Shown: in pieces, positions 1 through 64,000 of the stretch
How positions within the stretch are numbered: the first letter of the stretch is position 1
How the letters are laid out: every line of letters begins with the position of its first letter
Assembly: GCF_017315735.1 (NCBI RefSeq)
Contig: NZ_JAFLRK010000002.1
Coordinates: 1-64,000 of the forward strand
Source: Paracoccus shandongensis
GTDB taxonomy: Bacteria > Pseudomonadota > Alphaproteobacteria > Rhodobacterales > Rhodobacteraceae
Reading direction: 5' to 3'
DNA: 64,000 nucleotides
Made by a program: the position numbers and the translations under genes
Notes under the pieces: model-generated
Told to the model about the DNA's origin: nothing
Database searches by the model: none
The model's input: only the letters and a program-made list of their open reading frames with translations

Positions 1-128
1 CCCGCAGCCGCGCCCCGCGCGCGCCCCGGGGCGAAAAGCCCGCCGCGCCGCGCGCGCCCCGGACGCGCCGCAAAGCGCCCGAGGGCGAGGGCAAGCCGGA
101 AGAAACGCCCGCCGTCGGCGAGGAATAG
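1..128 (+). CDS. 3' end of an unidentified + strand gene (partial)
   Basis: An open frame runs in from the left edge and stops at TAG 126-128. The visible 41 residues are a low-complexity, disordered tail rich in Arg, Pro, Ala and Lys that turns acidic at the end. Such tails occur on DEAD-box helicases, pseudouridine synthases and other RNA-binding proteins, but no conserved domain is visible, so no function is assigned. A strong hairpin with a T run follows directly, which supports this being a genuine gene end. The gene is convergent with rsmA. Confidence 0.4.
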   Translation, partial: RSRAPRAPRGEKPAAPRAPRTRRKAPEGEGKPEETPAVGEE

Positions 129-134
129 GAAAGG

Positions 135-164
135 GGCCGCGGGCTGTCAGCCGGCGGCCTTTTT
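135..164 (+). terminator. Rho-independent terminator between convergent genes
   Basis: GGCCGC (135-140 region) pairs with GCGGCC, extended by GGCT/AGCC around a three-base loop, and five Ts follow (160-164). It sits 7 bases after the TAG of the + strand gene and ends just before the rsmA stop codon. The A/T content on the other side is weaker, so it should work best for the + strand gene. Confidence 0.75.
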
Positions 165-166
165 CA

Positions 167-1018
167 TCAGCCCTGGCGCGCGGCCTGCACCGCGCAGGCC
201 AGCGCGCAGAAGCGTTCGAGGTCGATCTCCTCGGCCCGGGCGGTGGGCGGGATGCCGGCCTGTTCCAGCAGGGCCTCGATCTGCGGATGCAGCCCGCGCA
301 GGGAGGCGCGCAGCATCTTGCGCCGCTGGTTGAAACCCGCGGCCGTCACCTGGGACAGGACCGCAGGGTCCGCCTGAAAGCGCGGCGCGGGCAGGGCGGT
401 CAGGTGGACCACGGCGGAATGGATCTTGGGCGCGGGCACGAAGGCCTCGGGCGGGAGGGTCATGACGATGCGCGCATCCGCCCGCCATTGCGCCAGAAGC
501 GCCAGGCGGCCATAGGCCTTGCTGCCGGGCGTGGCGACGATGCGTTCGGCGACTTCCTTCTGGAACATCAGCGTCAGCGATTGCCAGAAGGGCGGCCAGT
601 CGGGCGGGGTCAGCCAGCGGATCAGCAGTTCGGTGCCGACATTGTAGGGCAGGTTCGCGGCCACGCGGATCGGCGGTGTCAGATGCGCCAGTGGGTCGAT
701 TTCCAGCGCATCGCCGTGGATCACCGTCAGGCGGCCCGGATAGCGGTCGGCGATTTCCTGAAGCGCGGGCAGGGCGCGGGCGTCCTTTTCGATGGCCAGG
801 ACATGGCGCGCGCCCTCGGCCAGCAACCCGCGCGTCAGCCCGCCGGGGCCGGGGCCGATTTCCAGCACGTCGCATTGCGTCATGTCGCCCGCCTGGCGCG
901 CGATCTTGGCGGTCAGGTTCAGGTCCAGCAGGAAGTTCTGGCCCAGTTGCTTTTTCGCGCGCAGGTCATGGCGGGCGATCACGTCCCGCAGGGGGGGCAG
1001 GTTGTCGATGGTGCTCAT
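167..1018 (-). CDS. rsmA: 16S rRNA dimethyladenosine transferase RsmA/KsgA
   Basis: RsmA dimethylates two adjacent adenines in helix 45 of 16S rRNA, using S-adenosylmethionine, late in 30S assembly. The 283-residue protein has the family hallmarks: KKQLGQNFL at 22-30, SAM-binding motif [13 protein letters not shown] at 51-62, and catalytic NLPYN at 122-126. The frame stays open upstream to 1153, but that extension reads through intergenic repeat sequence. The ATG at 1018 gives the usual N-terminus ([10 protein letters not shown]) and is chosen. It is the last gene of the lptF-lptG-lptD-surA-pdxA-rsmA run, the surA-pdxA-rsmA order being common in proteobacteria. A 67-base gap holding a repeat separates it from pdxA. 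Confidence 0.97.
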
Positions 1019-1031
1019 CGTGGCGACCGCC

Positions 1032-1080
1032 GGGGGGCTGTCTGCCCCCCGGACCCCCCGAGGATATTTCCAGTCCAAAG
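1032..1080. repeat. Dispersed GGATATTT palindromic element, copy 1
   Basis: A G6C/GC6 hairpin (1032-1050, five-base loop) is followed by GGACCCCCC, GAGGATATTT and CCAGTCCAAAG. It lies between pdxA and rsmA. The same layout (GC hairpin, C-rich spacer, GGATATTT, then a CCAA/GTGAAG-like tail) recurs at 56242-56298, twice inverted at 63163-63285, and in weaker form at 33977-34010. Confidence 0.7.
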
Positions 1081-1085
1081 CAGGA

Positions 1086-2054
1086 TCATTTGCGGCTTTC
1101 CGCCATGTCGCGGGCCATGCGCAGGGCGGCGATGGTGGAGGCGGGATTGGCAAGGCCCCGGCCCGCGATGTCGAAGGCCGTGCCGTGGTCGGGCGAGGTC
1201 CGCACGAAGGGCAGGCCCAGCGTGACGTTCACCCCATTGTCGAAATCCAGCGTCTTGATCGGGATCAGCGCCTGGTCGTGATAGGCGCAGACCGCCGCGT
1301 CGTATCGCGCGCGCGCGGGGGCGTGGAACATCGTGTCGGCGGGCAGGGGGCCGGTCAGGTCCAGCCCCGCGGCCCGCAGGCGGTCCAGCAGGGGGGCGAT
1401 GCGTTGGGTTTCCTGGCGGCCGATGGTGCCGCCCTCGCCCGCATGGGGGTTGAGGCCCGCGACTGCGATGCGCGGCGCGGGGATGCCGAAGTCGCGGATC
1501 AGCGCGGCATGGGTGATGCGGATCGCCTGTTCCAGCACGGCGTCGGTCAGGGCGGCGGGCACCTCCTGCAACGGGATGTGGATCGTCGCGGGAACCACGC
1601 GGCAGGGCGGTGTCACGGTGGTCGAGGCCAGCATCATCACCACCGGCACGTCGCCCGCCAGATGGGCCAGGTATTCGGTATGGCCGGGAAAGGCGAAGCC
1701 CGCGCCTTCCTTCAGCGCCTGCTTGCTGATGGGCAGGGTGCAGAGGCCCGCCGCCTGTCCGCGCATCACCAGATCCACCGCGCGGGCGATCACGTTGATG
1801 ACGCCCGCCGCATTGGCGGGATCCGGGTGGCCCGGCGTGGCGGGGGCGGCGAAGTCGTGGCGCAGGACGGGCAGGTGGCCCGGGGGAACGGGATCACCGG
1901 GTGCCGCGATTTCGGTGAAGGCCGTGCCCGGCGGCAGGTGGCGCGGATCGCCCATCCAGGCGAAGTCCACGCCCGAGGCCAGCGCCTGCGGGGCCAGTTC
2001 CGGGCCGACGCCCGCGGGCTCGCCGCAGGTCAGGATGATGCGGCGGGGCGTCAC
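1086..2054 (-). CDS. pdxA: 4-hydroxythreonine-4-phosphate dehydrogenase PdxA
   Basis: PdxA oxidises 4-phosphohydroxy-L-threonine (NAD(P)-dependent, metal-requiring) in the DXP-dependent pathway to pyridoxal 5'-phosphate. The 322-residue protein is close to the usual 330. The three metal-ligand histidines are visible: GHTEYL (H125), GLNPHAGE (H204) and AYHDQALIP (H259), together with [12 protein letters not shown] near residues 272-283. The start is a GTG at 2054 that overlaps the TGA of surA as GTGA, so translation is probably coupled. An upstream in-frame extension to 2426 overlaps surA and is not used. Confidence 0.95.
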
Positions 2055-3313
2055 GGGCGGCGGATGAGGGCTTCGGCGCGCAGCTCGGCCAGATAGGCCT
2101 CGGCTGCGGCATTGGCCTTGCGGTTGAAGATCTCGTCGCGGACGGCCTCGCGCGTGGGCAGGGCGTTCGTATCGGGCACCGCGGCCTCGACCCCGTCGTC
2201 GGGCAGGGCGGTGGTGGGCACCTCGGCCATGTCGGCCACAAGCGCGGGCTGGCGGGAACAGAGCATCACCAGATCCGCGCCATTGCCGTAATCGACCACG
2301 CCCGCCTCGTCCCGGTCCATCGTCGCCAGGCGTTGCCCGATCAGCGCGGGGATCGCGCCCTGCGGCACGGTCTGGCGCCGCACCTGGGGGGCGGCCTGTC
2401 CGGTCTGGACATAGAGGTCGTCGCAACTGCGCGTCCGGGCGGCCAGCGCCGCGGCCTCGGCCACGGAGGCCAGGCGCAGTGCCGCATAGTCGATCACCTG
2501 TTCCGTCGCGCCGGGCCGCAGCGTGCCCTGGCTGTCGCGCAGGTGGAACAGGACGACCGCGCCCTCGACCGTCAGGGGCTGCGTGGTCTGGCCGGGCCGC
2601 AAGCCGCTGATGATGGGGCGCAGGGCCGGAGGCAGGTTGTCGATGTTCACCCAGGCCAGCCGCCCGCCGGACTGCGCCGATTCGGCCGCCGAATACTGGC
2701 GGGCCGCAGCCTCGAATTCGTCCGAGGACAGATTCGCCCCGGCGATCTGGCGGCCCAGGTTCAGCGCCTGCTGTTCCTGGCCCGGGGGTGCGGGGATGAT
2801 CAGTTCGGAAATCAGCACCCGCGACAGGATCGGCGTTTCGACGACGCGGCGCAGTTCCTGGTCCACCTCGGCGTCGGACACCTTGATGCGCGGCACCACC
2901 CGTTCGCGGATGACGGATCGCCAGACAAGCCCCGCGCTGACGAAATCGCGGTAGGCCTGGGGTTCCACGCCCGCGCGTTCCAGGGCGGCGGTGAATTCGG
3001 CCGCCGACAGGCCGGCGCGGCCCGCGAATTCCTCGAGCCCGTTTTGCAGGCCTTCCTCGGTCGGGACGATGCCCAGCTGGCGGGCGGCGTGGTTGCGCAG
3101 GCGGTCATCGACCAGGGCCTGCTGGGCTTCTTCGGCGGTGGTGCCGGGGGCGCCCAGGATCTGCATGAACTTCTGGCGCTGCGCGACCTCGTAGCGGGTG
3201 ATGGCGGCGTTGTTGATATAGATCACCGGCTCGAACGGGTTCTGCGCCAGGATCGGCGCGGGCACCGCCGCCAGGGCTGCCGCCACCGCGAGGCCGGAAA
3301 GGAAATGCCGCAT
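2051..3313 (-). CDS. surA: Periplasmic chaperone/peptidyl-prolyl isomerase SurA
   Basis: SurA escorts unfolded beta-barrel proteins, LptD among them, through the periplasm to the BAM complex. The 420-residue protein starts with a clear Sec signal peptide (about 1-23, ending ILAQ). A SurA N-terminal domain follows at about 25-150, and a parvulin-type PPIase region at about 155-260 (around SGGRLAW and LRPGQ). Its place between lptD and pdxA fits the conserved lptD-surA-pdxA-ksgA order. It is separated from lptD by 34 bases and overlaps pdxA by GTGA. The C-terminal part beyond about 270 is less recognisable. Confidence 0.92.
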   Translation of the reverse strand: MRHFLSGLAVAAALAAVPAPILAQNPFEPVIYINNAAITRYEVAQRQKFMQILGAPGTTAEEAQQALVDDRLRNHAARQLGIVPTEEGLQNGLEEFAGRAGLSAAEFTAALERAGVEPQAYRDFVSAGLVWRSVIRERVVPRIKVSDAEVDQELRRVVETPILSRVLISELIIPAPPGQEQQALNLGRQIAGANLSSDEFEAAARQYSAAESAQSGGRLAWVNIDNLPPALRPIISGLRPGQTTQPLTVEGAVVLFHLRDSQGTLRPGATEQVIDYAALRLASVAEAAALAARTRSCDDLYVQTGQAAPQVRRQTVPQGAIPALIGQRLATMDRDEAGVVDYGNGADLVMLCSRQPALVADMAEVPTTALPDDGVEAAVPDTNALPTREAVRDEIFNRKANAAAEAYLAELRAEALIRRP

Positions 3314-3347
3314 CTGCTGCCCCTTGGTTTCGTTTCTTGGCGCGAGA

Positions 3348-5714
3348 TTAGCGCATACAGGACCGGCGCGCCACCGTGCCCGGAAAGTCTTCGGGACTGG
3401 CGCCGAAGCCGCCCAGGCGGACCGACAGGCCGACGCTGGTTTCGGGCCGCACGCTGTCCGAACTGGTGAAGCGGCGCGAGACGCCCATTTCCACCGTCAG
3501 GCATTCGTTGCGATAGGTCAGGTCCAGCGACGCCCGCTGCGCCTGGTCGGCCACGAAGTCATAGCGGGTTTCGGCGCTGCCCCACCAGCCCTGGCGGATC
3601 TGCCAGCCGACATTGGCGGCCAGTTCGCTGATGTCGGGAAGCTCGACCTCGGCCTGGGCATCGCCGTCAAGCCACAGGTGGCCCGCCGACAGTTGCAGGT
3701 CGTCGCGCAGCCAGCCAAGGCGCAATTCGTTGCGCGACATGTCAAGGTCGTCGTCGAACAAGGCCCGGTTGGCGATGGCAAGGCCCGTGCCGCTGTCATA
3801 TTGGGCCGACACCAGCCAGTCGGACCGTGTGCCCCCCAGGGCCGATCCTTCGGGGAACCCTTCGTCCGGGTCGGCGCGCAGCACGCGGCCCCCGGTCAGG
3901 GCCAGGGACCAGCCCGCCGGGTCGATGCGCGTCCAGGTCACGCCCAGATTGGCGCGAAGCCCGCTTTCGCGCGCGTCCCAACCGGGGAAGCGGTTGGGGG
4001 AAAACAGGTTGCCCTCGTCGAACTCGATCAGGCGGCTGTCCTCGTTGGGAATGTCGTCGTCGCTGCCCGGGGGGGAATACAGGATCTGGGCCACGGGCTC
4101 GACCATGTGGGTGGCCCCGCCGGCCCCGCCGATCAGCGGCCAGCGCAGTTCCACCCCCACCATGGGATCGGCGCGGGCCACAAGGTCGTCATAGCGGCTG
4201 TCCTGGGCGATGCGGTAGATGTCGGCATCAAACCCCGCCAGGGCCGCGCCCAGCACGCCGCCGGGCAGGATCTCGCTGCGCCGCCAGTCGAGGCCCACCG
4301 AGGCGCGGGCCATGTCGCGGCCCAGTTCATCCTGGTTGGACGGGCGGCGATGGGCGTGGACGGACCATTCCAGCAGCGCCTGCCCGCCGATATGGCGGGG
4401 GGAAAAGCTGCGCTGCCAGATCACGTCGGCCACCTGGGCGGGCGAGGTGCTGTTGTTTTCGTCGTCGCGCAGGGAATGATAGTTGCCGACCCGCCCGAAG
4501 AACAGCTTGTCGCGGGTGATGCGTTCCAGGGTGAAGCCGCTCCACAGCCGGTCGGCCTCGGTGATGTCGTAGTCCAGCAGATAGCCCCGGTCGGATGCCG
4601 CCTGCACCTGCACGCCCAGGCGATAGCCGCGCGGCAGGTCCACCAGGGCGTTGCCGAAGACGTATCCGCGCGTCTCGCCCGGCTGGATGTCGTCGCGGCT
4701 GATCGCGCCGTTCCATTCGGTGACGGCGTTCGACCAGGCCTGGCGATAGCGCAGTTCCAGCGTCCGCGTCCGGCTGGCCGAGGCATAGGGCGTGACCGTC
4801 ACGTCGGCACCATCGCCCAGGGTGACGAAATAGGGCAGCTTGATGCCGAAGCCCAGGCCGGATGTGGTGCGGAACTCGGGCCGCAGGAAGCCGGTGCGGC
4901 GTTCCACCGTGGGATCGGGCGCGGTCAGAGCGAAGGGCGCGGCGGCCAGGGGGACGCCGAAGGCGCGGAACTGCGGGTGGTCGAAGGTGATCAGCCGGGT
5001 TTCGGCGTCATGGGTGATGCTGCGGGCGCGGATTTCCCACAAGGGCGTCGGGTCGGACGCGCAGATCTGGCAGCTTGAGGCGACGACATGGCGCAGGTTG
5101 GTCATGCGCCCGTTGCCGGTGCGCGTCAGTTCCGTCGCGGCCAGTTGCAATTCGCGCGCCAGAACCAGCCGCGCGCCGCGGATGATGCCGTCCTGCAGTT
5201 CGCGGTCGAGCTGGCCCCCATCCGCGATCAGCACGGCCTCGGCCTCGGGGTCGGCGGCGCCGGGGCGGGACAGGTGGATCGGGCCCTCGATGGTCAGATC
5301 CCCCGAAGCCCCGTCCACGACGATGCGGGACGCCACCAGCCGCGCGCCCTGGTACCAGACGACCACGCCCCCCGCCGCGATCAGGGTCCGGTCGCCTTGC
5401 AGGACCATGCTGTCGGCCAGGACGGTCGCGGCATCGTCCGGGGGGCCGTCCACGGGACGGGCGGGCAGGGTCACGTCGGCATCCGGGGCCGTGGCCTCAA
5501 GCGCGGCGGCCCCGGGGGTGCGGTCGCCCAGGATGCTGTTGCCCAGGGGGGCGGCGGTGGGGGCCAAGGCGGCCTCGCCGGTCCAGCCCAGGGTGCCCGA
5601 TCCGCTGACGCTGCCCGCGCCAAGGCCCGGATCCCGGGTCAGCACCGTCTGCCCCCAGGCCAGGGACGGCAGCATCACGCCCAGGGCGCAGAGTTTCAGC
5701 ACGCGCGCTTTCAT
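3348..5714 (-). CDS. lptD: LPS-assembly protein LptD
   Basis: LptD is the outer-membrane beta-barrel that, with lipoprotein LptE, inserts lipopolysaccharide into the outer leaflet. The 788-residue product has a signal peptide (1-22, ending LAWGQ). A periplasmic OstA-type beta-taco domain lies at about 85-250 (ADSMVLQGDRTLIAAGGVVVW and similar), and a long barrel domain reaches the C-terminus. A CxxC pair (SSCQICASD) lies in the mid region and two more cysteines near the C-terminus, consistent with the disulfides LptD needs. The ATG at 5714 overlaps the lptG TGA as ATGA. The open frame above 5714 lies over lptG and is not coding. Confidence 0.95.
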   Translation of the reverse strand: MKARVLKLCALGVMLPSLAWGQTVLTRDPGLGAGSVSGSGTLGWTGEAALAPTAAPLGNSILGDRTPGAAALEATAPDADVTLPARPVDGPPDDAATVLADSMVLQGDRTLIAAGGVVVWYQGARLVASRIVVDGASGDLTIEGPIHLSRPGAADPEAEAVLIADGGQLDRELQDGIIRGARLVLARELQLAATELTRTGNGRMTNLRHVVASSCQICASDPTPLWEIRARSITHDAETRLITFDHPQFRAFGVPLAAAPFALTAPDPTVERRTGFLRPEFRTTSGLGFGIKLPYFVTLGDGADVTVTPYASASRTRTLELRYRQAWSNAVTEWNGAISRDDIQPGETRGYVFGNALVDLPRGYRLGVQVQAASDRGYLLDYDITEADRLWSGFTLERITRDKLFFGRVGNYHSLRDDENNSTSPAQVADVIWQRSFSPRHIGGQALLEWSVHAHRRPSNQDELGRDMARASVGLDWRRSEILPGGVLGAALAGFDADIYRIAQDSRYDDLVARADPMVGVELRWPLIGGAGGATHMVEPVAQILYSPPGSDDDIPNEDSRLIEFDEGNLFSPNRFPGWDARESGLRANLGVTWTRIDPAGWSLALTGGRVLRADPDEGFPEGSALGGTRSDWLVSAQYDSGTGLAIANRALFDDDLDMSRNELRLGWLRDDLQLSAGHLWLDGDAQAEVELPDISELAANVGWQIRQGWWGSAETRYDFVADQAQRASLDLTYRNECLTVEMGVSRRFTSSDSVRPETSVGLSVRLGGFGASPEDFPGTVARRSCMR

Positions 5715-6820
5715 CCATCCTCCCGCGCCAGGATCAGCGCCATGGCCAGAAGCCCGCCCACCAGCGGCGGCGTCCAGCCCGCCAGCCAGGGCGGCACCTG
5801 CCCGTTGTCGCCCAGAACCTGCGCCAGGTTGCGCAGGAAGAACAGCCCGATCCCCGCGCCGAAGGCCAGCAGCACCGCGCCGCCGGTGTTGCGGCCGCGC
5901 ACATGCTGCATGGTGAAGGCCGCCGCGATCAGCACCATGGCGGCCATCAGGAAGGGCCGCGCCAGTTCCATCTGCAGCCAGACCTTGTGGCGCGCGGCCG
6001 AAAAGCCCGCCCGTTCCAGCCCCGCGATGAAGCCCGGCAGGTTCCAGACCGGCACCGCCTCGGGGCGGCCGAAGCCTTCGCGGATGCGCTGCGCGGTCAG
6101 GTCGGACGCCAGCTCCATCCCCGGGGCGGCGGTGACGGCGGCCCCGGGATTGGCCTTTGTCAGGGGATAGTCGCGCACATCGGTCAGTTCCCACTTGCCG
6201 GGAACCAGCCGGGCCTCTCCGGCCTCGACCCGGCGGACGGGGCCCAGGGTTTCGTCGAAGACCATGAAGGTCGCGTCGTAAAGCGTGGTCGCGTCCGGGC
6301 TGGCGCGGCGGGCGCGGATGACGATCTGGCCCGCTTCCTGGGTGCCCTCGACCACGGCCTGGCGCAGCCAGACGGCGCTGTCGCCCACCGACACGGTCTG
6401 GCGGCTGTTGCGGTCGATCCGGGCCACCGCCTTGTCGAAGCGGTCCCCGGTCACGGCCACCAGCGGGTTCAGGAAGGCCACGCTCAGCACCCCCACCAGC
6501 ACCGCCGTGATCGCGGGCGCCGTCACCACCTTCAGCGCCGACCGCCCGGATGCGCGGATCGCCACCATTTCGGACGTGCGGGCCAGGTTCAGGAACAGCG
6601 CGATCCCCGCCAGCACCGTCAGCAGCGGCAGGATCGAATAAAAGCTGGAGGCCACGTTCAGCGCCGCCAGCCCGAAGGCCCCGCCCAAGCCGATGTCGCG
6701 GTCGGCGAATCGGCGGATCATCTCGATCATGTCGATCAGCAGCAGGATCAGCCCGAACACCCCCGCGATGGTCAGGAAGGACCGCAGGAAGCGCCGCGCG
6801 ACATAGCGGGCCAGGATCAT
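5711..6820 (-). CDS. lptG: LPS export ABC transporter permease LptG
   Basis: LptG is one of the two inner-membrane permeases of the LptB2FG machine that extracts LPS and feeds it to the LptC-LptA-LptD bridge. The 369-residue protein has the YjgP/YjgQ layout: three membrane helices in the first ~110 residues, a periplasmic jelly-roll of about 160 residues, and three C-terminal helices. The start MILARYVARRFLRSF at 6820 overlaps the lptF stop as ATGA; the longer frame to 7003 is an overlap artefact. lptB is not in this window. Confidence 0.95.
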   Translation of the reverse strand: MILARYVARRFLRSFLTIAGVFGLILLLIDMIEMIRRFADRDIGLGGAFGLAALNVASSFYSILPLLTVLAGIALFLNLARTSEMVAIRASGRSALKVVTAPAITAVLVGVLSVAFLNPLVAVTGDRFDKAVARIDRNSRQTVSVGDSAVWLRQAVVEGTQEAGQIVIRARRASPDATTLYDATFMVFDETLGPVRRVEAGEARLVPGKWELTDVRDYPLTKANPGAAVTAAPGMELASDLTAQRIREGFGRPEAVPVWNLPGFIAGLERAGFSAARHKVWLQMELARPFLMAAMVLIAAAFTMQHVRGRNTGGAVLLAFGAGIGLFFLRNLAQVLGDNGQVPPWLAGWTPPLVGGLLAMALILAREDG

Positions 6821-7944
6821 GCGGCGGCCCCCCGATGCTTCAGGCGGCGCGGCCTGCCCGCCAGCCACAACAGCCCGCAGCACAGCGCGGCCCCGATCAG
6901 GGCGGGCAGGTAGAGGACCGGCCACAGCGACGGGTCGCGCCCGGCCTGGTTGGCGGCGGCATTGGTCAGGAACTGCACCACGATCAGCCCCCCGATCGCC
7001 CACAACACCTGCCGCCAGACGCCAAAGCGGGAATAGCCGCCGATCAGCAGGGTGGCGAAGCCGATCATCGCGGCGATGGGCGACAGCAGGGGTTGGGCGA
7101 TCCGCTCATGCGCCTCTCGCCGGGCGTCCTGGGGGCTGGCGCCGGTCGCGGCCAGCAGGGCGGCGTCGGGGTTCAGCAGGCGCAGCGTCCCGTAATCACG
7201 CAGGTCGCGTCCCTTCTGCCCGCCGCCGGTCAGCATCGCGCCGATGTCATAGCTGAATTCGTCGAACCGCGTCACCGCCAGCGCCTGCCGGTTCCCCGTC
7301 TGGCGCAGGTTCTGCGACATGCCCCGCAGCAGGATCAGCACGGGGCCGGTGTCCGCGCGCACGACCAGGGCTTCCTCGGAGGTGTAGATCACCTGGTTCG
7401 CCGGATTGCGCGCGTCCTCAATGAACAGGTCCAGCAGGCGGCCGTCGGTGGCGATGGCGCGGATGAACAGCGTGATGCCATCCGCCGGATACTGGAAGGT
7501 GCCGGGGCGCAGGAACTGCTCGGTCACGTCCTGGGCCAGTTCCGCCTGCCGGTCGGCCAGCCGGGCGCGGGCCAGGGGCACCAGCCCGTGGACCAGCACC
7601 GCGACCATCAGACCCACGAAGACGCCGAAGACCAGCACCGGCCGCGCCAGCCGCCAGGGCGACAGCCCCGCCGCCTGCATCGCCACCAGTTCCGATTCCC
7701 CCGACATCCGGTTGGTGCCATAGGCCGTGGCGGCAAAGGCCGCGACCGGAAGGACGACCGAGATCACCAGGGGCAGCGTCAGCGCCGTGAATTCCAGCAC
7801 CACCAGCGCGGTCTGCCCGTCGGAAAGAAGATCGTCGAACAGGCTGACGGCGCGGTTGATCCAGTAGATCGACACCAGCACCAGCGCGAAAAAGCCGAAC
7901 AGCGTCAGCAACTGGCCAAGAATATAGCGGTCGATCCGGGGCAT
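6817..7944 (-). CDS. lptF: LPS export ABC transporter permease LptF
   Basis: LptF is the partner permease of LptG in the Lpt transenvelope machine. The protein is 375 residues: N-terminal helices (RYILGQLLTLFGFFALVLV), the coupling-loop region MSGESELVAMQAAG typical of YjgP/YjgQ proteins, a periplasmic domain, and three C-terminal helices ending at an Arg/Leu-rich tail. It is the first gene of the - strand envelope operon and is divergent from pepA across 111 bases, which must hold both promoters. Confidence 0.95.
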   Translation of the reverse strand: MPRIDRYILGQLLTLFGFFALVLVSIYWINRAVSLFDDLLSDGQTALVVLEFTALTLPLVISVVLPVAAFAATAYGTNRMSGESELVAMQAAGLSPWRLARPVLVFGVFVGLMVAVLVHGLVPLARARLADRQAELAQDVTEQFLRPGTFQYPADGITLFIRAIATDGRLLDLFIEDARNPANQVIYTSEEALVVRADTGPVLILLRGMSQNLRQTGNRQALAVTRFDEFSYDIGAMLTGGGQKGRDLRDYGTLRLLNPDAALLAATGASPQDARREAHERIAQPLLSPIAAMIGFATLLIGGYSRFGVWRQVLWAIGGLIVVQFLTNAAANQAGRDPSLWPVLYLPALIGAALCCGLLWLAGRPRRLKHRGAAA

Positions 7945-8055
7945 GTCGCGGGGTTGTCCTTGGCGGCAGTCACATCCTTGCTTAGCGGCAAGGGCGGCTC
8001 TGGAAAAGGGTGCGCGGGGCGTCTAGGCTTTCTTCCGCAGAATGATGAGGACGCC

Positions 8056-9636
8056 ATGACCCACCCTGTCGAGATCACCTTCACCGACACCGCCGCCGAC
8101 CGGCTGGCCAGCCATGAAGGGCGGGTGGCGCTGATCGTCCAGCCCGGGGGCGACCTGCCGCCGGGCCTGCCGGACGCGGCCCGCCAGGCGGCGCAGCGGG
8201 CGATGGGATCGAAGGCGGGCAAGGCGCTGAAGCCCGGCGCGGCGCTGGAACTGGCCTTTCCGGCGGGAATGGCGGCGGATGCGCTGATGCTGGTCGCGCT
8301 GCCTGACGATGCCGGCGTGGCGCAGGCGCGCAAGGCGGGCGCGGCCATCGGCGCCAAGCTGGGCAAGCTGCATACCCTGGTCCTGGCGGGCGCGCATCCG
8401 CTGGCGAACGAGGTCGCGCTTGGCATCGCCCTGCGGGGATATGACTTCTCGGTCTATCAGACCAAGCCGTCCGAGGACGGCGAGGCAGCGGGCGCCGACC
8501 CGATCCCGCAAAGCATCACCCATGGGGCGGACAATGCCGTCCTGGCCGACGCCCAGGCCGACAGCGCCCCGGAAACCCCGGACGAGCCGGTCAGCGAAAA
8601 GGCCCGCGTGACCTTCATGTCCGACGATCCCGAGGCCCTGGCGAAATCCGCCCAGGACGCGGCGGCGGTGGCCGAGGGCGTGTTCTTCACCCGCGACCTG
8701 GTGAACGAACCCGCCAACGTCCTGACCACCACCGACTTCGCCGACCGCCTGAAGGCGATGGAGGAGATCGGCCTGACCGTCGAGGTGCTGGAGGAAGACC
8801 AGCTTGCCGACCTGGGGATGCGCGCGCTGCTGGGCGTGGGGCAGGGGTCCGAAAGCCCGTCCAAGGTCGTGGTGATGCGCTGGAACGGCGGCGGGGACGA
8901 GGCGCCCTTGGCCCTGGTCGGCAAGGGCGTCGTCTTCGACACCGGCGGCATTTCCATCAAGCCCGCGGCGGGGATGGAGGAGATGACCATGGACATGGGC
9001 GGAGCGGGCGTCGTGGCGGGCGTCATGCGCACCCTGGCCCTGCGCCGCGCGCGCGCCAATGTGGTGGGTCTGGTCGGGCTGGTGGAAAACATGCCCGACG
9101 GCAAGGCCCAGCGTCCGGGCGACATCGTGCGGTCCATGAAGGGCGACACGATCGAGGTGATCAACACCGACGCCGAGGGCCGGTTGGTCCTGGCCGACGT
9201 GCTGTGGTATGCGCAGACCCGCTTCAACCCATCCGCCGTGATCGACCTTGCGACGCTGACCGGGGCCGTGATCATCGCGCTTGGCCATGACAACGCGGGC
9301 GTCTTCGCCAATGACGACCAGCTTGCCGACAGCATCCTGGCCGCCGCCCGGGCCGAGGGCGAGGGCGCCTGGCGCCTGCCCCTGGGCCAGCCCTATGACA
9401 ACCTCATCAAGTCGCGCCTGGCCGACATGAAGAACACCGGCGGGCGCGCGGCCGGATCCATCACGGCGGCGCAGTTCCTGCAACGCTTCATCCGCAAGGG
9501 CACGCCCTGGGCGCATATCGACATCGCGGGCGTGGCCCTGCCGCCCTCGGCCACGGACCTGGCGCCCAAGGGCGCGACCGGCTGGGGGGTGATGACGCTC
9601 GACCGCCTGATCCGCGACCGGTACGAGGGCAAGTGA
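8056..9636 (+). CDS. pepA: Leucyl aminopeptidase PepA (M17)
   Basis: This is a cytosolic two-metal exopeptidase that removes N-terminal residues from peptides. In some bacteria PepA is also a DNA-binding protein. The 526-residue protein carries the M17 signature NTDAEGRL at 370-377 and the metal/active-site segment GKGVVFDTGGISIKP near 289-303. Residues ~135-185 form an acidic, low-complexity linker between the N-terminal domain and the catalytic domain. The ATG at 8056 is preceded by GATGAGG. The long upstream in-frame extension lies over lptF and lptG and is not coding. pepA is followed after 6 bases by holC, as in many proteobacteria. Confidence 0.96.
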   Translation: MTHPVEITFTDTAADRLASHEGRVALIVQPGGDLPPGLPDAARQAAQRAMGSKAGKALKPGAALELAFPAGMAADALMLVALPDDAGVAQARKAGAAIGAKLGKLHTLVLAGAHPLANEVALGIALRGYDFSVYQTKPSEDGEAAGADPIPQSITHGADNAVLADAQADSAPETPDEPVSEKARVTFMSDDPEALAKSAQDAAAVAEGVFFTRDLVNEPANVLTTTDFADRLKAMEEIGLTVEVLEEDQLADLGMRALLGVGQGSESPSKVVVMRWNGGGDEAPLALVGKGVVFDTGGISIKPAAGMEEMTMDMGGAGVVAGVMRTLALRRARANVVGLVGLVENMPDGKAQRPGDIVRSMKGDTIEVINTDAEGRLVLADVLWYAQTRFNPSAVIDLATLTGAVIIALGHDNAGVFANDDQLADSILAAARAEGEGAWRLPLGQPYDNLIKSRLADMKNTGGRAAGSITAAQFLQRFIRKGTPWAHIDIAGVALPPSATDLAPKGATGWGVMTLDRLIRDRYEGK

Positions 9637-9642
9637 CGCCCC

Positions 9643-10092
9643 ATGGGCAACGCGCTGTTCTATCACCTGACCCGCTCGCCCGCCGAAAGCCTGTTGCCCA
9701 CGCTGATCGGCAAGTCGCTGGCGGCGGGCTGGCATGTGGAACTGCGCGGCACCGATCCCGCCCGGATGGAGCGGCTGGATCTGCATCTGTGGCAAGGCGA
9801 CGGCTTTTTGCCGCACGGCCTGGCGGGCGGGCCGCATGACGCGCGCCAGCCCGTGCTGCTGACGCTGGCCGGGCAGGGGGCCGCGAACGCCCCCGCCTGC
9901 CTGATGGCACTGGACGGGGCCGAGGTGACGGCGGCGGAATGCGAAGGGCTGGAACGCGCCTGCATCATCTTCGACGGCGGTGATGCCGGTGCCACCGCCC
10001 GGGCGCGCGACCAGTGGCGGGTGCTGACCGGGGCGGGGGTGGCGGCAGAATACTGGTCCGAGGAATCGGGCCGGTGGGAACGCAAGCGGTAG
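9643..10092 (+). CDS. holC: DNA polymerase III chi subunit HolC
   Basis: HolC (chi) links the clamp-loader complex to single-strand binding protein at the replication fork. The protein is 149 residues. Typical HolC elements are FYHLTRSPAESLLPTLIGK at the start, LDLHLWQGDGFLPHG near 46-60, PVLLTL, and a C-terminal Arg/Trp-rich patch (YWSEESGRWERKR). Adjacency to pepA with a 6-base gap supports the call, since pepA-holC is a well-known pair. valS, the frequent third gene, is absent here. Confidence 0.93.
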   Translation: MGNALFYHLTRSPAESLLPTLIGKSLAAGWHVELRGTDPARMERLDLHLWQGDGFLPHGLAGGPHDARQPVLLTLAGQGAANAPACLMALDGAEVTAAECEGLERACIIFDGGDAGATARARDQWRVLTGAGVAAEYWSEESGRWERKR

Positions 10093-10114
10093 GCCGGATT
10101 GGCGAAAGCACCGT

Positions 10115-10182
10115 TGGGCGGGACGGGATCAGGAAACGCATGGGTTTCCCCCGCCCGCGATGCGACGGTGCCACCAAAGACG
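10115..10182 (+). repeat. Dispersed 3'-UTR palindromic repeat, copy A
   Basis: It begins 22 bases after the holC stop. GGGCGGG...ATCAGGAAACGC pairs with GGTTTCCCCCGCCC around a short loop, then GACGGTGCCACCAAAGACG follows. Nearly the same sequence, with compensating differences in the stem, lies on the - strand at 26664-26731, again directly 3' of a gene in the same orientation. No similarity to coding sequence is seen. Confidence 0.7.
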
Positions 10183-10330
10183 CAGCCGGATGACCACAAG
10201 AGGCCAGCGCCTGCCCGGGCGGCGCTGGCCTCTGGGCCCTCCTCGGCGAAAGCCATTGCCGCTGCCATGTCACGGCATCGTCGTCTGCACCGCCGGGCCT
10301 GTCGTGGTGGCGCGCCGCACCGTCTTTGGT
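10164..10330 (+). promoter_or_regulatory. Structured gene-free stretch upstream of the DUF2946-like gene
   Basis: This is the core of the only gap over 300 bases (10093-10444). A perfect 13-bp stem (AGAGGCCAGCGCC at 10199-10211 with GGCGCTGGCCTCT at 10221-10233) is enclosed by longer-range complementarity. ACCAAAGACG (10173-10182) can pair with CGTCTTTGGT (10321-10330). Alternatively GACGGTGC (10164-10171) can pair with GCACCGTC (10317-10324). The two outer pairings exclude each other. No T run follows the hairpin, so it is not a plain terminator. A leader or small RNA is possible. The remainder of the gap (10331-10444) shows only a ribosome-binding sequence before 10445. Confidence 0.45.
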
Positions 10331-10444
10331 TCAGCCCGCGCAACAGGCCAGGCAAAACGCATCCGTTCCTTGGTTCCGCCCGTGATGAGCCGCGACACTT
10401 TCGCTCTTGCGCAGCAGGGACCGCATCGGGCATCGCTTGAGGCC

Positions 10445-10804
10445 ATGCGCCGTCTGATCCATCAGCCCTGGAGCCTGGCCTTCATCGGCCTGCTGATCCT
10501 CGCCCTGGTGGCGGGCATGGCCGCGCGCGCCGTCCCGTCCGAGATGGAGTTGCGGCTGCAGGCCTGGGTCATGGCGGGCGGGTCGCTGGACGACCTGTGC
10601 GGTGATCACGGGGCGGGCCACAAGGACGGGCATTGCCCCCTTTGCACCCTTGCCGCCCCGACCGGCCTGCCGCCCGTCACCCCGTCCCTGCGCGATGCCG
10701 ACCGGCGCATCCTGGCCCGGATCGTCCTGCCGCAGATGCGCCGGGCCATGGGCCATGCGCGCGATCCCGCGGTCCCGAAACGCGGCCCGCCCGCCCTGAC
10801 CTGA
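10445..10804 (+). CDS. Small membrane protein with Cys/His cluster (DUF2946-like)
   Basis: The product is a 119-residue protein with one N-terminal membrane helix (about 8-30). An outside segment follows, with CGDHGAGHKDGHCPLC at 52-67, a cluster that could bind a metal ion. The HCPLC core resembles DUF2946 proteins, often found beside TonB receptors or copper/iron uptake genes. The function is not established. The ATG at 10445 has TTGAGG 5 bases upstream. The frame is open to 10160 but that part lies in structured non-coding sequence. It is followed 58 bases later by a PepSY membrane protein, suggesting one transcription unit connected with metal handling. Confidence 0.6.
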   Translation: MRRLIHQPWSLAFIGLLILALVAGMAARAVPSEMELRLQAWVMAGGSLDDLCGDHGAGHKDGHCPLCTLAAPTGLPPVTPSLRDADRRILARIVLPQMRRAMGHARDPAVPKRGPPALT

Positions 10805-10862
10805 GTCAAAGCCGCCGCCCTGCAAGGGCGGCCCATGCCCTTTGGTCTTTCAGGTCTTGCCC

Positions 10863-12212
10863 ATGTCCCATGTCGCCGATCCCACGCGGGCCGTTCCCGC
10901 CCGCAGCGCGCTGCGCCCGTTCCTTGTGCGGATGCACTTCTATATCGGGCTGTTCGTCGGCCCCTTCATCTTCGTCGCGGCCCTGACCGGGCTACTTTAC
11001 GTTCTGACCCCGCAGATCGAAGCCTGGCTGTATCGCGACGCGCTTTACACCGACAGCACCGGCCCGGCGCGCAGCCTGGCCGATCAGGCCGGGGCCGCGC
11101 GGGATGCCCTGGGCACGGATCTGGCCGTCTCGGCCGTGCGCCCCGCCCCCGCGCCGGGCGCCACGACGCGGATCATGTTCTCGGACCCCTCGTTGGGCGA
11201 ATCGGAAAACCGCACGCTATTCGTCGATCCCGCCACGCTGGAGATTCGGGGCGAGCTGACCACCTATGGCACCAGCGGCATCCTGCCCTTCCGCATCGCG
11301 CTGGACTATCTGCACCGCAGCATGATGCTGGGCAGTTTCGGGCGCTATTACAGCGAACTGGCCGCAAGCTGGCTGTGGGTCGCGGTGCTGGGCGGGATCG
11401 CCTTGTGGGCCACCGGGCCGCGCCGCCGCGCCGTGGCCGCCATGCCCGCCCCGCAGCGCCGCCGCTGGCTGCATTCCACCATCGGGGCCGTGCTGTCGCT
11501 GGCGTTGCTGTTCGTGTCGCTGACCGGGCTGACCTGGTCGCAACAAGGGGGCGCACGGTTCCAGGCGTTGCAGGACCGGCTTGGCTGGAACACGCCCTCG
11601 GCCAGTGCGGCGCTTGAGGGGCCTGCGATGGCCGCGTCGGACCATGCCGATCATGCGGGCCACGGTTCCGCCATTCGCGAGGACCGGCTGGACCAGCTGG
11701 ACGCCGTGGCCGCCGCCGCCCGCGCGGGCGGCCTCGATTCAGCCCTGATGGAGATCCGCCTGCCCAAGCCCGGCCAGGCCTGGACCGTGCGCGAATACGA
11801 CCGCAGCTGGCCCACCCAGGTCGATACCGTGGCGATCCACCCCGAGACGTTGCAGATCACCAGCCGCGCCGATTTCGCGAACTTCACCCTCATCCCCAAG
11901 CTGATCCGCTGGGGCATCGACGCGCATATGGGCGTCTTGTTCGGGGTGGCGAACCAGATGCTGATGGCGGCGCTTGCTGCCGGGCTGATGGTGATGATCG
12001 TCCTGGGCTACCGCATGTGGTGGGCGCGCCGTCCCGCGGCGGGCGAGCCGTTTTGGCAAAGCTGGCGGCGCCTGTCCGCCGGTCAACGGGTGCTGTGGGC
12101 GTTGCTGGCGATGGCGCTTGGCTGGGCGCTGCCGGTGCTGGGGGTCAGCCTGGCCTTTTTCCTGGCAGTGGATCTGCTGCGGATGCGGCGGGCCGATCAC
12201 GCCGCCGCGTGA
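10863..12212 (+). CDS. PepSY-associated transmembrane protein
   Basis: The product is a 449-residue inner-membrane protein of the PepSY_TM family. An N-terminal helix holds the family's RMHFYIGLFVGPFIFVAALTG pattern (about 23-43). PepSY-like extracytoplasmic segments follow, then a second helix pair near residues 170-230 and C-terminal helices. Members are often linked to siderophore or heme uptake, sometimes acting as ferric reductases; the substrate here is unknown. The open frame begins at a TTG (10842), but the ATG at 10863 is preferred. It converges on urtE with a 16-base overlap of coding ends. Confidence 0.75.
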   Translation: MSHVADPTRAVPARSALRPFLVRMHFYIGLFVGPFIFVAALTGLLYVLTPQIEAWLYRDALYTDSTGPARSLADQAGAARDALGTDLAVSAVRPAPAPGATTRIMFSDPSLGESENRTLFVDPATLEIRGELTTYGTSGILPFRIALDYLHRSMMLGSFGRYYSELAASWLWVAVLGGIALWATGPRRRAVAAMPAPQRRRWLHSTIGAVLSLALLFVSLTGLTWSQQGGARFQALQDRLGWNTPSASAALEGPAMAASDHADHAGHGSAIREDRLDQLDAVAAAARAGGLDSALMEIRLPKPGQAWTVREYDRSWPTQVDTVAIHPETLQITSRADFANFTLIPKLIRWGIDAHMGVLFGVANQMLMAALAAGLMVMIVLGYRMWWARRPAAGEPFWQSWRRLSAGQRVLWALLAMALGWALPVLGVSLAFFLAVDLLRMRRADHAAA

Positions 12213-12904
12213 CCGGCAAGCCTTGCGTGCAGGTCGGCGCGGCGCAGGCTGGCCTTGGGGCCAGCCATCACCGCGCGGCCGCGTTCCAGGACCAGGAAAT
12301 CGTCGCCCAGATCCCAGGCGAAGTCGAAGAACTGCTCGACCAGCACGATGGCCATGTCGCCCCGGTCCCGCAGACCGGCGATGACGCGACCGATCCCTGC
12401 GATGATGTTGGGCTGGATCCCCTCGGTCGGCTCGTCCAGCAGCAGGACGCGCGGCCGGGTGATCAGCGCGCGGGCGATGGCAAGCTGCTGCTGCTGGCCG
12501 CCCGACAGGTCGCCGCCACGCCTGTGTGCCATCTCGGCCAGGACGGGGAAGCTGTCGAAGATCTCGTCAGGGATGCGGCGGTCAACGCGGGGCAGGCAGG
12601 CAAAGCCCGTCTCCAGGTTCTCGCGCACGGTCAGCATGGGGAAAATGGCGCGGCCCTGCGGAACATAGCCCACGCCCATCCGCGCCATCTGTTGCGCGGT
12701 GATCCGGCCCAGCTCGCGCCCCTCGAAACGCAGGGTGCCGCCCGACCGGGGATGCCGCCCGGCCAGCAGGTTCATCAGCGAGGTCTTGCCCACGCCGTTG
12801 TTGCCCATCACGCAGGTTATGGTTCCGGGGCGGGCGCTGATGTCGATCCCGTGCAGGATCTGGCTGCCGCCGTAATGCAGGGTCAGGTTGGTGGCTTCCA
12901 GCAT
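12197..12904 (-). CDS. urtE: Urea ABC transporter ATPase UrtE
   Basis: UrtE is one of two ATPases of the UrtABCDE high-affinity urea importer. The protein is 235 residues: Walker A GNNGVGKT at 34-41, signature LSGGQ at 133-137, Walker B LLLDEP at 154-159 followed by TEGIQPNII, which is typical of UrtE. It is the last gene of the urt run, 2 bases after urtD. Its family is close to LivF, but the neighbouring urease genes and urtA favour urea as substrate. The 3' end overlaps the convergent PepSY gene by 16 bases. Confidence 0.93.
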   Translation of the reverse strand: MLEATNLTLHYGGSQILHGIDISARPGTITCVMGNNGVGKTSLMNLLAGRHPRSGGTLRFEGRELGRITAQQMARMGVGYVPQGRAIFPMLTVRENLETGFACLPRVDRRIPDEIFDSFPVLAEMAHRRGGDLSGGQQQQLAIARALITRPRVLLLDEPTEGIQPNIIAGIGRVIAGLRDRGDMAIVLVEQFFDFAWDLGDDFLVLERGRAVMAGPKASLRRADLHARLAGHAAA

Positions 12905-12906
12905 CT

Positions 12907-13647
12907 TCAGCGCCCCAGATAGACGTCGATCACGTCGGGATTGCGGGTCACATGGTCCAGGGAACCTTCCGCCAGGACCGCCCCCTGGTGCAGCACCGTC
13001 ACCTTGCAGTTCAGGCGCCGCACGAAGTCCATGTCATGTTCCACCACCACCACCGCGCGGGTTTCGGCCAGCCGCACCAGCAGCGCGGTGGTCTGTTCGC
13101 GTTCGGCCAGGGTCATGCCGGCGGCCGGTTCATCGACCAGCAGCAGGCGCGGGGCCGAGGCCAGCAGCATCCCGATTTCCAGCCATTGCTTTTGCCCATG
13201 CGACAGCTCGCCCGCCTTGCGCGCGACCTGGGCGGCCAGGCCCACCTCGGAGGCCAGCTCCGCGACCCGCGCCGCCGAGGCGCGCGACGGACGCCAGCCC
13301 AGCACCGCGAAGGGATTGCGGCTGGCCTTCAGCGCCATGGTCAGGTTTTCCGCGACCGTCTGGTCCTCGAACACCGTGGGGCGCTGGAACTTGCGGCCGA
13401 TGCCTTCGCGGGCGATCTGCGCCTCGTTCAGGCGCAGCAGGGATTTGGGTGGCGTGCCCCATGTCACGTCGCCCTTGTCGGGACGGGTCTTGCCGGTGAC
13501 GATGTCCATGAAGGTGGTCTTGCCCGCGCCGTTGGGACCGATCACGGCGCGCAGTTCGGCGGGACCGATGCTGAAGGACAGGTTGTTGATGGCCCGGAAC
13601 CCGTCGAAGCTGACCGAGATGCCGTCCACCTCCAGCAGCGCGCTCAT
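12907..13647 (-). CDS. urtD: Urea ABC transporter ATPase UrtD
   Basis: UrtD is the second ATPase (LivG-type) of the urea importer. The 246-residue protein has Walker A GPNGAGKTT at 37-45, signature LSHGQKQWLEIGM, and Walker B LLLVDEPAAGM. LSHGQ in place of LSGGQ is usual for UrtD. The start MSALLEVDGISVSF at 13647 overlaps the urtC stop as ATGA. The reading frame remains open far upstream inside urtC; that part is not coding. Confidence 0.94.
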   Translation of the reverse strand: MSALLEVDGISVSFDGFRAINNLSFSIGPAELRAVIGPNGAGKTTFMDIVTGKTRPDKGDVTWGTPPKSLLRLNEAQIAREGIGRKFQRPTVFEDQTVAENLTMALKASRNPFAVLGWRPSRASAARVAELASEVGLAAQVARKAGELSHGQKQWLEIGMLLASAPRLLLVDEPAAGMTLAEREQTTALLVRLAETRAVVVVEHDMDFVRRLNCKVTVLHQGAVLAEGSLDHVTRNPDVIDVYLGR

Positions 13648-14849
13648 GCCTTGGCCTCCTTGGCGTGGTGTTCGGGGGAAGGGGAGCGGGGCGGGCCGAT
13701 CCGGTCCACGACCCCCGCGATGCCCTTGGGTGCGAACAGCGTGACCAGAACGAAGCCGATCCCAAGCGCCACCTGCCACCAGTCCACCCAGTTGATCGTG
13801 TATCCCGGCAGGTGGACCGCGGGCGCGCGCCCCCCGGTGAACCAGCTTGACAGCAGCGACACCACGACCGCCCCGATGATCGCGCCATAAAGCCTGCCGC
13901 GCCCGCCGATGGCGACCCAGACCGCCAGATAGATCGAGGCGATGGGCATCAGTTCCGCCGGGTTGATGATTCCCGCCTGCGGGTAATAGAGCGCCCCGGC
14001 GATGGCGGTGATCATCGCGGCAAGCGTGAAGACCACCAGCTTGAAGCCCTCGACTGGGTAGCCCAGGAAGCGCACGCGGGTCTCGTCGTCGCGGATGGCG
14101 CCGACCACGCTGCCGAACTTGCCGCTGACCAGCCAGGCGGCCAGGACATAGGCCAGCGCCAGGGCCAAGGCCGAGCCCCAGAGGAACCAGACCGACAGTC
14201 TGGCCTGATCCACCGCCTCCAGGCCGGGGATGTTCTGCAATCCCGACAAGCCGTTGTTGCCGCGAAAGCCGCTGTCGTTCTGGAACAGCCACAAGGCCAG
14301 CGCCAGCGTCATCGCCTGCGTCAGGATCGAGAGATACACCCCGTTCACCCGGCTGCGGAACGCGAGCCAGCCGAAGACCAGGGCCAGCAGGCCGGGCACC
14401 GCGACGACCAGCAGCAGTTGCAAGGGCAGCGAATGGGCGGAGGACCAGACCAGCGGCAGGTCCGCCGACCCCACGACGCCGAAGATCTGGTTGGCGACGC
14501 CTTCCTGCAACTCGGCAGGCGTCGGCGGGATCGGGTTCTGCGCCAGGCTGGCCGCGACGATGGTTTCCGTGCGCGCATACATCAGCCATTGACCGATCAG
14601 GTATCCGCCAAGGGCGAAGAACGCCATCTGCCCCAGCGACAGGATGCCCAGGTATCCCCAGACCAGGTCCATGGCGATGGCGGCCAGCGCCAGGCACAGC
14701 GTCTTGCCCAGCACCTTCACAGTCGAGGTCGGGATGACGCCGCTGCCATAGGCCTGGCTCAGCAGGGTCACGGCGACGGTAAAGACCGCCAGCACGGCCA
14801 GCACGACCAGGATCGAGGGATTGCGCAGGATGAAGGGTTGGGGGGTCAT
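13644..14849 (-). CDS. urtC: Urea ABC transporter permease UrtC
   Basis: UrtC is one of two membrane permeases of the urea importer (LivM-type). The 401-residue protein has multiple membrane helices and the LivM-like segment DLVWGYLGILSLGQMAFFALGGY at about 61-83. A loop at about 95-130 carries an insertion characteristic of UrtC compared with LivM. The start ATG at 14849 abuts the urtB stop (TAA at 14850-14852) without a gap. It overlaps urtD by ATGA. Confidence 0.94.
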   Translation of the reverse strand: MTPQPFILRNPSILVVLAVLAVFTVAVTLLSQAYGSGVIPTSTVKVLGKTLCLALAAIAMDLVWGYLGILSLGQMAFFALGGYLIGQWLMYARTETIVAASLAQNPIPPTPAELQEGVANQIFGVVGSADLPLVWSSAHSLPLQLLLVVAVPGLLALVFGWLAFRSRVNGVYLSILTQAMTLALALWLFQNDSGFRGNNGLSGLQNIPGLEAVDQARLSVWFLWGSALALALAYVLAAWLVSGKFGSVVGAIRDDETRVRFLGYPVEGFKLVVFTLAAMITAIAGALYYPQAGIINPAELMPIASIYLAVWVAIGGRGRLYGAIIGAVVVSLLSSWFTGGRAPAVHLPGYTINWVDWWQVALGIGFVLVTLFAPKGIAGVVDRIGPPRSPSPEHHAKEAKA

Positions 14850-16763
14850 TTATGCCTCTGCCGCGCGGCCGCGTTGCGGAATGATGCCGCGCGGGCGGAA
14901 CTGGATGAAGATGATGATGAACAGGATCATGAAGGTCTGCGCGGCCAGCGTGTTCGCCGGATTCAGGAACTCGATCACCTTGGACAGCCCGCCGATCAGG
15001 CCCGCGCCCGCCAGCGTGCCCCAGATGGTGCCGACGCCGCCCACCACCACGGTCATGAAGCTTTGCACGATGTATTGCTGGCCCAGTTCCGACGTGACCT
15101 GCGCGAACAGCCCGATGGCCACGCCCGCGATCCCCGCAATCCCGGACCCTAGGCCAAAGGTCATCATGGCGATGCGGTCGGGGTTGATCCCCATGGATGC
15201 CGCCATGCCGGGGTTCTGGGTCACGGCGCGGACCTCCAACCCCAGGCGGGTGCGCTTCATGATGAACAGGAACAGGCCCAGGAACAGCAGGGCCAAGACA
15301 AAGATCGCCACCCGGATCGACGAGATCGAGATCACGTCGTTGACCGTGATCGCGCCTTCCAGCCAGGCGGGCGCGGTCAGCGGACGGGCCTGCGTGCCGA
15401 AGATGTTCTTCGCCAGTTGCTGCAGCGCGATGGAGACGCCGAAGGTCGCCAGCAGCGTTTCCAGCGGACGCCGGGCCAGGTGGCGGATCACCAGCCGATA
15501 GAGAGCCACCCCCGCGCCGAAGGTCACGGCGAAGGCCAGTGGCAGCGCCACGACCAGCGACAGGGTGCGGTCGGCGATCAGCGTCTGGACCGCGTAGCCT
15601 GTATAGGCGCCCATCATGATGAATTCGCCATGCGCCATGTTGATGACGCGCATCACGCCGAAGGTGATCGCCAGCCCGATCGCCGCCAGGAAATAGATCG
15701 AGGCCAGCGACAGCGCGTCCAGCCCCAGGTCGATGCCGGTCATCGCCGCCAGCCGCACCTGCGCGCGGACCTGCGCGGCGCGGGCGGCGTCGGTCACGGC
15801 GCTGTTCGGTTCGGCATAGGTTTCAAAGAAGCGGTAGGCCTTGATGGCCGCGTCGGCCTCGGCATCCGTGGCGGCGGGGGGAACGGCGCCTGCGGCCTCC
15901 AGCGCCTCATAGGCGCGGTCGCGTGCGGCTTGGTCGGAGAGATCCGCGACGGGGATGCCCGCGACGGCACCGTCCACGATATGGGCGGCCAGGGCGTTGC
16001 GCTGGTCGGCAGGGGTCAGGCGGGGTTGCAGGACGCCTTGGCTGGTCAGCAGGGCGATGGCGGCCTCGCGCGGGAAGTCGGCCTCGCCCACCGTCAGTTC
16101 GCGGGCGATGTTGGCCTGGGGTTCGGCGGGCGCGGCGACGCGGGCCGTCGCCAGCAGCGGGTTCAGCGCGGCGCGGAAATCGAGGCCCACGTCGCCTGCC
16201 ATCCCCTCGATGGCCCTGACACGGGCGGCGGGGTCGGGATCGAAGCGGATCGCCAGCAGGCTGGTGACGCGCGCGCGCTGCGCGGCCAAGGCAGGATCCG
16301 CTTCAGGGGCGGCGGCGCGCAGGGCGGCAAGGTGGTCCGCCGTGCCGTCGCGGGCGATGGAGGCAAGCGCGGCGGCGCGGCGGGCGGGGTCGGGGCTGGA
16401 AATCTCGCCCGCGACCAGGGCCGAGTCGATGACACCCCGCACCCCGGAATTGGGGCGCAGCATCCGGGGGTCGGCATCCGGCACCGCCGCGCCGGTCGCG
16501 GCATCGGTGGCGCTGTCGCTGTCCACGATCAGCAGTCGGCCGTCCTCGGTCACCCCAAGCGCGCGGTTCGTCCAGGCGGACAGCAGCGCCAGCCCCTCGG
16601 GTCCGGTGGCGGCGATCTGCGCCACCAGCGGTTCCACCGAGCGGCGCGAGGGCTTTTCGATCTGGTCCAGGTTGTCGGCAATGACCGCCTCAAGCGCGGG
16701 GTTCGCCGTGGCGGGCGCGGCAAGGCACAGGGCGGCAAGAAGAACGATCAGCGGGCGGATCAT
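14850..16763 (-). CDS. urtB: Urea ABC transporter permease UrtB
   Basis: UrtB is a LivH-type permease of the urea importer. At 637 residues it is much longer than LivH because it has a signal peptide (1-20) and an extracytoplasmic Ala-rich helical region of about 320 residues before the membrane domain. That long N-terminal region is usual for proteobacterial UrtB. The permease part starts near residue 345 (LDALSLASIYFLAAIGLAITFG) and includes NMAHGEFIMMGAY. It lies 45 bases downstream of urtA. Confidence 0.94.
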   Translation of the reverse strand: MIRPLIVLLAALCLAAPATANPALEAVIADNLDQIEKPSRRSVEPLVAQIAATGPEGLALLSAWTNRALGVTEDGRLLIVDSDSATDAATGAAVPDADPRMLRPNSGVRGVIDSALVAGEISSPDPARRAAALASIARDGTADHLAALRAAAPEADPALAAQRARVTSLLAIRFDPDPAARVRAIEGMAGDVGLDFRAALNPLLATARVAAPAEPQANIARELTVGEADFPREAAIALLTSQGVLQPRLTPADQRNALAAHIVDGAVAGIPVADLSDQAARDRAYEALEAAGAVPPAATDAEADAAIKAYRFFETYAEPNSAVTDAARAAQVRAQVRLAAMTGIDLGLDALSLASIYFLAAIGLAITFGVMRVINMAHGEFIMMGAYTGYAVQTLIADRTLSLVVALPLAFAVTFGAGVALYRLVIRHLARRPLETLLATFGVSIALQQLAKNIFGTQARPLTAPAWLEGAITVNDVISISSIRVAIFVLALLFLGLFLFIMKRTRLGLEVRAVTQNPGMAASMGINPDRIAMMTFGLGSGIAGIAGVAIGLFAQVTSELGQQYIVQSFMTVVVGGVGTIWGTLAGAGLIGGLSKVIEFLNPANTLAAQTFMILFIIIFIQFRPRGIIPQRGRAAEA

Positions 16764-16808
16764 GGGCGCGTTCCCGAAATAGGGGGGCGGCGGACCGCCC
16801 CCGTCAGG

Positions 16809-18095
16809 TCAATAGTTCGACTGGACCTGCACGCAGCTGTTCGTCTGGGTGTTGAACATGCCGCAGTCCTTGCCGGGCCAGTCGGCCTCCAGCTTGGCCG
16901 ATTCCGGCAGGAAGTCGGTCCAGGCGTCGCCCGGCACCGGCTCGGTCTGGCTGACGATGTCGAACTGGCCGTCCTCGCGGATTTCCCCGATCAGGACGGG
17001 CTTGGTCAGGTGGTGGTTCGGCAGGACCGTGGCGGTGCCGCCGGTCAGGTTCGGAACTGTGATGCCGACGATGGCGTCCAGCACGGGATCCACCTCCGTG
17101 GTGCCGGCCTTTTCGACCGCCGCGACCCAGGCGTTGAAGCCGATCACCGTGGCTTCCATCGGGTCGTTGGTCACGCGCTTGTCGTCGCCGATGAAGGTCT
17201 TCCATTCCTTGATAAAGGCGGTGTTGGCGTCCGACTCGGCGGTCTGGAAATAATTCCAGGCGGCCAGGTGGCCGACCAGGTTCGCGGTGTCCAGGCCCGC
17301 CAGTTCCTCCTCGCCCACCGAAAAGGCCATGACCGGGATGTCGTCGGCGCTGACGCCCGCCGCCGCCAGTTCCTTGTAGAAGCCCACATTGGCATCGCCG
17401 TTGATGGTGGAGACGACGCCCACCTTCTTGCCGTCCGCGCCAAGCGCCACCACGTCGGCCACGATCCTGGACCAGTCGGAATGGCCGAAGGGGGTGTAGT
17501 TGACGAAGATGTCGCCTTCCGCCACGCCCTTGGATTTCAGATAGGCGTCCAGGATGTTGTTCGTGGTGCGCGGATAAACGTAATCTGTGCCCAGAAGCGC
17601 CCATTTCTCGACGCCCAGTTCCTCGGCCATGTAGTCCACCGCCGGGATCGCCTGCTGGTTCGGCGCGGCACCGGTATAGATCACGTTCCTGGACGATTCC
17701 TCGCCTTCGTACTGGACGGGATAGAACAGCAGGCCGTTCAGTTCCTCGATCACCGGCAGGACGGATTTCCGCGACACGCTGGTCCAGCAGCCGAAGATCG
17801 CGTCCACGTCGCTGACGGTCAGCAGTTCGCGCGCCTTTTCGGCGAACAGCGGCCAGTCGGAGGCGGGGTCCACGACCACGGCTTCCAGCGGGCGGCCCAG
17901 AAGCCCGCCCTTGGCGTTCTGCCGTTCGACCATCATCAGGACGGTGTCCTTCAGCGTGGTTTCGGAAATCGCCATGGTGCCCGACAGCGAATGCAGCACG
18001 CCGATCCTGATCGGCTCGCCCTCTTGCGCCATCGCGCCGGTTGCCCATGCCATGGCGGTGGTCAGCGCCAGCATCGCGGACAGTTTCTTCATCAT
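16809..18095 (-). CDS. urtA: Urea ABC transporter substrate-binding protein UrtA
   Basis: UrtA is the periplasmic receptor that captures urea for UrtBCDE. A signal peptide ends at AMAQ (about residue 24), then comes a type I periplasmic-binding fold with IRIGVLHSLSGTMAISE, GCWTSVSRKSVLPV and LFYPVQYEGEESS, all typical of UrtA rather than LivJ. The protein ends in a Cys-containing tail. The start region reads GTG-ATG-ATG-AAG behind GGGGAAGG; ATG 18095 is chosen over GTG 18098, and ATG 18092 is equally possible. A 185-base gap separates it from ureG and should contain its own promoter or a processing site; no clear sigma-54 site is seen. Confidence 0.95.
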   Translation of the reverse strand: MMKKLSAMLALTTAMAWATGAMAQEGEPIRIGVLHSLSGTMAISETTLKDTVLMMVERQNAKGGLLGRPLEAVVVDPASDWPLFAEKARELLTVSDVDAIFGCWTSVSRKSVLPVIEELNGLLFYPVQYEGEESSRNVIYTGAAPNQQAIPAVDYMAEELGVEKWALLGTDYVYPRTTNNILDAYLKSKGVAEGDIFVNYTPFGHSDWSRIVADVVALGADGKKVGVVSTINGDANVGFYKELAAAGVSADDIPVMAFSVGEEELAGLDTANLVGHLAAWNYFQTAESDANTAFIKEWKTFIGDDKRVTNDPMEATVIGFNAWVAAVEKAGTTEVDPVLDAIVGITVPNLTGGTATVLPNHHLTKPVLIGEIREDGQFDIVSQTEPVPGDAWTDFLPESAKLEADWPGKDCGMFNTQTNSCVQVQSNY

Positions 18096-18280
18096 CACCT
18101 TCCCCGGCCGTTCGGCCCTGTGTCCCTGTTGTTCGCGGTGAAGGCGCGGGGCCTTCGCAGGTGCAGCAAGCCGGGTTTTCGGCCGGCTGAACAGGAATCA
18201 AGCAGGTCTGGGGTGGGCGATGCGGAAAGTGGTCGGGGCGCGGGCAGGTTGCCGGGCAGATGCCCGCGCGGAAGGCAGCT

Positions 18281-18904
18281 TCAGACCGCGCGGGGCTGCA
18301 AGCCGCCCTGGTCGATCAGGAAATCGACGATGTCCTGCACGCCCCTGCCGTGGCGCAACTGCGCCATGACCACCGGGCGGGCACCGCGCGCGGCGCGCGC
18401 ATCCGACTCCAGTAGCGTGGCATCCACGCCCACATGGGGGGCAAGGTCGGTCTTGTTCACCACCAGCAGGTCCGACCGCGCCAGGCCGGGGCCGCGCTTG
18501 CGGGGGATGTCCTGGCCGGCGGCGGTGTCGATCACATAGATCGTCAGGTCCGCCAGTTCCGGCGAGAAGGTCGCGGCCAGGTTGTCGCCGCCCGATTCGA
18601 TCAGGATCAGGTCAAGGTCGGGAAAGGCCGCGTTCAGATCGGCGATGGCGGCCAGGTTGATGCTGGCGTCCTCGCGGATGGCGGTATGGGGGCAGCCGCC
18701 GGTTTCCACGCCCCGGATGCGGTCCCGAGGCAAGACCTGGGCGCGCATCAGGGCCTCGGCGTCCTCTCGGGTATAGATGTCGTTGGTGATCACCGCCATG
18801 GACAGGCGCGGGGCCAGGGCGCGGGCCAGTTGTTCGGTCAGCGTGGTCTTGCCCGCGCCGACGGGGCCGCCGATGCCGACGCGGAGGGGACCGTTATGGC
18901 TCAT
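18281..18904 (-). CDS. ureG: Urease accessory GTPase UreG
   Basis: UreG is the SIMIBI-class GTPase whose hydrolysis drives nickel insertion into apo-urease within the UreDFG complex. The 207-residue protein has P-loop GGPVGAGKT (12-20), the nickel-binding CPH motif (C71-H73), ESGGDN (103-108) and NKTDL. The ATG at 18904 overlaps the ureF stop as ATGA. It is the last ure gene before the urt block. Confidence 0.97.
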
Positions 18905-19584
18905 GATCGGAAAATCCTGACGGGCATGGTTTCGTGGCGCATGGCGGCGATCTCCGCGCCCCAGGCGGTGCTGGCAAGGTCGTCGGCGGTTGCCTGGGCG
19001 GCGCGGGCCGCGGCGGCAAGGATCGCGGGTTGCAGGGCGGCCAGCATCCGCTGCCCCTCGACCGGACCGAGGGGCATGAACCGCACGGCTGCGGAAATCA
19101 GCGCGGCGGCCTGGGCTTGCAGGAAGGCCGCGAGGATTTCCGCGTGCGGCAGGGGCAGCGCGGCGCAGGCGCGGCCGAAGGCCACGGGCAGGGCGGCGGG
19201 GGGCTGCGCCCGGCCGGTCAGGGCGGCGACGGTGGCGGCGAAGGCGGTGCCCTGTTCCACCGTCTCGGCCAGGCGCTGCGCGGTCAGGCAGGCGGCGCGG
19301 GCCAGGTCGTCCAGGGCCGCGTGATCCGTGGCGCGCAGCGACAGCGCCACCAGCACCGCGTCCGTCCAGCCCGCGCCGTGGTCCAGCCAGTCGGCCAGCC
19401 ACAGGGGCAGGGTCGCGCGGGTGACAAGCCCCTGGTCCATCGCCCATTCCAGGCCCTGCGACCAGGCAAAGCCGCCCACCGGGAAGGCGGGCGACAGGAT
19501 CTGGGCCAGGTGCAGGCGCGCGGCCTCAGTGGTGATGGGCGGACAAGGGGGAATGGTCGTGGCCGTTGGCAGGAGGATGGTCAT
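18901..19584 (-). CDS. ureF: Urease accessory protein UreF
   Basis: UreF joins UreD and UreG and gates GTPase activity during urease activation. The predicted 227-residue protein contains the family core [20 protein letters not shown] about 25-45 residues from the start and [17 protein letters not shown] near the C-terminus. The chosen ATG (19584) makes ureF overlap ureE by 59 bases. An in-frame upstream ATG at 19638 would lengthen the overlap and is not needed for the conserved domain. Confidence 0.9.
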
Positions 19585-20038
19585 GGGCGTGATCGTCCGA
19601 AGCCCCGTGCGAATGCCCGAAGGTCCGCCCATGGCCATAGGCGCCGCCTTCCGGGCGGAAGGGCAGGGCCTTGTGGCAGATCTCGGCCCCCAGCTTGCGC
19701 AGCATCGCCTCCAGCACGTGGTCCTGGCGGATGACCAGGCGGTCTGCCTCGATCCGGCAGGGGGTGTGGCGGTTGCCGATGTGCCAGGCCAGGCGCGCCA
19801 GATGGCCGCGGATCACCATCACGGGTTCGGGTTTGGCGCGCACCACGACCTGGCGGCCGTCGGACAGTTCAAAGGCGTCGCCGTCCTCCAGGCTGGTCAC
19901 TTCGGGCAGGTCCACCAGGAAATCGCCCGCCGCGCAGGACAGCTTCCTGCGCCGCATCAGGCGGCCTTCGTAATCCAGCGAAACTTCCCCGTCAAAAGGG
20001 GCGGGGGCGTTGCGGATGATGCGGGTGGCGGTGATCAT
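19526..20038 (-). CDS. ureE: Urease nickel metallochaperone UreE
   Basis: UreE delivers Ni(II) to the urease activation complex. The 170-residue protein has an N-terminal beta domain and a C-terminal domain with the conserved nickel-site region (GNRHTPCRIE). It ends in a His/Asp-rich tail at about 135-170 ([13 protein letters not shown] and [11 protein letters not shown]) that can store several Ni ions. It lies 15 bases after ureC and overlaps ureF by 59 bases; the His-rich tail is what overlaps. Confidence 0.94.
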   Translation of the reverse strand: MITATRIIRNAPAPFDGEVSLDYEGRLMRRRKLSCAAGDFLVDLPEVTSLEDGDAFELSDGRQVVVRAKPEPVMVIRGHLARLAWHIGNRHTPCRIEADRLVIRQDHVLEAMLRKLGAEICHKALPFRPEGGAYGHGRTFGHSHGASDDHAHDHPPANGHDHSPLSAHHH

Positions 20039-20053
20039 GGGGGGTCCTCCTTC

Positions 20054-21742
20054 TTAGTAGAGGAAATAGCGTTGTGCCATGGGAAGTTCCCTTGCAGGCT
20101 CGCAGGTTAACAATTGTCCATCGGCGCGGACCTCGTAGGTTTCAGGGTCCACCGCGATGGCGGGCATGGCGGCGTTCAGGACCATGTCGGCCTTGCCGAT
20201 GGACCGGGTGTTCCCGACGGCGATCAGGGTCTTGTCGAGGCCGTCCGCCGCGCCCGCGTCCAGCCCCGCCTTGCTGACGAACAGCGCCGATGCCCGGCCC
20301 GTATGCCCCCACATCGGGCGGCTGAAGATCGGCTGCACGGGGATGGATCCGTTGGGATCGCCCATCTGCGCCACGCTGATCTGGCCGCCGACCAGCACCA
20401 TTTCCGGCTTGACGCCGAAGAAGGCGGGGGACCACAGCACCAGGTCGGCGCGCTTGCCGGGGGTGACGCTGCCGATATGGGCCGACACGCCATGCGCGAT
20501 GGCCGGGTTGATCGTGTATTTGGCGATGTAGCGCCGGGCGCGCAGGTTGTCGTTCTGGCCCTGCTCCTCGGGCAGGCGGCCGCGCTGGCGGCGCATCTTG
20601 TCGGCGGTCTGCCAGGTGCGGATGATCACCTCTCCGATCCGGCCCATGGCCTGGCTGTCCGAGGAAATGACGCTGAACGCGCCCAGGTCGTGCAGGATGT
20701 CCTCGGCGGCGATGGTTTCGCGTCGGATGCGGGATTCGGCGAAGGCCACGTCCTCGGGCACCCGGCGGTCGAGGTGATGGCAGACCATCAGCATGTCGAG
20801 ATGCTCCTCGACCGTGTTGGCCGTATAGGGCCGCGTCGGGTTGGTGGACGAGGGCAGGACATTGCCCATCCCCACCATGCGGATGATGTCGGGGGCGTGC
20901 CCGCCGCCCGCGCCCTCGGTGTGATAGGCATGGATGGTGCGGCCCGCGATGGCGGCCATGGTATCCTCGACAAAGCCCGATTCGTTCAGCGTGTCGGTGT
21001 GGATCATCACCTGCACGTCCATCCTGTCCGCCACGGTCAGGCAGGTGTCAATGGCGGCGGGGGTGGTGCCCCAGTCCTCGTGCAGCTTCAGCGCGCAGGC
21101 GCCCGCGCGGATCTGTTCCTCCAGCGGTTCGGGGCGCGAGGCATTGCCCTTGCCCGCGATGCCGATGTTCACCGGCAGGTCGGCGCAGGCTTCCAGCATC
21201 CGGGCGATGTGCCAGGGGCCGGGGGTGCAGGTGGTGGCAAGCGTCCCGTGCGCGGGCCCGGTGCCGCCGCCCAGCAGGGTGGTGACGCCCGAATGCAGCG
21301 CATGGTCCACCTGCTGCGGGCAGATATAGTGGATGTGGCAGTCAAAGCCGCCGGGCGTCAGGATGCGCCCCTCGCCCGCGATGATTTCCGTGCCGGGACC
21401 GATGACCAGCGTGACGCCCGGCTGCGTGTCGGGGTTGCCCGCCTTGCCGATGCCCGCGATGCGCCCGTCCCGCAGGCCCACATCGGCCTTGGTGATGCCT
21501 TGGTGATCAAAGATCACGACGCCGGTGATGACCGTGTCCATGGCGCCGCCTTCGCGCGTCACCTGGGACTGGCCCATGCCGTCGCGCACGACCTTGCCGC
21601 CGCCGAACTTCACCTCCTCGCCGGGGATGGTCAGGTCGCGCTCGACCTCGATCAGCAGGTCGGTATCGGCCAGGCGGATGCGGTCGCCGGTGGTGGGGCC
21701 GTAGAGGGCCGCGTAATCGGCGCGGGAAAGATTTAGTCCCAT
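20054..21742 (-). CDS. ureC: Urease alpha subunit UreC
   Basis: UreC is the catalytic subunit that hydrolyses urea to ammonia and carbamate. The 562-residue protein shows every nickel-centre residue: H136 and H138 (CHIH), carbamylated K219 ([11 protein letters not shown]), H248, H274 and D362 ([10 protein letters not shown]), plus catalytic H322 (CHHL) on the flap. The ATG at 21742 has AAGG about six bases upstream; a GTG two codons earlier (21748) is too close to that site. A 235-base AT-rich insert separates it from ureB, which is unusual because the two are normally almost contiguous. Confidence 0.98.
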
Positions 21743-21748
21743 GATCAC

Positions 21749-21977
21749 CTTATCGTGAGGGTTTCACACCTAAGCTTTTGAAATGAAGCTAAGAGAAGCG
21801 GACGTCGTGCGAACAAACAGGTGACGGTCAGCAACATATGGTTCTATTGGGAAGGTTGCCGAAATCGCTCTGAATTAGGTGACTAATGTCAAATGTAGAA
21901 TTCGCTCTCACGGTTGTCTCAATTGCCCTAAGTGCTGTTATGGCAATTGGTAAGTTCCGTGGTTGGTTCTGACCCAT
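21749..21977. other. AT-rich insert between ureB and ureC
   Basis: About 230 bases whose base composition differs sharply from the flanking urease genes (by eye well below half G+C, with GAATTC, TTTTGAAATGAAG and ATTGCC stretches). It encodes no urease function. On the + strand, opposite to the operon, three tiny frames are chained: 21783-21824, 21821-21886 (GTGA overlap) and 21886-21972 (TAATG overlap). It may be a remnant of transferred DNA. No terminal repeats or target duplication could be made out. Confidence 0.6.
21886..21972 (+). CDS. Possible 28-residue membrane peptide
   Basis: ATG at 21886 follows AGGTG at a workable distance. The 28 residues begin MSNVEFALTVVSIALSAV, form one hydrophobic helix, and end in a basic/aromatic tail (KFRGWF). 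It could be a small membrane peptide, or the start of a broken membrane protein. The surrounding AT-rich sequence argues for foreign origin. Nothing identifies a function, and chance occurrence is possible. Confidence 0.25.
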   Translation: MSNVEFALTVVSIALSAVMAIGKFRGWF

Positions 21978-22295
21978 TTACAGCGCCCCCATCACGGCTT
22001 TCCGAAACCCCTGCACCACGCGGTCGCCCGCGAAGGGGATCAGGCGGACCTCGCGGGACTGGCCGGGTTCAAAGCGGACGGCGGTGCCGGCGGGGATCGA
22101 CAGGCGCATCCCGCGCGCGGCGGTGCGGTCGAAGTCCAGCGCCGGGTTGGTCTCGGCGAAGTGGTAATGGCTGCCGACCTGGATCGGGCGGTCGCCGGTG
22201 TTGGCGACCATGAGGGTAACCGGATCGCGGCCCTGGTTCAGGGTGATCTCGCCGGGGGCGGGCAGGATTTCGCCTGGAATGATCTGGCGGATCAT
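21978..22295 (-). CDS. ureB: Urease beta subunit UreB
   Basis: UreB is the structural beta subunit of the (alpha-beta-gamma)3 urease. It is 105 residues: [20 protein letters not shown] at the N-terminus, [20 protein letters not shown] at about 34-53, and [16 protein letters not shown] at about 64-79, all conserved in the family. Its ATG (22295) directly abuts the stop of the UreJ gene (22296). The AT-rich insert begins directly beyond its stop codon, so the reading frame is intact. Confidence 0.96.
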
Positions 22296-22853
22296 TCAGG
22301 CCCCCATCGCCAGCGCCAGGCCCGCCACGGCGGTGCCGCCGCCCAGGGCGCGCAGCAGGGCGCCATGGTTCAGGGCCTTGCCCGCGACGATGCCCGCCCC
22401 GTGCAGCGCCAGGGTGGCCAGCGCAAAGCCCGCCGCATAGGCTGCCAGCCCCTGCGCCGGGCCTTCCGCGCCATGCGCCCAGCCATGGGCAAAGCCGAAG
22501 ACCGCCGCGCCCGGCACCAGCAGCGCCAGCGGCGGGCGCGCGGCCATCGCCACCAGCGCGCCCAGGATGATGACCGAGGCCAGGATCATCGGCTCGACCC
22601 CCGGGAAGGGCAGCCCGGCGACGCCCGCAAGCCCGCCCGCGATCATGCTGCCCACGAAAGCGCAAGGCAGCGCCCCCATCGCCCGCCCGCCGATCTGGGC
22701 CGCCAGCAGGCCAAGCGCCACCATCGCCAGCAGGTGATCGGTCCCGCCGACGGGGTGGGCCAGGCCGCTGAGGAACTGGCCCTGGTCGTGGGAACCGACA
22801 TGGGCCAGGGCGGCTTGGGGCAGCAGGGCGGCGACAAGAACAATCTTCTTCAT
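22296..22853 (-). CDS. ureJ: HupE/UreJ family nickel permease
   Basis: The product is a 185-residue membrane protein with a signal-like N-terminus (ending ALAH), the HVG.H motif after it, HPVGGTDHLLAMVALGLLAAQ at about 33-53, and FGFAHGWAHG near 118-127. The histidines are the pattern expected of HupE/UreJ proteins, which are thought to bring nickel across the inner or outer membrane. It sits between ureA and ureB with no spacing on either side, which is an arrangement seen in other alphaproteobacterial urease operons. Confidence 0.9.
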   Translation of the reverse strand: MKKIVLVAALLPQAALAHVGSHDQGQFLSGLAHPVGGTDHLLAMVALGLLAAQIGGRAMGALPCAFVGSMIAGGLAGVAGLPFPGVEPMILASVIILGALVAMAARPPLALLVPGAAVFGFAHGWAHGAEGPAQGLAAYAAGFALATLALHGAGIVAGKALNHGALLRALGGGTAVAGLALAMGA

Positions 22854-23165
22854 TCAGGCCTCGTGGCGGATGGGGTGGTGGACGGTGACAAGCTTGGTGC
22901 CGTCGGGAAAGGTGGCCTCGACCTGCACGGACTCGATCATTTCGGGGATGCCGGGCATGCACTGGTCCGCCGTGATCACATGCGCGCCCGCCCCCATCAG
23001 GTCGGCGACCGTGCGGCCGTCGCGCGCGCCCTCGACCACGAAATCGGTGATCAGCGCGATGGCCTCGGGGTGGTTCAGCTTGACGCCGCGGGCCAACCGG
23101 TTGCGGGCCACCATCGCGGCGACCGAGACCAGCAGCTTTTCGCGTTCGCGGGGGGAAAGATTCAT
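22854..23165 (-). CDS. ureA: Urease gamma subunit UreA
   Basis: UreA is the smallest structural subunit of urease. It is 103 residues: [34 protein letters not shown] and [20 protein letters not shown] are family-defining segments. It starts at ATG 23165, 2 bases downstream of the ureD stop, and runs straight into ureJ. Confidence 0.97.
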
Positions 23166-23167
23166 CG

Positions 23168-23983
23168 TCAGACCTGCCAGATGCGGGGAAGGGGATCGGG
23201 GCGCAGGGCTGTCAGCAGCCGGTTGACCTGCCGCCGCAGGGGCCAGTCGTCGCGGGCAAGGCAGCGGATCACCAGGCGGCCCGGCGGGGCGCTGGCGGCA
23301 CCCGTGACGCCCGGCTCGTCCAGGACGGCGCGGGCCGTGCCCAGCAGGTCGGACGCATGGGGCGCGACCATCGCCAGCGTCGCCAGGCAGCGCGCGCCAT
23401 CCAGCAGGGCGGGACCGGCCAGCCGGGGCAGGGCCGCGTCGTCCAGCGCCATGGCGTCGTGATGAACCACGCGCCCCGCCCGCCGCACCACGCGGCGGTC
23501 GCGCAGGTGCAGGCGGCGGGGTTGCTCGCCCATGGCGAGGCGGCCCAGCACGATCATGTCCAGCAGCAGGCAGCCCGCGCCGGGGGCCAGATCCACCGCC
23601 GTTTCGCGATCCAGCCGCGCGCCGTCGAACAGGATGGTGTCCTGCGGCAGCCAGTCGAGCCAGCCGTTCTCGCCCACCGTCATGCGGACCTTGGCGCGCG
23701 CCGGATCATCCTCGGCGCGATAGGCCCGTTCCGCCGTCTGCGTCGTGGCAAGCGCACGCGCCCCGGGCCGCAGCGTGACCGCGAAGGACAGCCGGTCGCC
23801 GGACGCCAGCCCGCCCGAGGTGTTGAGAAACACGATCTCGGGCAATCCCGCCGTCACGCGCGGCAGCATCGCCTTGGCCGAACCCGCTTGCGCCAGATCG
23901 ACCAGCCCGCGCGGCCCCATGACCACATGCGCGGCGCCCGTGCTGCGCTGGAGAAGGGGCGAGGGAGAGGCGGCGTCGAACAT
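23168..23983 (-). CDS. ureD: Urease accessory protein UreD
   Basis: UreD (UreH) is the scaffold that docks on apo-urease and forms the tunnel through which UreF and UreG deliver nickel. It is 271 residues with [15 protein letters not shown] at about 53-67, [25 protein letters not shown] and [15 protein letters not shown], typical of the family. It is the first ure gene; the 130 bases before it (23984-24113) should hold the operon promoter, but no convincing promoter was recognised. Confidence 0.95.
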
Positions 23984-24113
23984 GCCCCGAGGGGGCGTTC
24001 CGCCGGGGGAAAGGTCAATCGGGCGTCATTCGCAGGATGCCCGCCTGCCGCGCCAGACAAGGGGCATTGCCGACGGATTGGGCTGCTTGCTTACGCCCCG
24101 GGCAATCCTTGGA

Positions 24114-24869
24114 TCAATGTGCCGCCGCCTGCAGCAGCCTGCGCCGGGCGGGGGGGATCGCCCGGATCTCGACCCCGGTGAAGACATGCATGGTCCGCAG
24201 GGCGGGGTCCACGACGGCGTGGTCGCTGACCCATCCGCCAAGCGCCAGATAGCTGCGCAGCAGGGGCGGCATCGCGGCCATGGCGCGGCGGGGGTCGGGC
24301 TGGCCCGACCGCTGCGCGCGGGCGAAGCGGAACACATGGGGCGCCTTGATGCGCGGCCACCAGCGGCGCGGGGCCAGGTGGCGGGCGCGCAGGACGGCGA
24401 AGGCCTCGGCATGGGCGGCAGGCTCGGTCCCGATGAACGAGGAGCAGCCGAACAGCATCTGCACGCCGGTTTCCTCGACCAGGCGGGTCAGGGCGGCCCA
24501 GGCGGTGCGGATGATGTCGGGATCGCGCAGCGCCGGGTGGACGCAGAAGCGCCCGATTTCCAGCATGGGGGCGTCAAAGGCCTCCAGCGCCGACAGGTCA
24601 TAGAACTGCGCCGAATAGCTGCGGGCGATGCCGCCCCCGTCCGCCAGCGGCAGGAAGCGGAAGCAGCAGGCCAGATGGCCCGTCGCCGCGTCCTCGACCA
24701 GCATGTGGCGGCAGCGGGCGTCGAGGGCGTCGGTGTCCAGCTGCGCGCCGTCGTCCGCCGCGCCGCTCCGGGCGACAAAGCACAGCCAGCGCAGGCGCTG
24801 CGCGGCGCGCAGGTCGCCCGGGGTCTCGGCCAGCCGGGCCAGATACCGGCCTTTTCGCAATGGTTGCAT
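24114..24869 (-). CDS. GNAT-type acyltransferase, OlsB-like
   Basis: The 251-residue protein resembles OlsB, the N-acyltransferase that puts a 3-hydroxy fatty acyl chain on ornithine to make lyso-ornithine lipid, a membrane lipid common in Rhodobacteraceae. Seen here are RWLCFVARSG, DALDARCRHMLVED, CCFRFLPL, EIGRFCVHPALRDPDIIRTAW and LFGCSSFIGTEP, a pattern shared by OlsB and related hemolysin-like acyltransferases. The ATG at 24869 has AAAGG six bases upstream; an ATG at 24887 lacks proper spacing. The partner olsA is not in the window, so ornithine as acceptor is inference. Confidence 0.75.
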   Translation of the reverse strand: MQPLRKGRYLARLAETPGDLRAAQRLRWLCFVARSGAADDGAQLDTDALDARCRHMLVEDAATGHLACCFRFLPLADGGGIARSYSAQFYDLSALEAFDAPMLEIGRFCVHPALRDPDIIRTAWAALTRLVEETGVQMLFGCSSFIGTEPAAHAEAFAVLRARHLAPRRWWPRIKAPHVFRFARAQRSGQPDPRRAMAAMPPLLRSYLALGGWVSDHAVVDPALRTMHVFTGVEIRAIPPARRRLLQAAAH

Positions 24870-24931
24870 GGGGCGCCTTTTAATCATCCTTAACGATCCT
24901 AGCGCCATGTCGGGGCGAAAGTCCGGAAAAT

Positions 24932-26002
24932 CTAGTCCCCGGCCCGGTCGCCTAGCACGTCCTCGACATAGATGCGCTTGACCAGGATGATCGAGACCAG
25001 CAGCAGGGGCGTCGCCAGCACCACCCCGGCAAAGCCGAACAGGCTGCCGAAGGCCAGGATCGCCAGCACCGTCAGCGCGGGCGGCAGGTCGGCGGCGAAA
25101 CGCTGGATCAGGGGCATCAGCAGGTTGCCTTCCAGTTGCTGAACGACCACGAACAGCACCGCGACCCAGACGGCCAGGTCGAAGCCCTGGGTCATCGCGA
25201 ACAGCACGGCGGGGATGCCCGACAGGAAGGGGCCCACCACGGGGATGATGTTGGTCAGCCCGGCGATCAGCCCCAGCACCAGGGCCAGCGGCACCCCCAG
25301 CAGCCACAGCCCAAGGCCCGTGACCAGGGCCACCAGCACCATGTCCAGCGCCTGTCCCCCCATCCAGCGGCCCAGGGCGCGCCCCAGTTCGTCGGCGATC
25401 CCGGCCGCGCGGGCCCGATAGGACGGTGGCACCAGCCGCAGCGCGCCGCCCCGATACATGGGCGCGTCCAGCGCCAGGAAGATCGCCACCGTCACCAGCA
25501 GCACCCCGTTCGCCAGGCTGCCGAAGACCGTGGTCAGCGTCCCCGTCAGATAGCCGAAGACCGAGGGCAGGCTGCCCGTCGGCGCGGCACCACCCCCTTC
25601 CTGGGCATTTTCGATCCGCCGTTCCAGGAACTGGCCGACGGGGCTGTCGCCCAGCCAGTTTTCCACCTGCCGCCAAGCGTCGGGCAGGCTGCCGATCAGC
25701 TGCCGGAACTGGTCCGAGATCGACGGCCCCGCCCAGGCCACGATCCCGAGAATGGCCAGGGTGGCGGCCAGGGCGCAGAGCAGCACCCCCGGCTTGACGC
25801 CAAGGCCCGCCCGCCGGTGCAGGAACGCCGCCCCCGCCCGCAGCGCGATGGCGATCAGGATCGCGCCGAAGCCCATCAGCAGCACGTTCGACCATTGCCA
25901 GGCGGCGGCCAGCAGCAGCGCCGCGGCGAAGGCCACGGCAACGGGGCCGGGCCGCAGGCGGGGCTGCGGGACGGGGGCTTGGGCTGTGGGACGGTCGGTC
26001 AT
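24932..26002 (-). CDS. AI-2E family transporter (PerM-like)
   Basis: The product is a 356-residue membrane protein of the AI-2E exporter superfamily. It has a pair of N-terminal helices, a helical periplasmic stretch (about 90-160), then the conserved C-terminal block GLIAGLTNIIPVVGPFLSGIPAVLFA followed by VVQQLEGNLLMPLI. Family members include the autoinducer-2 exporter TqsA and various efflux proteins; the substrate here cannot be deduced. The ATG at 26002 (MTDRPTAQAPVPQPR) gives a short disordered N-terminus; the frame to 26275 has no coding features. It is divergent from ndk. Confidence 0.85.
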   Translation of the reverse strand: MTDRPTAQAPVPQPRLRPGPVAVAFAAALLLAAAWQWSNVLLMGFGAILIAIALRAGAAFLHRRAGLGVKPGVLLCALAATLAILGIVAWAGPSISDQFRQLIGSLPDAWRQVENWLGDSPVGQFLERRIENAQEGGGAAPTGSLPSVFGYLTGTLTTVFGSLANGVLLVTVAIFLALDAPMYRGGALRLVPPSYRARAAGIADELGRALGRWMGGQALDMVLVALVTGLGLWLLGVPLALVLGLIAGLTNIIPVVGPFLSGIPAVLFAMTQGFDLAVWVAVLFVVVQQLEGNLLMPLIQRFAADLPPALTVLAILAFGSLFGFAGVVLATPLLLVSIILVKRIYVEDVLGDRAGD

Positions 26003-26129
26003 GCGGGGGCCTTTCGTCTGGGTCGCGCGCATCATGCCTGCCTTGCCCGCAGATACCATCCCTGATAACCGGGCGCGGATTTCATGACCGGCGGGGTTGG
26101 CCCGCCTGCCACAGCAAGGGGATGCCTCC

Positions 26130-26552
26130 ATGGCCATCGAACGCACGCTTTCCATCATCAAGCCCGACGCCACCCGCCGCAACCTGACCGGCAAGATCAA
26201 CGCCAAGTTCGAGGACGCGGGCCTGCGCATCGTCGCGCAAAAGCGCATCAAGCTGTCGGCCGAGCAGGCGGGCAAGTTCTACGAAGTCCACAAGGACCGC
26301 CCCTTCTATGGCGAACTGGTCGAGTTCATGGCATCCGAACCCGTCGTCGTGCAGGTTCTGGAAGGCGAGAACGCCATTGCCAAGAACCGCGAAGTGATGG
26401 GCGCGACCAACCCCGCCCAGGCCGACGCGGGCACCATCCGCAAGGAATTCGCCCTCTCGGTCGGCGAGAACTCGGTCCACGGGTCCGACGCGCCGGAAAC
26501 GGCCAAGGAGGAGATCGCGTTCTTCTTCTCGGGGCTGGAATTGGTCGGCTGA
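26130..26552 (+). CDS. ndk: Nucleoside diphosphate kinase
   Basis: Ndk balances NTP pools by phosphate transfer through a phosphohistidine. The 140-residue protein is full length, with [14 protein letters not shown] at the start and the active-site NSVHGSD carrying H117. The ATG at 26130 follows AAGGGG; the upstream in-frame start at 26097 adds a non-conserved leader. A strong terminator follows 22 bases after the stop. Confidence 0.98.
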
Positions 26553-26574
26553 TCGCCTGACGGATGTGATGCGG

Positions 26575-26599
26575 AAAGGGGCCTTCGCGGCCCCTTTTT
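26575..26599 (+). terminator. Rho-independent terminator of ndk
   Basis: AAAGGGGCC (26575-26583) pairs perfectly with GGCCCCTTT (26589-26597) around a TTCGC loop, ending in five Ts. It lies directly after ndk. Confidence 0.9.
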
Positions 26600-26663
26600 C
26601 ATGCGGGGCGGGCGCTTCACGCCCCCCTCGGGTCGGGCGCCTGCCTTTCGTGTTCATGGAGCG

Positions 26664-26731
26664 GCACCGTCTTTTGTGGCACCGTCACACGAAGGGCGGG
26701 GGAAATGCGGTGCATTTCCTGATCCCGCCCG
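26664..26731 (-). repeat. Dispersed 3'-UTR palindromic repeat, copy B
   Basis: On the - strand, GGGCGGGATCAGGAAATGC pairs with GCATTTCCCCCGCCC, followed by a GACGGTGCCAC segment and a second GACGGTGCC. It begins 2 bases after the stop of the sulfatase-like gene and matches copy A at 10115-10182 in sequence, structure and position relative to its gene. The two copies differ at paired stem positions (AAATGC/GCATTT here, AAACGC/GGTTT there). Confidence 0.7.
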
Positions 26732-26732
26732 T

Positions 26733-28295
26733 TCACTCGCAAGGCGCGGCACCGGCCCCCGGCCTGTCCCTGCCGAAGCTGCCCAGGATCAGGTCGCGCA
26801 AGCGGTCCATGGGCAAGGCCTCTCCGCCGGGCGGGATCAAGCCGCAGGCCAGCCCCCAGGCGGCGGCCCGGTCCACCAGCGGGGCGGGGCCGATCAGGTG
26901 CAGCACGGTGTCGCGCCGGTCGTCCCCCGCGATGTCGGGCGCGGCCTGGTGGTCGCCCAGCACGATCAGCAGCGGCGGATCGGCGGCATGGCGCAGGGCA
27001 TAGTCCATGACCGTGGCCAGGGAATAATCCAGGGCCTCGCGGTATTGGCGGCGCACGCGGGCGGGGTCGCGCCAGACGACCTCGGGCGGATCGCCCGCCA
27101 CAGCCATGGCGTCGAAGACCCGGCCGTCGCCCAGCCGGTCCCAGTCCAGAAGGCGCGGCACCGGAACCCAGGGCGCGTGGGACGAGATCAGCGCGACCTG
27201 CGCGAACAGGCGCGGCTGGCCCGGCTGCCCGCGCAGCAGCCGGTCTGCGGCCGCCAGCGTGAACTGGTCGGGCATCGTCACCCAGTTGAAGGGCTGGCCG
27301 CGATAGCCCAGGTCGGCGGCGGCAAGGATTTGGTCAAAGCCCAGGGCGCGGGCCTCGGGCCATGGCCGGGTGATCGCGGGCATCACCGCCGCCGTGCGAA
27401 AGCCCGCGCGGCGCGCATGGTGGAACAGCCCCGCGCGCCCGCTGGCGAGGGCCGCGCGATAGCGCGCCTGGTCGTCGATCCACAGCCCGCTGGCGAAGGT
27501 CGCATGGGACAGCCAGCTTTGCCCGCCTTGCGTCGGCGCCGCGACAAAGCCCGACCGCATGGCAAGGCCCGCCGCCCGAAGCCGGGCCTGCGCCCGCCGC
27601 AGCGTCTCCCCGTGCCGGGCGGCATAGAACGGCGTGTCGAAGCTGGCCCGGCCATAGCTTTCGACAAAGATCACGATCACGTCGCGGTCGATCGCCTCCA
27701 GCAGGCTGGGGACGCCCGCGAAGGGATCAAGGGCGCTGGCCCGGCGCAAATCCCGCAGATCGGCCCGCATCTGGCGCGCCTCGGCGATCTTTTGAACGGC
27801 ATAAGCGCCGTTGCGGGGGCCGGGATGGCCCAAGGCGAAGGCAAGGGCGGCCAGGGCCGCCGCCAACGGCACGGCCTGCCGGGGCCGCAGCCGGGCCAGG
27901 ATCCCGCAGGCCCACCACAACCCCACGGCAAGCGCGCCCGCCAGGGCCACGGCACCCCCCGCAACCGCCACCGCTGCGGACGTGCCGAAGGCGCCCGCCA
28001 GAACCTCGAACCCGGATCCGATCAGCGGCAGGTCCGCAGCGGGGGCGAAGGGCCTGCCAAGCACATGCCCCATGCAAAGGTCGGCCAGCTTCTGCACGGC
28101 CAGCAGCCACAGGGCCAGGGTCGCGGCGACCCGCCCGGCAAGGCCCAGGCAGGCCAGCGCCAGCACCAGGACCGGCAGGTCCACGGCCACGGCCAGCCAT
28201 GCCCCGCCGGGCCATGCGGGGGCCCTGGGCAGCGCCAGCACGGCATGGACCGCCAGGATCGCCCCGGCAAGGCGGGGCCAGGACGGCGGCCTCAC
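26733..28295 (-). CDS. Sulfatase-like membrane hydrolase/transferase
   Basis: The 520-residue protein has about five N-terminal membrane helices and an extracytoplasmic alkaline-phosphatase-fold domain from about residue 200. Visible hallmarks are VIVIFVESYGR near 204-214, TQGGQSWLSHATFASGL near 255-272 (the LtaS-like nucleophile loop) and VLGDHQAAPDI near 445-455 with Asp/His metal ligands. The family includes lipoteichoic-acid synthases and phosphoethanolamine or glycerophosphate transferases; the donor and acceptor here are unknown. It starts at GTG 28295, which overlaps the stop of the CDP-alcohol phosphatidyltransferase as GTGA, so the two proteins probably act together on an envelope lipid or polymer. 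Confidence 0.75.
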   Translation of the reverse strand: MRPPSWPRLAGAILAVHAVLALPRAPAWPGGAWLAVAVDLPVLVLALACLGLAGRVAATLALWLLAVQKLADLCMGHVLGRPFAPAADLPLIGSGFEVLAGAFGTSAAVAVAGGAVALAGALAVGLWWACGILARLRPRQAVPLAAALAALAFALGHPGPRNGAYAVQKIAEARQMRADLRDLRRASALDPFAGVPSLLEAIDRDVIVIFVESYGRASFDTPFYAARHGETLRRAQARLRAAGLAMRSGFVAAPTQGGQSWLSHATFASGLWIDDQARYRAALASGRAGLFHHARRAGFRTAAVMPAITRPWPEARALGFDQILAAADLGYRGQPFNWVTMPDQFTLAAADRLLRGQPGQPRLFAQVALISSHAPWVPVPRLLDWDRLGDGRVFDAMAVAGDPPEVVWRDPARVRRQYREALDYSLATVMDYALRHAADPPLLIVLGDHQAAPDIAGDDRRDTVLHLIGPAPLVDRAAAWGLACGLIPPGGEALPMDRLRDLILGSFGRDRPGAGAAPCE

Positions 28296-29026
28296 CCCCG
28301 CCGCCTGTGCAGCCACAGGATGTCGCGGCCAAAGGACCACAGCACCACGGCAAGGGTCAGGCGCGCCAGCCACAGCGCCTGCGCCTCGGCCAGCACGGGG
28401 GTTTGCAGCAGGATCAGCGCCGCCAGCTGCGCCACGCAGACCGCCTTGCGCCCCAAGCGCGGCGGCAGGTCGGCCTGCAGCCAGGGCAGGGCCCGCCCCG
28501 CCGCGACAAAGGCGTATCGGGCCAGGCCCAGCAGCAGCACCTCGGGGCCCAGGGCCGTGCCGACCCAGGCGTGCAGGGCCAGGACCAGGGCCATGGCGGC
28601 ATCGACCTCCATGTCGAAACGGGCGCCGAAGCGCGACACCAGCCCCGTGCGCCGCGCCAGCCAGCCGTCGGCCCCATCCAGCGCCAGGGCCAGCCCGGCG
28701 ACCAAGGCAACCCCCCAGCCTGCGCCCCGGTCCTCGATCAGCGGGGCCAGCAGGGCGCAGACCAGCGCCGCGCGCAGCAGCGTGACCATGTTGCAGGCGC
28801 CCATGCGGGCATGGGGATAATGCCGCCGCATCAGGATGCCGATGCCCGCCGCGGCCACAAGAAAGCCCGCCGCTGCCCCGGCCGGGGACGCCCCGCTTGC
28901 GCCAAGCGCCTGTGCCGTCGCCGCCACCAGCACCACCCCCGCCGTCGTGGACAGCGCAAGGCCCGCCCCGACCCTTGCCGCAGGCAGGGCGGGACAAAGC
29001 GGCGGAACGGGCGAGGACTTGCGCAT
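28292..29026 (-). CDS. CDP-alcohol phosphatidyltransferase family protein
   Basis: The 244-residue, multi-helix protein carries a full CDP-alcohol phosphotransferase motif, D-x2-DG-x2-AR-x8-G-x3-D-x3-D, at about 119-145 (DGADGWLARR, then GARFDMEVD). The motif binds two metal ions and the CDP-linked donor. The acceptor alcohol is not predictable. The ATG at 29026 is preferred to the GTG one codon earlier. It overlaps the downstream sulfatase-like gene as GTGA and is divergent from kup. The N-terminal ~70 residues add two helices not present in the smallest family members. Confidence 0.8.
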   Translation of the reverse strand: MRKSSPVPPLCPALPAARVGAGLALSTTAGVVLVAATAQALGASGASPAGAAAGFLVAAAGIGILMRRHYPHARMGACNMVTLLRAALVCALLAPLIEDRGAGWGVALVAGLALALDGADGWLARRTGLVSRFGARFDMEVDAAMALVLALHAWVGTALGPEVLLLGLARYAFVAAGRALPWLQADLPPRLGRKAVCVAQLAALILLQTPVLAEAQALWLARLTLAVVLWSFGRDILWLHRRRG

Positions 29027-29106
29027 CACCGAAGCCTAGGGCAAGCGCGGCACGGGTCAACAGCCTGACGCGGACCGGGGCGCGCCGCCGCCCTGATGAA
29101 TTTTTC

Positions 29107-29135
29107 TTGAACAGCCCCGCCTCCGGGCGCATATC
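29107..29135 (+). promoter_or_regulatory. Candidate sigma-70 promoter of kup
   Basis: TTGAAC (29107-29112) and CATATC (29130-29135) are separated by 17 bases and lie 30 bases before the kup ATG. Predicted from sequence only. Confidence 0.5.
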
Positions 29136-29164
29136 CCTGCGGATGTCGCAATCGGAGTGCCGGA

Positions 29165-31096
29165 ATGGCCAGCGAAGAAGCCGCAACCAGCCCCTCTGCG
29201 GCGGATCATGCGCGTGAACCCCATGTCCCGTCGAAGCTGACGCCCGCCCTTGTGCTGGCCTGCCTGGGCGTCGTCTATGGCGATATCGGCACCTCGCCGC
29301 TTTACGCGCTGCGCGAATCGCTTGTCCACGCGCATGAGGAAGGCCTGCCCGAAACCTCGGTCATCGGCATCGTGTCGCTGCTGTTCTGGACGGTGGTGCT
29401 GATCGTGACAGTGAAATACGTCATCCTGATCCTGCGCGCCGACAACAACGGCGAAGGCGGCACCCTGTCGCTGGTCGCCAAGGCGCAGGGCGCGCTGAAG
29501 GTCGGCCCCGAGGCCCGGCGCCGGCGGCTGCTGTTGTTGCTGGGGATCGTGGGCGTGTCGCTGTTCTTCGGCGACAGCATGATCACGCCCGCGATCTCGG
29601 TCCTGTCGGCGGTCGAGGGGCTGACCCTGGTCCAGCCCGCCTTCCAGCCCTGGGTGGTGCCGGTCACGGTGGTGATCGTGGTCGCCCTGTTCTGGGTCCA
29701 GAGCGGCGGCACCGCCCGGATCGCCCGGCTGTTCGGGCCGGTCATGCTGGTGTGGTTTTCCACCATGGCGGTCCTGGGGCTGACCCATATCGCCGACGAC
29801 GCGCGCATCCTTCATGCGCTGAACCCGCTGCGCGCGGCGGGTTTCCTGACCCGTTACGGCATGGCCGCGCTGCCGGTGCTGGGATCGGTCTTCCTGGCCG
29901 TCACCGGGGCCGAGGCGCTTTATGCCGACATGGGCCATTTCGGCCGCAGCGCCATCCGCACCGCCTGGAGCGCGCTGGTCTTTCCCGCCTTGGCGCTGTC
30001 CTATCTGGGCCAGGGCGCCATGGTGCTGGCCCATCCCGAAACCCTGTCGAACCCCTTCTTCCTGATGGCGCCCGAATGGTTCCTGGTGCCCCTGGTGATC
30101 CTGGCGACGGCGGCCACGGTGATCGCCTCGCAGGCGGTGATCTCGGGCGCGTTCTCGGTCGCGGCGCAGGCGGTGCAGATGGGCCTTCTGCCGCGCCTGC
30201 ACATCAAGTACACCTCGGACACGCAGGCGGGCCAGATCTACCTGCCCAAGGTCAACGCGGTCCTGCTGGTGGGCGTTGTGGCGCTGGTGCTGGCCTTCGG
30301 GTCGTCCGCGCGGCTGGCCAGCGCCTATGGCATCGCGGTGACGGGCGACATGGTCATCACCTCGGTCTTGGCGGTGATCGTGTTCCGCTGGTCGTGGAAC
30401 TGGTCCTGGCCGCTGGTCGCCCTGGTGATGGTGCCGGTCCTGGGGATCGAGCTGATCTTCTTTTCGGCCAACCTGATGAAGCTTCTGGACGGCGGCTATA
30501 TCCCGCTGATCTTCGCCGCCTGGGCCATCGCCATGATGGTGATCTGGGTCGAGGGGATGCGCCGCCTGCAGGACAAGCTGGCCACCGAAAGCATCGCCAT
30601 GGACCTGCTGGCGGGCAAGCTGTCGAAATCGCCCCCGGTGATCGTGCCGGGCACGGCGGTCTTCCTGACGGCCGATCCCATGGTCGCCCCGCCCGCGCTG
30701 CTGCACAACCTGAAACACAACCGCGTCCTGCACGAGCGCAACTTCATCGTGAAGGTCGAAAGCGCCACCACCCCCCGTGTCCCTGACGACGCCCGCCTGC
30801 GCCTTGAGGCCATCGCCCCCGGTTTCTGGCGGGCCTGGCTGTCCTTTGGCTACATGGAGCAGCCCAACGTCCCCCGCGCCCTGGCCGAGGCCAAGCGCGA
30901 GGGCCTGAAGTTCGACATCATGTCCACCTCGTTCTTCCTGAACCGCCGCACGCTGCGGGGGGGCAAGGGCACGCTGATGCCCCACTGGATGAGCCGGATT
31001 TTTGTCAGGCTGTATCGGTCGGCGGCCGAGCCGACGAACTACTATCGGTTGCCGTCGAACCGGGTGGTGGAGCTGGGGCAGCAGAAGAATATTTGA
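29165..31096 (+). CDS. kup: Low-affinity potassium transporter Kup
   Basis: Kup is a KUP/HAK/KT family K+ (H+ symport) carrier of the inner membrane. The 643-residue protein has family segments GVVYGDIGTSPLYALRES (about 37-54), NNGEGGTLSL near 96-105, twelve predicted membrane helices in the first two thirds, and a cytoplasmic C-terminal domain ending NYYRLPSNRVVELGQQKNI. The C-terminus is intact up to its stop codon, and the AT-rich island begins immediately after it. Confidence 0.96.
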   Translation: MASEEAATSPSAADHAREPHVPSKLTPALVLACLGVVYGDIGTSPLYALRESLVHAHEEGLPETSVIGIVSLLFWTVVLIVTVKYVILILRADNNGEGGTLSLVAKAQGALKVGPEARRRRLLLLLGIVGVSLFFGDSMITPAISVLSAVEGLTLVQPAFQPWVVPVTVVIVVALFWVQSGGTARIARLFGPVMLVWFSTMAVLGLTHIADDARILHALNPLRAAGFLTRYGMAALPVLGSVFLAVTGAEALYADMGHFGRSAIRTAWSALVFPALALSYLGQGAMVLAHPETLSNPFFLMAPEWFLVPLVILATAATVIASQAVISGAFSVAAQAVQMGLLPRLHIKYTSDTQAGQIYLPKVNAVLLVGVVALVLAFGSSARLASAYGIAVTGDMVITSVLAVIVFRWSWNWSWPLVALVMVPVLGIELIFFSANLMKLLDGGYIPLIFAAWAIAMMVIWVEGMRRLQDKLATESIAMDLLAGKLSKSPPVIVPGTAVFLTADPMVAPPALLHNLKHNRVLHERNFIVKVESATTPRVPDDARLRLEAIAPGFWRAWLSFGYMEQPNVPRALAEAKREGLKFDIMSTSFFLNRRTLRGGKGTLMPHWMSRIFVRLYRSAAEPTNYYRLPSNRVVELGQQKNI

Positions 31097-31323
31097 GGGG
31101 TGGAGCGAACCTAGATAGCACCATCGGTGAGGAATTACCCGCTGTCTGCACTGAGAGCTTGATCCACGGGCCCGAGCGTATCCTAGATAGCAAAGAGGAT
31201 AATGCAATCTCCTTCTCGAGACTTGAATCTGACCAGATGATTGTCCAGAGGGAAGGAGCCGGAGAGGCTCTTTTTTGTTTGATAGAACTGGCGAACAGGA
31301 ATGCTAATGTGTTAGCAAAGTAA
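31093..31323 (+). CDS. Small frame at the left end of the AT-rich island
   Basis: A 76-codon frame that could start at TTG 31093, overlapping the kup stop codon. The predicted product is hydrophilic, with an acidic middle and an end reading LIELANRNANVLAK. An 11-base direct repeat, CCTAGATAGCA at 31110-31120 and 31182-31192, lies in it 72 bases apart and in the same frame. No recognisable domain or convincing ribosome-binding site is visible. It may be a gene remnant or non-coding. Confidence 0.2.
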   Translation: MRGGANLDSTIGEELPAVCTESLIHGPERILDSKEDNAISFSRLESDQMIVQREGAGEALFCLIELANRNANVLAK

Positions 31324-31359
31324 GCAACCGTCGTGCCGCCAAGTAAATGAGAGTTTTTC

Positions 31360-31506
31360 ATGCCTGATGAACTTACTACAGAAATTCTAATGAAGTGTCT
31401 TATTGGACTTAAGGGGCGAGCTGAACGGCTAGAGGCTGATCAGGTGGTCGAGTCTTTTTCTACTGTTGGTCCTTTGCTTGATCTAATATCTACGGAAGAT
31501 CATTAA
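31360..31506 (+). CDS. Short frame directly preceding, and in frame with, the P-loop ATPase
   Basis: ATG 31360 opens a 48-codon frame (MPDELTTEIL at the start, LLDLISTEDH at the end) that stops at TAA 31504-31506. The next codon, GTG 31507, is the first of the ATPase frame, in the same register. ATPases of this kind normally have a helical lead-in before the Walker A strand, which is what this segment looks like. So it is either the N-terminus of the ATPase cut off by a nonsense mutation, or a separate small protein with stop-start coupling. Confidence 0.5.
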   Translation: MPDELTTEILMKCLIGLKGRAERLEADQVVESFSTVGPLLDLISTEDH

Positions 31507-32967
31507 GTGATATTTGGAAGAAGGGGAACTGGAAAGACGCACGCCTTGAGGTATCTTTACGCAACTCGTGGAGATGTGGGCGACTGCTCAATATTTATTG
31601 ACATGAGGAACATAGGCTCTGATGGTTCTATATACAATGACCAGAATTTGCCAGTTACGGAACGCGCAACTCGCCTGCTGATAGATACATTAGCATTCAT
31701 ACAGGATGGACTGTTAGATTTCATCATAAATGGCGGAGTCAGTGACATCAACAGTCTTTCGGGCCCCATTGACAGATTGGGAAATGCTATATCTAATGTA
31801 AGGGTTACGGGAAACGTTTCAGTAAAAGAAATAGTAACAGAGACTGATAAAAAATCAAAAGGGCTTGGCATCCAATTGTTGTTTGGGGGAAGGCCGAAAG
31901 TTGATGCTCATGCAAAACAGGAAGGTTCTAAAACTCTAGAATCTGCTTTATCGAGAGAGTCTACTGGTGCTGAGACGGTGGCCATCCGTTTCCCTCAACT
32001 TAGTTCTTCGCTAAGAGACATAGTGAATGCACTTGCAGTAAGACGTGTTTGGATAATTATGGATGAGTGGAGTGCAATTCCTGTTGAATTGCAGCCTTTC
32101 CTTGCGGATATGTTAAAGAGAGCATTCTTTAACATACCTCAGATCACTGTAAAAATTGGAGCAATTGAGCATCGAACGAAGTTCTTGCTTGATTCGGGGC
32201 CTGATAATGCCATTGGTCTAGAGCTTACTTCTGATATTAGGAGTAATGTTCGTCTTGATGATTATTTGATTTTTGAAAATAATGACGATGCTAGCATAAG
32301 ATTTTTCAAAGAGTTTTTGTTTCGCCATGTAAAGAGTTATTGCCGTGAAAAGGGTCTGCCTGAACCGGATAGCTCTGACGAAGTCTACCGAAAATCTTTT
32401 AACCAGAAAAACTCTTTTGAGGAATTTGTCAAGGCGGCAGAGGGTGTTCCGCGGGATGCCCTCCATATAGCATCTATTTGTGCGCAAAAATCGCTTGCTG
32501 GCACAATAGATATTCCGAAGGTTAGAGCTTCAGGACATAGATACTACCAAGAGGACAAGAGTTCTCAGGTGGAAGAGAATCCTGTGCTTCGTGATCTTCT
32601 TCAGTTTGTCGTTGATAATTCAATTAGAAGCAAGAAAACGAATGCATTCTTGCTTGAAGTGGGAAAGCGGGACCGGAATGTCGATCTGCTATTTGATCGC
32701 CGGCTCGTTCATATTCGCCAGCGAAATGTTTCTTCCAGAGATAATCCGGGAGCGCGTTATCTGCATTACAAAATTGATTACGGATGCTACGTTGATCTCA
32801 TAGCAACAAAGCAGATGCCGTTAGAGCAGGACTTTTCGAAGGCGATTACTCTCGAGGATATTGCTGAGAATGTTGAGGTTCCAATGGAAAATGATGCGAG
32901 GTCTTACAGGCGGTCAATCCTTGACTTATCGCAGTTCTATTCTGCTCATCCTGAATACGCTGCATAA
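31507..32967 (+). CDS. AAA-like P-loop ATPase (possibly ORC-CDC6 type) on an AT-rich island
   Basis: The product is 486 residues from GTG 31507. Walker A is GRRGTGKT at 4-11, almost at the first residue, and Walker B is VWIIMDEWS near 180-188, followed by a region like a sensor strand (VKIGAIEHRTKF). The C-terminal part (about 370-445) looks like a winged helix, with RLVHIRQRNVSSRDNPGARY and KIDYGCYVDL. The layout recalls the bacterial ORC-CDC6-like AAA ATPases, some of which are found in defence or mobile loci; this is from memory of the family and not verified. GGAAG lies 8 bases before the GTG. Codon use is AT-rich and unlike its neighbours, which indicates transfer. If the TAA at 31504 is a mutation, the protein is truncated by 49 codons. 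Confidence 0.6.
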   Translation: MIFGRRGTGKTHALRYLYATRGDVGDCSIFIDMRNIGSDGSIYNDQNLPVTERATRLLIDTLAFIQDGLLDFIINGGVSDINSLSGPIDRLGNAISNVRVTGNVSVKEIVTETDKKSKGLGIQLLFGGRPKVDAHAKQEGSKTLESALSRESTGAETVAIRFPQLSSSLRDIVNALAVRRVWIIMDEWSAIPVELQPFLADMLKRAFFNIPQITVKIGAIEHRTKFLLDSGPDNAIGLELTSDIRSNVRLDDYLIFENNDDASIRFFKEFLFRHVKSYCREKGLPEPDSSDEVYRKSFNQKNSFEEFVKAAEGVPRDALHIASICAQKSLAGTIDIPKVRASGHRYYQEDKSSQVEENPVLRDLLQFVVDNSIRSKKTNAFLLEVGKRDRNVDLLFDRRLVHIRQRNVSSRDNPGARYLHYKIDYGCYVDLIATKQMPLEQDFSKAITLEDIAENVEVPMENDARSYRRSILDLSQFYSAHPEYAA

Positions 32968-33047
32968 TGCCCCCGTAAACCCCCTTCCCCTCCCACCCCC
33001 ATCCGCGCTATCCCCTCCCGAACCCACACCATCCGAGGAGGCTCCCC

Positions 33048-33974
33048 ATGCGCGCGTTCGTCTTTCCAGGCCAGGGGGCGCAGACCGTCGGCATGGGGCG
33101 CGAGATGGCCGAGGTCTACCCAGTTGCGCGCGAGGTGTTCGAGCGGGTGGACGAGGCGCTTGGGGAAAAGCTCTCGGACCTGGTCTGGAACGGGGATATC
33201 GAGACGCTGACGCTGACGCAGAACGCGCAGCCGGCGTTGATGGCGGCCTCGATGGCGGCGTTCCGGGCGCTGGAAGCGGAAGGCATCACTATCCGGGACG
33301 CGAATTTCGTGGCGGGGCATTCGCTGGGGGAATACTCGGCCCTGTGCGCGGCGGGGGCGCTGACGCTGGAGGATACGGCGCGGCTGCTGCGGCTGCGCGG
33401 GCAGGCCATGCAGGAGGCTGTGCCGGTGGGCCAGGGCGCGATGGCCGCGATCCTGGGGCTGGATTTCGCGACCGTGGACCGGATCGCGCGCGAGACGGCG
33501 GGCGAGGAGGTCGTGCAGGCCGCCAATGACAACGATCCGGGGCAGGTGGTGATCTCGGGGCACAAGGGCGCGGTGGAACGGGCGGCCGCGGCGATGAAGG
33601 AAGCCGGGGCCAAGCGGGCGCTGATGCTGCCGGTCTCGGCCCCGTTCCATTCGGTGCTGATGCAGCCTGCGGCGGCGGTGATGGCCGAGGCGCTGGCGGG
33701 GGTGGACATCCAGCCCCCCGCCGTCCCGCTGATCGCCAATGTCCGGGCCGAGGCGGTGACGGAACCCGGCGCGATCCGGCGGCTGCTGGTGGAACAGGTG
33801 ACGGGCACCGTGCGCTGGCGCGAATCCATCGCCAACCTGGCGGGGGCGGGCGTGACCGAGTTCTGGGAAATCGGCGCGGGCAAGGCGCTGTCGGGGATGA
33901 TCAAGCGCATCGCCAAGGACGCGGTGGTCCGCAATGTCGGCGCCCCTGCGGATATCGCGGCGCTGAAGGGCTGA
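33048..33974 (+). CDS. fabD: Malonyl CoA-acyl carrier protein transacylase FabD
   Basis: FabD moves malonyl groups from CoA to ACP to supply fatty-acid elongation. The 308-residue protein has FPGQGAQ (6-12), nucleophile GHSLGEY with S92, and catalytic H201 in SAPFHSV. The ATG at 33048 is preceded by GAGGAGG. It is the first gene of fabD-fabG-acpP, a conserved fatty-acid cluster; fabF is not present in the window. Confidence 0.97.
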   Translation: MRAFVFPGQGAQTVGMGREMAEVYPVAREVFERVDEALGEKLSDLVWNGDIETLTLTQNAQPALMAASMAAFRALEAEGITIRDANFVAGHSLGEYSALCAAGALTLEDTARLLRLRGQAMQEAVPVGQGAMAAILGLDFATVDRIARETAGEEVVQAANDNDPGQVVISGHKGAVERAAAAMKEAGAKRALMLPVSAPFHSVLMQPAAAVMAEALAGVDIQPPAVPLIANVRAEAVTEPGAIRRLLVEQVTGTVRWRESIANLAGAGVTEFWEIGAGKALSGMIKRIAKDAVVRNVGAPADIAALKG

Positions 33975-33976
33975 CG

Positions 33977-34010
33977 CCTTTTGGGTATTTGGACAACGAA
34001 GAAGGAACGG
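33977..34010 (+). repeat. Possible degenerate GGATATTT element between fabD and fabG
   Basis: CCTTTTGGGTATTTGGACAA followed by CGAAGAAGGA resembles the tails of the elements at 56242-56298 and 63163-63285 (GGATATTTGGACCAAGGTGAA). There is no GC hairpin. The last bases also supply the fabG ribosome-binding site (AAGGA). Confidence 0.35.
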
Positions 34011-34012
34011 CC

Positions 34013-34750
34013 ATGTTCGATCTGACAGGCAAGACGGCCCTGGTGACAGGCGCATCGGGCGGCATCGGCGGCGCCATCGCGGCGGCGCTGCACGCGGCGG
34101 GCGCCACCGTGGCCCTGTCCGGCACGCGCGAGGGACCGTTGCACGACTTGGCCGCGACCTTGGGAGAGCGCGCCCATGTCGTGCCCGCCAACCTGTCGGA
34201 GCCCGAGGCGGCGGCCGGGCTGATCAAGGACGCGGCGGGGGCCATGGGATCCGTGGATATCCTGGTCAACAATGCGGGCATCACGCGCGACAACCTGTTC
34301 ATGCGCATGTCGGACGAGGAATGGGCGCAGGTGCTGGAGGTCAACCTGACCAGCGTGTTCCGCCTGTCGCGCGCGGCGCTGCGCGGCATGATGAAGGCCC
34401 GCTGGGGGCGGATCGTCAACATCACCTCGGTCGTGGGGGCCACGGGCAATCCGGGGCAGGGCAACTATGCCGCGGCCAAGGCGGGGCTTGTGGGCATGTC
34501 GAAGTCGCTGGCCTATGAGGTGGCATCCCGCGGCATCACCGTGAACTGCGTGGCGCCCGGCTTTATCGCCACGGCCATGACCGACAAGCTGACCCCTGAC
34601 CAGAAGGGCAAGATCCTGGGCCAGATCCCCGCGGGCCGCATGGGCGCGCCCGAGGAGATCGCGGCGGCGGTGCTGTATCTGTCCAGCCCCGAGGCCGGAT
34701 ATGTCACCGGTGCCACGCTGCATGTGAACGGCGGCATGGCGATGGTCTGA
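34013..34750 (+). CDS. fabG: 3-oxoacyl-ACP reductase FabG
   Basis: FabG is the NADPH-dependent ketoreductase of fatty-acid synthesis, a short-chain dehydrogenase. It is 245 residues with TGASGGIG (12-19), NNAG (86-89) and the S139-Y152-K156 triad (NITSV, YAAAK). The ATG at 34013 has AAGGA at a proper distance; an in-frame TTG at 33989 is not needed. It lies 38 bases after fabD and 148 bases before acpP. Confidence 0.97.
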   Translation: MFDLTGKTALVTGASGGIGGAIAAALHAAGATVALSGTREGPLHDLAATLGERAHVVPANLSEPEAAAGLIKDAAGAMGSVDILVNNAGITRDNLFMRMSDEEWAQVLEVNLTSVFRLSRAALRGMMKARWGRIVNITSVVGATGNPGQGNYAAAKAGLVGMSKSLAYEVASRGITVNCVAPGFIATAMTDKLTPDQKGKILGQIPAGRMGAPEEIAAAVLYLSSPEAGYVTGATLHVNGGMAMV

Positions 34751-34776
34751 GGCCGCCGCTTTCCAAGCAAAAGCGG

Positions 34777-34804
34777 TTGCAACAGGGCAAGCGGGTGCTA
34801 TATC
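34777..34804 (+). promoter_or_regulatory. Candidate promoter of acpP
   Basis: TTGCAA (34777-34782) and TATATC (34799-34804) are separated by 16 bases, about 95 bases upstream of acpP. This would let acpP, usually a very highly expressed gene, be transcribed independently of fabDG. Confidence 0.5.
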
Positions 34805-34898
34805 CCGGGCCTTGAGCAGCAGGGAAACCGCCCTGTGCCGAAGCGGATTATATTCGCGGATAAAATTGGGCGGATGCCCGCGAGAATGAGGATGTGAC

Positions 34899-35132
34899 AT
34901 GAGCGATATCGCTGATCGCGTGAAGAAGATCGTGGTCGAGCATCTGGGCGTCGAGGAGGACAAGGTGGTCGAATCCGCGTCCTTCATCGACGACCTGGGG
35001 GCCGACAGCCTCGACACCGTCGAGCTGGTCATGGCGTTCGAGGAAGAATTCGGGATCGAGATCCCGGACGATGCCGCCGAAACCATCCAGACCGTCGGCG
35101 ACGCGGTGACCTTCATCAAGGGCGCGGTCTGA
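34899..35132 (+). CDS. acpP: Acyl carrier protein
   Basis: AcpP carries growing acyl chains on a 4'-phosphopantetheine arm in fatty-acid and lipid A synthesis. The 77-residue acidic protein contains [20 protein letters not shown], with the attachment serine S37. The start [18 protein letters not shown] follows a GAGGATGTG sequence. A strong hairpin terminator follows. Confidence 0.98.
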
Positions 35133-35162
35133 GCCGCATCCGCCGATCACCGGCAGTTTCCG

Positions 35163-35197
35163 AAACGGCGTCCTTGCACCAGCAGGGACGCCGTTTT
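35163..35197 (+). terminator. Rho-independent terminator after acpP
   Basis: AAACGGCGTCC (35163-35173) pairs with GGACGCCGTTT (35186-35196) around a 12-base loop and is followed by Ts. It lies 30 bases after the acpP stop. Confidence 0.85.
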
Positions 35198-35279
35198 CCA
35201 TTGGGGGCGCGGCCCTTGCCGGAACCGGGCGCGGCGGCGGGCCGTTGGGCCGCGCGACATGAAACGGAAGGAGCCGATC

Positions 35280-35753
35280 ATGGCTGTCGAACTGAGGGGC
35301 CTGACCGATAACGCCCGCAAGACCTCGATCTCGGAACTGAACGGGCGGCTGGCCGATTCGATCGCGCTGGCGCTGGCGGTCAAGCAGGCGCATTGGAACG
35401 TGAAGGGCCGCAATTTCATCGCGGTGCATGAGTTGCTGGACATGCTTCATGCCAACCTGCAAATCCATATCGACACCATGGCCGAGCGCGTGCAGCAACT
35501 GGACGGCGTCGCGGTCGGCACGGCGCAAAAGGTGTCAGGGGCCAGCGGCTTGCCCGAATACCCGACCGACCTGACCCGGGCCGAGGATCACATCCGCGCG
35601 CTGTGCGACCGCTACCGCGAGCATGGCGAAAAGCTGCGCGCAGCCATCGACGCCACGGACGAGGCGGGCGATGCCGACACCGCCGACATCCTTACCGCCG
35701 CCTCGCGCACGGTGGACAAGGACCTGTGGTTCCTGGAAAGCCATCTGGAGTGA
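35280..35753 (+). CDS. dps: Dps-type DNA-binding ferritin
   Basis: Dps forms a 12-subunit shell that oxidises and stores iron and protects DNA under oxidative stress and starvation. The 157-residue protein shows the intersubunit ferroxidase ligands with correct spacing: H38, H50, D54, D65 and E69 (QAHWNVKG, VHELLD, HIDTMAE). The ATG at 35280 lies 6 bases after GGAAGGAG. The earlier in-frame ATG (35259) has no ribosome-binding site and would consist of the site itself. Confidence 0.94.
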   Translation: MAVELRGLTDNARKTSISELNGRLADSIALALAVKQAHWNVKGRNFIAVHELLDMLHANLQIHIDTMAERVQQLDGVAVGTAQKVSGASGLPEYPTDLTRAEDHIRALCDRYREHGEKLRAAIDATDEAGDADTADILTAASRTVDKDLWFLESHLE

Positions 35754-35769
35754 TGGCCGCCCGGCCCCT

Positions 35770-36588
35770 TCAGCGGCCCAGCTTGGCGTGGACCTCGTCC
35801 AGATCGACCTCGCCCAGGGGCATCTTGTTGTCGGGGTCGTCGAAGTCGTATCGGAACAGCTGGAAATCGTCCTTGTAGATTTCCCAGACCAGGTGCCGCG
35901 ACAGGTCGTCGAAATAGGCGCTGACCTTGTGGGCGCGCTTGGGGCCATGGCCCTCGGATTCGTTGAAGCGCGGCACGGCGGCCAGATCCACGGGAACGGG
36001 CGTCTTGGCCGATCCCAGAACCTGCGCCATGCCGGCGTTGAAGTCTTCCGTGAAGAAGATCCGGTCGTAGCGGCCGCCATTGGCGATAAAGGTGGCGATA
36101 TGGCCCGACATGGCCGACCAGTGGATGTCGGGCTCCATCGGGCGGCGCCAGCGTATGGTGTCGCGGGCAAACAGCAGGAAACGGCGGAAGCTGGCCACCT
36201 GGTCGAAGTCGAAGCCATTGTCGGGGCTGCCCACGTCGATGCCGTATTGCTGCGCCAGTTGCGGCACCAGGTTGCCCCGATAGCGCCGCCCGTTGCGCTG
36301 GATCCCGGCGATCTTGTCGAAGAAGGACGACAGGATCCGCGCGTAAGGATTGCGCACGCAGGTGAAGGTGACGGCGTCGTGGCGGGCGACCGCCTTTTCG
36401 ATCAGCGGCTTGCTGCCGTCCTGCGACCACTTGTGCAGGCCTTCGGTGGAATCGTGAATGTCGCCGTCGAAGAAGCGGCCATGGTCGGAATAGAACATGA
36501 TCTGTCCAATGGTCGAGCAGGCGCATTTCGGCACCACCCGATAGATCATGCTTTCGCTTTCGGTCATCCAGACACCGGGAAAGCCCAT
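35770..36588 (-). CDS. Sulfotransferase family 2 protein
   Basis: The 272-residue protein is probably PAPS-dependent. PKCACSTIGQ near 21-30 is a variant of the 5'-phosphosulfate loop, and VRNPYARILSSFFDKI near 79-94 is the 3'-phosphate motif. It belongs to the carbohydrate sulfotransferase group used on surface polysaccharides. The start ATG at 36588 has GGAGAAG upstream; the frame to 36636 adds an unconserved leader. It is divergent from a GT14-type glycosyltransferase across 135 bases. The acceptor is unknown; the pairing suggests a sulfated surface glycan. Confidence 0.75.
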   Translation of the reverse strand: MGFPGVWMTESESMIYRVVPKCACSTIGQIMFYSDHGRFFDGDIHDSTEGLHKWSQDGSKPLIEKAVARHDAVTFTCVRNPYARILSSFFDKIAGIQRNGRRYRGNLVPQLAQQYGIDVGSPDNGFDFDQVASFRRFLLFARDTIRWRRPMEPDIHWSAMSGHIATFIANGGRYDRIFFTEDFNAGMAQVLGSAKTPVPVDLAAVPRFNESEGHGPKRAHKVSAYFDDLSRHLVWEIYKDDFQLFRYDFDDPDNKMPLGEVDLDEVHAKLGR

Positions 36589-36723
36589 CGTCGGTTCTTC
36601 TCCAAGATTGCAGTCCGGCTTGCCGGCACACGTCAAAGGCGTTTACACACCGTTAACAAGACAGGCGCAAGATTTGAACGCCCATCCGACATCATACTCT
36701 TTTGACCAGGAATTTGCGCCCCC

Positions 36724-38298
36724 ATGGCCCGTATCGCCTTTATCCTGCTGACGCACAAGGACCCGCAAGGCGTGGTGGACCAGGCGCGGCGCCTGACGGC
36801 GACGGGTGACTATGTCGTCATCCATTACGACCGCAGCGCCCCGCCCGAGGAGTATCGCCTGATCCGGCAGGAACTGGCCGACGAGCCGGGCGTGGCCTTC
36901 GCGCCGCGGCGGTTCCGCTGCGGGTGGGGGGAATGGTCGCTGGTGGCCTCGACCCTGTCGGCGCTGCGCGAGGCCGAGCGCAGCTTTCCCCAGGCCACGC
37001 ATTTCTACATGCTGTCGGGCGACTGCATGCCCATCAAATCGGCGGAATATGCGCGCGCCTTCCTGGACCGGGACGACTGCGATTACATCGAATCCTTCGA
37101 TTTCTTCGACAGCGACTGGATCAAGACCGGCATCAAGGCGGAACGGCTGATCTATCGCCACTGGTTCAACGAACGCAAGAACAAGCGCCTGTTCTATGCC
37201 AGCATGGCGGTGCAGCAACGGCTGGGGCTGGACCGCAGGCTGCCCAGGGGCGTGCAGATCATGATCGGGTCGCAATGGTGGTGCCTGCGCCGCCACACGG
37301 TCGAGGCGGTGCTGGCGCTGATCGACGAACGCCCCGAGCTGGTCCGGTTCTTCCGCACCACCTGGATCCCGGACGAGACCTTTTTCCAGACCCTTGTCGC
37401 CCATGTCGTGCCCAAGGACCAGATCCGCCGCCGATCGCCCACCTGCCTGATGTTCACCGACTACGGGATGCCGGTGACCTTCTACAACGACCATTACGAC
37501 CTGCTGGTCCGCCAGGATTACCTGTTCGCCCGCAAGATCAGCGCCGAGGCGCAGGATCTGCGCGCCAGGCTGGGCGCGCTTTGGCTGGCCGAGGGGGTGG
37601 ATTTCGCCATCTCGAACGAGGCGCCGCGCTTGTTCCGCTTCCTGACGGGGCGCGGCCGTGTCGGGCGCCGCTTCGCCCCGCGTTTCTGGGAAGGCCAGGG
37701 CATGTCGCGCGACCATGTGATCGGCCTGATCGTCGCCAAGAAATGGCATGTCGCCAAGCGGCTGACGGCGGCCATCCGGGCGCTGACCGACATTCCGGCG
37801 GTGGACTACATCTTCAACGAACGCGATGCGGGGCTGCCCGACCTGGGCGGCATCGCCTCGACCGTGGCCAAGCGGGAACGGCACCGCCGGGCGCTTTTGC
37901 GGCTGCTGCTGGACGATTTCGGCGCGCAGCGGCTGGTGCTGTGCCTCGATCCTTCCGCCCTGGCGCTGATCGCGGATTTCGCGGGCGACCGGGCGCAGAC
38001 GCGGGTCCTGTTCATCGACAGCGACTTCGACGAGGCCTATCTGCGCGGCCACATGCGCCGCGTGGGCCTGGCCGGCGAGGGGACGCCTGACGCGGTGATC
38101 ACCCAACTGCTGCCCATCGTCGAAAGCGACCTGTCCCACGAGGCCGAGCGTCTGCGCGACATGGACTTCGCGCAGTTCGACACTATCGCCCCGGCCCGGC
38201 CGGTTGCCGCCAATGCCGAGGCAATCGCGCGCTTTCTGGATATTTCCCCGGCGGTCGCGCATGATCTGGCGCAAACGCCGCATCTGTTCACCGATTGA
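36724..38298 (+). CDS. Beta-1,6-N-acetylglucosaminyltransferase-like protein (GT14), with C-terminal extension
   Basis: Residues ~1-280 resemble the Branch/core-2 family GT14: ARIAFILLTHKDP at the start, VVIHYDRSAP, HFYMLSGDCMPIKS near 97-110, and GSQWWCLRRHTVEAVL near 181-196. Residues ~290-524 form an additional domain known from Rhodobacteraceae members (a DUF next to GT14), of unknown function. Eukaryotic GT14 enzymes branch glycans with GlcNAc in beta-1,6 linkage; the bacterial acceptor is not known. ATG 36724 has only a weak ribosome-binding sequence. The gene is followed 15 bases later by the HIT-protein gene. Confidence 0.75.
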   Translation: MARIAFILLTHKDPQGVVDQARRLTATGDYVVIHYDRSAPPEEYRLIRQELADEPGVAFAPRRFRCGWGEWSLVASTLSALREAERSFPQATHFYMLSGDCMPIKSAEYARAFLDRDDCDYIESFDFFDSDWIKTGIKAERLIYRHWFNERKNKRLFYASMAVQQRLGLDRRLPRGVQIMIGSQWWCLRRHTVEAVLALIDERPELVRFFRTTWIPDETFFQTLVAHVVPKDQIRRRSPTCLMFTDYGMPVTFYNDHYDLLVRQDYLFARKISAEAQDLRARLGALWLAEGVDFAISNEAPRLFRFLTGRGRVGRRFAPRFWEGQGMSRDHVIGLIVAKKWHVAKRLTAAIRALTDIPAVDYIFNERDAGLPDLGGIASTVAKRERHRRALLRLLLDDFGAQRLVLCLDPSALALIADFAGDRAQTRVLFIDSDFDEAYLRGHMRRVGLAGEGTPDAVITQLLPIVESDLSHEAERLRDMDFAQFDTIAPARPVAANAEAIARFLDISPAVAHDLAQTPHLFTD

Positions 38299-38313
38299 CC
38301 ACAGGATCGCCTC

Positions 38314-38694
38314 ATGGCCTTCGATTACGACGACACCAACATCTTCGCCCGGATCCTGCGGGGGGAAATCCCCTGCGACACCGTGGCCCAGAACGACCAC
38401 GCCCTCGCCTTTCGCGACATCCGCCCGCAGGCGCCGGTGCATGTGCTGGTGATTCCCAAGGGCCCCTATGTCAGCTTCGACGATTTCGCGGCCAATGCCT
38501 CGGACGCGGAAATCGCGGGCTTCACGCGTCTTTGCGCCGAGGTGTGCCGCAAGGAAGGCGTCGGGCTGGAGGACGGCCAGGGCTTCCGCGCCATCACCAA
38601 TGCCGGTCCCCATGGCGTGCAGGAGGTGCCGCATTACCACCTGCACATCCTGGGCGGGCGGGCGATGGGGCCGATGCTGTCCCGGCAAGGCTAG
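38314..38694 (+). CDS. HIT family nucleotide-binding protein
   Basis: The 126-residue protein has the histidine triad in PHYHLHILGGR near the C-terminus. The N-terminal IFARILRGEIPCD and HVLVIPKGPY are typical of the Hint/HinT branch, which hydrolyses purine nucleoside phosphoramidates. It probably follows the GT14 gene on one transcript. Its TAG stop overlaps the stop of the convergent GFA gene in the tetranucleotide CTAG (38691-38694). Confidence 0.9.
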   Translation: MAFDYDDTNIFARILRGEIPCDTVAQNDHALAFRDIRPQAPVHVLVIPKGPYVSFDDFAANASDAEIAGFTRLCAEVCRKEGVGLEDGQGFRAITNAGPHGVQEVPHYHLHILGGRAMGPMLSRQG

Positions 38695-39143
38695 GGCGCC
38701 TGCCGCCCGGCATAGGCCGCGACCAGGGCCGGAAACTCGGCCGGGTCGGGAAAGCGCGGAAAGCGGCGGCTTGCCCCGGTTTGCGCCCAGGGCAGGGCCG
38801 TTTCAGTCCAGCATTCGATGAAGGGCGGCTCGGTCATGGGGTCGTCCAGCAGGGTGATGCGGACATTGACCATGTCGACCAGCATCGGGCCCGCCGTGAA
38901 CAGCCAGCTGAGGCAGAAGCCGCAGAAATGGTGCTGCAGATCGCCCTTCAGCCCGCCCAGGACCGTCTTGCCCTGGGTGATCCGAAAGGCCGCGCCCGGA
39001 TAAAGGCCGCTGACGGAATAGGCGCTGGCCGTCATCCTGCGGCAGCCGTCGCAATGGCAGGCCATCGTGACCAGGGCCGCGCCGGTGACGGCGAACCGCA
39101 CCCGCCCGCAGCGGCAGCCGCCTTGCCGTGTCTCAGGGTCCAT
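38691..39143 (-). CDS. GFA family zinc protein
   Basis: The 150-residue protein has the GFA (glutathione-dependent formaldehyde-activating-like) Cys pattern: GGCRCGRVRF at 8-17, ACHCDGCRRMT at 28-38, and FCGFCLSW near 72-79, which bind two zinc ions. Most members have no known reaction despite the family name. It lies 18 bases downstream of an ABC ATPase gene. The stop overlaps that of the HIT gene. Confidence 0.85.
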   Translation of the reverse strand: MDPETRQGGCRCGRVRFAVTGAALVTMACHCDGCRRMTASAYSVSGLYPGAAFRITQGKTVLGGLKGDLQHHFCGFCLSWLFTAGPMLVDMVNVRITLLDDPMTEPPFIECWTETALPWAQTGASRRFPRFPDPAEFPALVAAYAGRQAP

Positions 39144-39161
39144 CCTCTCCTCCCGGCCGGG

Positions 39162-40085
39162 TCAGCCCCGCGTCATTTCCACGAACACGTCCTCCAGATC
39201 CGGCTGTTCGGTCGCCACGTCCAGGATTGGGATGCCCGCGCCGCGCAGCGCGTCCAGCATCTGGTCGGCCCGGATCCGCGACGGAGGATAGCTGATCGCC
39301 AGCCGCCCGTCGCCCCGCCATTCGGGATGCGCCCCGGCGGGCAGGGGCGGCAGGGGGACGCGCCCGCCCGTGTCCAGGACCAGCGTCTTGCCGTCCGCGC
39401 GCGACAACAGGCTGCGGGTGTCCTGCCGCACGACCAGGGTGCCGTGGTTGATGATGGCGATCTCGTCGCACATCTGCTCGGCTTCCTCCAGGTAATGGGT
39501 GGTCAGGATGATGGTCATGCCCTGGCGGTTGAGGTCGCGGACGTTGTTCCAAAGCATCTCGCGCAGGGTGATGTCCACGCCTGCCGTGGGTTCGTCCAGG
39601 ACCAGGATCTGCGGGCGATGCACCAGCGCCTTGGCCAGCAGCAGCCGCCGACGCATCCCGCCCGACAGGTTGCGGGCATAGGCATTGGCCTGGTCGGTCA
39701 GGCCCACCAGCTCCAGCAACTCGTCCGTCCAGCGTTCCGATTTCGGCACGCCGTAAAGGCCCGCCTGCACCTCGAGGCTGGCGCGGGGGGTGAAGAACGG
39801 GTCCATGTTCAACTCCTGCGGCATGACCCCGATCGCCGCGCGCGACTGGCGCGGGTTCACGTCCTGGTCGAAGCCCCAGATCGTGACGCGGCCCGCCGTC
39901 TTGTTGACCAGCCCGGCCAGGATGTTGATCAGCGTGGACTTGCCCGCCCCGTTCGGTCCCAGCAGGCCGAAGATGCTACCCGCCGGGATGGTCAGGTCGA
40001 TCCCCTTCAGCGCCTCCTTGGCGGGGGCGGTGCCTTGGGCGGCATAGGTCTTGCGCAGACCGGCGATGGCGATGGCGTTCGGCAT
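39162..40085 (-). CDS. ABC transporter ATP-binding protein (CcmA/drug-export type)
   Basis: The product is 307 residues: Walker A GPNGAGKST near 43-51, signature LSGGMRRRLLLAKAL, Walker B ILVLDEPTAGVD, then a C-terminal domain found in ABC-2 type exporters. The segment IGVMPQELNMDPFFTPRASL is typical of the YadG-like group. No ABC-2 permease gene lies beside it; the downstream gene encodes a GFA protein, so the transporter is incomplete in this window. The start is MPNAIAIAGLRKTYA at 40085. Confidence 0.88.
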   Translation of the reverse strand: MPNAIAIAGLRKTYAAQGTAPAKEALKGIDLTIPAGSIFGLLGPNGAGKSTLINILAGLVNKTAGRVTIWGFDQDVNPRQSRAAIGVMPQELNMDPFFTPRASLEVQAGLYGVPKSERWTDELLELVGLTDQANAYARNLSGGMRRRLLLAKALVHRPQILVLDEPTAGVDITLREMLWNNVRDLNRQGMTIILTTHYLEEAEQMCDEIAIINHGTLVVRQDTRSLLSRADGKTLVLDTGGRVPLPPLPAGAHPEWRGDGRLAISYPPSRIRADQMLDALRGAGIPILDVATEQPDLEDVFVEMTRG

Positions 40086-40187
40086 GGTTGGTCCCCCTGT
40101 CGGGCTGCGGCGGCTTGCGAAGGCAGGCGGCGCTGCGGTATCACGCGATAAGACCAGATGACGCCCGCCGCCACAAGAAGGCCAGCC

Positions 40188-40436
40188 ATGACGCAATACA
40201 TCCCGCCGGAAAACTCGCTGTCCACCGAACAGACCGATCTGTCCGAACTGAGGCTGCCGCCGCCCGTGACCCAGACCGTCACCACCTGGAAGGTCGCCTG
40301 CGACGGGGACGATGCGGGCGGGCTTGGCCATCCGCGCGTCTGGCTGGCGATTTCCCCGGAAACGGGCTTTGTCGATTGCGGCTATTGCGACAAGCGCTTC
40401 GTGATCGACCGCGACCACGCGCATGACGACCACTGA
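40188..40436 (+). CDS. CHCC-type zinc-finger protein
   Basis: The 82-residue protein has [18 protein letters not shown] and [12 protein letters not shown], the C-x-H-x-CxxC zinc site of the zf-CHCC family (related to the NDUFS6 subunit of complex I). In alphaproteobacteria such proteins are small and cytosolic. The ATG at 40188 has AAGAAGG upstream; the longer frame from 40158 is less likely. Confidence 0.85.
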
Positions 40437-40443
40437 GGGGGCT

Positions 40444-40608
40444 TCACCCAGGCTTTGACCCCCTGGGCGCCTTGGTTCCCCGGCAGCGGTCCGAACAATA
40501 GCGGACCTGGTCCCAGTCCTTCGCCCATTTCCTGCGCCAGGCGAAGGGGCGCCCGCAGCAGGCGCAGATCTTGGTGGGCAAGTCGCCCTTGCGAACCATC
40601 CTGGGCAT
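40444..40608 (-). CDS. DUF2256 zinc-finger protein
   Basis: A 54-codon gene read on the - strand between the zf-CHCC gene and polA. It encodes KGDLPTKICACCGRPFAWRR, then KWAKDWDQVRYCSDRCR, the full DUF2256 signature with two CxxC/CxxxC pairs for one zinc ion. Family members are 40-60 residues and of unknown function. The start is MPRMVRKGDL at 40608, or Met4. It is convergent with the zf-CHCC gene and divergent from polA. Confidence 0.85.
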   Translation of the reverse strand: MPRMVRKGDLPTKICACCGRPFAWRRKWAKDWDQVRYCSDRCRGTKAPRGSKPG

Positions 40609-40703
40609 TGCCACCTCATGCGTTCCGCCCGCGCCAAGGCGCGTCTGGAAACGGGCGCGCGATCGTGCCAGAACCGGAAACCGGGAACGAAAGGAACATG
40701 CAC

Positions 40704-43502
40704 ATGGGCGAAGGCTTCGGCAAGGGCTGCCACCTGCACCTGATCGACGGATCGGCCTTCATCTTCCGGGCCTATCACGCCCTGCCGCCGCTGACGCGCA
40801 AATCCGACGGCCTGCCCGTGGGCGCGGTCGCGGGTTTCTGCAACATGCTGTGGAAATACGTCACCGACGAACGGGGCCACGACGCGCCGACCCATGCGGC
40901 GGTGATCTTCGACTATTCGTCCAAAACCTTCCGCAACGAAATCTACAACGCCTACAAGGCCAACCGCCCCGAACCGCCCGAGGATCTGCGCCCCCAATTC
41001 CCGCTGACCCGCGACGCCACCCGCGCCTTCAACATCGCCTGCATCGAGACCGAGGGGTACGAGGCCGACGACATCATCGCCGCGCTCTCCTGCAAGGCGC
41101 GCGATGCGGGCGGCACCGTCACGATCATCAGCAGCGACAAGGATCTGATGCAGCTTGTCGGCGACGGCGTGCAGATGCTGGACCCGATCAAGGGCAAGCC
41201 CATCGACCGCGACGAGGTCTTCGAGAAGTTCGGCGTCTGGCCCGACCGCGTGGTGGACGTGCAGGCGCTGGCGGGCGATACCGTAGACAACGTGCCGGGC
41301 GCGCCGGGCATCGGCATCAAGACCGCCGCGCAACTGATCACCGAATATGGCGATCTGGAAACCCTGCTGGCGCGGGCGGGCGAGATCAAGCAGCCCAAGC
41401 GCCGCCAGACCCTGATCGACCATGCGGACCAGATCCGCATTTCCAAGCGGCTGGTGGAACTGGACTGCAACACGCCGCTGGACTTCACGCTGGAAAGCCT
41501 GGAGGTGCGCGCGCCCGACGCATCCACCCTGCTGACCTTCCTGTCCGAGATGGAGTTCCGCACCCTGACCGCCCGCGTGGCCGAACGCCTGGGGGCCGAG
41601 GCGCCCGCCGTCGTGACGGCCCCGCCGCGCGAAGCCCCTGCCGCGCCGGACCTGCCGCCCATCGACCGTGCGGCCTATGAAACCGTCACCAACCGCGCCG
41701 CGCTGGACCGCTGGATCCAGATGATCCGCGACGCGGGCCAGGTCGCCGTGGATACCGAAACCACCGGCCTGGACGAGATGCAGGCCGACCTCGTGGGCAT
41801 CTGCCTGGCCGTGGCGCCGGGCCGCGCCTGCTATATCCCCGTGGGGCATGTGGCGGGGGGCGACGATCTGTTCGGCCAGTCCGCCCCCGTCGCCGGGCAA
41901 CTGCCGCTGGATCAGGTGCTGGCGGCGCTGAAGCCCATCCTGGAGGATCCGGCGATCCTGAAGATCGGCCAGAACCTGAAATACGACTGGAAGATCCTCG
42001 CCCGCCACGGCATCCGCATGACGCCGCTCGCCGACACGATGCTGATGTCCTATGCCCTGAACGCGGGCACGCACAACCACGGCATGGACGAACTGGCCGA
42101 GCGTTACCTGGGCCACAAGTGCATCCCGATCAAGGATCTGATCGGCACCGGCAAGGCGCAGATCAACTTCGGCCAGGTGCCCATCGACAAGGCCGCCCCC
42201 TATGCGGCCGAGGACGCCGATGTCACCCTGCGCCTGTACCAGCATTTCGCGCCGCTTCTGCCGGTGGAACGCGTGACCACCGTGTACGAGACCACCGAAC
42301 GCCCCATCGTGCCCGTCCTGGCCGAGATGGAGATGGCCGGCATCCGCATCGACGCCGAGGTTCTGCGCCGCATGTCGGGCGCCTTCGCCCAGAAGATGGC
42401 GGCGCTGGAGGATGAGATCTATGCCCTCGCGGGCCAGAAATTCACCATCGGCAGCCCCAAGCAGCTGGGAGAGATCCTGTTCGACAAGATGGGCATGACC
42501 GGCGGCAAGACCGGCAAGACCGGCGCCTTTTCCACCAGCGCCGACGTGCTGGAGGATCTGGCCGCCGAAGGCCATGACCTGCCGTCCCGGATCCTCGACT
42601 GGCGGCAGATCAGCAAGCTGAAATCCACCTATACCGACGCGCTGCCGACCTTCGTGAACCCGGACACGGGCCGCGTCCATACCAGCTATTCCATCGCCGG
42701 TGCGCAGACCGGGCGGCTGGCCTCGACCGACCCGAACCTTCAGAACATCCCCGTCAGAACCGAGGAAGGCCGCCGCATCCGCGAGGCCTTCATCGCCACC
42801 GAGGGGCACCGGCTCGTCAGTCTGGATTACAGCCAGATCGAATTGCGGATCCTCGCCCATGTGGCCGACATTCCGGCGCTGAAGCAGGCCTTCCGCGAAG
42901 GCATCGACATCCACGCCATGACCGCCAGCCAGATGTTCGGCGTGCCCGTCGAAGGCATGGACCCGATGATCCGCCGCCGCGCCAAGGCGATCAACTTCGG
43001 CGTGATCTATGGCATCTCGTCCTTCGGCCTGTCGCGCAACCTGCGCATCCCCCGGGCCGAGGCGCAGGAGTTCATCGACACCTATTTCCAGCGTTTCCCC
43101 GAAATCCGCGCCTACATGGACCGCACCCTGGCGGATGCGAAGGCGGATGGCAGCGTCCGCACGCTGTTCGGGCGGCGCATCAACACCCCGGGCATCAACC
43201 AGTCCGGCCCCGCCGCAGGCGGCGCGCGCCGCGCGGCCATCAACGCGCCGATCCAGGGGGCTGCCGCCGACATCATCCGCCGCGCCATGATCCGGATGCC
43301 CGCAGCCATCGCCCATCTGCCCGCGCGGATGCTGCTGCAGGTCCATGACGAACTGGTCTTCGAGGTGCAGGACGACGCCGTGGACGACCTGATCGCCGCC
43401 GCCCGCGCGGTGATGGAGGGCGCCGCCGATCCCGCCGTCAGGCTGTCGGTGCCGCTGGTGGTGGACGCGGGACATGGCATGAACTGGGCGGAGGCACACT
43501 GA
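40704..43502 (+). CDS. polA: DNA polymerase I
   Basis: PolA carries out gap filling, Okazaki fragment processing and repair synthesis. The 932-residue protein has all three domains. The 5'-3' exonuclease covers about 1-290 (LIDGSAFIFRAYHALP, YEADDIIAAL). The 3'-5' exonuclease starts near 345 with the intact VAVDTETTGLDEMQADL. The polymerase has motif A SLDYSQIELRILAHV, motif B RRRAKAINFGVIYG and motif C LQVHDELVFEV. ATG 40704 is best placed behind AAAGGA; ATG 40698 (two codons earlier) is possible. The frame upstream of this is not coding. The TGA overlaps the next gene's ATG by one base. Confidence 0.97.
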   Translation: MGEGFGKGCHLHLIDGSAFIFRAYHALPPLTRKSDGLPVGAVAGFCNMLWKYVTDERGHDAPTHAAVIFDYSSKTFRNEIYNAYKANRPEPPEDLRPQFPLTRDATRAFNIACIETEGYEADDIIAALSCKARDAGGTVTIISSDKDLMQLVGDGVQMLDPIKGKPIDRDEVFEKFGVWPDRVVDVQALAGDTVDNVPGAPGIGIKTAAQLITEYGDLETLLARAGEIKQPKRRQTLIDHADQIRISKRLVELDCNTPLDFTLESLEVRAPDASTLLTFLSEMEFRTLTARVAERLGAEAPAVVTAPPREAPAAPDLPPIDRAAYETVTNRAALDRWIQMIRDAGQVAVDTETTGLDEMQADLVGICLAVAPGRACYIPVGHVAGGDDLFGQSAPVAGQLPLDQVLAALKPILEDPAILKIGQNLKYDWKILARHGIRMTPLADTMLMSYALNAGTHNHGMDELAERYLGHKCIPIKDLIGTGKAQINFGQVPIDKAAPYAAEDADVTLRLYQHFAPLLPVERVTTVYETTERPIVPVLAEMEMAGIRIDAEVLRRMSGAFAQKMAALEDEIYALAGQKFTIGSPKQLGEILFDKMGMTGGKTGKTGAFSTSADVLEDLAAEGHDLPSRILDWRQISKLKSTYTDALPTFVNPDTGRVHTSYSIAGAQTGRLASTDPNLQNIPVRTEEGRRIREAFIATEGHRLVSLDYSQIELRILAHVADIPALKQAFREGIDIHAMTASQMFGVPVEGMDPMIRRRAKAINFGVIYGISSFGLSRNLRIPRAEAQEFIDTYFQRFPEIRAYMDRTLADAKADGSVRTLFGRRINTPGINQSGPAAGGARRAAINAPIQGAAADIIRRAMIRMPAAIAHLPARMLLQVHDELVFEVQDDAVDDLIAAARAVMEGAADPAVRLSVPLVVDAGHGMNWAEAH

Positions 43503-44422
43503 TGGGCCACTCACATTCTCATTCCCACGGGCATTCGCACGGGCACGGGCATCACCATGGCGGCGACGCGGCCATCGGCTGGGCCGTCGTCGTCAACCTG
43601 GCCCTGACCGTCGCGCAGATCGCGGGGGGATATGCCGCCGATTCGACCGCGCTGATCGCGGACGGCATCCACAACCTGTCCGACGCCCTGGCGCTGGTGC
43701 TGGCCTTCGGCGCGCGGCGGCTGTCGCGCAGGGAGGCCACGCCCGACTGGTCCTTTGGCTGGGGCCGGGCGGAAATCGTCGCGGCCTTTGTCAACTATCT
43801 GGCGCTGATCGCCATTTCCATCTGGCTGGCGGTCGAGGCGCTTGGCCGCCTGGCCGATCCCCCGCCCGTGGCGGGCGGGCTGGTGATGGGGCTGGCGGGC
43901 TTCGCGCTGGTGGTCGATCTGGCAACGGCGGCGCTGGTGTATCGCGCGGCGAAGGACAGCGCCAACATCCGCGCGGCCTTCCTGCACAACCTGGCGGATG
44001 CGGGCGTATCCGTCGCGGTGATCCTCGGCGGGCTGCTGATCTGGGCCTTCGGCTGGAACCTGGCCGACCCGATCCTGACGCTGGCGATTTCCGTCGTGAT
44101 CCTGTGGCATATCGGCATGGAAATCGGCCCGGTCTTCCGGATGCTGATGCTGGCCGCGCCCCCGGGCAGTGATCCAGGCGCGGTCCTGTCGGCCCTGCGC
44201 GCGCTTCCCGGCGTCACGGATGCCCATCACCTGCACCTGTGGCAGATCGACGAGAAACGCGCGGCGGCCTCTGTCCACTTGGTCATGGCCGGGGGCGACC
44301 CCTTCGCCACTACCCGCGCGGCCAAGGAGATGCTGGCCCATGACCATGGCATCGCCCACGCCACCATCGAGATTGAGCCGCCCGAGGGTTGCGCGGATCA
44401 CAAGGGCCACGACCACGATTGA
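43502..44422 (+). CDS. Cation diffusion facilitator family transporter
   Basis: The 306-residue CDF protein exports divalent metal (Zn, Co, Fe or Mn) against protons. A very His-rich N-terminus (MGHSHSHSHGHSHGHGHHHG) precedes six helices. The metal site is set by DSTALIADGIHNLSDALAL (HxxxD) and AAFLHNLADAGVSVAV (HxxxD), and a cytoplasmic C-terminal domain ends DHKGHDHD. HxxxD in both helices favours zinc. Its ATG overlaps the polA TGA (TGATG). Confidence 0.92.
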   Translation: MGHSHSHSHGHSHGHGHHHGGDAAIGWAVVVNLALTVAQIAGGYAADSTALIADGIHNLSDALALVLAFGARRLSRREATPDWSFGWGRAEIVAAFVNYLALIAISIWLAVEALGRLADPPPVAGGLVMGLAGFALVVDLATAALVYRAAKDSANIRAAFLHNLADAGVSVAVILGGLLIWAFGWNLADPILTLAISVVILWHIGMEIGPVFRMLMLAAPPGSDPGAVLSALRALPGVTDAHHLHLWQIDEKRAAASVHLVMAGGDPFATTRAAKEMLAHDHGIAHATIEIEPPEGCADHKGHDHD

Positions 44423-44427
44423 CATGC

Positions 44428-44493
44428 GGTGCGTGTGAACACGCACCCTACACGGCTGGCAAGCAGCCCGTAGGGTGCGTGCTTGCACGCACC
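44428..44493. repeat. Palindromic GTAGGGTGCGTG element between convergent genes
   Basis: GGTGCGTGTGAACACGCACC (44428-44447) and GGGTGCGTGCTTGCACGCAC (44473-44492) are two hairpins. They are also inverted relative to each other (CACCCTAC against GTAGGGTG). The pair fills the gap between the CDF gene and hemN. Hairpins with this GTAGGGTGCGTG...CACGCACC sequence are widespread intergenic repeats in proteobacteria. Confidence 0.7.
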
Positions 44494-44502
44494 GGTGGCA
44501 CC

Positions 44503-45858
44503 CTAGACCGCCGACGAATGGCTGGTCGGCGCGGCCATGTAGGCGTCCAGCATGTTGGCCACCATCCGCGCCAGGGGACGGCCCTCGGGCGTGATGCGCA
44601 ACCCCCAGGGGCCGACCTCGACCATGGCGCCGAACTGCCCGATCACCGGGTCCAGAACCTCTTGCAACCGGGTGGGCGTCAGGCCGTAGTCGCGCACCAT
44701 CTCGTCCGCGTCGATCCTGAAATCGCACATCAGCTGCTCGATCATGCGGCCGCGCCAGTGATCCTCGGGGGTGAAGGCATGGCCCCGGGTATAGGGCAGG
44801 CGGCCTTCGCGGACATGGGCGGTATAGGCCCCGGTCGCGGGCGCGTTCTGCGCGTATCCCTGCGGGAAGCGGGAAATCGAGGACGCGCCAAGGCCCAGCA
44901 GGACCTGCGCCCCGTCGTCGGTATAGCCCTGGAAGTTGCGCCGCAGCTGGCCCGCCTTCGCGGCCACCGCCAGGCCGTCGCCGGGGCGGGCGAAATGGTC
45001 GATGCCGATCTCGTCATAGCCGTCGGCCACGAACAGGTCGCGGGCGGTGGTGAACAGGGTCAGCCGGTCCTCGTTGCCGGGCAGGGCGTCCTCGGGGATC
45101 ATCACCTGCCGCTTGGACATCCAGGGGACGTGGGCATAGCCGTAAAGCGCCACCCGGTCGGGCGACAAGGCCAGCAGCTTCTGCACGGTTTCCGAAATGC
45201 GGGTGCGGTCCTGGTGGGGCAGGCCATACAGGATGTCGGCGTTCAGGCTGCCTATGCCGTGGCTGCGGATCAGGTCCACCGCCTGGGCCGTCAGCTCGAA
45301 CCCCTGCAGGCGGCCGATGGCTTCCTGGATCTTGGGGTCGAAGTCCTGCACGCCGATGGAGGCCCGGTTCATCCCCGATGCCGCCAGCGCCGCCATGCGC
45401 GCGGCGTCGATTTCCGAGGGGTCGATCTCGACCGAGAACTCGGCCCCTTCGGCCATCGGCACCACGTCGAAGATCGCGTCGGCCATGCGCCGCATCTGGT
45501 CGGGCGGCAGCAGCGTCGGCGTGCCCCCGCCCCAATGCAGCCGCGACAGGCGCACCCCGCGCGGCAGGTGGCGGCGCAGCAGCGCCAGTTCGGCCAGAAC
45601 CGTGTCCACATAGGCGATGACCGGATCCAGCGTTTTCGTGCCTTGCGTGCGGCAGGCGCAGAACCAGCACAGCCTGCGGCAAAACGGCACATGCAGATAC
45701 AGCGAGATCGCCGCGCCCTCGGGGATGGAATCCAGCCATCCCGTGACCATATTGGCGTCAACGCCGTTCTTGAATTGCGTCGCGGGGGGATAGCTCGTGT
45801 AACGCGGAACGCGCGAATCGAACAGGCCCAGCCGCCTCAGTTGCGAAACATTGCCCAT
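44503..45858 (-). CDS. hemN: Oxygen-independent coproporphyrinogen III dehydrogenase HemN
   Basis: HemN is the radical-SAM enzyme that decarboxylates coproporphyrinogen III without oxygen in heme synthesis. The 451-residue protein has VPRYTSYP (17-24), the 4Fe-4S motif with C60, C64 and C67 plus C69 (PFCRRLCWFCACR), GGGTPTLL, and the HemN C-terminal domain. The start at ATG 45858 (MGNVSQLRRL) is preferred to a TTG seven codons earlier. It is divergent from fnrL, with start codons only 14 bases apart, and an FNR-box sequence lies 36 bases upstream, fitting anaerobic induction. Confidence 0.95.
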   Translation of the reverse strand: MGNVSQLRRLGLFDSRVPRYTSYPPATQFKNGVDANMVTGWLDSIPEGAAISLYLHVPFCRRLCWFCACRTQGTKTLDPVIAYVDTVLAELALLRRHLPRGVRLSRLHWGGGTPTLLPPDQMRRMADAIFDVVPMAEGAEFSVEIDPSEIDAARMAALAASGMNRASIGVQDFDPKIQEAIGRLQGFELTAQAVDLIRSHGIGSLNADILYGLPHQDRTRISETVQKLLALSPDRVALYGYAHVPWMSKRQVMIPEDALPGNEDRLTLFTTARDLFVADGYDEIGIDHFARPGDGLAVAAKAGQLRRNFQGYTDDGAQVLLGLGASSISRFPQGYAQNAPATGAYTAHVREGRLPYTRGHAFTPEDHWRGRMIEQLMCDFRIDADEMVRDYGLTPTRLQEVLDPVIGQFGAMVEVGPWGLRITPEGRPLARMVANMLDAYMAAPTSHSSAV

Positions 45859-45872
45859 AACGTTAGAGTTAG

Positions 45873-46652
45873 ATGACAACGCGCGAGATTGCCTTGACCC
45901 AGATCAACCAGAAATCCACCAGCCAGGATGGCGGGGAACGCTGTGGCGACTGCCCGATCCGCTATCGTGCCGTGTGCGCGCATTGCGAAACGGACGAGCT
46001 TGCCCTGCTGGAGGACATGAAGTTCTACCGCGCCTTCGAGCCGGGCCAGCCCATCGTCTGGGAAGGCGAGCGGATGGACTTCGTGGGATCCGTGGTCAGC
46101 GGCGTGGCCTCCCTGACGCAGACGCTGGAGGATGGGCGCACGCAGATGGTGGGCCTGCTTCTGCCCAGCGACTTCCTGGGCCGCCCCAGCCGCGACATCG
46201 CCCCCTACAACGCCATCGCCGCCACAAAGGTCGTGTTTTGCTGCTTCCGCCGCAAGCCGTTCGAGCAGATGATGCGCACCACGCCCCATGTCGCGCACAG
46301 GTTGCTGGAGATGACGCTGGACGAACTGGACGCGGCGCGCGAATGGATGCTGCTTCTGGGCCGCAAGACCGCGCGCGAGAAGATCGCCTCGTTCATCACG
46401 ATCATCGCCCGGCGCGAGGCGGCGCTGCAAAAGCGCAATCCCGGCGGCCGGATGCAGATCGAGCTGCCCCTGACGCGCGAGGCGATGGCCGATTACCTGG
46501 GCCTGACGCTGGAAACCGTCAGCCGCCAGATCAGCGCCCTGAAGCGCGAGGGCGTGATCGAGCTTGTGGGCAAGCGCGCCATCATCCTGCCGGACTTCGC
46601 CCGCCTGGTCGAGGAATCGGGCGATGATTCGGATGGCGGCTATCTGAGCTAG
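45873..46652 (+). CDS. fnrL: FNR/CRP-family anaerobic regulator FnrL
   Basis: FnrL senses oxygen through a 4Fe-4S cluster and controls anaerobic respiration, heme and (in phototrophs) photosynthesis genes. The 259-residue protein has the cysteine cluster [15 protein letters not shown] (C24, C27, C35, C38) and C123/C124 as the distant ligand candidates. It also has the FnrL-like [30 protein letters not shown], and a helix-turn-helix with [15 protein letters not shown]. The first 20 residues are not conserved, so the true start could be later, for example TTG 45894. The TAG overlaps the convergent ABC gene's stop in CTAG. Confidence 0.93.
45894..45907. promoter_or_regulatory. FNR-box sequence at the hemN/fnrL junction
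   Basis: TTGACCCAGATCAA matches the FNR consensus TTGAT-N4-ATCAA in all but one base and is nearly symmetrical. It lies 36 bases upstream of the hemN ATG and just inside the annotated 5' end of fnrL. It is suited to control hemN and possibly fnrL itself. Confidence 0.65.
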
Positions 46653-48202
46653 ACCCACTCCGCCGGAATCACCGGCATCGCCGCCACCAGGGCCTGCGTC
46701 TGCGGGTGCCGGGGCGCGCCGATGACCTGTTCGGGCGGGCCTTCCTCGACGATGCGGCCCGCCTGCATGACCAGGACGCGGTCCGCCATGCCGCGCACCA
46801 CGGACAGGTCGTGGCTGATGAACAGGTAGGACAGCCCGTGATCGGCCTGCAGCCGCGCCAGCAGGTCCAGCACCTGCGCGCGGACGCGGACATCCAGGGC
46901 GCTGACGGCCTCGTCCAGCACGATCAGGGCGGGGCGGATGATCAGGGCGCGGGCGATGGCCAGGCGCTGGCGCTGGCCGCCGGAAAATTCGTGGATGAAC
47001 CTGCGGGCATCCGTGGGCTGCAAGCCCACCTCCTCCAGCGCCGCGCCGACGCGGTCGCGCCAATCGGGCGGGCGGCCGGTCAGGTGGAAGGGCTCGGCCA
47101 GCAGGCGCTCCACCCGCCAGCGGGGATCGAAGCTGCCGAAAGGATCCTGAAAGACCACCTGCATCCGCGCCCGCAGGCTGCGCGGCATCCGGCGGCCTGC
47201 CGTGACATCCTGCCCGTCCAGCCGGATCTGCCCCGCCTGCAACGGATCAAGCCCCAGGATCACCCGCGCCAGCGTCGATTTCCCGCAGCCCGATTCGCCC
47301 ACCAGCCCGACGCTTTCGCCGCGCCCGACCGTCAGGCTGACGCGGTCCAGCGCGCGCAACCCGCCCTGGGGCAGGCGATAGTCGCGCACCGCCTCGCGCA
47401 CTTCCAGGAGGGGCGGGGGGACGGGGCGCGGGTTGCGCGCGGGACGATACCCGGAGGCCGCGATCAACTGCCGGGTATAGGGATGGCGGCGCTGGCGGAA
47501 CACCGCCTCGGCCGGGCCGCTTTCCACGATCCGGCCCCCCTGCATGACCGCGACCCGGTCAGCCATGCCCGCCACCACGGCCAGGTCATGGGTGATCAGC
47601 AGCAGCGCCATGCCGTCCTCGCGCGCCAGCGTTTTCAGCAGGTCCAGGATCCGCGCCTGCGTGGTCACGTCCAGGGCGGTCGTGGGCTCGTCCGCGATCA
47701 GCAGGCCGGGGCGCAGCGCGATGGCCATGGCGATGGCGACGCGCTGGCGCTGCCCGCCCGACAGTTCGTGCGGATAAAGCGTCAAGGGAAAGCGGGGCGC
47801 GGGCAGGCCCACGCGGTCCAGCCGCTCGCGGGCAAGGGCCAGCGCGGCGGTGCGGTCCAGGCCCCCGTGAAGGCGCAGCGCCTCGGCCACCTGGTCGCCG
47901 ATGGGCATCAGCGGGTTCAGCGCCGTCATCGGTTCCTGGAAGATCATGCCGATGCGGCGGCCCCGGATGCGGCACATCTCGGGCTCGGGCAGGTCCAGCA
48001 GGTTGCGGCGGTCCAGCATGACCCGGCCCGTGGCCCGCGTCCCGGGGGGAAGCAGCCCCATGATCGCCAGGGCGGTCATCGACTTGCCGCTGCCCGATTC
48101 GCCCACCAGCCCGGTGATGCTGCCCGGCGCCAGATCCAGCGACACCTGATCCAGCACCGGCTGCCCGCCAAGGACGGCGGACAGGCCCTCCAGCCGGATC
48201 AT
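46649..48202 (-). CDS. Dipeptide/oligopeptide-type ABC transporter, fused double ATPase
   Basis: The 517-residue protein has two complete DppD/DppF-like nucleotide-binding domains in one chain. Domain 1 has [38 protein letters not shown] and [14 protein letters not shown]. Domain 2 has [36 protein letters not shown] and [13 protein letters not shown], with DEA in place of DEP. It supplies both ATPase halves for the two permeases upstream. ATG 48202 overlaps the permease stop as ATGA. Its substrate may be peptides, nickel or opines; no binding protein is adjacent. Confidence 0.88.
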
Positions 48203-49011
48203 CGCGGCACCCGCAGGCGCGGGTCCAGCGCGTCGCGCAAGCCGTCGCCCAGCAGGTTCAAGCCCAGCACCGTCAGCAGGATGCACAGCCCCGGAATGAC
48301 CGCCACATGCGGGGCGAGGGTCACCATGGTCTGCGCCTCGGCCAGCATCCGGCCCCAGCTTGGGGTGGGGGGCTGCGCGCCAAGGCCCACATAGGACAGC
48401 CCGGCCTCGGCCAGGATCCCCAGGCTGAACTGGATGGTGGCCTGCACGATCAGAAGGCCCGCGATGTTGGGAAGGACGTGCTGAAGGCTGATCAGGCCCG
48501 CGCCCTTGCCCGACACCCGCGCCGCGCGGATATAGTCCAGCACCCAGACCGGCAGCGCCGCCCCGCGCGTGACGCGGGCAAAGACCGGGATGTTGAAGAT
48601 GCCGATGGCGATCATCGCGTTCAGCGCGGACGGCCCCCGGACCGCCGTGATCAGGATGGCGATCACCAGGGACGGAAAGGCGAAGACCAGGTCGTTGCCG
48701 CGCATCACGATCTCATCCACCCAGGTGCCGCGACGGGCCGCCGCCAGCAGGCCCAGGGGCACGCCCAGACCCATGCCGATCACCACCGCGACCAGCGCCA
48801 CCGCCATCGAGGTTTGCGCCCCCAGCATCGCCATCGACAGGATGTCGCGCCCGAAATGATCCGTCCCGAACCAATGCGCGGCCGAGGGCGGCCGCAGCTT
48901 GTCGGCGATGGCCATCTGGCCGGCATCATAGGGCGTCCAGACCGCCGACAGCACCGCCGCCGCCAGCGCCAGCCCGGCCAGCGCGCCGCCCAGGGTCAGG
49001 GCCATCCTCAT
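48199..49011 (-). CDS. ABC transporter permease, DppC-type
   Basis: The 270-residue permease has [21 protein letters not shown] near 49-69, typical of DppC/OppC/NikC. The coupling EAA-like loop around [24 protein letters not shown] is at about 158-181. It has about six membrane helices. It overlaps the DppB-type gene upstream and the ATPase downstream, both by ATGA, so the three are translated together. Confidence 0.9.
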
Positions 49012-49949
49012 GCGCGGCGCAGCCGGGGGTCCACGGCCCCGTATGCCAGATCGACCAGGAAGGTGACGGCGTTCACCGCCGCGACCAGCACCAGCACCGC
49101 CGATTGCACCACGATCAGGTCGCGCTGCGTGATGGCCTGGAAGATCATCCGCCCCAGGCCGGGCAGGGAAAAGACGTTCTCGATGATGATCGCGCCCGCC
49201 AGAAGGAAGGAAAACTGCATCCCCAGGATGGTCAGGACCGGGATCAGCGCGTTGCGCAACGCGTGTCTGCGCAGGGTCTGGCCGCTGGTCAGCCCCTTGG
49301 CGCGGGCGGTGCGGATATAGTCCTGGGCCTGCGTCTCGACCAGGGCGGACCGCAGCACGCGGGCCAGGATCGCGGCCTGCGGCAGGGCCAGCGCGACCAC
49401 CGGCAGGATCAGGGATTTCAGCGCCGCCCCGGGATCGGACCAGCCGGGAAAGCCGCCCGCGGGCAGCCAGCGCAGCCGGACGGCGAAGACCAGCACCAGC
49501 AGCATCGCGAACCAGAAGTTCGGCAGCGCGATGCCCAGCTGCGTGGCCCCCATCGCCAGCCCGCCGCCCGCACGGCCCCGCCGCGCCGCGCCGTAAAGCC
49601 CGACCGGCAGCGCGACAGCCACCGCCAGCGCCAGCGCCATCAGCGCCAGCGGCAGAGAGACCTGCAACCGCTGGGCGATCATGGCACCGACCGGCGTCCT
49701 GTAGGTGAAGCTGGTGCCGAAATCGCCTTGCAGGATCGCGCCCGCCCAGGCCGCGTAGCGCAGGGGCAGGGGCCGGTCCAGGCCCATCTGCTGGCGCAGC
49801 GCGGCCAGGGTTTCCGGCTGCGCGCCGGTGCCCAGCATGAAGCTGGCGGGATCGCCGGGCACAAGCTCGGTCACGGAAAAGATCAGGGCCGAGGCTGCAA
49901 GCAGGCTCAGCCCCAAGACGATCATCCGGCGAGACAGGTATCGCAGCAT
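49008..49949 (-). CDS. ABC transporter permease, DppB-type
   Basis: The 313-residue permease has MLRYLSRRMIVLGLSLLAAS at the N-terminus, TELVPGDPASFMLG, GLDRPLPLRYAAWAGAILQGD and the loop DYIRTARAKGLTSGQTLRRH, all typical of DppB/OppB/GsiC. It is the first gene of the three-gene transporter operon. The 42 bases to the metallo-beta-lactamase gene upstream leave little room for a separate promoter, so the genes may be cotranscribed. Confidence 0.9.
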   Translation of the reverse strand: MLRYLSRRMIVLGLSLLAASALIFSVTELVPGDPASFMLGTGAQPETLAALRQQMGLDRPLPLRYAAWAGAILQGDFGTSFTYRTPVGAMIAQRLQVSLPLALMALALAVAVALPVGLYGAARRGRAGGGLAMGATQLGIALPNFWFAMLLVLVFAVRLRWLPAGGFPGWSDPGAALKSLILPVVALALPQAAILARVLRSALVETQAQDYIRTARAKGLTSGQTLRRHALRNALIPVLTILGMQFSFLLAGAIIIENVFSLPGLGRMIFQAITQRDLIVVQSAVLVLVAAVNAVTFLVDLAYGAVDPRLRRA

Positions 49950-49991
49950 GGCCGCAGTGCTAGCCTGCCTTGCGCGCCCGGTAAAGGCGCG

Positions 49992-50768
49992 TCAGCCCTC
50001 GCCGCGCGGATACCAGTTGGCCAGGACGACCAGGCTGCCCGCGCCTGACCCTTCGACCAACCGGGCGAATTCCCCCAGGTCGCTGCCCCGGTGGTGATAG
50101 GGAAAGACGCTGGCGGGCTTGAAGGCGGCGACCGCATCCGCCGCCTGCCGGACGGTCATGGTATAGGGCAGGTTCATCGGCAGGAAGGCGACCTCGATGC
50201 CCTCTAGCGCGCGCATCTCGGGCGTGTCCTCGGTGTCGCCCGCGATATAGAACCGCTTGCCGCCGATGGTCAGGACATAGCCGTTGTCGCGGCCCTGGGG
50301 GTGGTATTGCAGCCGGTCGGGGCTGGTGTTGTAGGCGGGCACGGCCTCGATCCCCATGCCGATGGCCTGGGCCTGGTCGCCATTGGCCATGGCGGTGGCG
50401 CGCCCCTGCAGGTCGGCGGGCAGCATCCCGTGGACCGCCGGGTTGGCGATGATCGCGACGGGGGGAAGCGCCTGCAAGGTCGGCAGGTCGAAATGGTCAC
50501 CATGCTCATGCGTGATCAGGATCAGCGAGGGCTGCGGCATCCCGCGATACAGATCCGCGCCGCCCACCGGATCGACATAGATCACCCCGCCCGGCGTCTC
50601 GATCACCATCGAGGCGTGATCGACCGGGTGGAAGACGACCTGTCCCCCCTCGACCGGATAGGCGAAGGAGGCGGGCGCGGCGGTCTGGGCAAGGGGGGTG
50701 CGGGGCATGGCGGCGGCGGCAAGGGTGGCAAGGCCCAGCATCAGGCTGGCGCGGCGGGACAGGATCAT
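49992..50768 (-). CDS. Exported MBL-fold metallohydrolase (UlaG-like)
   Basis: The 258-residue protein has a Tat-like signal (SRRASLMLGLATLAAAA) ending near PLAQ. A metallo-beta-lactamase-fold domain follows with THEHGDHFD, a later GDTED and PYHHRGSD. The pattern fits the UlaG-like subgroup of binuclear metallohydrolases; the substrate is unknown. Start ATG 50768 gives the signal peptide directly; the frame to 50810 only adds a leader. Divergent from the saccharopine dehydrogenase gene. Confidence 0.8.
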   Translation of the reverse strand: MILSRRASLMLGLATLAAAAMPRTPLAQTAAPASFAYPVEGGQVVFHPVDHASMVIETPGGVIYVDPVGGADLYRGMPQPSLILITHEHGDHFDLPTLQALPPVAIIANPAVHGMLPADLQGRATAMANGDQAQAIGMGIEAVPAYNTSPDRLQYHPQGRDNGYVLTIGGKRFYIAGDTEDTPEMRALEGIEVAFLPMNLPYTMTVRQAADAVAAFKPASVFPYHHRGSDLGEFARLVEGSGAGSLVVLANWYPRGEG

Positions 50769-50891
50769 CGGAACGCTCCGGGGCACAGGGATGGGAACGC
50801 GATGGAACACGCGCCGCGCCTGCGGGGTTCCCTTGCCGCTGTCCGCCGGGGCGGTCTAGAAGGCAGGATTATCAAGGGGCAAGGGTTGGCG

Positions 50892-51950
50892 ATGACACAT
50901 CTGTGGGTGCGGGCCGAAAGCCGCCCGAACGAGGACCGGGTGGGCATCACCCCCGAAGGCGTGACAAGCCTGATCGCCCAGGGCTTCACCGTCACGGTCG
51001 AGGACAGCCCCCGCCGCGTGTTGCCCATCGACGCCTATGCCCGCGCGGGCGCCACGGTCGTCCCCGAGGGAAGCTGGCCCACGGCGCCTAACGACGCCAT
51101 CGTCTTCGGCCTCAAGGAACTGCCCGAGGACGGCACCCCCCTGCGCCACCGCCACGTCATGTTCGGCCATGCCTTCAAGGGCCAGCCTGCGGGCCAGGCG
51201 CTGCTGCGCCGGTTCGCGGCGGGCGGCGGGCGGCTTTACGACCTGGAATACCTGACGGACGATGCGGGCGGCCGCTTGGCCGCCTTCGGATACTGGGCGG
51301 GCTATGCGGGGGCGGCGGTCAGCCTCAAGGCCTGGGTTGCCCAAGCGCGCGGCGGGATCTGTGGGCCGGTCCAGGCCTATGCCGACAGGGCGCAGCTGCT
51401 GGACGAATTGCGCGCGCAACTGGACGCTACGGGCCGTCCCCGCCCGCGCGCCCTGGTGATCGGCGCCAAGGGCCGGGTGGGCAGGGGCGCCGCCGACCTT
51501 CTGGTCGCCATGAACGTCCCCGTCACCCGCTGGGACATGGCCGAGACTGCCCATGGCGGCCCCTTTCCCGAAGTGCTGGCCCATGACCTGTTCATCAACG
51601 CGATCCTGGCCCAGCCGGGCGCGCCGGCCTTTGTCCCCGCCGATGCCGGAACCAGGGCCCGCGCCCTGACGGTGATCGGCGACGTGGCCTGCGACCCCGC
51701 CAGCGACTTTTCCCCGATCAGGGTTTATGACCGCGCGACCACTTGGGGCCAGCCGGTGCTGAGGGTGGCGGACCATCCGCCGCTGGACGTGATGGCCATC
51801 GACAACCTGCCCTCGCTGCTGCCGCGCGAAAGTTCGGAAGATTACGCGGGGCAGTTGCTGCCGGTGCTGGCGCGGCTGGAGCGGATCGAGGACGGGCCAT
51901 GGGGCCGGGCGGGGGCTCTGTTCGACGAACACATGGCGCGTCTAGCCTGA
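50892..51950 (+). CDS. Saccharopine dehydrogenase (LYS1-like)
   Basis: The 352-residue protein resembles NAD-dependent saccharopine dehydrogenase (L-lysine forming). An alanine-dehydrogenase-like N-terminal domain (ESRPNEDRVGITPEGV, GLKELPEDG, MFGHAFKGQ) is followed by a Rossmann segment ALVIGAKGRVGRGAADLL near 194-211. In bacteria, homologs may act in lysine or polyamine metabolism. The ATG at 50892 gives MTHLWVRAESRPN; the frame before it lies over the divergent gene and is not coding. Confidence 0.82.
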   Translation: MTHLWVRAESRPNEDRVGITPEGVTSLIAQGFTVTVEDSPRRVLPIDAYARAGATVVPEGSWPTAPNDAIVFGLKELPEDGTPLRHRHVMFGHAFKGQPAGQALLRRFAAGGGRLYDLEYLTDDAGGRLAAFGYWAGYAGAAVSLKAWVAQARGGICGPVQAYADRAQLLDELRAQLDATGRPRPRALVIGAKGRVGRGAADLLVAMNVPVTRWDMAETAHGGPFPEVLAHDLFINAILAQPGAPAFVPADAGTRARALTVIGDVACDPASDFSPIRVYDRATTWGQPVLRVADHPPLDVMAIDNLPSLLPRESSEDYAGQLLPVLARLERIEDGPWGRAGALFDEHMARLA

Positions 51951-52032
51951 CACAGACGTGATGGGGCAGGGCGGAACGCCGCCCCCTGCGGGGTGTTCGG
52001 CCAGCAACCATCCGACACCCAGCGAGGCTCGC

Positions 52033-53241
52033 ATGTCCCGACCGTCCCCCCGCATGACGACCCTGACCGCCGCGGCGGCATTGCTTGCCGGAACCGCCCT
52101 GGCGCAGGATTTCAACGCCGCCGCCCCCAATGCCCCGGACCAGCAGCCGGCCTTTGAAAACCAGACCCGCGCGCCGGTTCTGGCCGATGACGTGGCCCTG
52201 GACCAGACCGTGATCGCCGAGGGGCTGGACCATCCCTGGGGCCTGGCCGAACTGCCGGACGGTACCTGGCTGGTGACGGAACGCGCGGGCAACCTGCGCC
52301 TGGTCGGGGCGGACGGCACCCTCTCGGGCCCCATTGATGGCTTGCCCCCGATCGACACCCGCGACCAGGGCGGGTTGCTGGATGTGGCCGTGGCCGATGA
52401 TTTCGCGGATACTCGCCGCGTCTGGATCAGCTTCGCCCAACCGCGAGAGGGCGGCAAGACCGCCACCGCCGTGGCCACCGGCACCCTGTCCGCCGATGGC
52501 CGCAGGCTGGAGGGCACCAAGGTCATCTGGCAGCAGCAGCCCGCCTGGGCCTCGACCAAGCATTACGGATCGGTCCTGGTCTTCGACGGGCAGGGCGGGC
52601 TGTTCGTGACGACCGGCGAACGATCGAACCCCGAATCGCGGGTTTATGCGCAGAACGTGACCACCACCCTGGGCAAGATCGTCCGCATCGACCCCGAGAC
52701 CGGGGCGCCGATGGGCGATCCAGGCGTGGCCGAGGCGCTGCCCGAGATCTGGTCCTGGGGCCACCGCAACGTCCAGGGCGCGGCGCTGGACGGGCAAGGG
52801 CGGCTTTGGACCATCGAGCATGGCCCCAAGGGCGGGGACGAGTTGAACCGCCCGCAGGCGGGCCGCAACTATGGCTGGCCGCGCGTGACCTATGGCCTCG
52901 ACTACAGCGGCCGTCCCATCGGCGAGGGGATCACGCAGTTGGAGGGGACCGAGCAGCCGGTCTATTACTGGGATCCGGTGATCGCGCCCGGCCAGATGGC
53001 CTTCTATGACGGCGCGATGTTCCCCGACTGGCAGGGCGACCTGCTGATCGGCGGGCTGCGCGCCGGGGCCCTGGTCCGGCTGGAGATGGACGGCGACCGC
53101 GTGACTGGCGAGGCCCGCCACCTGCAGGGCATCGGCCGCGTCCGAGAGGTCGAGGTCGCCCGCGACGGCGCGATCATGCTGCTGACGGACGACGACAACG
53201 GCAAGCTGATCCGCGTGACGCCCGCGGGAAGCGATTCCTAG
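52033..53241 (+). CDS. PQQ-dependent sugar dehydrogenase family protein
   Basis: The 402-residue exported protein has a signal peptide (1-25, ending ALAQ) and a six-bladed glucose/sorbosone dehydrogenase propeller: HPWGLAELPDGTWLVTERAG, DQGGLLDVAV, GERSNPESRVYAQN, WSWGHRNVQG, and GGDELNRPQAGRNYGWP. Soluble aldose sugar dehydrogenases of this family use PQQ and calcium. Whether the organism makes PQQ cannot be seen here. ATG 52033 (MSRPSPRMTT) is used. The stop overlaps the DUF3775 stop in CTAG. Confidence 0.88.
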   Translation: MSRPSPRMTTLTAAAALLAGTALAQDFNAAAPNAPDQQPAFENQTRAPVLADDVALDQTVIAEGLDHPWGLAELPDGTWLVTERAGNLRLVGADGTLSGPIDGLPPIDTRDQGGLLDVAVADDFADTRRVWISFAQPREGGKTATAVATGTLSADGRRLEGTKVIWQQQPAWASTKHYGSVLVFDGQGGLFVTTGERSNPESRVYAQNVTTTLGKIVRIDPETGAPMGDPGVAEALPEIWSWGHRNVQGAALDGQGRLWTIEHGPKGGDELNRPQAGRNYGWPRVTYGLDYSGRPIGEGITQLEGTEQPVYYWDPVIAPGQMAFYDGAMFPDWQGDLLIGGLRAGALVRLEMDGDRVTGEARHLQGIGRVREVEVARDGAIMLLTDDDNGKLIRVTPAGSDS

Positions 53242-53609
53242 ACCGGCCGGTTCACATCATCCTCGGCATCCTCGGGCGAGATGCCGAGGGCGTCCAGCCC
53301 CGCCTCCAGCAGGTCGGCCAGGCGCGGCTCTCCCATCAGGTAGTCCTCGGTGGGTGTGGTGCGTTCGACCCGCGCGGTCTCGATGGCCTCGTCCAGTTCC
53401 TCGGGCTCGAAGCTTTCGCGCCCGATCCACATGACGGCGACCAGCGACGCCTGCTCGTCCTCGTTCAGGTTGGCGATGAAGTCGCGCAACTCGCTGCGCA
53501 CGCCATGCTGAGGCCTGCCGCCCGAATGCGCCCAGGGGTTGACGCCGCTGTCGTATTCGCGCGCGCGGATGATGATATGGGCGATCTTCGCGGGACTGAT
53601 CTGCAGCAT
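53238..53609 (-). CDS. DUF3775 protein
   Basis: The 123-residue acidic protein has MLQISPAKIAHIIIRAREYD at the start, a GGRPQHG segment, IANLNEDEQASLVAVMWIGR near 45-64 and a C-terminal helical region ending in an Asp/Glu-rich tail. This matches DUF3775, common in Rhodobacteraceae and without a known function. It is convergent with the sugar dehydrogenase and shares the CTAG stop. Confidence 0.85.
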   Translation of the reverse strand: MLQISPAKIAHIIIRAREYDSGVNPWAHSGGRPQHGVRSELRDFIANLNEDEQASLVAVMWIGRESFEPEELDEAIETARVERTTPTEDYLMGEPRLADLLEAGLDALGISPEDAEDDVNRPV

Positions 53610-53722
53610 GGCACGGCTCCTTCATTGGGCCGACTGTCGCGCCGTTGCGGGCGGTGGTCAATCGGGTCGCGCTTGGGTTTGCGCATTCAGATCTACAGTG
53701 ATTTGGCGCACGCTTTCGGCGA

Positions 53723-54391
53723 TCATGAAGATCCCCGCCCCACACAGGTAAAACAGGATGGAAAGGAATACGGTAGTCCTGCAACGCTCAGGCCTGTCAC
53801 CCGGTACAAGCGGCGGGCCGTATAATAAGCAAGATCGATTGCGATGGCGACCAGAAGGCATATGACCAGTCCTTCGGTGATCGTCAGCAAACTCAGCAAC
53901 CGCTGCGCGCCGGGTTCGGCCTTCCACGCTGCCAAGTCGATTGCCTTCAGTTCCTTCAGCCTGACCCTGGTCTGAACCAGTATAGCAAAAATCGAAGAAA
54001 AGACTCCAAGTGCCGTTAATCGGCGTATCCAGTTGCCGAAGAAATCTCCATCAAACCGTGGAGCATAGGCCCGGGGTGATCCTTCTGGTGGCCGGATCCA
54101 TTTCCGCCAGCGCCGCCGCAGGGGCTGCAACCGTCGCATCGTATCGGCGCGTCGAGGCGCAGGCTTAAAACGAAGGCGCCACGCGTTGTCATGCCAAAAT
54201 GGCGGAGCTGCCTGAAGATAGTTCGCGTTTTCCATTTGGCAGCGCAGGTCGAACCATGCTTCATCATCATAGGCGTCGGCATTTCCTCGTTGCACGGCGT
54301 CGTATCGCTTAGCTTGATCCCTTGCTGGCTTTAGTTCAAGCGAAGCAGGTACGCGTATGAGAACCTGTTGTTGTGCAGCTTTGTCCTGCAT
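53723..54391 (-). CDS. Unknown membrane protein, probably frameshifted near its 3' end
   Basis: The 222-residue frame has no recognised family. It has a soluble Arg-rich part (1-120) with aromatic motifs, then hydrophobic stretches at about 126-141 (TALGVFSSIFAILVQT) and 166-191 (LLSLLTITEGLVICLLVAIA). After about residue 203 the sequence becomes Cys-rich and ends SCFTCVGRGSS. In a neighbouring frame the same DNA reads FLSILFYLCGAGIFMIAESV and continues to a stop at 53658, a plausible third membrane helix. A single-base indel near 53785-53800 would join the two. Lower GC than neighbours suggests an accessory gene. ATG 54391 has AAGG upstream, 10 bases after mutL. Confidence 0.5.
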   Translation of the reverse strand: MQDKAAQQQVLIRVPASLELKPARDQAKRYDAVQRGNADAYDDEAWFDLRCQMENANYLQAAPPFWHDNAWRLRFKPAPRRADTMRRLQPLRRRWRKWIRPPEGSPRAYAPRFDGDFFGNWIRRLTALGVFSSIFAILVQTRVRLKELKAIDLAAWKAEPGAQRLLSLLTITEGLVICLLVAIAIDLAYYTARRLYRVTGLSVAGLPYSFPSCFTCVGRGSS

Positions 54392-54401
54392 GCGGTCATC
54401 C

Positions 54402-56195
54402 TTATCGCCCGAACAGCCGCTCGATATCGGCCAGCCGCAGCTTGACCCAGGTGGGGCGGCCGTGGTTGCACTGGCCGGACTTGGGCGTGCGCTCCATGTC
54501 GCGCAAGAGGGCGTTCATTTCCTCGGCCGTCATGCGGCGGCCGGACCGGACGGATCCGTGGCAGGCCATGGACGACAGGACCGCATCCAGCCGCCCGCGC
54601 AGACGGTCGGACGCGCCTTGGTCCGCCAGGTCGTCCAGGATGTCGCGGATCAGGGCGGACAGGTCCAGCTTCGCCAGCATGGCCGGGGTTTCGCGCACGG
54701 CAATCGCCCCGCCGCCGAAAGGTTCGATCACCAAGCCCAGGTCGGCCAGGTCCTCCGCGACGGCCAGGATGCGGGCGGCGTCGGCATCAGACAGGTCCAG
54801 GATCTCGGGGATCAGCAGGGCCTGGCGGGCGATGCCGGTGGCCGCCGCCTGGGCCTTCAGCCGTTCATAGACCAGCCGTTCATGGGCGGCGTGCGCATCG
54901 ACGATCACCAGCCCGTCGTCGGTCTGGGCGATGATGTAGTTTTCATGGATCTGCGCCCGGGCCGCGCCCAAGGGGGCCTCCGCCGGGACCGCCACCGGAT
55001 CCTCGGCCCGGGCCGAGGGCGCCTCGGCAAAGCCCATGGCGGGCGCTTGCAGATCCAGGCTCGCGCGGATCGCCGTTGCGGATGGCCGGTAATCCATCTG
55101 GTATGCCCGCGCCGCCGGTTCGGTGCGGAACGCGGCCAGCGTCGCGTCCCCAACGGTCGTTGACGCGCGATGCCCTGCCCCCGCCAGCCCGTGCCGCAGG
55201 GCGCTGACCAGCAGACCGCGCGCGCCCTGGGGATCGCGGAAGCGGACCTCGGCCTTGGCGGGGTGGACGTTCACATCCACAAGCTGCGGGTCGCAGGCCA
55301 GATACAGCACCGCCGCCGGATGCCGGCCTTGGGCCAGCACGTCCATGTAGCCCGCCCGCAGCGCCCCGGTCAGCAGCTTGTCCCGCACGGCTCTGCCGTT
55401 CACATAGAGATGCTGCGCCACCGCCGCGCCGCGCGAATAGGTCGGCAGCGCGGCAAAGCCCGACAGCCGCAGCCCGTCGCGTTCGGCATCCATGGGGATC
55501 GCGTTGTCGATGAAATCGCGCCCCATGACGCGGGACAGGCGGATTTGCAGGGCGTCGAACAATTCGCCCTGCTCGGCGTCGGCGCGGAAGATCTCCTTGC
55601 CGTCGGCACTCAGGGTAAAGCCCACGAAGGGCTCGGCCATGGCCAGGCGGCGGACGCATTCGGCCACCGCCATCGTCTCGGCCCGGTCGCCGCGCAGGAA
55701 TTTCAGCCGGGCCGGGGTGGCGAAGAACAGGTCGCGCAGTTCCACTACCGTGCCCGGATTGGCCGCTGACGGGCGCACGGGCGTGACCTTGCCGCCCGCC
55801 ACCGCGATCATCGCGCCCTCGCCGCCGCGCGCCCGCGAGGTGATGGTCAGCCGCCCGACCGCGCCCAGCGACGGCAGCGCCTCGCCCCGAAAGCCGAAGG
55901 AGCGGATGGCCAGCAGGTCGGTGCCGTCGATCTTGCTGGTGGCGTGGCGCGAGAGCGCCAGCGGCAGGTCGTCGGGCATCATCCCGCAGCCGTCGTCGCA
56001 GACCCGGATCAGCCGCTTGCCGCCGTCCTCGATGGCGATGTCGATGCGCCTGGCCCCGGCGTCCAGCGCGTTTTCCACCAGTTCCTTGACGGCGGATGCC
56101 GGACGCTCCACCACCTCGCCCGCCGCGATGCGGTTGGCGGTGGCCTCGTCAAGCTGGCGGATGACGGGGCGGATATGGGGGGCGTGGGTGTTCAT
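54402..56195 (-). CDS. mutL: DNA mismatch repair protein MutL
   Basis: MutL is the matchmaker ATPase of mismatch repair. The 597-residue protein has the GHKL ATPase motifs [17 protein letters not shown] and [12 protein letters not shown] in the first 110 residues. The C-terminal region keeps an endonuclease-type motif, [12 protein letters not shown] (D-x-HA-x2-E-x4-E), with [11 protein letters not shown] and CNHGRPT, so it is likely a nicking MutL, as in bacteria without MutH. ATG 56195 is used. It precedes the membrane gene above by 10 bases. Confidence 0.96.
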
Positions 56196-56241
56196 GGACC
56201 CAAATCTAGCAGGGGCGGGATAGGGTGGGAAGCAATTCCCT

Positions 56242-56298
56242 GGTTTCACCTTGGTCCAAATATCCCACAGGGGGTCCGGGGGACGTGAAGTCCCCCGG
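56242..56298. repeat. Dispersed GGATATTT palindromic element, copy 2
   Basis: Read on the - strand: hairpin CCGGGGGA/TCCCCCGG (56277-56298), a GGACCCCC spacer, GGATATTTGGACCAAGGTGA, then AACCAGG. It lies between the M16 genes and mutL. It is the best match to the element consensus. Confidence 0.7.
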
Positions 56299-56328
56299 CC
56301 GTCGCGGGACGCAATCAGACCTGCGGAA

Positions 56329-57660
56329 TCAGTTCACCGCCTCAACCTCGGCCCCGTCCGTCGCCGCGATCCCCTCGGGCCGCCCCACCAGCACGAAGCG
56401 CAGCTTGTCCGCGTCCAGCAGCCGCGCGGCCACGCGCTTCACATCCTCGGCCGTCACCGCCTCGACCTTGGCGTTGCGGGTGTTCACATAGTCGATGGGA
56501 AAGCCGATCAGCTGCATCCCGGCCAGGATCCCCGCGATCTTGCCGTTGCCGTCGAAGCGCAGGGGGTATTCGCCGGTCAGATAGGTCTTGGCGTCGGCCA
56601 GTTCCTTGTCGGTCACGCCCTGCGCCATCCGGTCCCATTCGGCACGGATCAGATCGACTGCCTGTCCCGTGGTGGCGTTCGACCCCGCCATCCCGCCTTG
56701 CCAGGTCTGGCCATAGATCCCCGTCGCCAGGGATGTGCCCACGCCATAGGTCAGCCCGCGCTTTTCGCGGATCTCCTCCATCAGCCGCGAACTGAAGCCG
56801 CCGCCGCCCAGGATGTGGTTGGCGACATAGGCCGCGAAGTAATCGGGATCGTCGATGGGCAGCCCCGGCCCGGCAAAGCTGACGACCGTCTGCGGGCTGT
56901 CCCAGTCGATCACCGTGACGCCGCCGGTCAGTTGCAGCTGCGCCGGTTCCGGCAGCGGCGCGGTGCCCTGTTCCGGCAGGCCCCCCAGCACCTTGTCCAG
57001 CAGCAGGCCCAGATCCTCGGGCGAGATGTCGCCTGCCGCGCCCACCACCACGCGGTCGCGGGCCAGCACGCGGTTCTTGGCCGCGACCAGATCGGGGCGG
57101 GTCAGCGCCGCCACTGATTCCAGCGTGCCGTTGATGGAGGTCGCATAGGGATGATCGCCCCAGGCCTGGCGCGACATTTCCTTGGCGGCGATGGCCTGGG
57201 GATCGGTCGCCTCGGACCGGATGATGGATGCGACCTGGGCGCGGACACGCTCCACCGCCGCATCGTCGAAGCGGGGCTGCGTCAGCGCCTCGGCCAGAAG
57301 GGCGGCGGCCTCGTCGCGGTTCTCGCTGAGCGCCCTCATCCCGACCGAGAGCGAATCGTCGCCCACGTCAAAGGAAAACTGCGCGCCCAGATCCTCGACC
57401 GCCTGGGCGAAGGCCACGGAATCACGGTCGCCCGCACCTTCCTCCAGCAACCCGGTCATCAGGTTGATGGCGCCGCGCTTGCCGGGCGCGTCCAGGCTGG
57501 CGCCGCCCTTGAAGTCGAATTCCACCGCGACAAAGGGGATCGTGTCGTCCTGGACCAGCCAGGCCTTGATGCCCCCGGGCGAGGTGACTTCCTGGATGTC
57601 GATGGCATGAGCCGGGACGGCCAGGGTTGCAAAGAACAGGGCGATGGCGGCGCGGATCAT
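56329..57660 (-). CDS. M16-family peptidase-like subunit, non-catalytic
   Basis: The 443-residue protein has a signal peptide (about 1-19) and the pitrilysin fold ([27 protein letters not shown], then the C-terminal half with [23 protein letters not shown]). The zinc motif HxxEH is absent where expected ([12 protein letters not shown]), while the R/Y substrate-binding pair RGLTYG is kept. This is the pattern of the inactive partner of an M16 heterodimer. Overlaps its upstream active partner by ATGA. Confidence 0.9.
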
Positions 57661-59042
57661 CCTTGCACCTCGGGGCTGGTGGATTCGGTCGGGGCGGGGG
57701 CTTCCTCGGCAGGCGCGGGCAGCAGCCAGCCGGTCACGGTGGCCTCGCTGCCCAGAACCTGCCGGGCGGCGGCCATCACGTCATCGGCGGTGATCGAGGC
57801 CAGGATGTCGGGCCAGTCGTTCACGTCCTGGACTGACAGCCCCGTCGCCAGCCCCTGCCCATAGTCATAGGCCCGGCCATGCGCCGAATCGAGTTCGTAA
57901 ACCCGCGCGGCCTCGATCCGGGTCTTCACGCGGTCCAGATCGGCAGGATCGGGGCCCTTTTCCAGAAAGCCCGCCAGGACGCGGTCCAGTTCGGCCTCGG
58001 CTTCCTCGGGCGCCATGCCGTCGGCGGGGACGAGGGAAATCCCGAAGCTGGTCGGATCGACGGAAAAGCCGTCATAGCCCGCGTTCACCCACAGGGCCTT
58101 GCCCTTCAGCGCCAGTTCCCGCCCCAGGACCGAGGTCTGCATGGACCCGCCCAGAAGTTCCGCCAGCACCGTCAGGGCGGCTGCGTCCTTCTGGTCGCCG
58201 GGGTTGCGTTCGGGCGCGAGATAGCTGCGCGTCATCACCGGCTGGGGCACGCGGGGATCGGTCATCTCCATCCGGCGCGGCGACCGCTGGGCGGGTTCCT
58301 GCGGGCGGATGCGCGGCTCGGCCTCGCCCTTGGCGGGGATCGGGCCGTAATACTGCTCGGCCAGTTCGCGGGCGCGGTCGGGGGTCACGTCGCCCGCCAG
58401 GATCAGGATCGCCTCGTTCGGGGAATAATGATCGCCATACCAGGCCAGCGCGTCGTCGCGGGTCAGCCCCTCCATCTCGGCCCGCCAGCCGATCACCGGG
58501 CGGCCGTAGGGGTGGTTATAGAACAGCGTCGCGTTGCGTTCCTCGGCAAACAGCGACGCGGGGTCGCTGTCCACGCGCTGCGCCCGTTCCTCCAGCACGA
58601 CCTGGCGTTCGGCCTGCCAGTCATCCTCGCCGATGCGCAGGTTGGCCATGCGGTCGGCCTCCATCTCCATCACCAGGGGCAGGCGGTCGGAGGCGATGCG
58701 CTGGAAATAGGCGGTGTAGTCATAGGAGGTGAAGGCATTGTCCATGCCGCCATTGGCGGTCACGGTCTTGGACAATTCGCCCGGTTCCAGTTTCTCGGTG
58801 CCCTTGAACATCAGGTGTTCCAGGTAATGGGCGATCCCCGACTTGCCGGGCTGTTCGTCGGCGGAACCGATCCTGTACCAGACCATCTGCACGACCACGG
58901 GGGCGCGGTGATCCTCGATCACCACGGTTTCCAGGCCGTTGGGCAGGGTGAAATGGGTGACGCCATTGGTATCAGGGCCGGGCGTCTGGGCCAGGCCGGG
59001 CGTGGCGCAGAGGGTCAGGGCCAGCAGGGTCGGGCGATGCAT
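57657..59042 (-). CDS. M16-family zinc peptidase, catalytic subunit
   Basis: The 461-residue protein has a signal peptide ending near GLAQ, HxxEH zinc motif in GIAHYLEHLMFKGT near 69-82, and the downstream Glu in EADRMANLRI/ERQVVLEER. It is an exported pitrilysin family peptidase. The ATG at 59042 is preceded by AAGGAGG; the TTG three codons upstream is unnecessary. With the inactive partner it likely forms a periplasmic or membrane-facing peptide-degrading dimer. A Pro/Glu/Ala-rich tail ends the protein. Confidence 0.92.
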   Translation of the reverse strand: MHRPTLLALTLCATPGLAQTPGPDTNGVTHFTLPNGLETVVIEDHRAPVVVQMVWYRIGSADEQPGKSGIAHYLEHLMFKGTEKLEPGELSKTVTANGGMDNAFTSYDYTAYFQRIASDRLPLVMEMEADRMANLRIGEDDWQAERQVVLEERAQRVDSDPASLFAEERNATLFYNHPYGRPVIGWRAEMEGLTRDDALAWYGDHYSPNEAILILAGDVTPDRARELAEQYYGPIPAKGEAEPRIRPQEPAQRSPRRMEMTDPRVPQPVMTRSYLAPERNPGDQKDAAALTVLAELLGGSMQTSVLGRELALKGKALWVNAGYDGFSVDPTSFGISLVPADGMAPEEAEAELDRVLAGFLEKGPDPADLDRVKTRIEAARVYELDSAHGRAYDYGQGLATGLSVQDVNDWPDILASITADDVMAAARQVLGSEATVTGWLLPAPAEEAPAPTESTSPEVQG

Positions 59043-59109
59043 GGGGGGCAACCTCCTTGGTCTTGGGCGAAAGTGACCAAAGGCGGAGCTGCGTGCAACC
59101 TGTCACACG

Positions 59110-60324
59110 CTAATGTGTCGTGACACGGATGGGCAGGGACAGCGGGCCATGCGCCTGAAGGCCGGCTTTCCAGGTGGCGGGGCCTGCGGCTTCGATGCTG
59201 CGGGTCCGGGCCAGAAGGCGCGAGAACAGGATGTCCATGTTCAGCCGCGCCAGGTTGTTGCCCAGGCAGACATGCGGCCCCGCGCCGAAGGACAGGTGCA
59301 GGTTCGGCCTGCGCGCAACATCGAAGCGGTCGGGGTCCGGGAAGGCCTCGGGGTCGCGGTTGGCGCTGGCGTAAAGCAGGCCGAATTTCGTGCCGCGGGG
59401 CCAGCCCTGCCCGGCGATCGTCAGATCTTCGCTGGCATAGCGGTGGAAGAAGACCAGCGGCGGGGCGAAGCGGAACATCTCCTGCACCGCCGTGGGCATC
59501 AGGGCGGGGTCGGCGCGCAGCCGCGCCATCTGGTCGGGGTGCGCCAGCAGCGCGTGCAGCCCGCTGCCCATCACGTCGATGGTCGAGCCATGCCCGGCGT
59601 GCAGGATCTGCATGACGGTGGCGATCAGTTCGTCATGGGTCAAGAGGCCCGCATCCTCGGCCCCGATCATCGCGGACATCAGGTCGCCCTGGGGCCGGGC
59701 CTTGCGGGCGGCATGAAGGTCTTGCAGCGCGTCGTGGAACAGGATCACTGCCCGTTCGGCCTGCGCCTTGCGGGCGGGGGTGCGGCGGCTCACGTCGAAA
59801 TAGCGGACGGTTTCTTCCGACCATTGCGTCATTTGCGGGGCAAGCGCGGGATCGGTGCCGATCAGGTGGCCGATGACCTGGCCCGGCAGGTGGGCCGCCA
59901 GATCCGCGATGAAGTCGAAGCGGCCCCGGGGGACCAGCCGGTCCAGCGCGGCATCGGCCCATCCGGTGACAAAGGGGCGCAGGCTTTCCAGGCGGCTTTT
60001 GGTGAAGAAGGGAAACACCGCGCGGCGCAGCCGGTCATGGTCCGGCCCGTCCAGTTCCAGCATCGAGGTCTGCACGAAGCGTTCGTGGAACGGCATGTCG
60101 TGGAAGTTCTCGGCCCGCTGCATCCGGCGCTGTTCGTCGGGGCCGAAGATCGCGGTGCCCCGCACCATCCGCCGGTCGGACGCGATGGCCTGCACGTCGG
60201 CGAACCGCGAGGCCAGCCGGAAGCCCTGCCACAAGGGCAAGCCGGGCGCCGCCCGCAGCCGCGCATAGGCGGGCCAGGGGTTTTCGCCGAAACCGGGCTG
60301 CGCGGGATCGAAATCCGCCGTCAT
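59110..60324 (-). CDS. Cytochrome P450
   Basis: The 404-residue soluble P450 has I-helix HAGHGSTID (with Gly-His in place of the usual acid before Thr), the ExxR motif as EMFRFAPP, and the heme-ligand loop FGAGPHVCLG near residue 352. It resembles bacterial class I P450s, which draw electrons from ferredoxin; no ferredoxin or reductase gene is nearby. The substrate is unknown. The ATG at 60324 overlaps the stop of the DUF3035 lipoprotein as ATGA, so it is cotranscribed with lspA and neighbours. Confidence 0.92.
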   Translation of the reverse strand: MTADFDPAQPGFGENPWPAYARLRAAPGLPLWQGFRLASRFADVQAIASDRRMVRGTAIFGPDEQRRMQRAENFHDMPFHERFVQTSMLELDGPDHDRLRRAVFPFFTKSRLESLRPFVTGWADAALDRLVPRGRFDFIADLAAHLPGQVIGHLIGTDPALAPQMTQWSEETVRYFDVSRRTPARKAQAERAVILFHDALQDLHAARKARPQGDLMSAMIGAEDAGLLTHDELIATVMQILHAGHGSTIDVMGSGLHALLAHPDQMARLRADPALMPTAVQEMFRFAPPLVFFHRYASEDLTIAGQGWPRGTKFGLLYASANRDPEAFPDPDRFDVARRPNLHLSFGAGPHVCLGNNLARLNMDILFSRLLARTRSIEAAGPATWKAGLQAHGPLSLPIRVTTH

Positions 60325-60839
60325 TCCTCGCGCGGGGCGGGCGAGGTCTGGGTGATCGCGCCCGCGCGCTGCCAGCGTTGCTGTTCGGTCTGCGAATCAA
60401 GCGCCATCGGGCGGTAGGCGCGCTGATAGACGGTGGTGCCGAACAGCGCCTCCAGCGGGCGGCGCTTGTTGCGGGACCGCCAGTCGGCATCCGACTGCGC
60501 CAGCTTTTCGCGGATCGCCCGGTCGCTGCCGCGGCGCGTCGCATGGGCGACCAGCGCCCCGTCGGCTGCGGCAATGCCTTGATCGGCCAGGCTCGCCGGA
60601 TTGCCGCCCAGGGCTGCCACGGCATCGGCATTCGGGTTCGGGTCGGTGATGTTGGCCCCGCCCGGCGTGGGGGTGGGCAGCAGCGCCAGATCCGGCGGCA
60701 TGGACAGGGGCCGGGTCGGCAGGATGGCGAATTCGTCCGGGCTGTTCTGGCCGGTCTCGATATTCATCAGCTGGTTGCTGCCGCAGGCCGAAAGCCCAAC
60801 AATGGCCGCAACCGCGACTCCCCTGACGAATGCCTGCAT
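60321..60839 (-). CDS. DUF3035 lipoprotein
   Basis: The 172-residue lipoprotein has a type II signal peptide with lipobox LSAC (Cys about residue 19) and a middle region rich in Pro/Ala/Asp ([21 protein letters not shown]). This region and the C-terminal [18 protein letters not shown] are typical of DUF3035. It is downstream of lspA, the enzyme that processes such signal peptides. The start ATG 60839 ([11 protein letters not shown]) is preferred to the upstream in-frame start at 60896, which overlaps lspA. Confidence 0.85.
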
Positions 60840-60870
60840 GTCCCTGTCCCTTCGGTTCTTGCGGCCCGTT

Positions 60871-61508
60871 CTAGCCGGATTTGCCCGCCCCGTCACGGGT
60901 CTTGTCGCGCCCCTTGCGGGCAGGCGTCGCGGCCTCTCTCTTCTGCGGGACCAGCACCAGCCCGATGGCCCCCGCGAAGATGGCGATGTCGGCCACGTTG
61001 AAGCTGTAGGGGTTCTGCCATCCGGGCAGCGACATGTTCAGGAAATCCGCCACCGCCCCGTAAAGCAGCCGGTCGATCACGTTGCCAAGCGCACCGCCGA
61101 TCAGCAGCCCCGCCGCGACGCGGGCGAAACGCCCCGCATCGGACCGCCAGATCCAGATCCAGACCCAGGCCACGATGACCACCGCCACGGCGATCAGGAT
61201 CCATTTCGTGACATCGGTGTCGGACGCCATCAGCCCGAAGTTCACCCCCTGGTTCCAGGCCATGCGCAGGTTCAGCCAGGGCGGCAGAACGTCGATTTCG
61301 CGCACGCGGTCCAGTTGCAGGACATGGACCACCCAGTATTTCAGCGCCTGGTCCAGCAGGAAGACCAGCCCCGCCACCCAGGCCACCATCCGCATGTTCG
61401 TGCGGGGCGGGGGCGCGGGTTTCTTCGGCGCGCGCGGACGACGCGTCTTGGGCGCCGGGTGCTGGGCCGGTGCCGGGGGCGGCGGGTCCAGGGGCAGTTC
61501 GTGCTGCA

Positions 61509-61509
<1 letters not shown>
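60871..61509 (-). CDS. lspA: Lipoprotein signal peptidase LspA
   Basis: LspA is the inner-membrane aspartyl protease that cleaves prolipoproteins after lipidation. The 212-residue protein has [42 protein letters not shown] and FNVADIAI, with the catalytic aspartates in the last two. It is longer than the usual 160-170 residues: about 37 Pro/Arg-rich residues precede the first helix and about 25 basic residues follow the last. Its start codon overlaps the purH stop as TGATG. Confidence 0.95.
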
Positions 61510-63098
<1,589 letters not shown>

Positions 63099-63162
63099 GG
63101 GGGCCTCGCATCTGGTTTGCGGTGGCTTAGCGGCATGCGGGCCGAAGGTCCAGTGGCGAAGC

Positions 63163-63285
63163 CGGGGGCGCTTCGCCCCCCGGTCCCCCAGAGGATATTT
63201 AAGTGAAGAAGAAACGCAGCAATTTCTTCTTCACCCAAATATCCCGGGGTGAATTGGCCGCAGGCCAAGAGGGGCAGCGCCCCTC
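63163..63285. repeat. Two inverted copies of the GGATATTT element forming a long stem
   Basis: Copy 3 (63163-63214) has a CGGGGGCG/CGCCCCC hairpin, a CCGGTCCCCCAGA spacer and GGATATTTAAGTGAAGAAG. Copy 4 faces it from 63244 back to 63223. The facing tails form a 22-bp stem (63193-63214 with 63223-63244, two mismatches, eight-base loop). Two more short stems lie before rsmB's stop: TTGGCC/GGCCAA at 63255-63267 and GAGGGGC/GCCCCTC at 63269-63285, which may end rsmB transcription. Confidence 0.7.
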
Positions 63286-64000
63286 AGCCGCCCCCGCCCC
63301 GCTTGCGCAGCCGCGCCATGAAGAAGCCGTCCATGCCGCCCCGGTCCGGCCAATAGTCGGGGCGGGTGCGAAGGCCGCCTTCTGGGGTGATCCAGGCGGG
63401 ATCGGTGCCGGGCAGGGCGGGCGTTTCCACCGTCAGGCCGGGATGGCGGGACAGGGCTGCGGCGACCTGCGCCTCGCCCTCGTCGGGCAGCAGCGAGCAG
63501 ACGGCATAGACCATGCGCCCGCCCGGCGGGATCAGGGACAGGGCGTGGTCGATCAGGCGGGCCTGCAGGTCCACCAGCGCCGGAATGCCCGATCCGTCGC
63601 GCAGGAAGGGCAGGTCGGGGTGGCGGCGGATCGTGCCGGTGGCCGAACAGGGCGCGTCCAGCAGGATCGCATCCAGGGGGGCGTCGGGCCGCCAGTCCAG
63701 CGCGTCCGCCGCGACCAGATCGGCACTTAGGCCGCAGCGGTTCAGGTTCTCGGCCACGCGTTTCAGGCGGGCGGGGCTGATGTCCACGGCCGTCACCTGT
63801 GCGCCTGCCGCCGCCAGTTGCAGCGTCTTGCCGCCCGGGGCCGCGCAAAGGTCCGCGATTCGTTCGCCGGGGCGCGGATCCAGCAGGCGGGCGGGCAGGG
63901 CGGCGGCGGCGTCCTGGACCCACCAGTCGCCCCCCGCGAAGCCGGGCAGGGCGGAAACTTGCGCAGGGCCGTGGATGCGCAGGGATCCGGTGGGCAGCAG
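63284..64000 (-). CDS. rsmB: 16S rRNA (cytosine-C5) methyltransferase RsmB-like (3' part)
   Basis: The 5' end lies beyond the right edge; 238 residues are visible, in one frame to 64000. They hold DWWVQDAAAALPARLL, SAM motif DLCAAPGGKT, AVDISPARL, the LLDAPCSATGTIRRHPD loop with the motif IV cysteine, and VYAVCSLLPDEGE with the catalytic cysteine of motif VI. These are hallmarks of the RsmB (Fmu) family of m5C methyltransferases. The N-terminal NusB-like domain is out of view. rsmB near purH is a common alphaproteobacterial arrangement. Confidence 0.93.
   Translation of the reverse strand: MLPTGSLRIHGPAQVSALPGFAGGDWWVQDAAAALPARLLDPRPGERIADLCAAPGGKTLQLAAAGAQVTAVDISPARLKRVAENLNRCGLSADLVAADALDWRPDAPLDAILLDAPCSATGTIRRHPDLPFLRDGSGIPALVDLQARLIDHALSLIPPGGRMVYAVCSLLPDEGEAQVAAALSRHPGLTVETPALPGTDPAWITPEGGLRTRPDYWPDRGGMDGFFMARLRKRGGGG

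What the first reader, a model, noticed from the sequence alone, without database searches (positions are those of the whole stretch)
31097..32967. AT-rich island with a lone P-loop ATPase wedged between kup and fabD
Composition drops abruptly straight after the kup stop codon and recovers straight after the ATPase stop, so about 1.9 kb looks inserted between two core genes. Its one clear gene has GRRGTGKT, IIMDEWS and a winged-helix-like end, reminiscent of ORC-CDC6-like AAA ATPases. Lone ATPases on such islands are candidates for defence, plasmid maintenance or integration functions. No integrase, nuclease or toxin gene accompanies it, so it is either a single-gene system or a leftover.
Basis: partly seen in the sequence, partly recalled or inferred. 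Interest (0 to 1): 0.75.

Follow-up and report, generated by a model that had tools for sequence, protein, structure and literature searches.

The report
Stray, broken lone ATPase gene
A single foreign gene, now carrying a stop codon, sits between two ordinary bacterial genes; it belongs to a little-known family of lone ATP-driven switch proteins that turn up one gene at a time across many bacterial phyla and carry a long arm that may pierce membranes, so the family is a candidate one-gene antiviral system.

Summary
In detail: 31097-32967 is a sharp AT-rich single-gene insert between kup and fabD, present in 1 of 125 genomes of the genus; three relatives with adjacent kup and fabD have only 104-204 bp there. 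Its relatives (89 confirmed in species genomes; 7 in IMG/VR) form an ORC-CDC6/STAND-type ATPase family without a widely shared partner gene. The family itself behaves as a single-gene AT-rich island: 38 of 52 testable loci against 5 of 233 control ORFs. The nearest relative found (71% identical, intact) sits beside phage head, portal, HNH and integrase genes. Two AlphaFold models show a ~60-residue beta arm before Walker B, of low confidence, with an amphipathic tip (65 of 65 testable sequences of 73). Best reading: a lone, mobile, ATP-switched conflict (probably anti-phage) protein, here decayed; boldest reading: the arms form a membrane pore. No function was tested.

The parts
31097..32967 (.). 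AT-rich single-gene insert between the kup stop and the fabD upstream region; right edge coincides with the ATPase stop codon (the following AATGCCCCCGT is also seen in the empty site of G295)
31097..31359 (.). spacer upstream of the gene, with an 11-bp direct repeat CCTAGATAGCA (31110-31120, 31182-31192); no repeat pair that brackets the whole insert like transposon ends or a target-site duplication was listed
31360..31506 (+). first 48 codons of the ATPase gene followed by in-frame TAA (31504-31506); R20 (invariant in the family), A21 and E22 (at least 90%) are still present
31507..32967 (+). rest of the ATPase gene, open 486 aa; starts with GTG directly after the TAA
31516..31539 (+). Walker A, GRRGTGKT (residues 53-60 of the read-through frame)
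31798..31980 (+). predicted two-stranded beta arm between strand 2 and the Walker B strand (residues 147-207); model confidence low over most of it
31861..31917 (+). amphipathic tip of the beta arm (residues 168-186)
32047..32073 (+). Walker B region, VWIIMDEWS (residues 230-238; D235, E236 invariant)
32440..32457 (+). EGVPRD motif (residues 361-366; G362, R365, D366 invariant); likened to the sensor-2 motif of AAA+ proteins from recall only
32581..32799 (+). C-terminal winged-helix-like part (residues 408-480) with highly conserved DYGCY

Best explanation
The insert is a horizontally acquired, probably recently inactivated copy of a lone, mobile ATPase gene. The intact family encodes a ~530-aa ORC-CDC6/STAND-type ATPase with complete Walker A and B motifs, a C-terminal winged-helix-like part and, in most members, a ~60-residue beta arm with an amphipathic tip. 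Shown here: single-gene insertion, absence from relatives, in-frame stop, fold class by prediction, lack of a widely shared partner gene, copies beside phage-like and other mobile genes, conserved arm pattern. Inferred: the protein is a self-contained NTP switch that senses an invader (DNA or protein), oligomerises on ATP binding like its ORC/STAND relatives, and acts through the arm, most likely by harming the infected cell; phages, satellites and plasmids carry it as cargo against competitors. In this genome the protein is probably not made in working form.
For: Composition and empty sites; 1 of 125 in genus; stop at codon 49 in a column where three relatives carry Gln, Gln and Arg, with the conserved N-terminus still upstream; 85 of 85 relatives with a Walker A matched by the script's pattern (4 of 89 loci not matched) have an in-frame start 45-63 residues before it (start chosen nearest 52). 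The window frame keeps 69 of 73 columns that are at least 90% conserved in the other 72 sequences, so decay has not gone far. Fold: AlphaFold2 mean pLDDT 87.4 and 85.3; best solved matches archaeal ATPase 2qen (Z 16.5, 318 residues, rmsd 4.8), then Cdc6/Orc, RdrA of RADAR, BrxC, CED-4, NLRs, Avs3. Lone gene: besides the ATPase, no protein cluster spans more than 6 of 89 loci (80 genome, 7 viral, 2 plasmid). Mobile surroundings: L135, 71% identical, beside HNH, head protease/major head, portal and integrase; L052 behind two recombinases and a phage-type primase; copies on 23 plasmid records. The 150 nearest ORFs include 6 phage integrases, transposases, DNA methylases and a DpnII-type nuclease; 155 PADLOC models are hit, against 17 for 150 distant ORFs (the 155 is inflated because a few methylases match many models, the number of proteins hit is not given, and the distant set has 17% fewer residues).
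Against: No functional test exists. None of the five family proteins scanned against PADLOC (window ORF, L135, L053, L120, L098) scores convincingly (best mad8, E 1.2e-05). Many loci lie beside ordinary housekeeping genes, not defence islands. Foldseek alone gives modest global agreement (best E 1.5e-05, TM-score 0.30), and proteins of this fold also serve replication, transposition and transcription control. In the conservation check the window frame ranks only 20th lowest of 73 (0.945), so it is not better kept than typical intact members. Two cyanobacterial members (L069, L075) lack the arm and six Bacillota/Bacteroidota members have a shorter one. No match in 50,697 phage records.
Confidence: 0.55

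Rival explanations
1. Mobile-element or plasmid maintenance protein: an ORC/Cdc6-like initiator or helicase loader whose winged helix binds DNA and whose beta arm works like the helix-2-insert hairpin of other AAA+ proteins (recalled) inside a ring around DNA.
For: Best folds include archaeal Cdc6/Orc1 and eukaryotic ORC, TnsC and MuB; conserved winged-helix-like end; copies on plasmids and beside a phage-type primase.
Against: In 34 of the 52 testable loci the ATPase is low in GC while the flanks are not, so it travels without a replicon, and no replication gene cluster recurs beside it; at the arm tip no basic residue dominates any column, unlike what a DNA-contacting hairpin would lead one to expect.
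Confidence: 0.25
2. The gene is intact: the TAA is an assembly error, or translation restarts at GTG 31507 so that an N-truncated protein works.
For: The 486-codon frame after the stop is fully open and keeps 69 of 73 conserved columns; GGAAG lies 8 bases before the GTG; a single assembly is all that is held.
Against: 85 of 85 relatives with a matched Walker A keep 45-63 residues in frame before it; the truncated protein would lose helices 7-16, 26-32 and 39-43 of the model.
Confidence: 0.2
3. The beta arm is only an oligomerisation element: arms of neighbouring subunits pack their hydrophobic faces together in solution, and the output is something else (for example recruitment of a host protein).
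For: Only about 7-8 residues per strand are amphipathic and the stalk is polar (36% charged); the window protein has no clear hydrophobic helix either (best 19-residue Kyte-Doolittle mean 1.36; above 1.6 in 13 of 73 members), so nothing else ties it to a membrane.
Against: The hydrophobic tip sits at the far end of a long stalk, which is the layout of membrane-inserting hairpins of pore-forming toxins (recalled).
Confidence: 0.3

Closest known systems
ORC-CDC6-like family, Pfam PF24389
   Same: P-loop region; three of four full-length relatives tested score above the gathering threshold (L135 42.2, L053 43.3, L098 58.2 against 27 bits)
   Different: The window ORF scores 17.5 and L120 24.9; in L135 and L053 the match covers only about 50 residues, in L098 about 330; no paper naming PF24389 was found
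P-loop ATPase, Sll1717 family (NCBIfam NF047389)
   Same: ATPase core aligned over about 200 residues (E 8.4e-09 for the read-through frame)
   Different: 29.2 to 45.4 bits against a cut-off of 75
STAND / ORC-Cdc6 ATPases of BREX (BrxC, BrxD), RADAR (RdrA) and Avs
   Same: Same fold class by structure comparison (RdrA Z 14.2, BrxC Z 13.2, Avs3 Z 12.7); PMC12839542 speaks of BREX ATPases as ORC-Cdc6 AAA+ (passages read)
   Different: Those belong to multi-gene systems or have large sensor parts (recalled for RADAR and Avs); this family stands alone at ~530 aa and carries a beta arm
KAP NTPases, e.g. Tmn (PMC11846954, passages read)
   Same: A P-loop NTPase used in phage defence that carries a membrane element; [quoted passage not shown]
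   Different: KAP proteins carry transmembrane segments; here the insert is a predicted beta hairpin, and no KAP model was hit
[quoted passage not shown]
   Same: Small loci with defence cargo between conserved genes; the L135 and L052 copies lie on phage- or satellite-like DNA
   Different: I did not check whether any gene of that paper belongs to this family; many copies here lie alone between apparently ordinary genes

Membership tests
ORC-CDC6-like (PF24389) | score above Pfam's gathering threshold of 27 bits | tested here: inconclusive
   window ORF 17.5; relatives L135, L053, L098 above, L120 24.9 below
ORC-CDC6-like (PF24389) | ORC/Cdc6-type AAA+ fold | tested here: met
   model matches 1fnn_A Z 15.1, 1w5t_A Z 14.8, 2qby_B Z 14.7; 2qby_A Z 14.9; predicted models, not solved structures
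P-loop ATPase Sll1717 (NF047389) | score above the NCBIfam cut-off of 75 bits | tested here: not met
   29.2 to 45.4 bits
MADS defence system (mad8) | strong match to the mad8 ATPase model | tested here: not met
   E 0.0012 for the window ORF, 1.2e-05 at best among five
MADS defence system (mad8) | accompanying mad genes beside it | tested here: inconclusive
   no other long ORF in the window insert and no widely shared neighbour in 89 loci; neighbours were not matched to mad genes one by one
KAP NTPase | KAP Pfam model match | tested here: not met
   not among Pfam matches at E up to 1 (window ORF) or 0.01 (four relatives)
KAP NTPase | transmembrane helices inserted in the P-loop domain | tested here: not met
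   the insert is a beta hairpin in both models
beta-barrel pore-forming protein (as a way of working) | amphipathic, alternating hairpin | tested here: met
   65 of 65 sequences with a testable tip, 8 of 73 not testable (columns chosen); unaligned shuffle test mean z 1.16 over 71, 39 above 1
beta-barrel pore-forming protein (as a way of working) | oligomeric barrel inserted in a membrane | not testable with these tools
   needs biochemistry or a multimer model
anti-phage defence system | protection against phage | not testable with these tools
   only association: neighbours and mobile carriers

The most novel reading that the evidence does not exclude
The family is a one-gene, ATP-switched membrane-pore system: on sensing infection the ORC/STAND ATPase forms a ring whose long beta arms zip into a beta-barrel that punctures the inner membrane, a beta counterpart of the plant resistosome and of KAP NTPases, spread through bacteria as single genes.
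Probability: 0.2. Interest if true: 0.85.

Novelty: new variant of a known kind. Interest (0 to 1): 0.55.

Why it matters
The window copy alone is a decayed passenger. The family it reveals has members, by record titles, in at least Pseudomonadota, Acidobacteriota, Bacteroidota, Actinomycetota, Cyanobacteriota, Bacillota, Planctomycetota and Spirochaetota (many are metagenome-assembled). Beyond Pfam's broad ORC-CDC6-like domain, the members scanned reach no threshold in NCBIfam and no convincing score in PADLOC or PHROGs. It has no widely shared partner gene and carries an arm that no ORC-type ATPase known to me has. One gene, one ATPase, one visible candidate effector: whether an AAA+/STAND protein can itself be the executioner becomes testable with a single clone.

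Tried and rejected
Rejected: ordinary housekeeping gene (1 of 125 genomes). Rejected: insertion sequence or transposon, since no bracketing inverted repeat or target-site duplication was listed and the insert holds no second long ORF (the small ORFs there were not searched). Rejected: toxin-antitoxin or multi-gene system, for the same reason and because no neighbour recurs widely (clusters of only two loci were not listed). Rejected as chance: D-xylose isomerase in the PDB sequence search (E 0.62). PHROGs gave E 0.038 or worse for the window ORF. Annotated phages: no match. The first genome-contig scan with the single sequence confirmed no relative among 16 pattern matches; the alignment scan then confirmed 89 of 123.

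Led nowhere or weak: promoter and terminator scan (6 found, 2.8 expected; 3 found, 1.7 expected). Papers: eight searches of the open-licence library listed no paper that I recognised as being on this family; most listed papers were seen as listings only. Viral structure library: best E 8.7e-04. Among listed solved chains none was examined for such an arm, and the arm was not searched alone, so nothing follows.

Dropped rows: the GC test used the 52 of 89 loci with at least 3 kb on both sides; the listing showed 33 loci preselected for low GC and is not used for the count. The alternation columns were picked after seeing the column averages, so 65 of 65 is descriptive; the unaligned shuffle test is the fairer one: tip mean z 1.16, whole arm 0.63, winged-helix strands 0.32, C-tail 0.20, two helices -0.62 and -0.60, and 32 of 71 tips do not exceed 1. 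Not testable: L069, L075 (no arm), L119-L123 and L126 (shortened). The neighbour scans used 150 of 259 near ORFs (within 500 bp, 80 loci) and 150 distant ORFs (over 6 kb, 62 loci); ORFs were called mechanically and some are spurious; the family tables show only the first 25 families.

Full report
What is there. GC is 0.66-0.67 just before the insert, 0.41-0.49 in the windows within 31001-33000, and 0.70 at 33001-33500. The one long frame in the insert, 31507-32967, is 486 aa with GRRGTGKT and WIIMDEWS. The insert ends with the ATPase stop codon: the flank that follows (AATGCCCCCGT) is also seen in the empty site of G295. No bracketing repeats were listed.

A broken copy. The same frame is open upstream to ATG 31360; 48 codons are followed by TAA 31504-31506, and the GTG of the 486-aa ORF comes next. 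Aligned to three full-length relatives the stop falls where they carry Gln, Gln and Arg, the first residue of the strand that leads into Walker A in the model (49-52). The upstream piece keeps R20, invariant in 73 sequences, and A21 and E22, at least 90%. In 85 of 85 relatives whose Walker A the script's pattern matched (4 of 89 loci were not matched: two fragments without it, one cut at the N-terminus, one with a variant motif) a start codon lies in frame 45-63 residues before it (the start nearest 52 residues was taken). The window frame keeps 69 of 73 columns that are at least 90% conserved among the other 72; by a leave-one-out count its 0.945 is the 20th lowest of 73. So decay has not gone far: the break is recent, or a sequencing error; one assembly cannot tell these apart. 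Restart at the GTG, which has GGAAG eight bases ahead, is possible but would give a protein without the first three helices of the model.

Distribution. The own genome has one copy. It is in 1 of 125 genomes of the genus and 2 of 295 sampled from the family. fabD is in 124 of 125, kup in 63 of 125. By the printed coordinates kup directly precedes fabD in 5 genomes: three have 204, 123 and 104 bp between them, the window genome has the insert, and G336, whose Kup and FabD are each 94% identical to the window's, has 1557 bp at 51% GC holding a different ATPase (AAA_16-like) on the other strand, itself split between two frames. A 70% identical relative of the larger piece, in an annotated 390-codon gene, lies on a Stutzerimonas plasmid beside conjugation genes. 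Two different lone ATPases, both broken, in five adjacent kup-fabD sites is striking but too few for a claim.

The family. A scan of the species-genome collection with a four-sequence alignment confirmed 89 relatives among 123 pattern matches (80 kept), a viral-contig scan 7 of 83, plasmids 23 records, one Acetobacter and 22 Burkholderia glumae, annotated phages none. Record titles span at least eight phyla. The nearest relative found, L135 (IMG/VR, 7.4 kb), is intact and 71% identical (the next, the fragment in L114, 61% over 281 residues) and lies beside HNH endonuclease, head protease/major head protein, portal and integrase genes. The relative in L052 lies behind a serine recombinase, a tyrosine integrase and a phage-type primase. 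Six relatives searched in their whole genomes are single copies (6 of 6). In Hymenobacter, where the gene follows a gene that looks like methylmalonyl-CoA mutase (by eye), none of 18 congeners with 1.5 kb held downstream of that gene has it there; a 19th had only 142 bp.

A lone gene. Clustering the called ORFs of 89 loci (80 genome, 7 viral, 2 plasmid) gave, besides the ATPase, no cluster in more than 6 loci, and those are common enzyme, transporter and regulator families at scattered positions. Exceptions that are local: a downstream gene, DinD/BRO-like by eye, in three Lachnospiraceae loci (+1, +1, +3), and an AMP-binding-enzyme gene at -1 in L070 and L082, which also share a resolvase. In the 52 loci with at least 3 kb on both sides the gene averages 12.5 GC points below its surroundings; 38 of 52 are at least 8 points below, and in 34 of those the flanks 300-1500 bp away are no more than 5 points below the host; among 233 other ORFs of at least 300 aa in the same loci 5 are that low. 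The 150 nearest ORFs include 6 phage integrases, transposases, two DNA methylases and a DpnII-type nuclease, next to many housekeeping genes; in 150 distant ORFs integrases are not among the families with two or more members.

Fold. AlphaFold2 on the read-through window frame with 72 relatives gives pLDDT 87.4, pTM 0.84; on the Hymenobacter member with 52 relatives 85.3, 0.82. Second-look alignment puts archaeal STAND/AAA+ ATPase 2qen first (Z 16.5 and 16.6), then Cdc6/Orc, RdrA, BrxC, CED-4, NLRs, TnsC and MuB; Foldseek itself has Cdc6/Orc1 first at E 1.5e-05 with TM-score 0.30.

The arm. Both models insert a hairpin of two 28-30-residue strands between strand 2 and the Walker B strand (147-207; 143-204). 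The stalk is polar (36% charged, 26% Ser/Thr); the tip is 39% hydrophobic and 28% Gly/Ser. Column hydropathy alternates: positions 169, 171, 173, 175, 181, 183, 185 average 1.2 to 3.1, positions 168, 170, 172, 174, 180, 182, 184, 186 average -1.2 to -1.9. With these columns, chosen after seeing the averages, the difference is positive in 65 of 65 sequences with enough residues and above 2 in 62. Since an alignment and a post hoc choice can manufacture such a pattern, each sequence was also tested unaligned against its own shuffles: mean z 1.16 for the tip (71 sequences, 39 above 1), 0.63 for the whole arm, 0.32 for the winged-helix strands, 0.20 for the C-tail, -0.62 and -0.60 for two helices. 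In the Hymenobacter model's register A167-L180, L169-F178 and V171-L176 pair on one side. Two cyanobacterial members have no arm and six others a shortened one.

How it most likely works. Shown: predicted fold, motifs, arm pattern, lone and mobile habit. Inferred: an NTP-switched oligomer, as for the ORC/STAND relatives; defence, because of carriers, patchiness, neighbours and fold kin; the arm as output, because nothing else in the protein looks like an effector. That the arm makes a membrane pore is a guess at about one in five; a packing or DNA-contacting arm is as likely. In the window genome the gene is most likely dead.

Known or new. The fold and the use of P-loop NTPases in defence are known (KAP/Tmn, PMC11846954, passages; BREX ORC-Cdc6 ATPases, PMC12839542, passages; phage and satellite hotspots, PMC9122126, passages). 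No paper on this family was recognised in the searches listed under Tried and rejected, and the members scanned reach no NCBIfam threshold and no convincing PADLOC or PHROGs score.

Noticed in passing
L044:3708-4870 (G336, kup-fabD gap): A different AT-rich single ATPase gene (AAA_16-like), opposite orientation and split between two frames, occupies the same intergenic spot in the closest relative; 118 plasmid records hold a relative of its larger piece.
   Followed up: partly
L135:1-7448: Very compact IMG/VR contig: integrase, portal, fused head protease/major head protein, HNH and the intact ATPase at the end; looks like a capsid-carrying phage satellite or a fragment of a prophage.
   Followed up: partly
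window 21501-22250 and 53501-54500: Two further dips in GC (0.57-0.59) in a ~0.70 background.
   Followed up: no
L117:4956-6561 and L127:5459-7034: Other members of the family also look disrupted: the ORF ends at 331 and 346 aa while the match runs on beyond it.
   Followed up: no
L093:9566-9871: A small low-GC (0.45) gene, helix-turn-helix by eye, overlaps the end of the ATPase gene on the other strand in Microvirga; possible regulator in this one locus.
   Followed up: no
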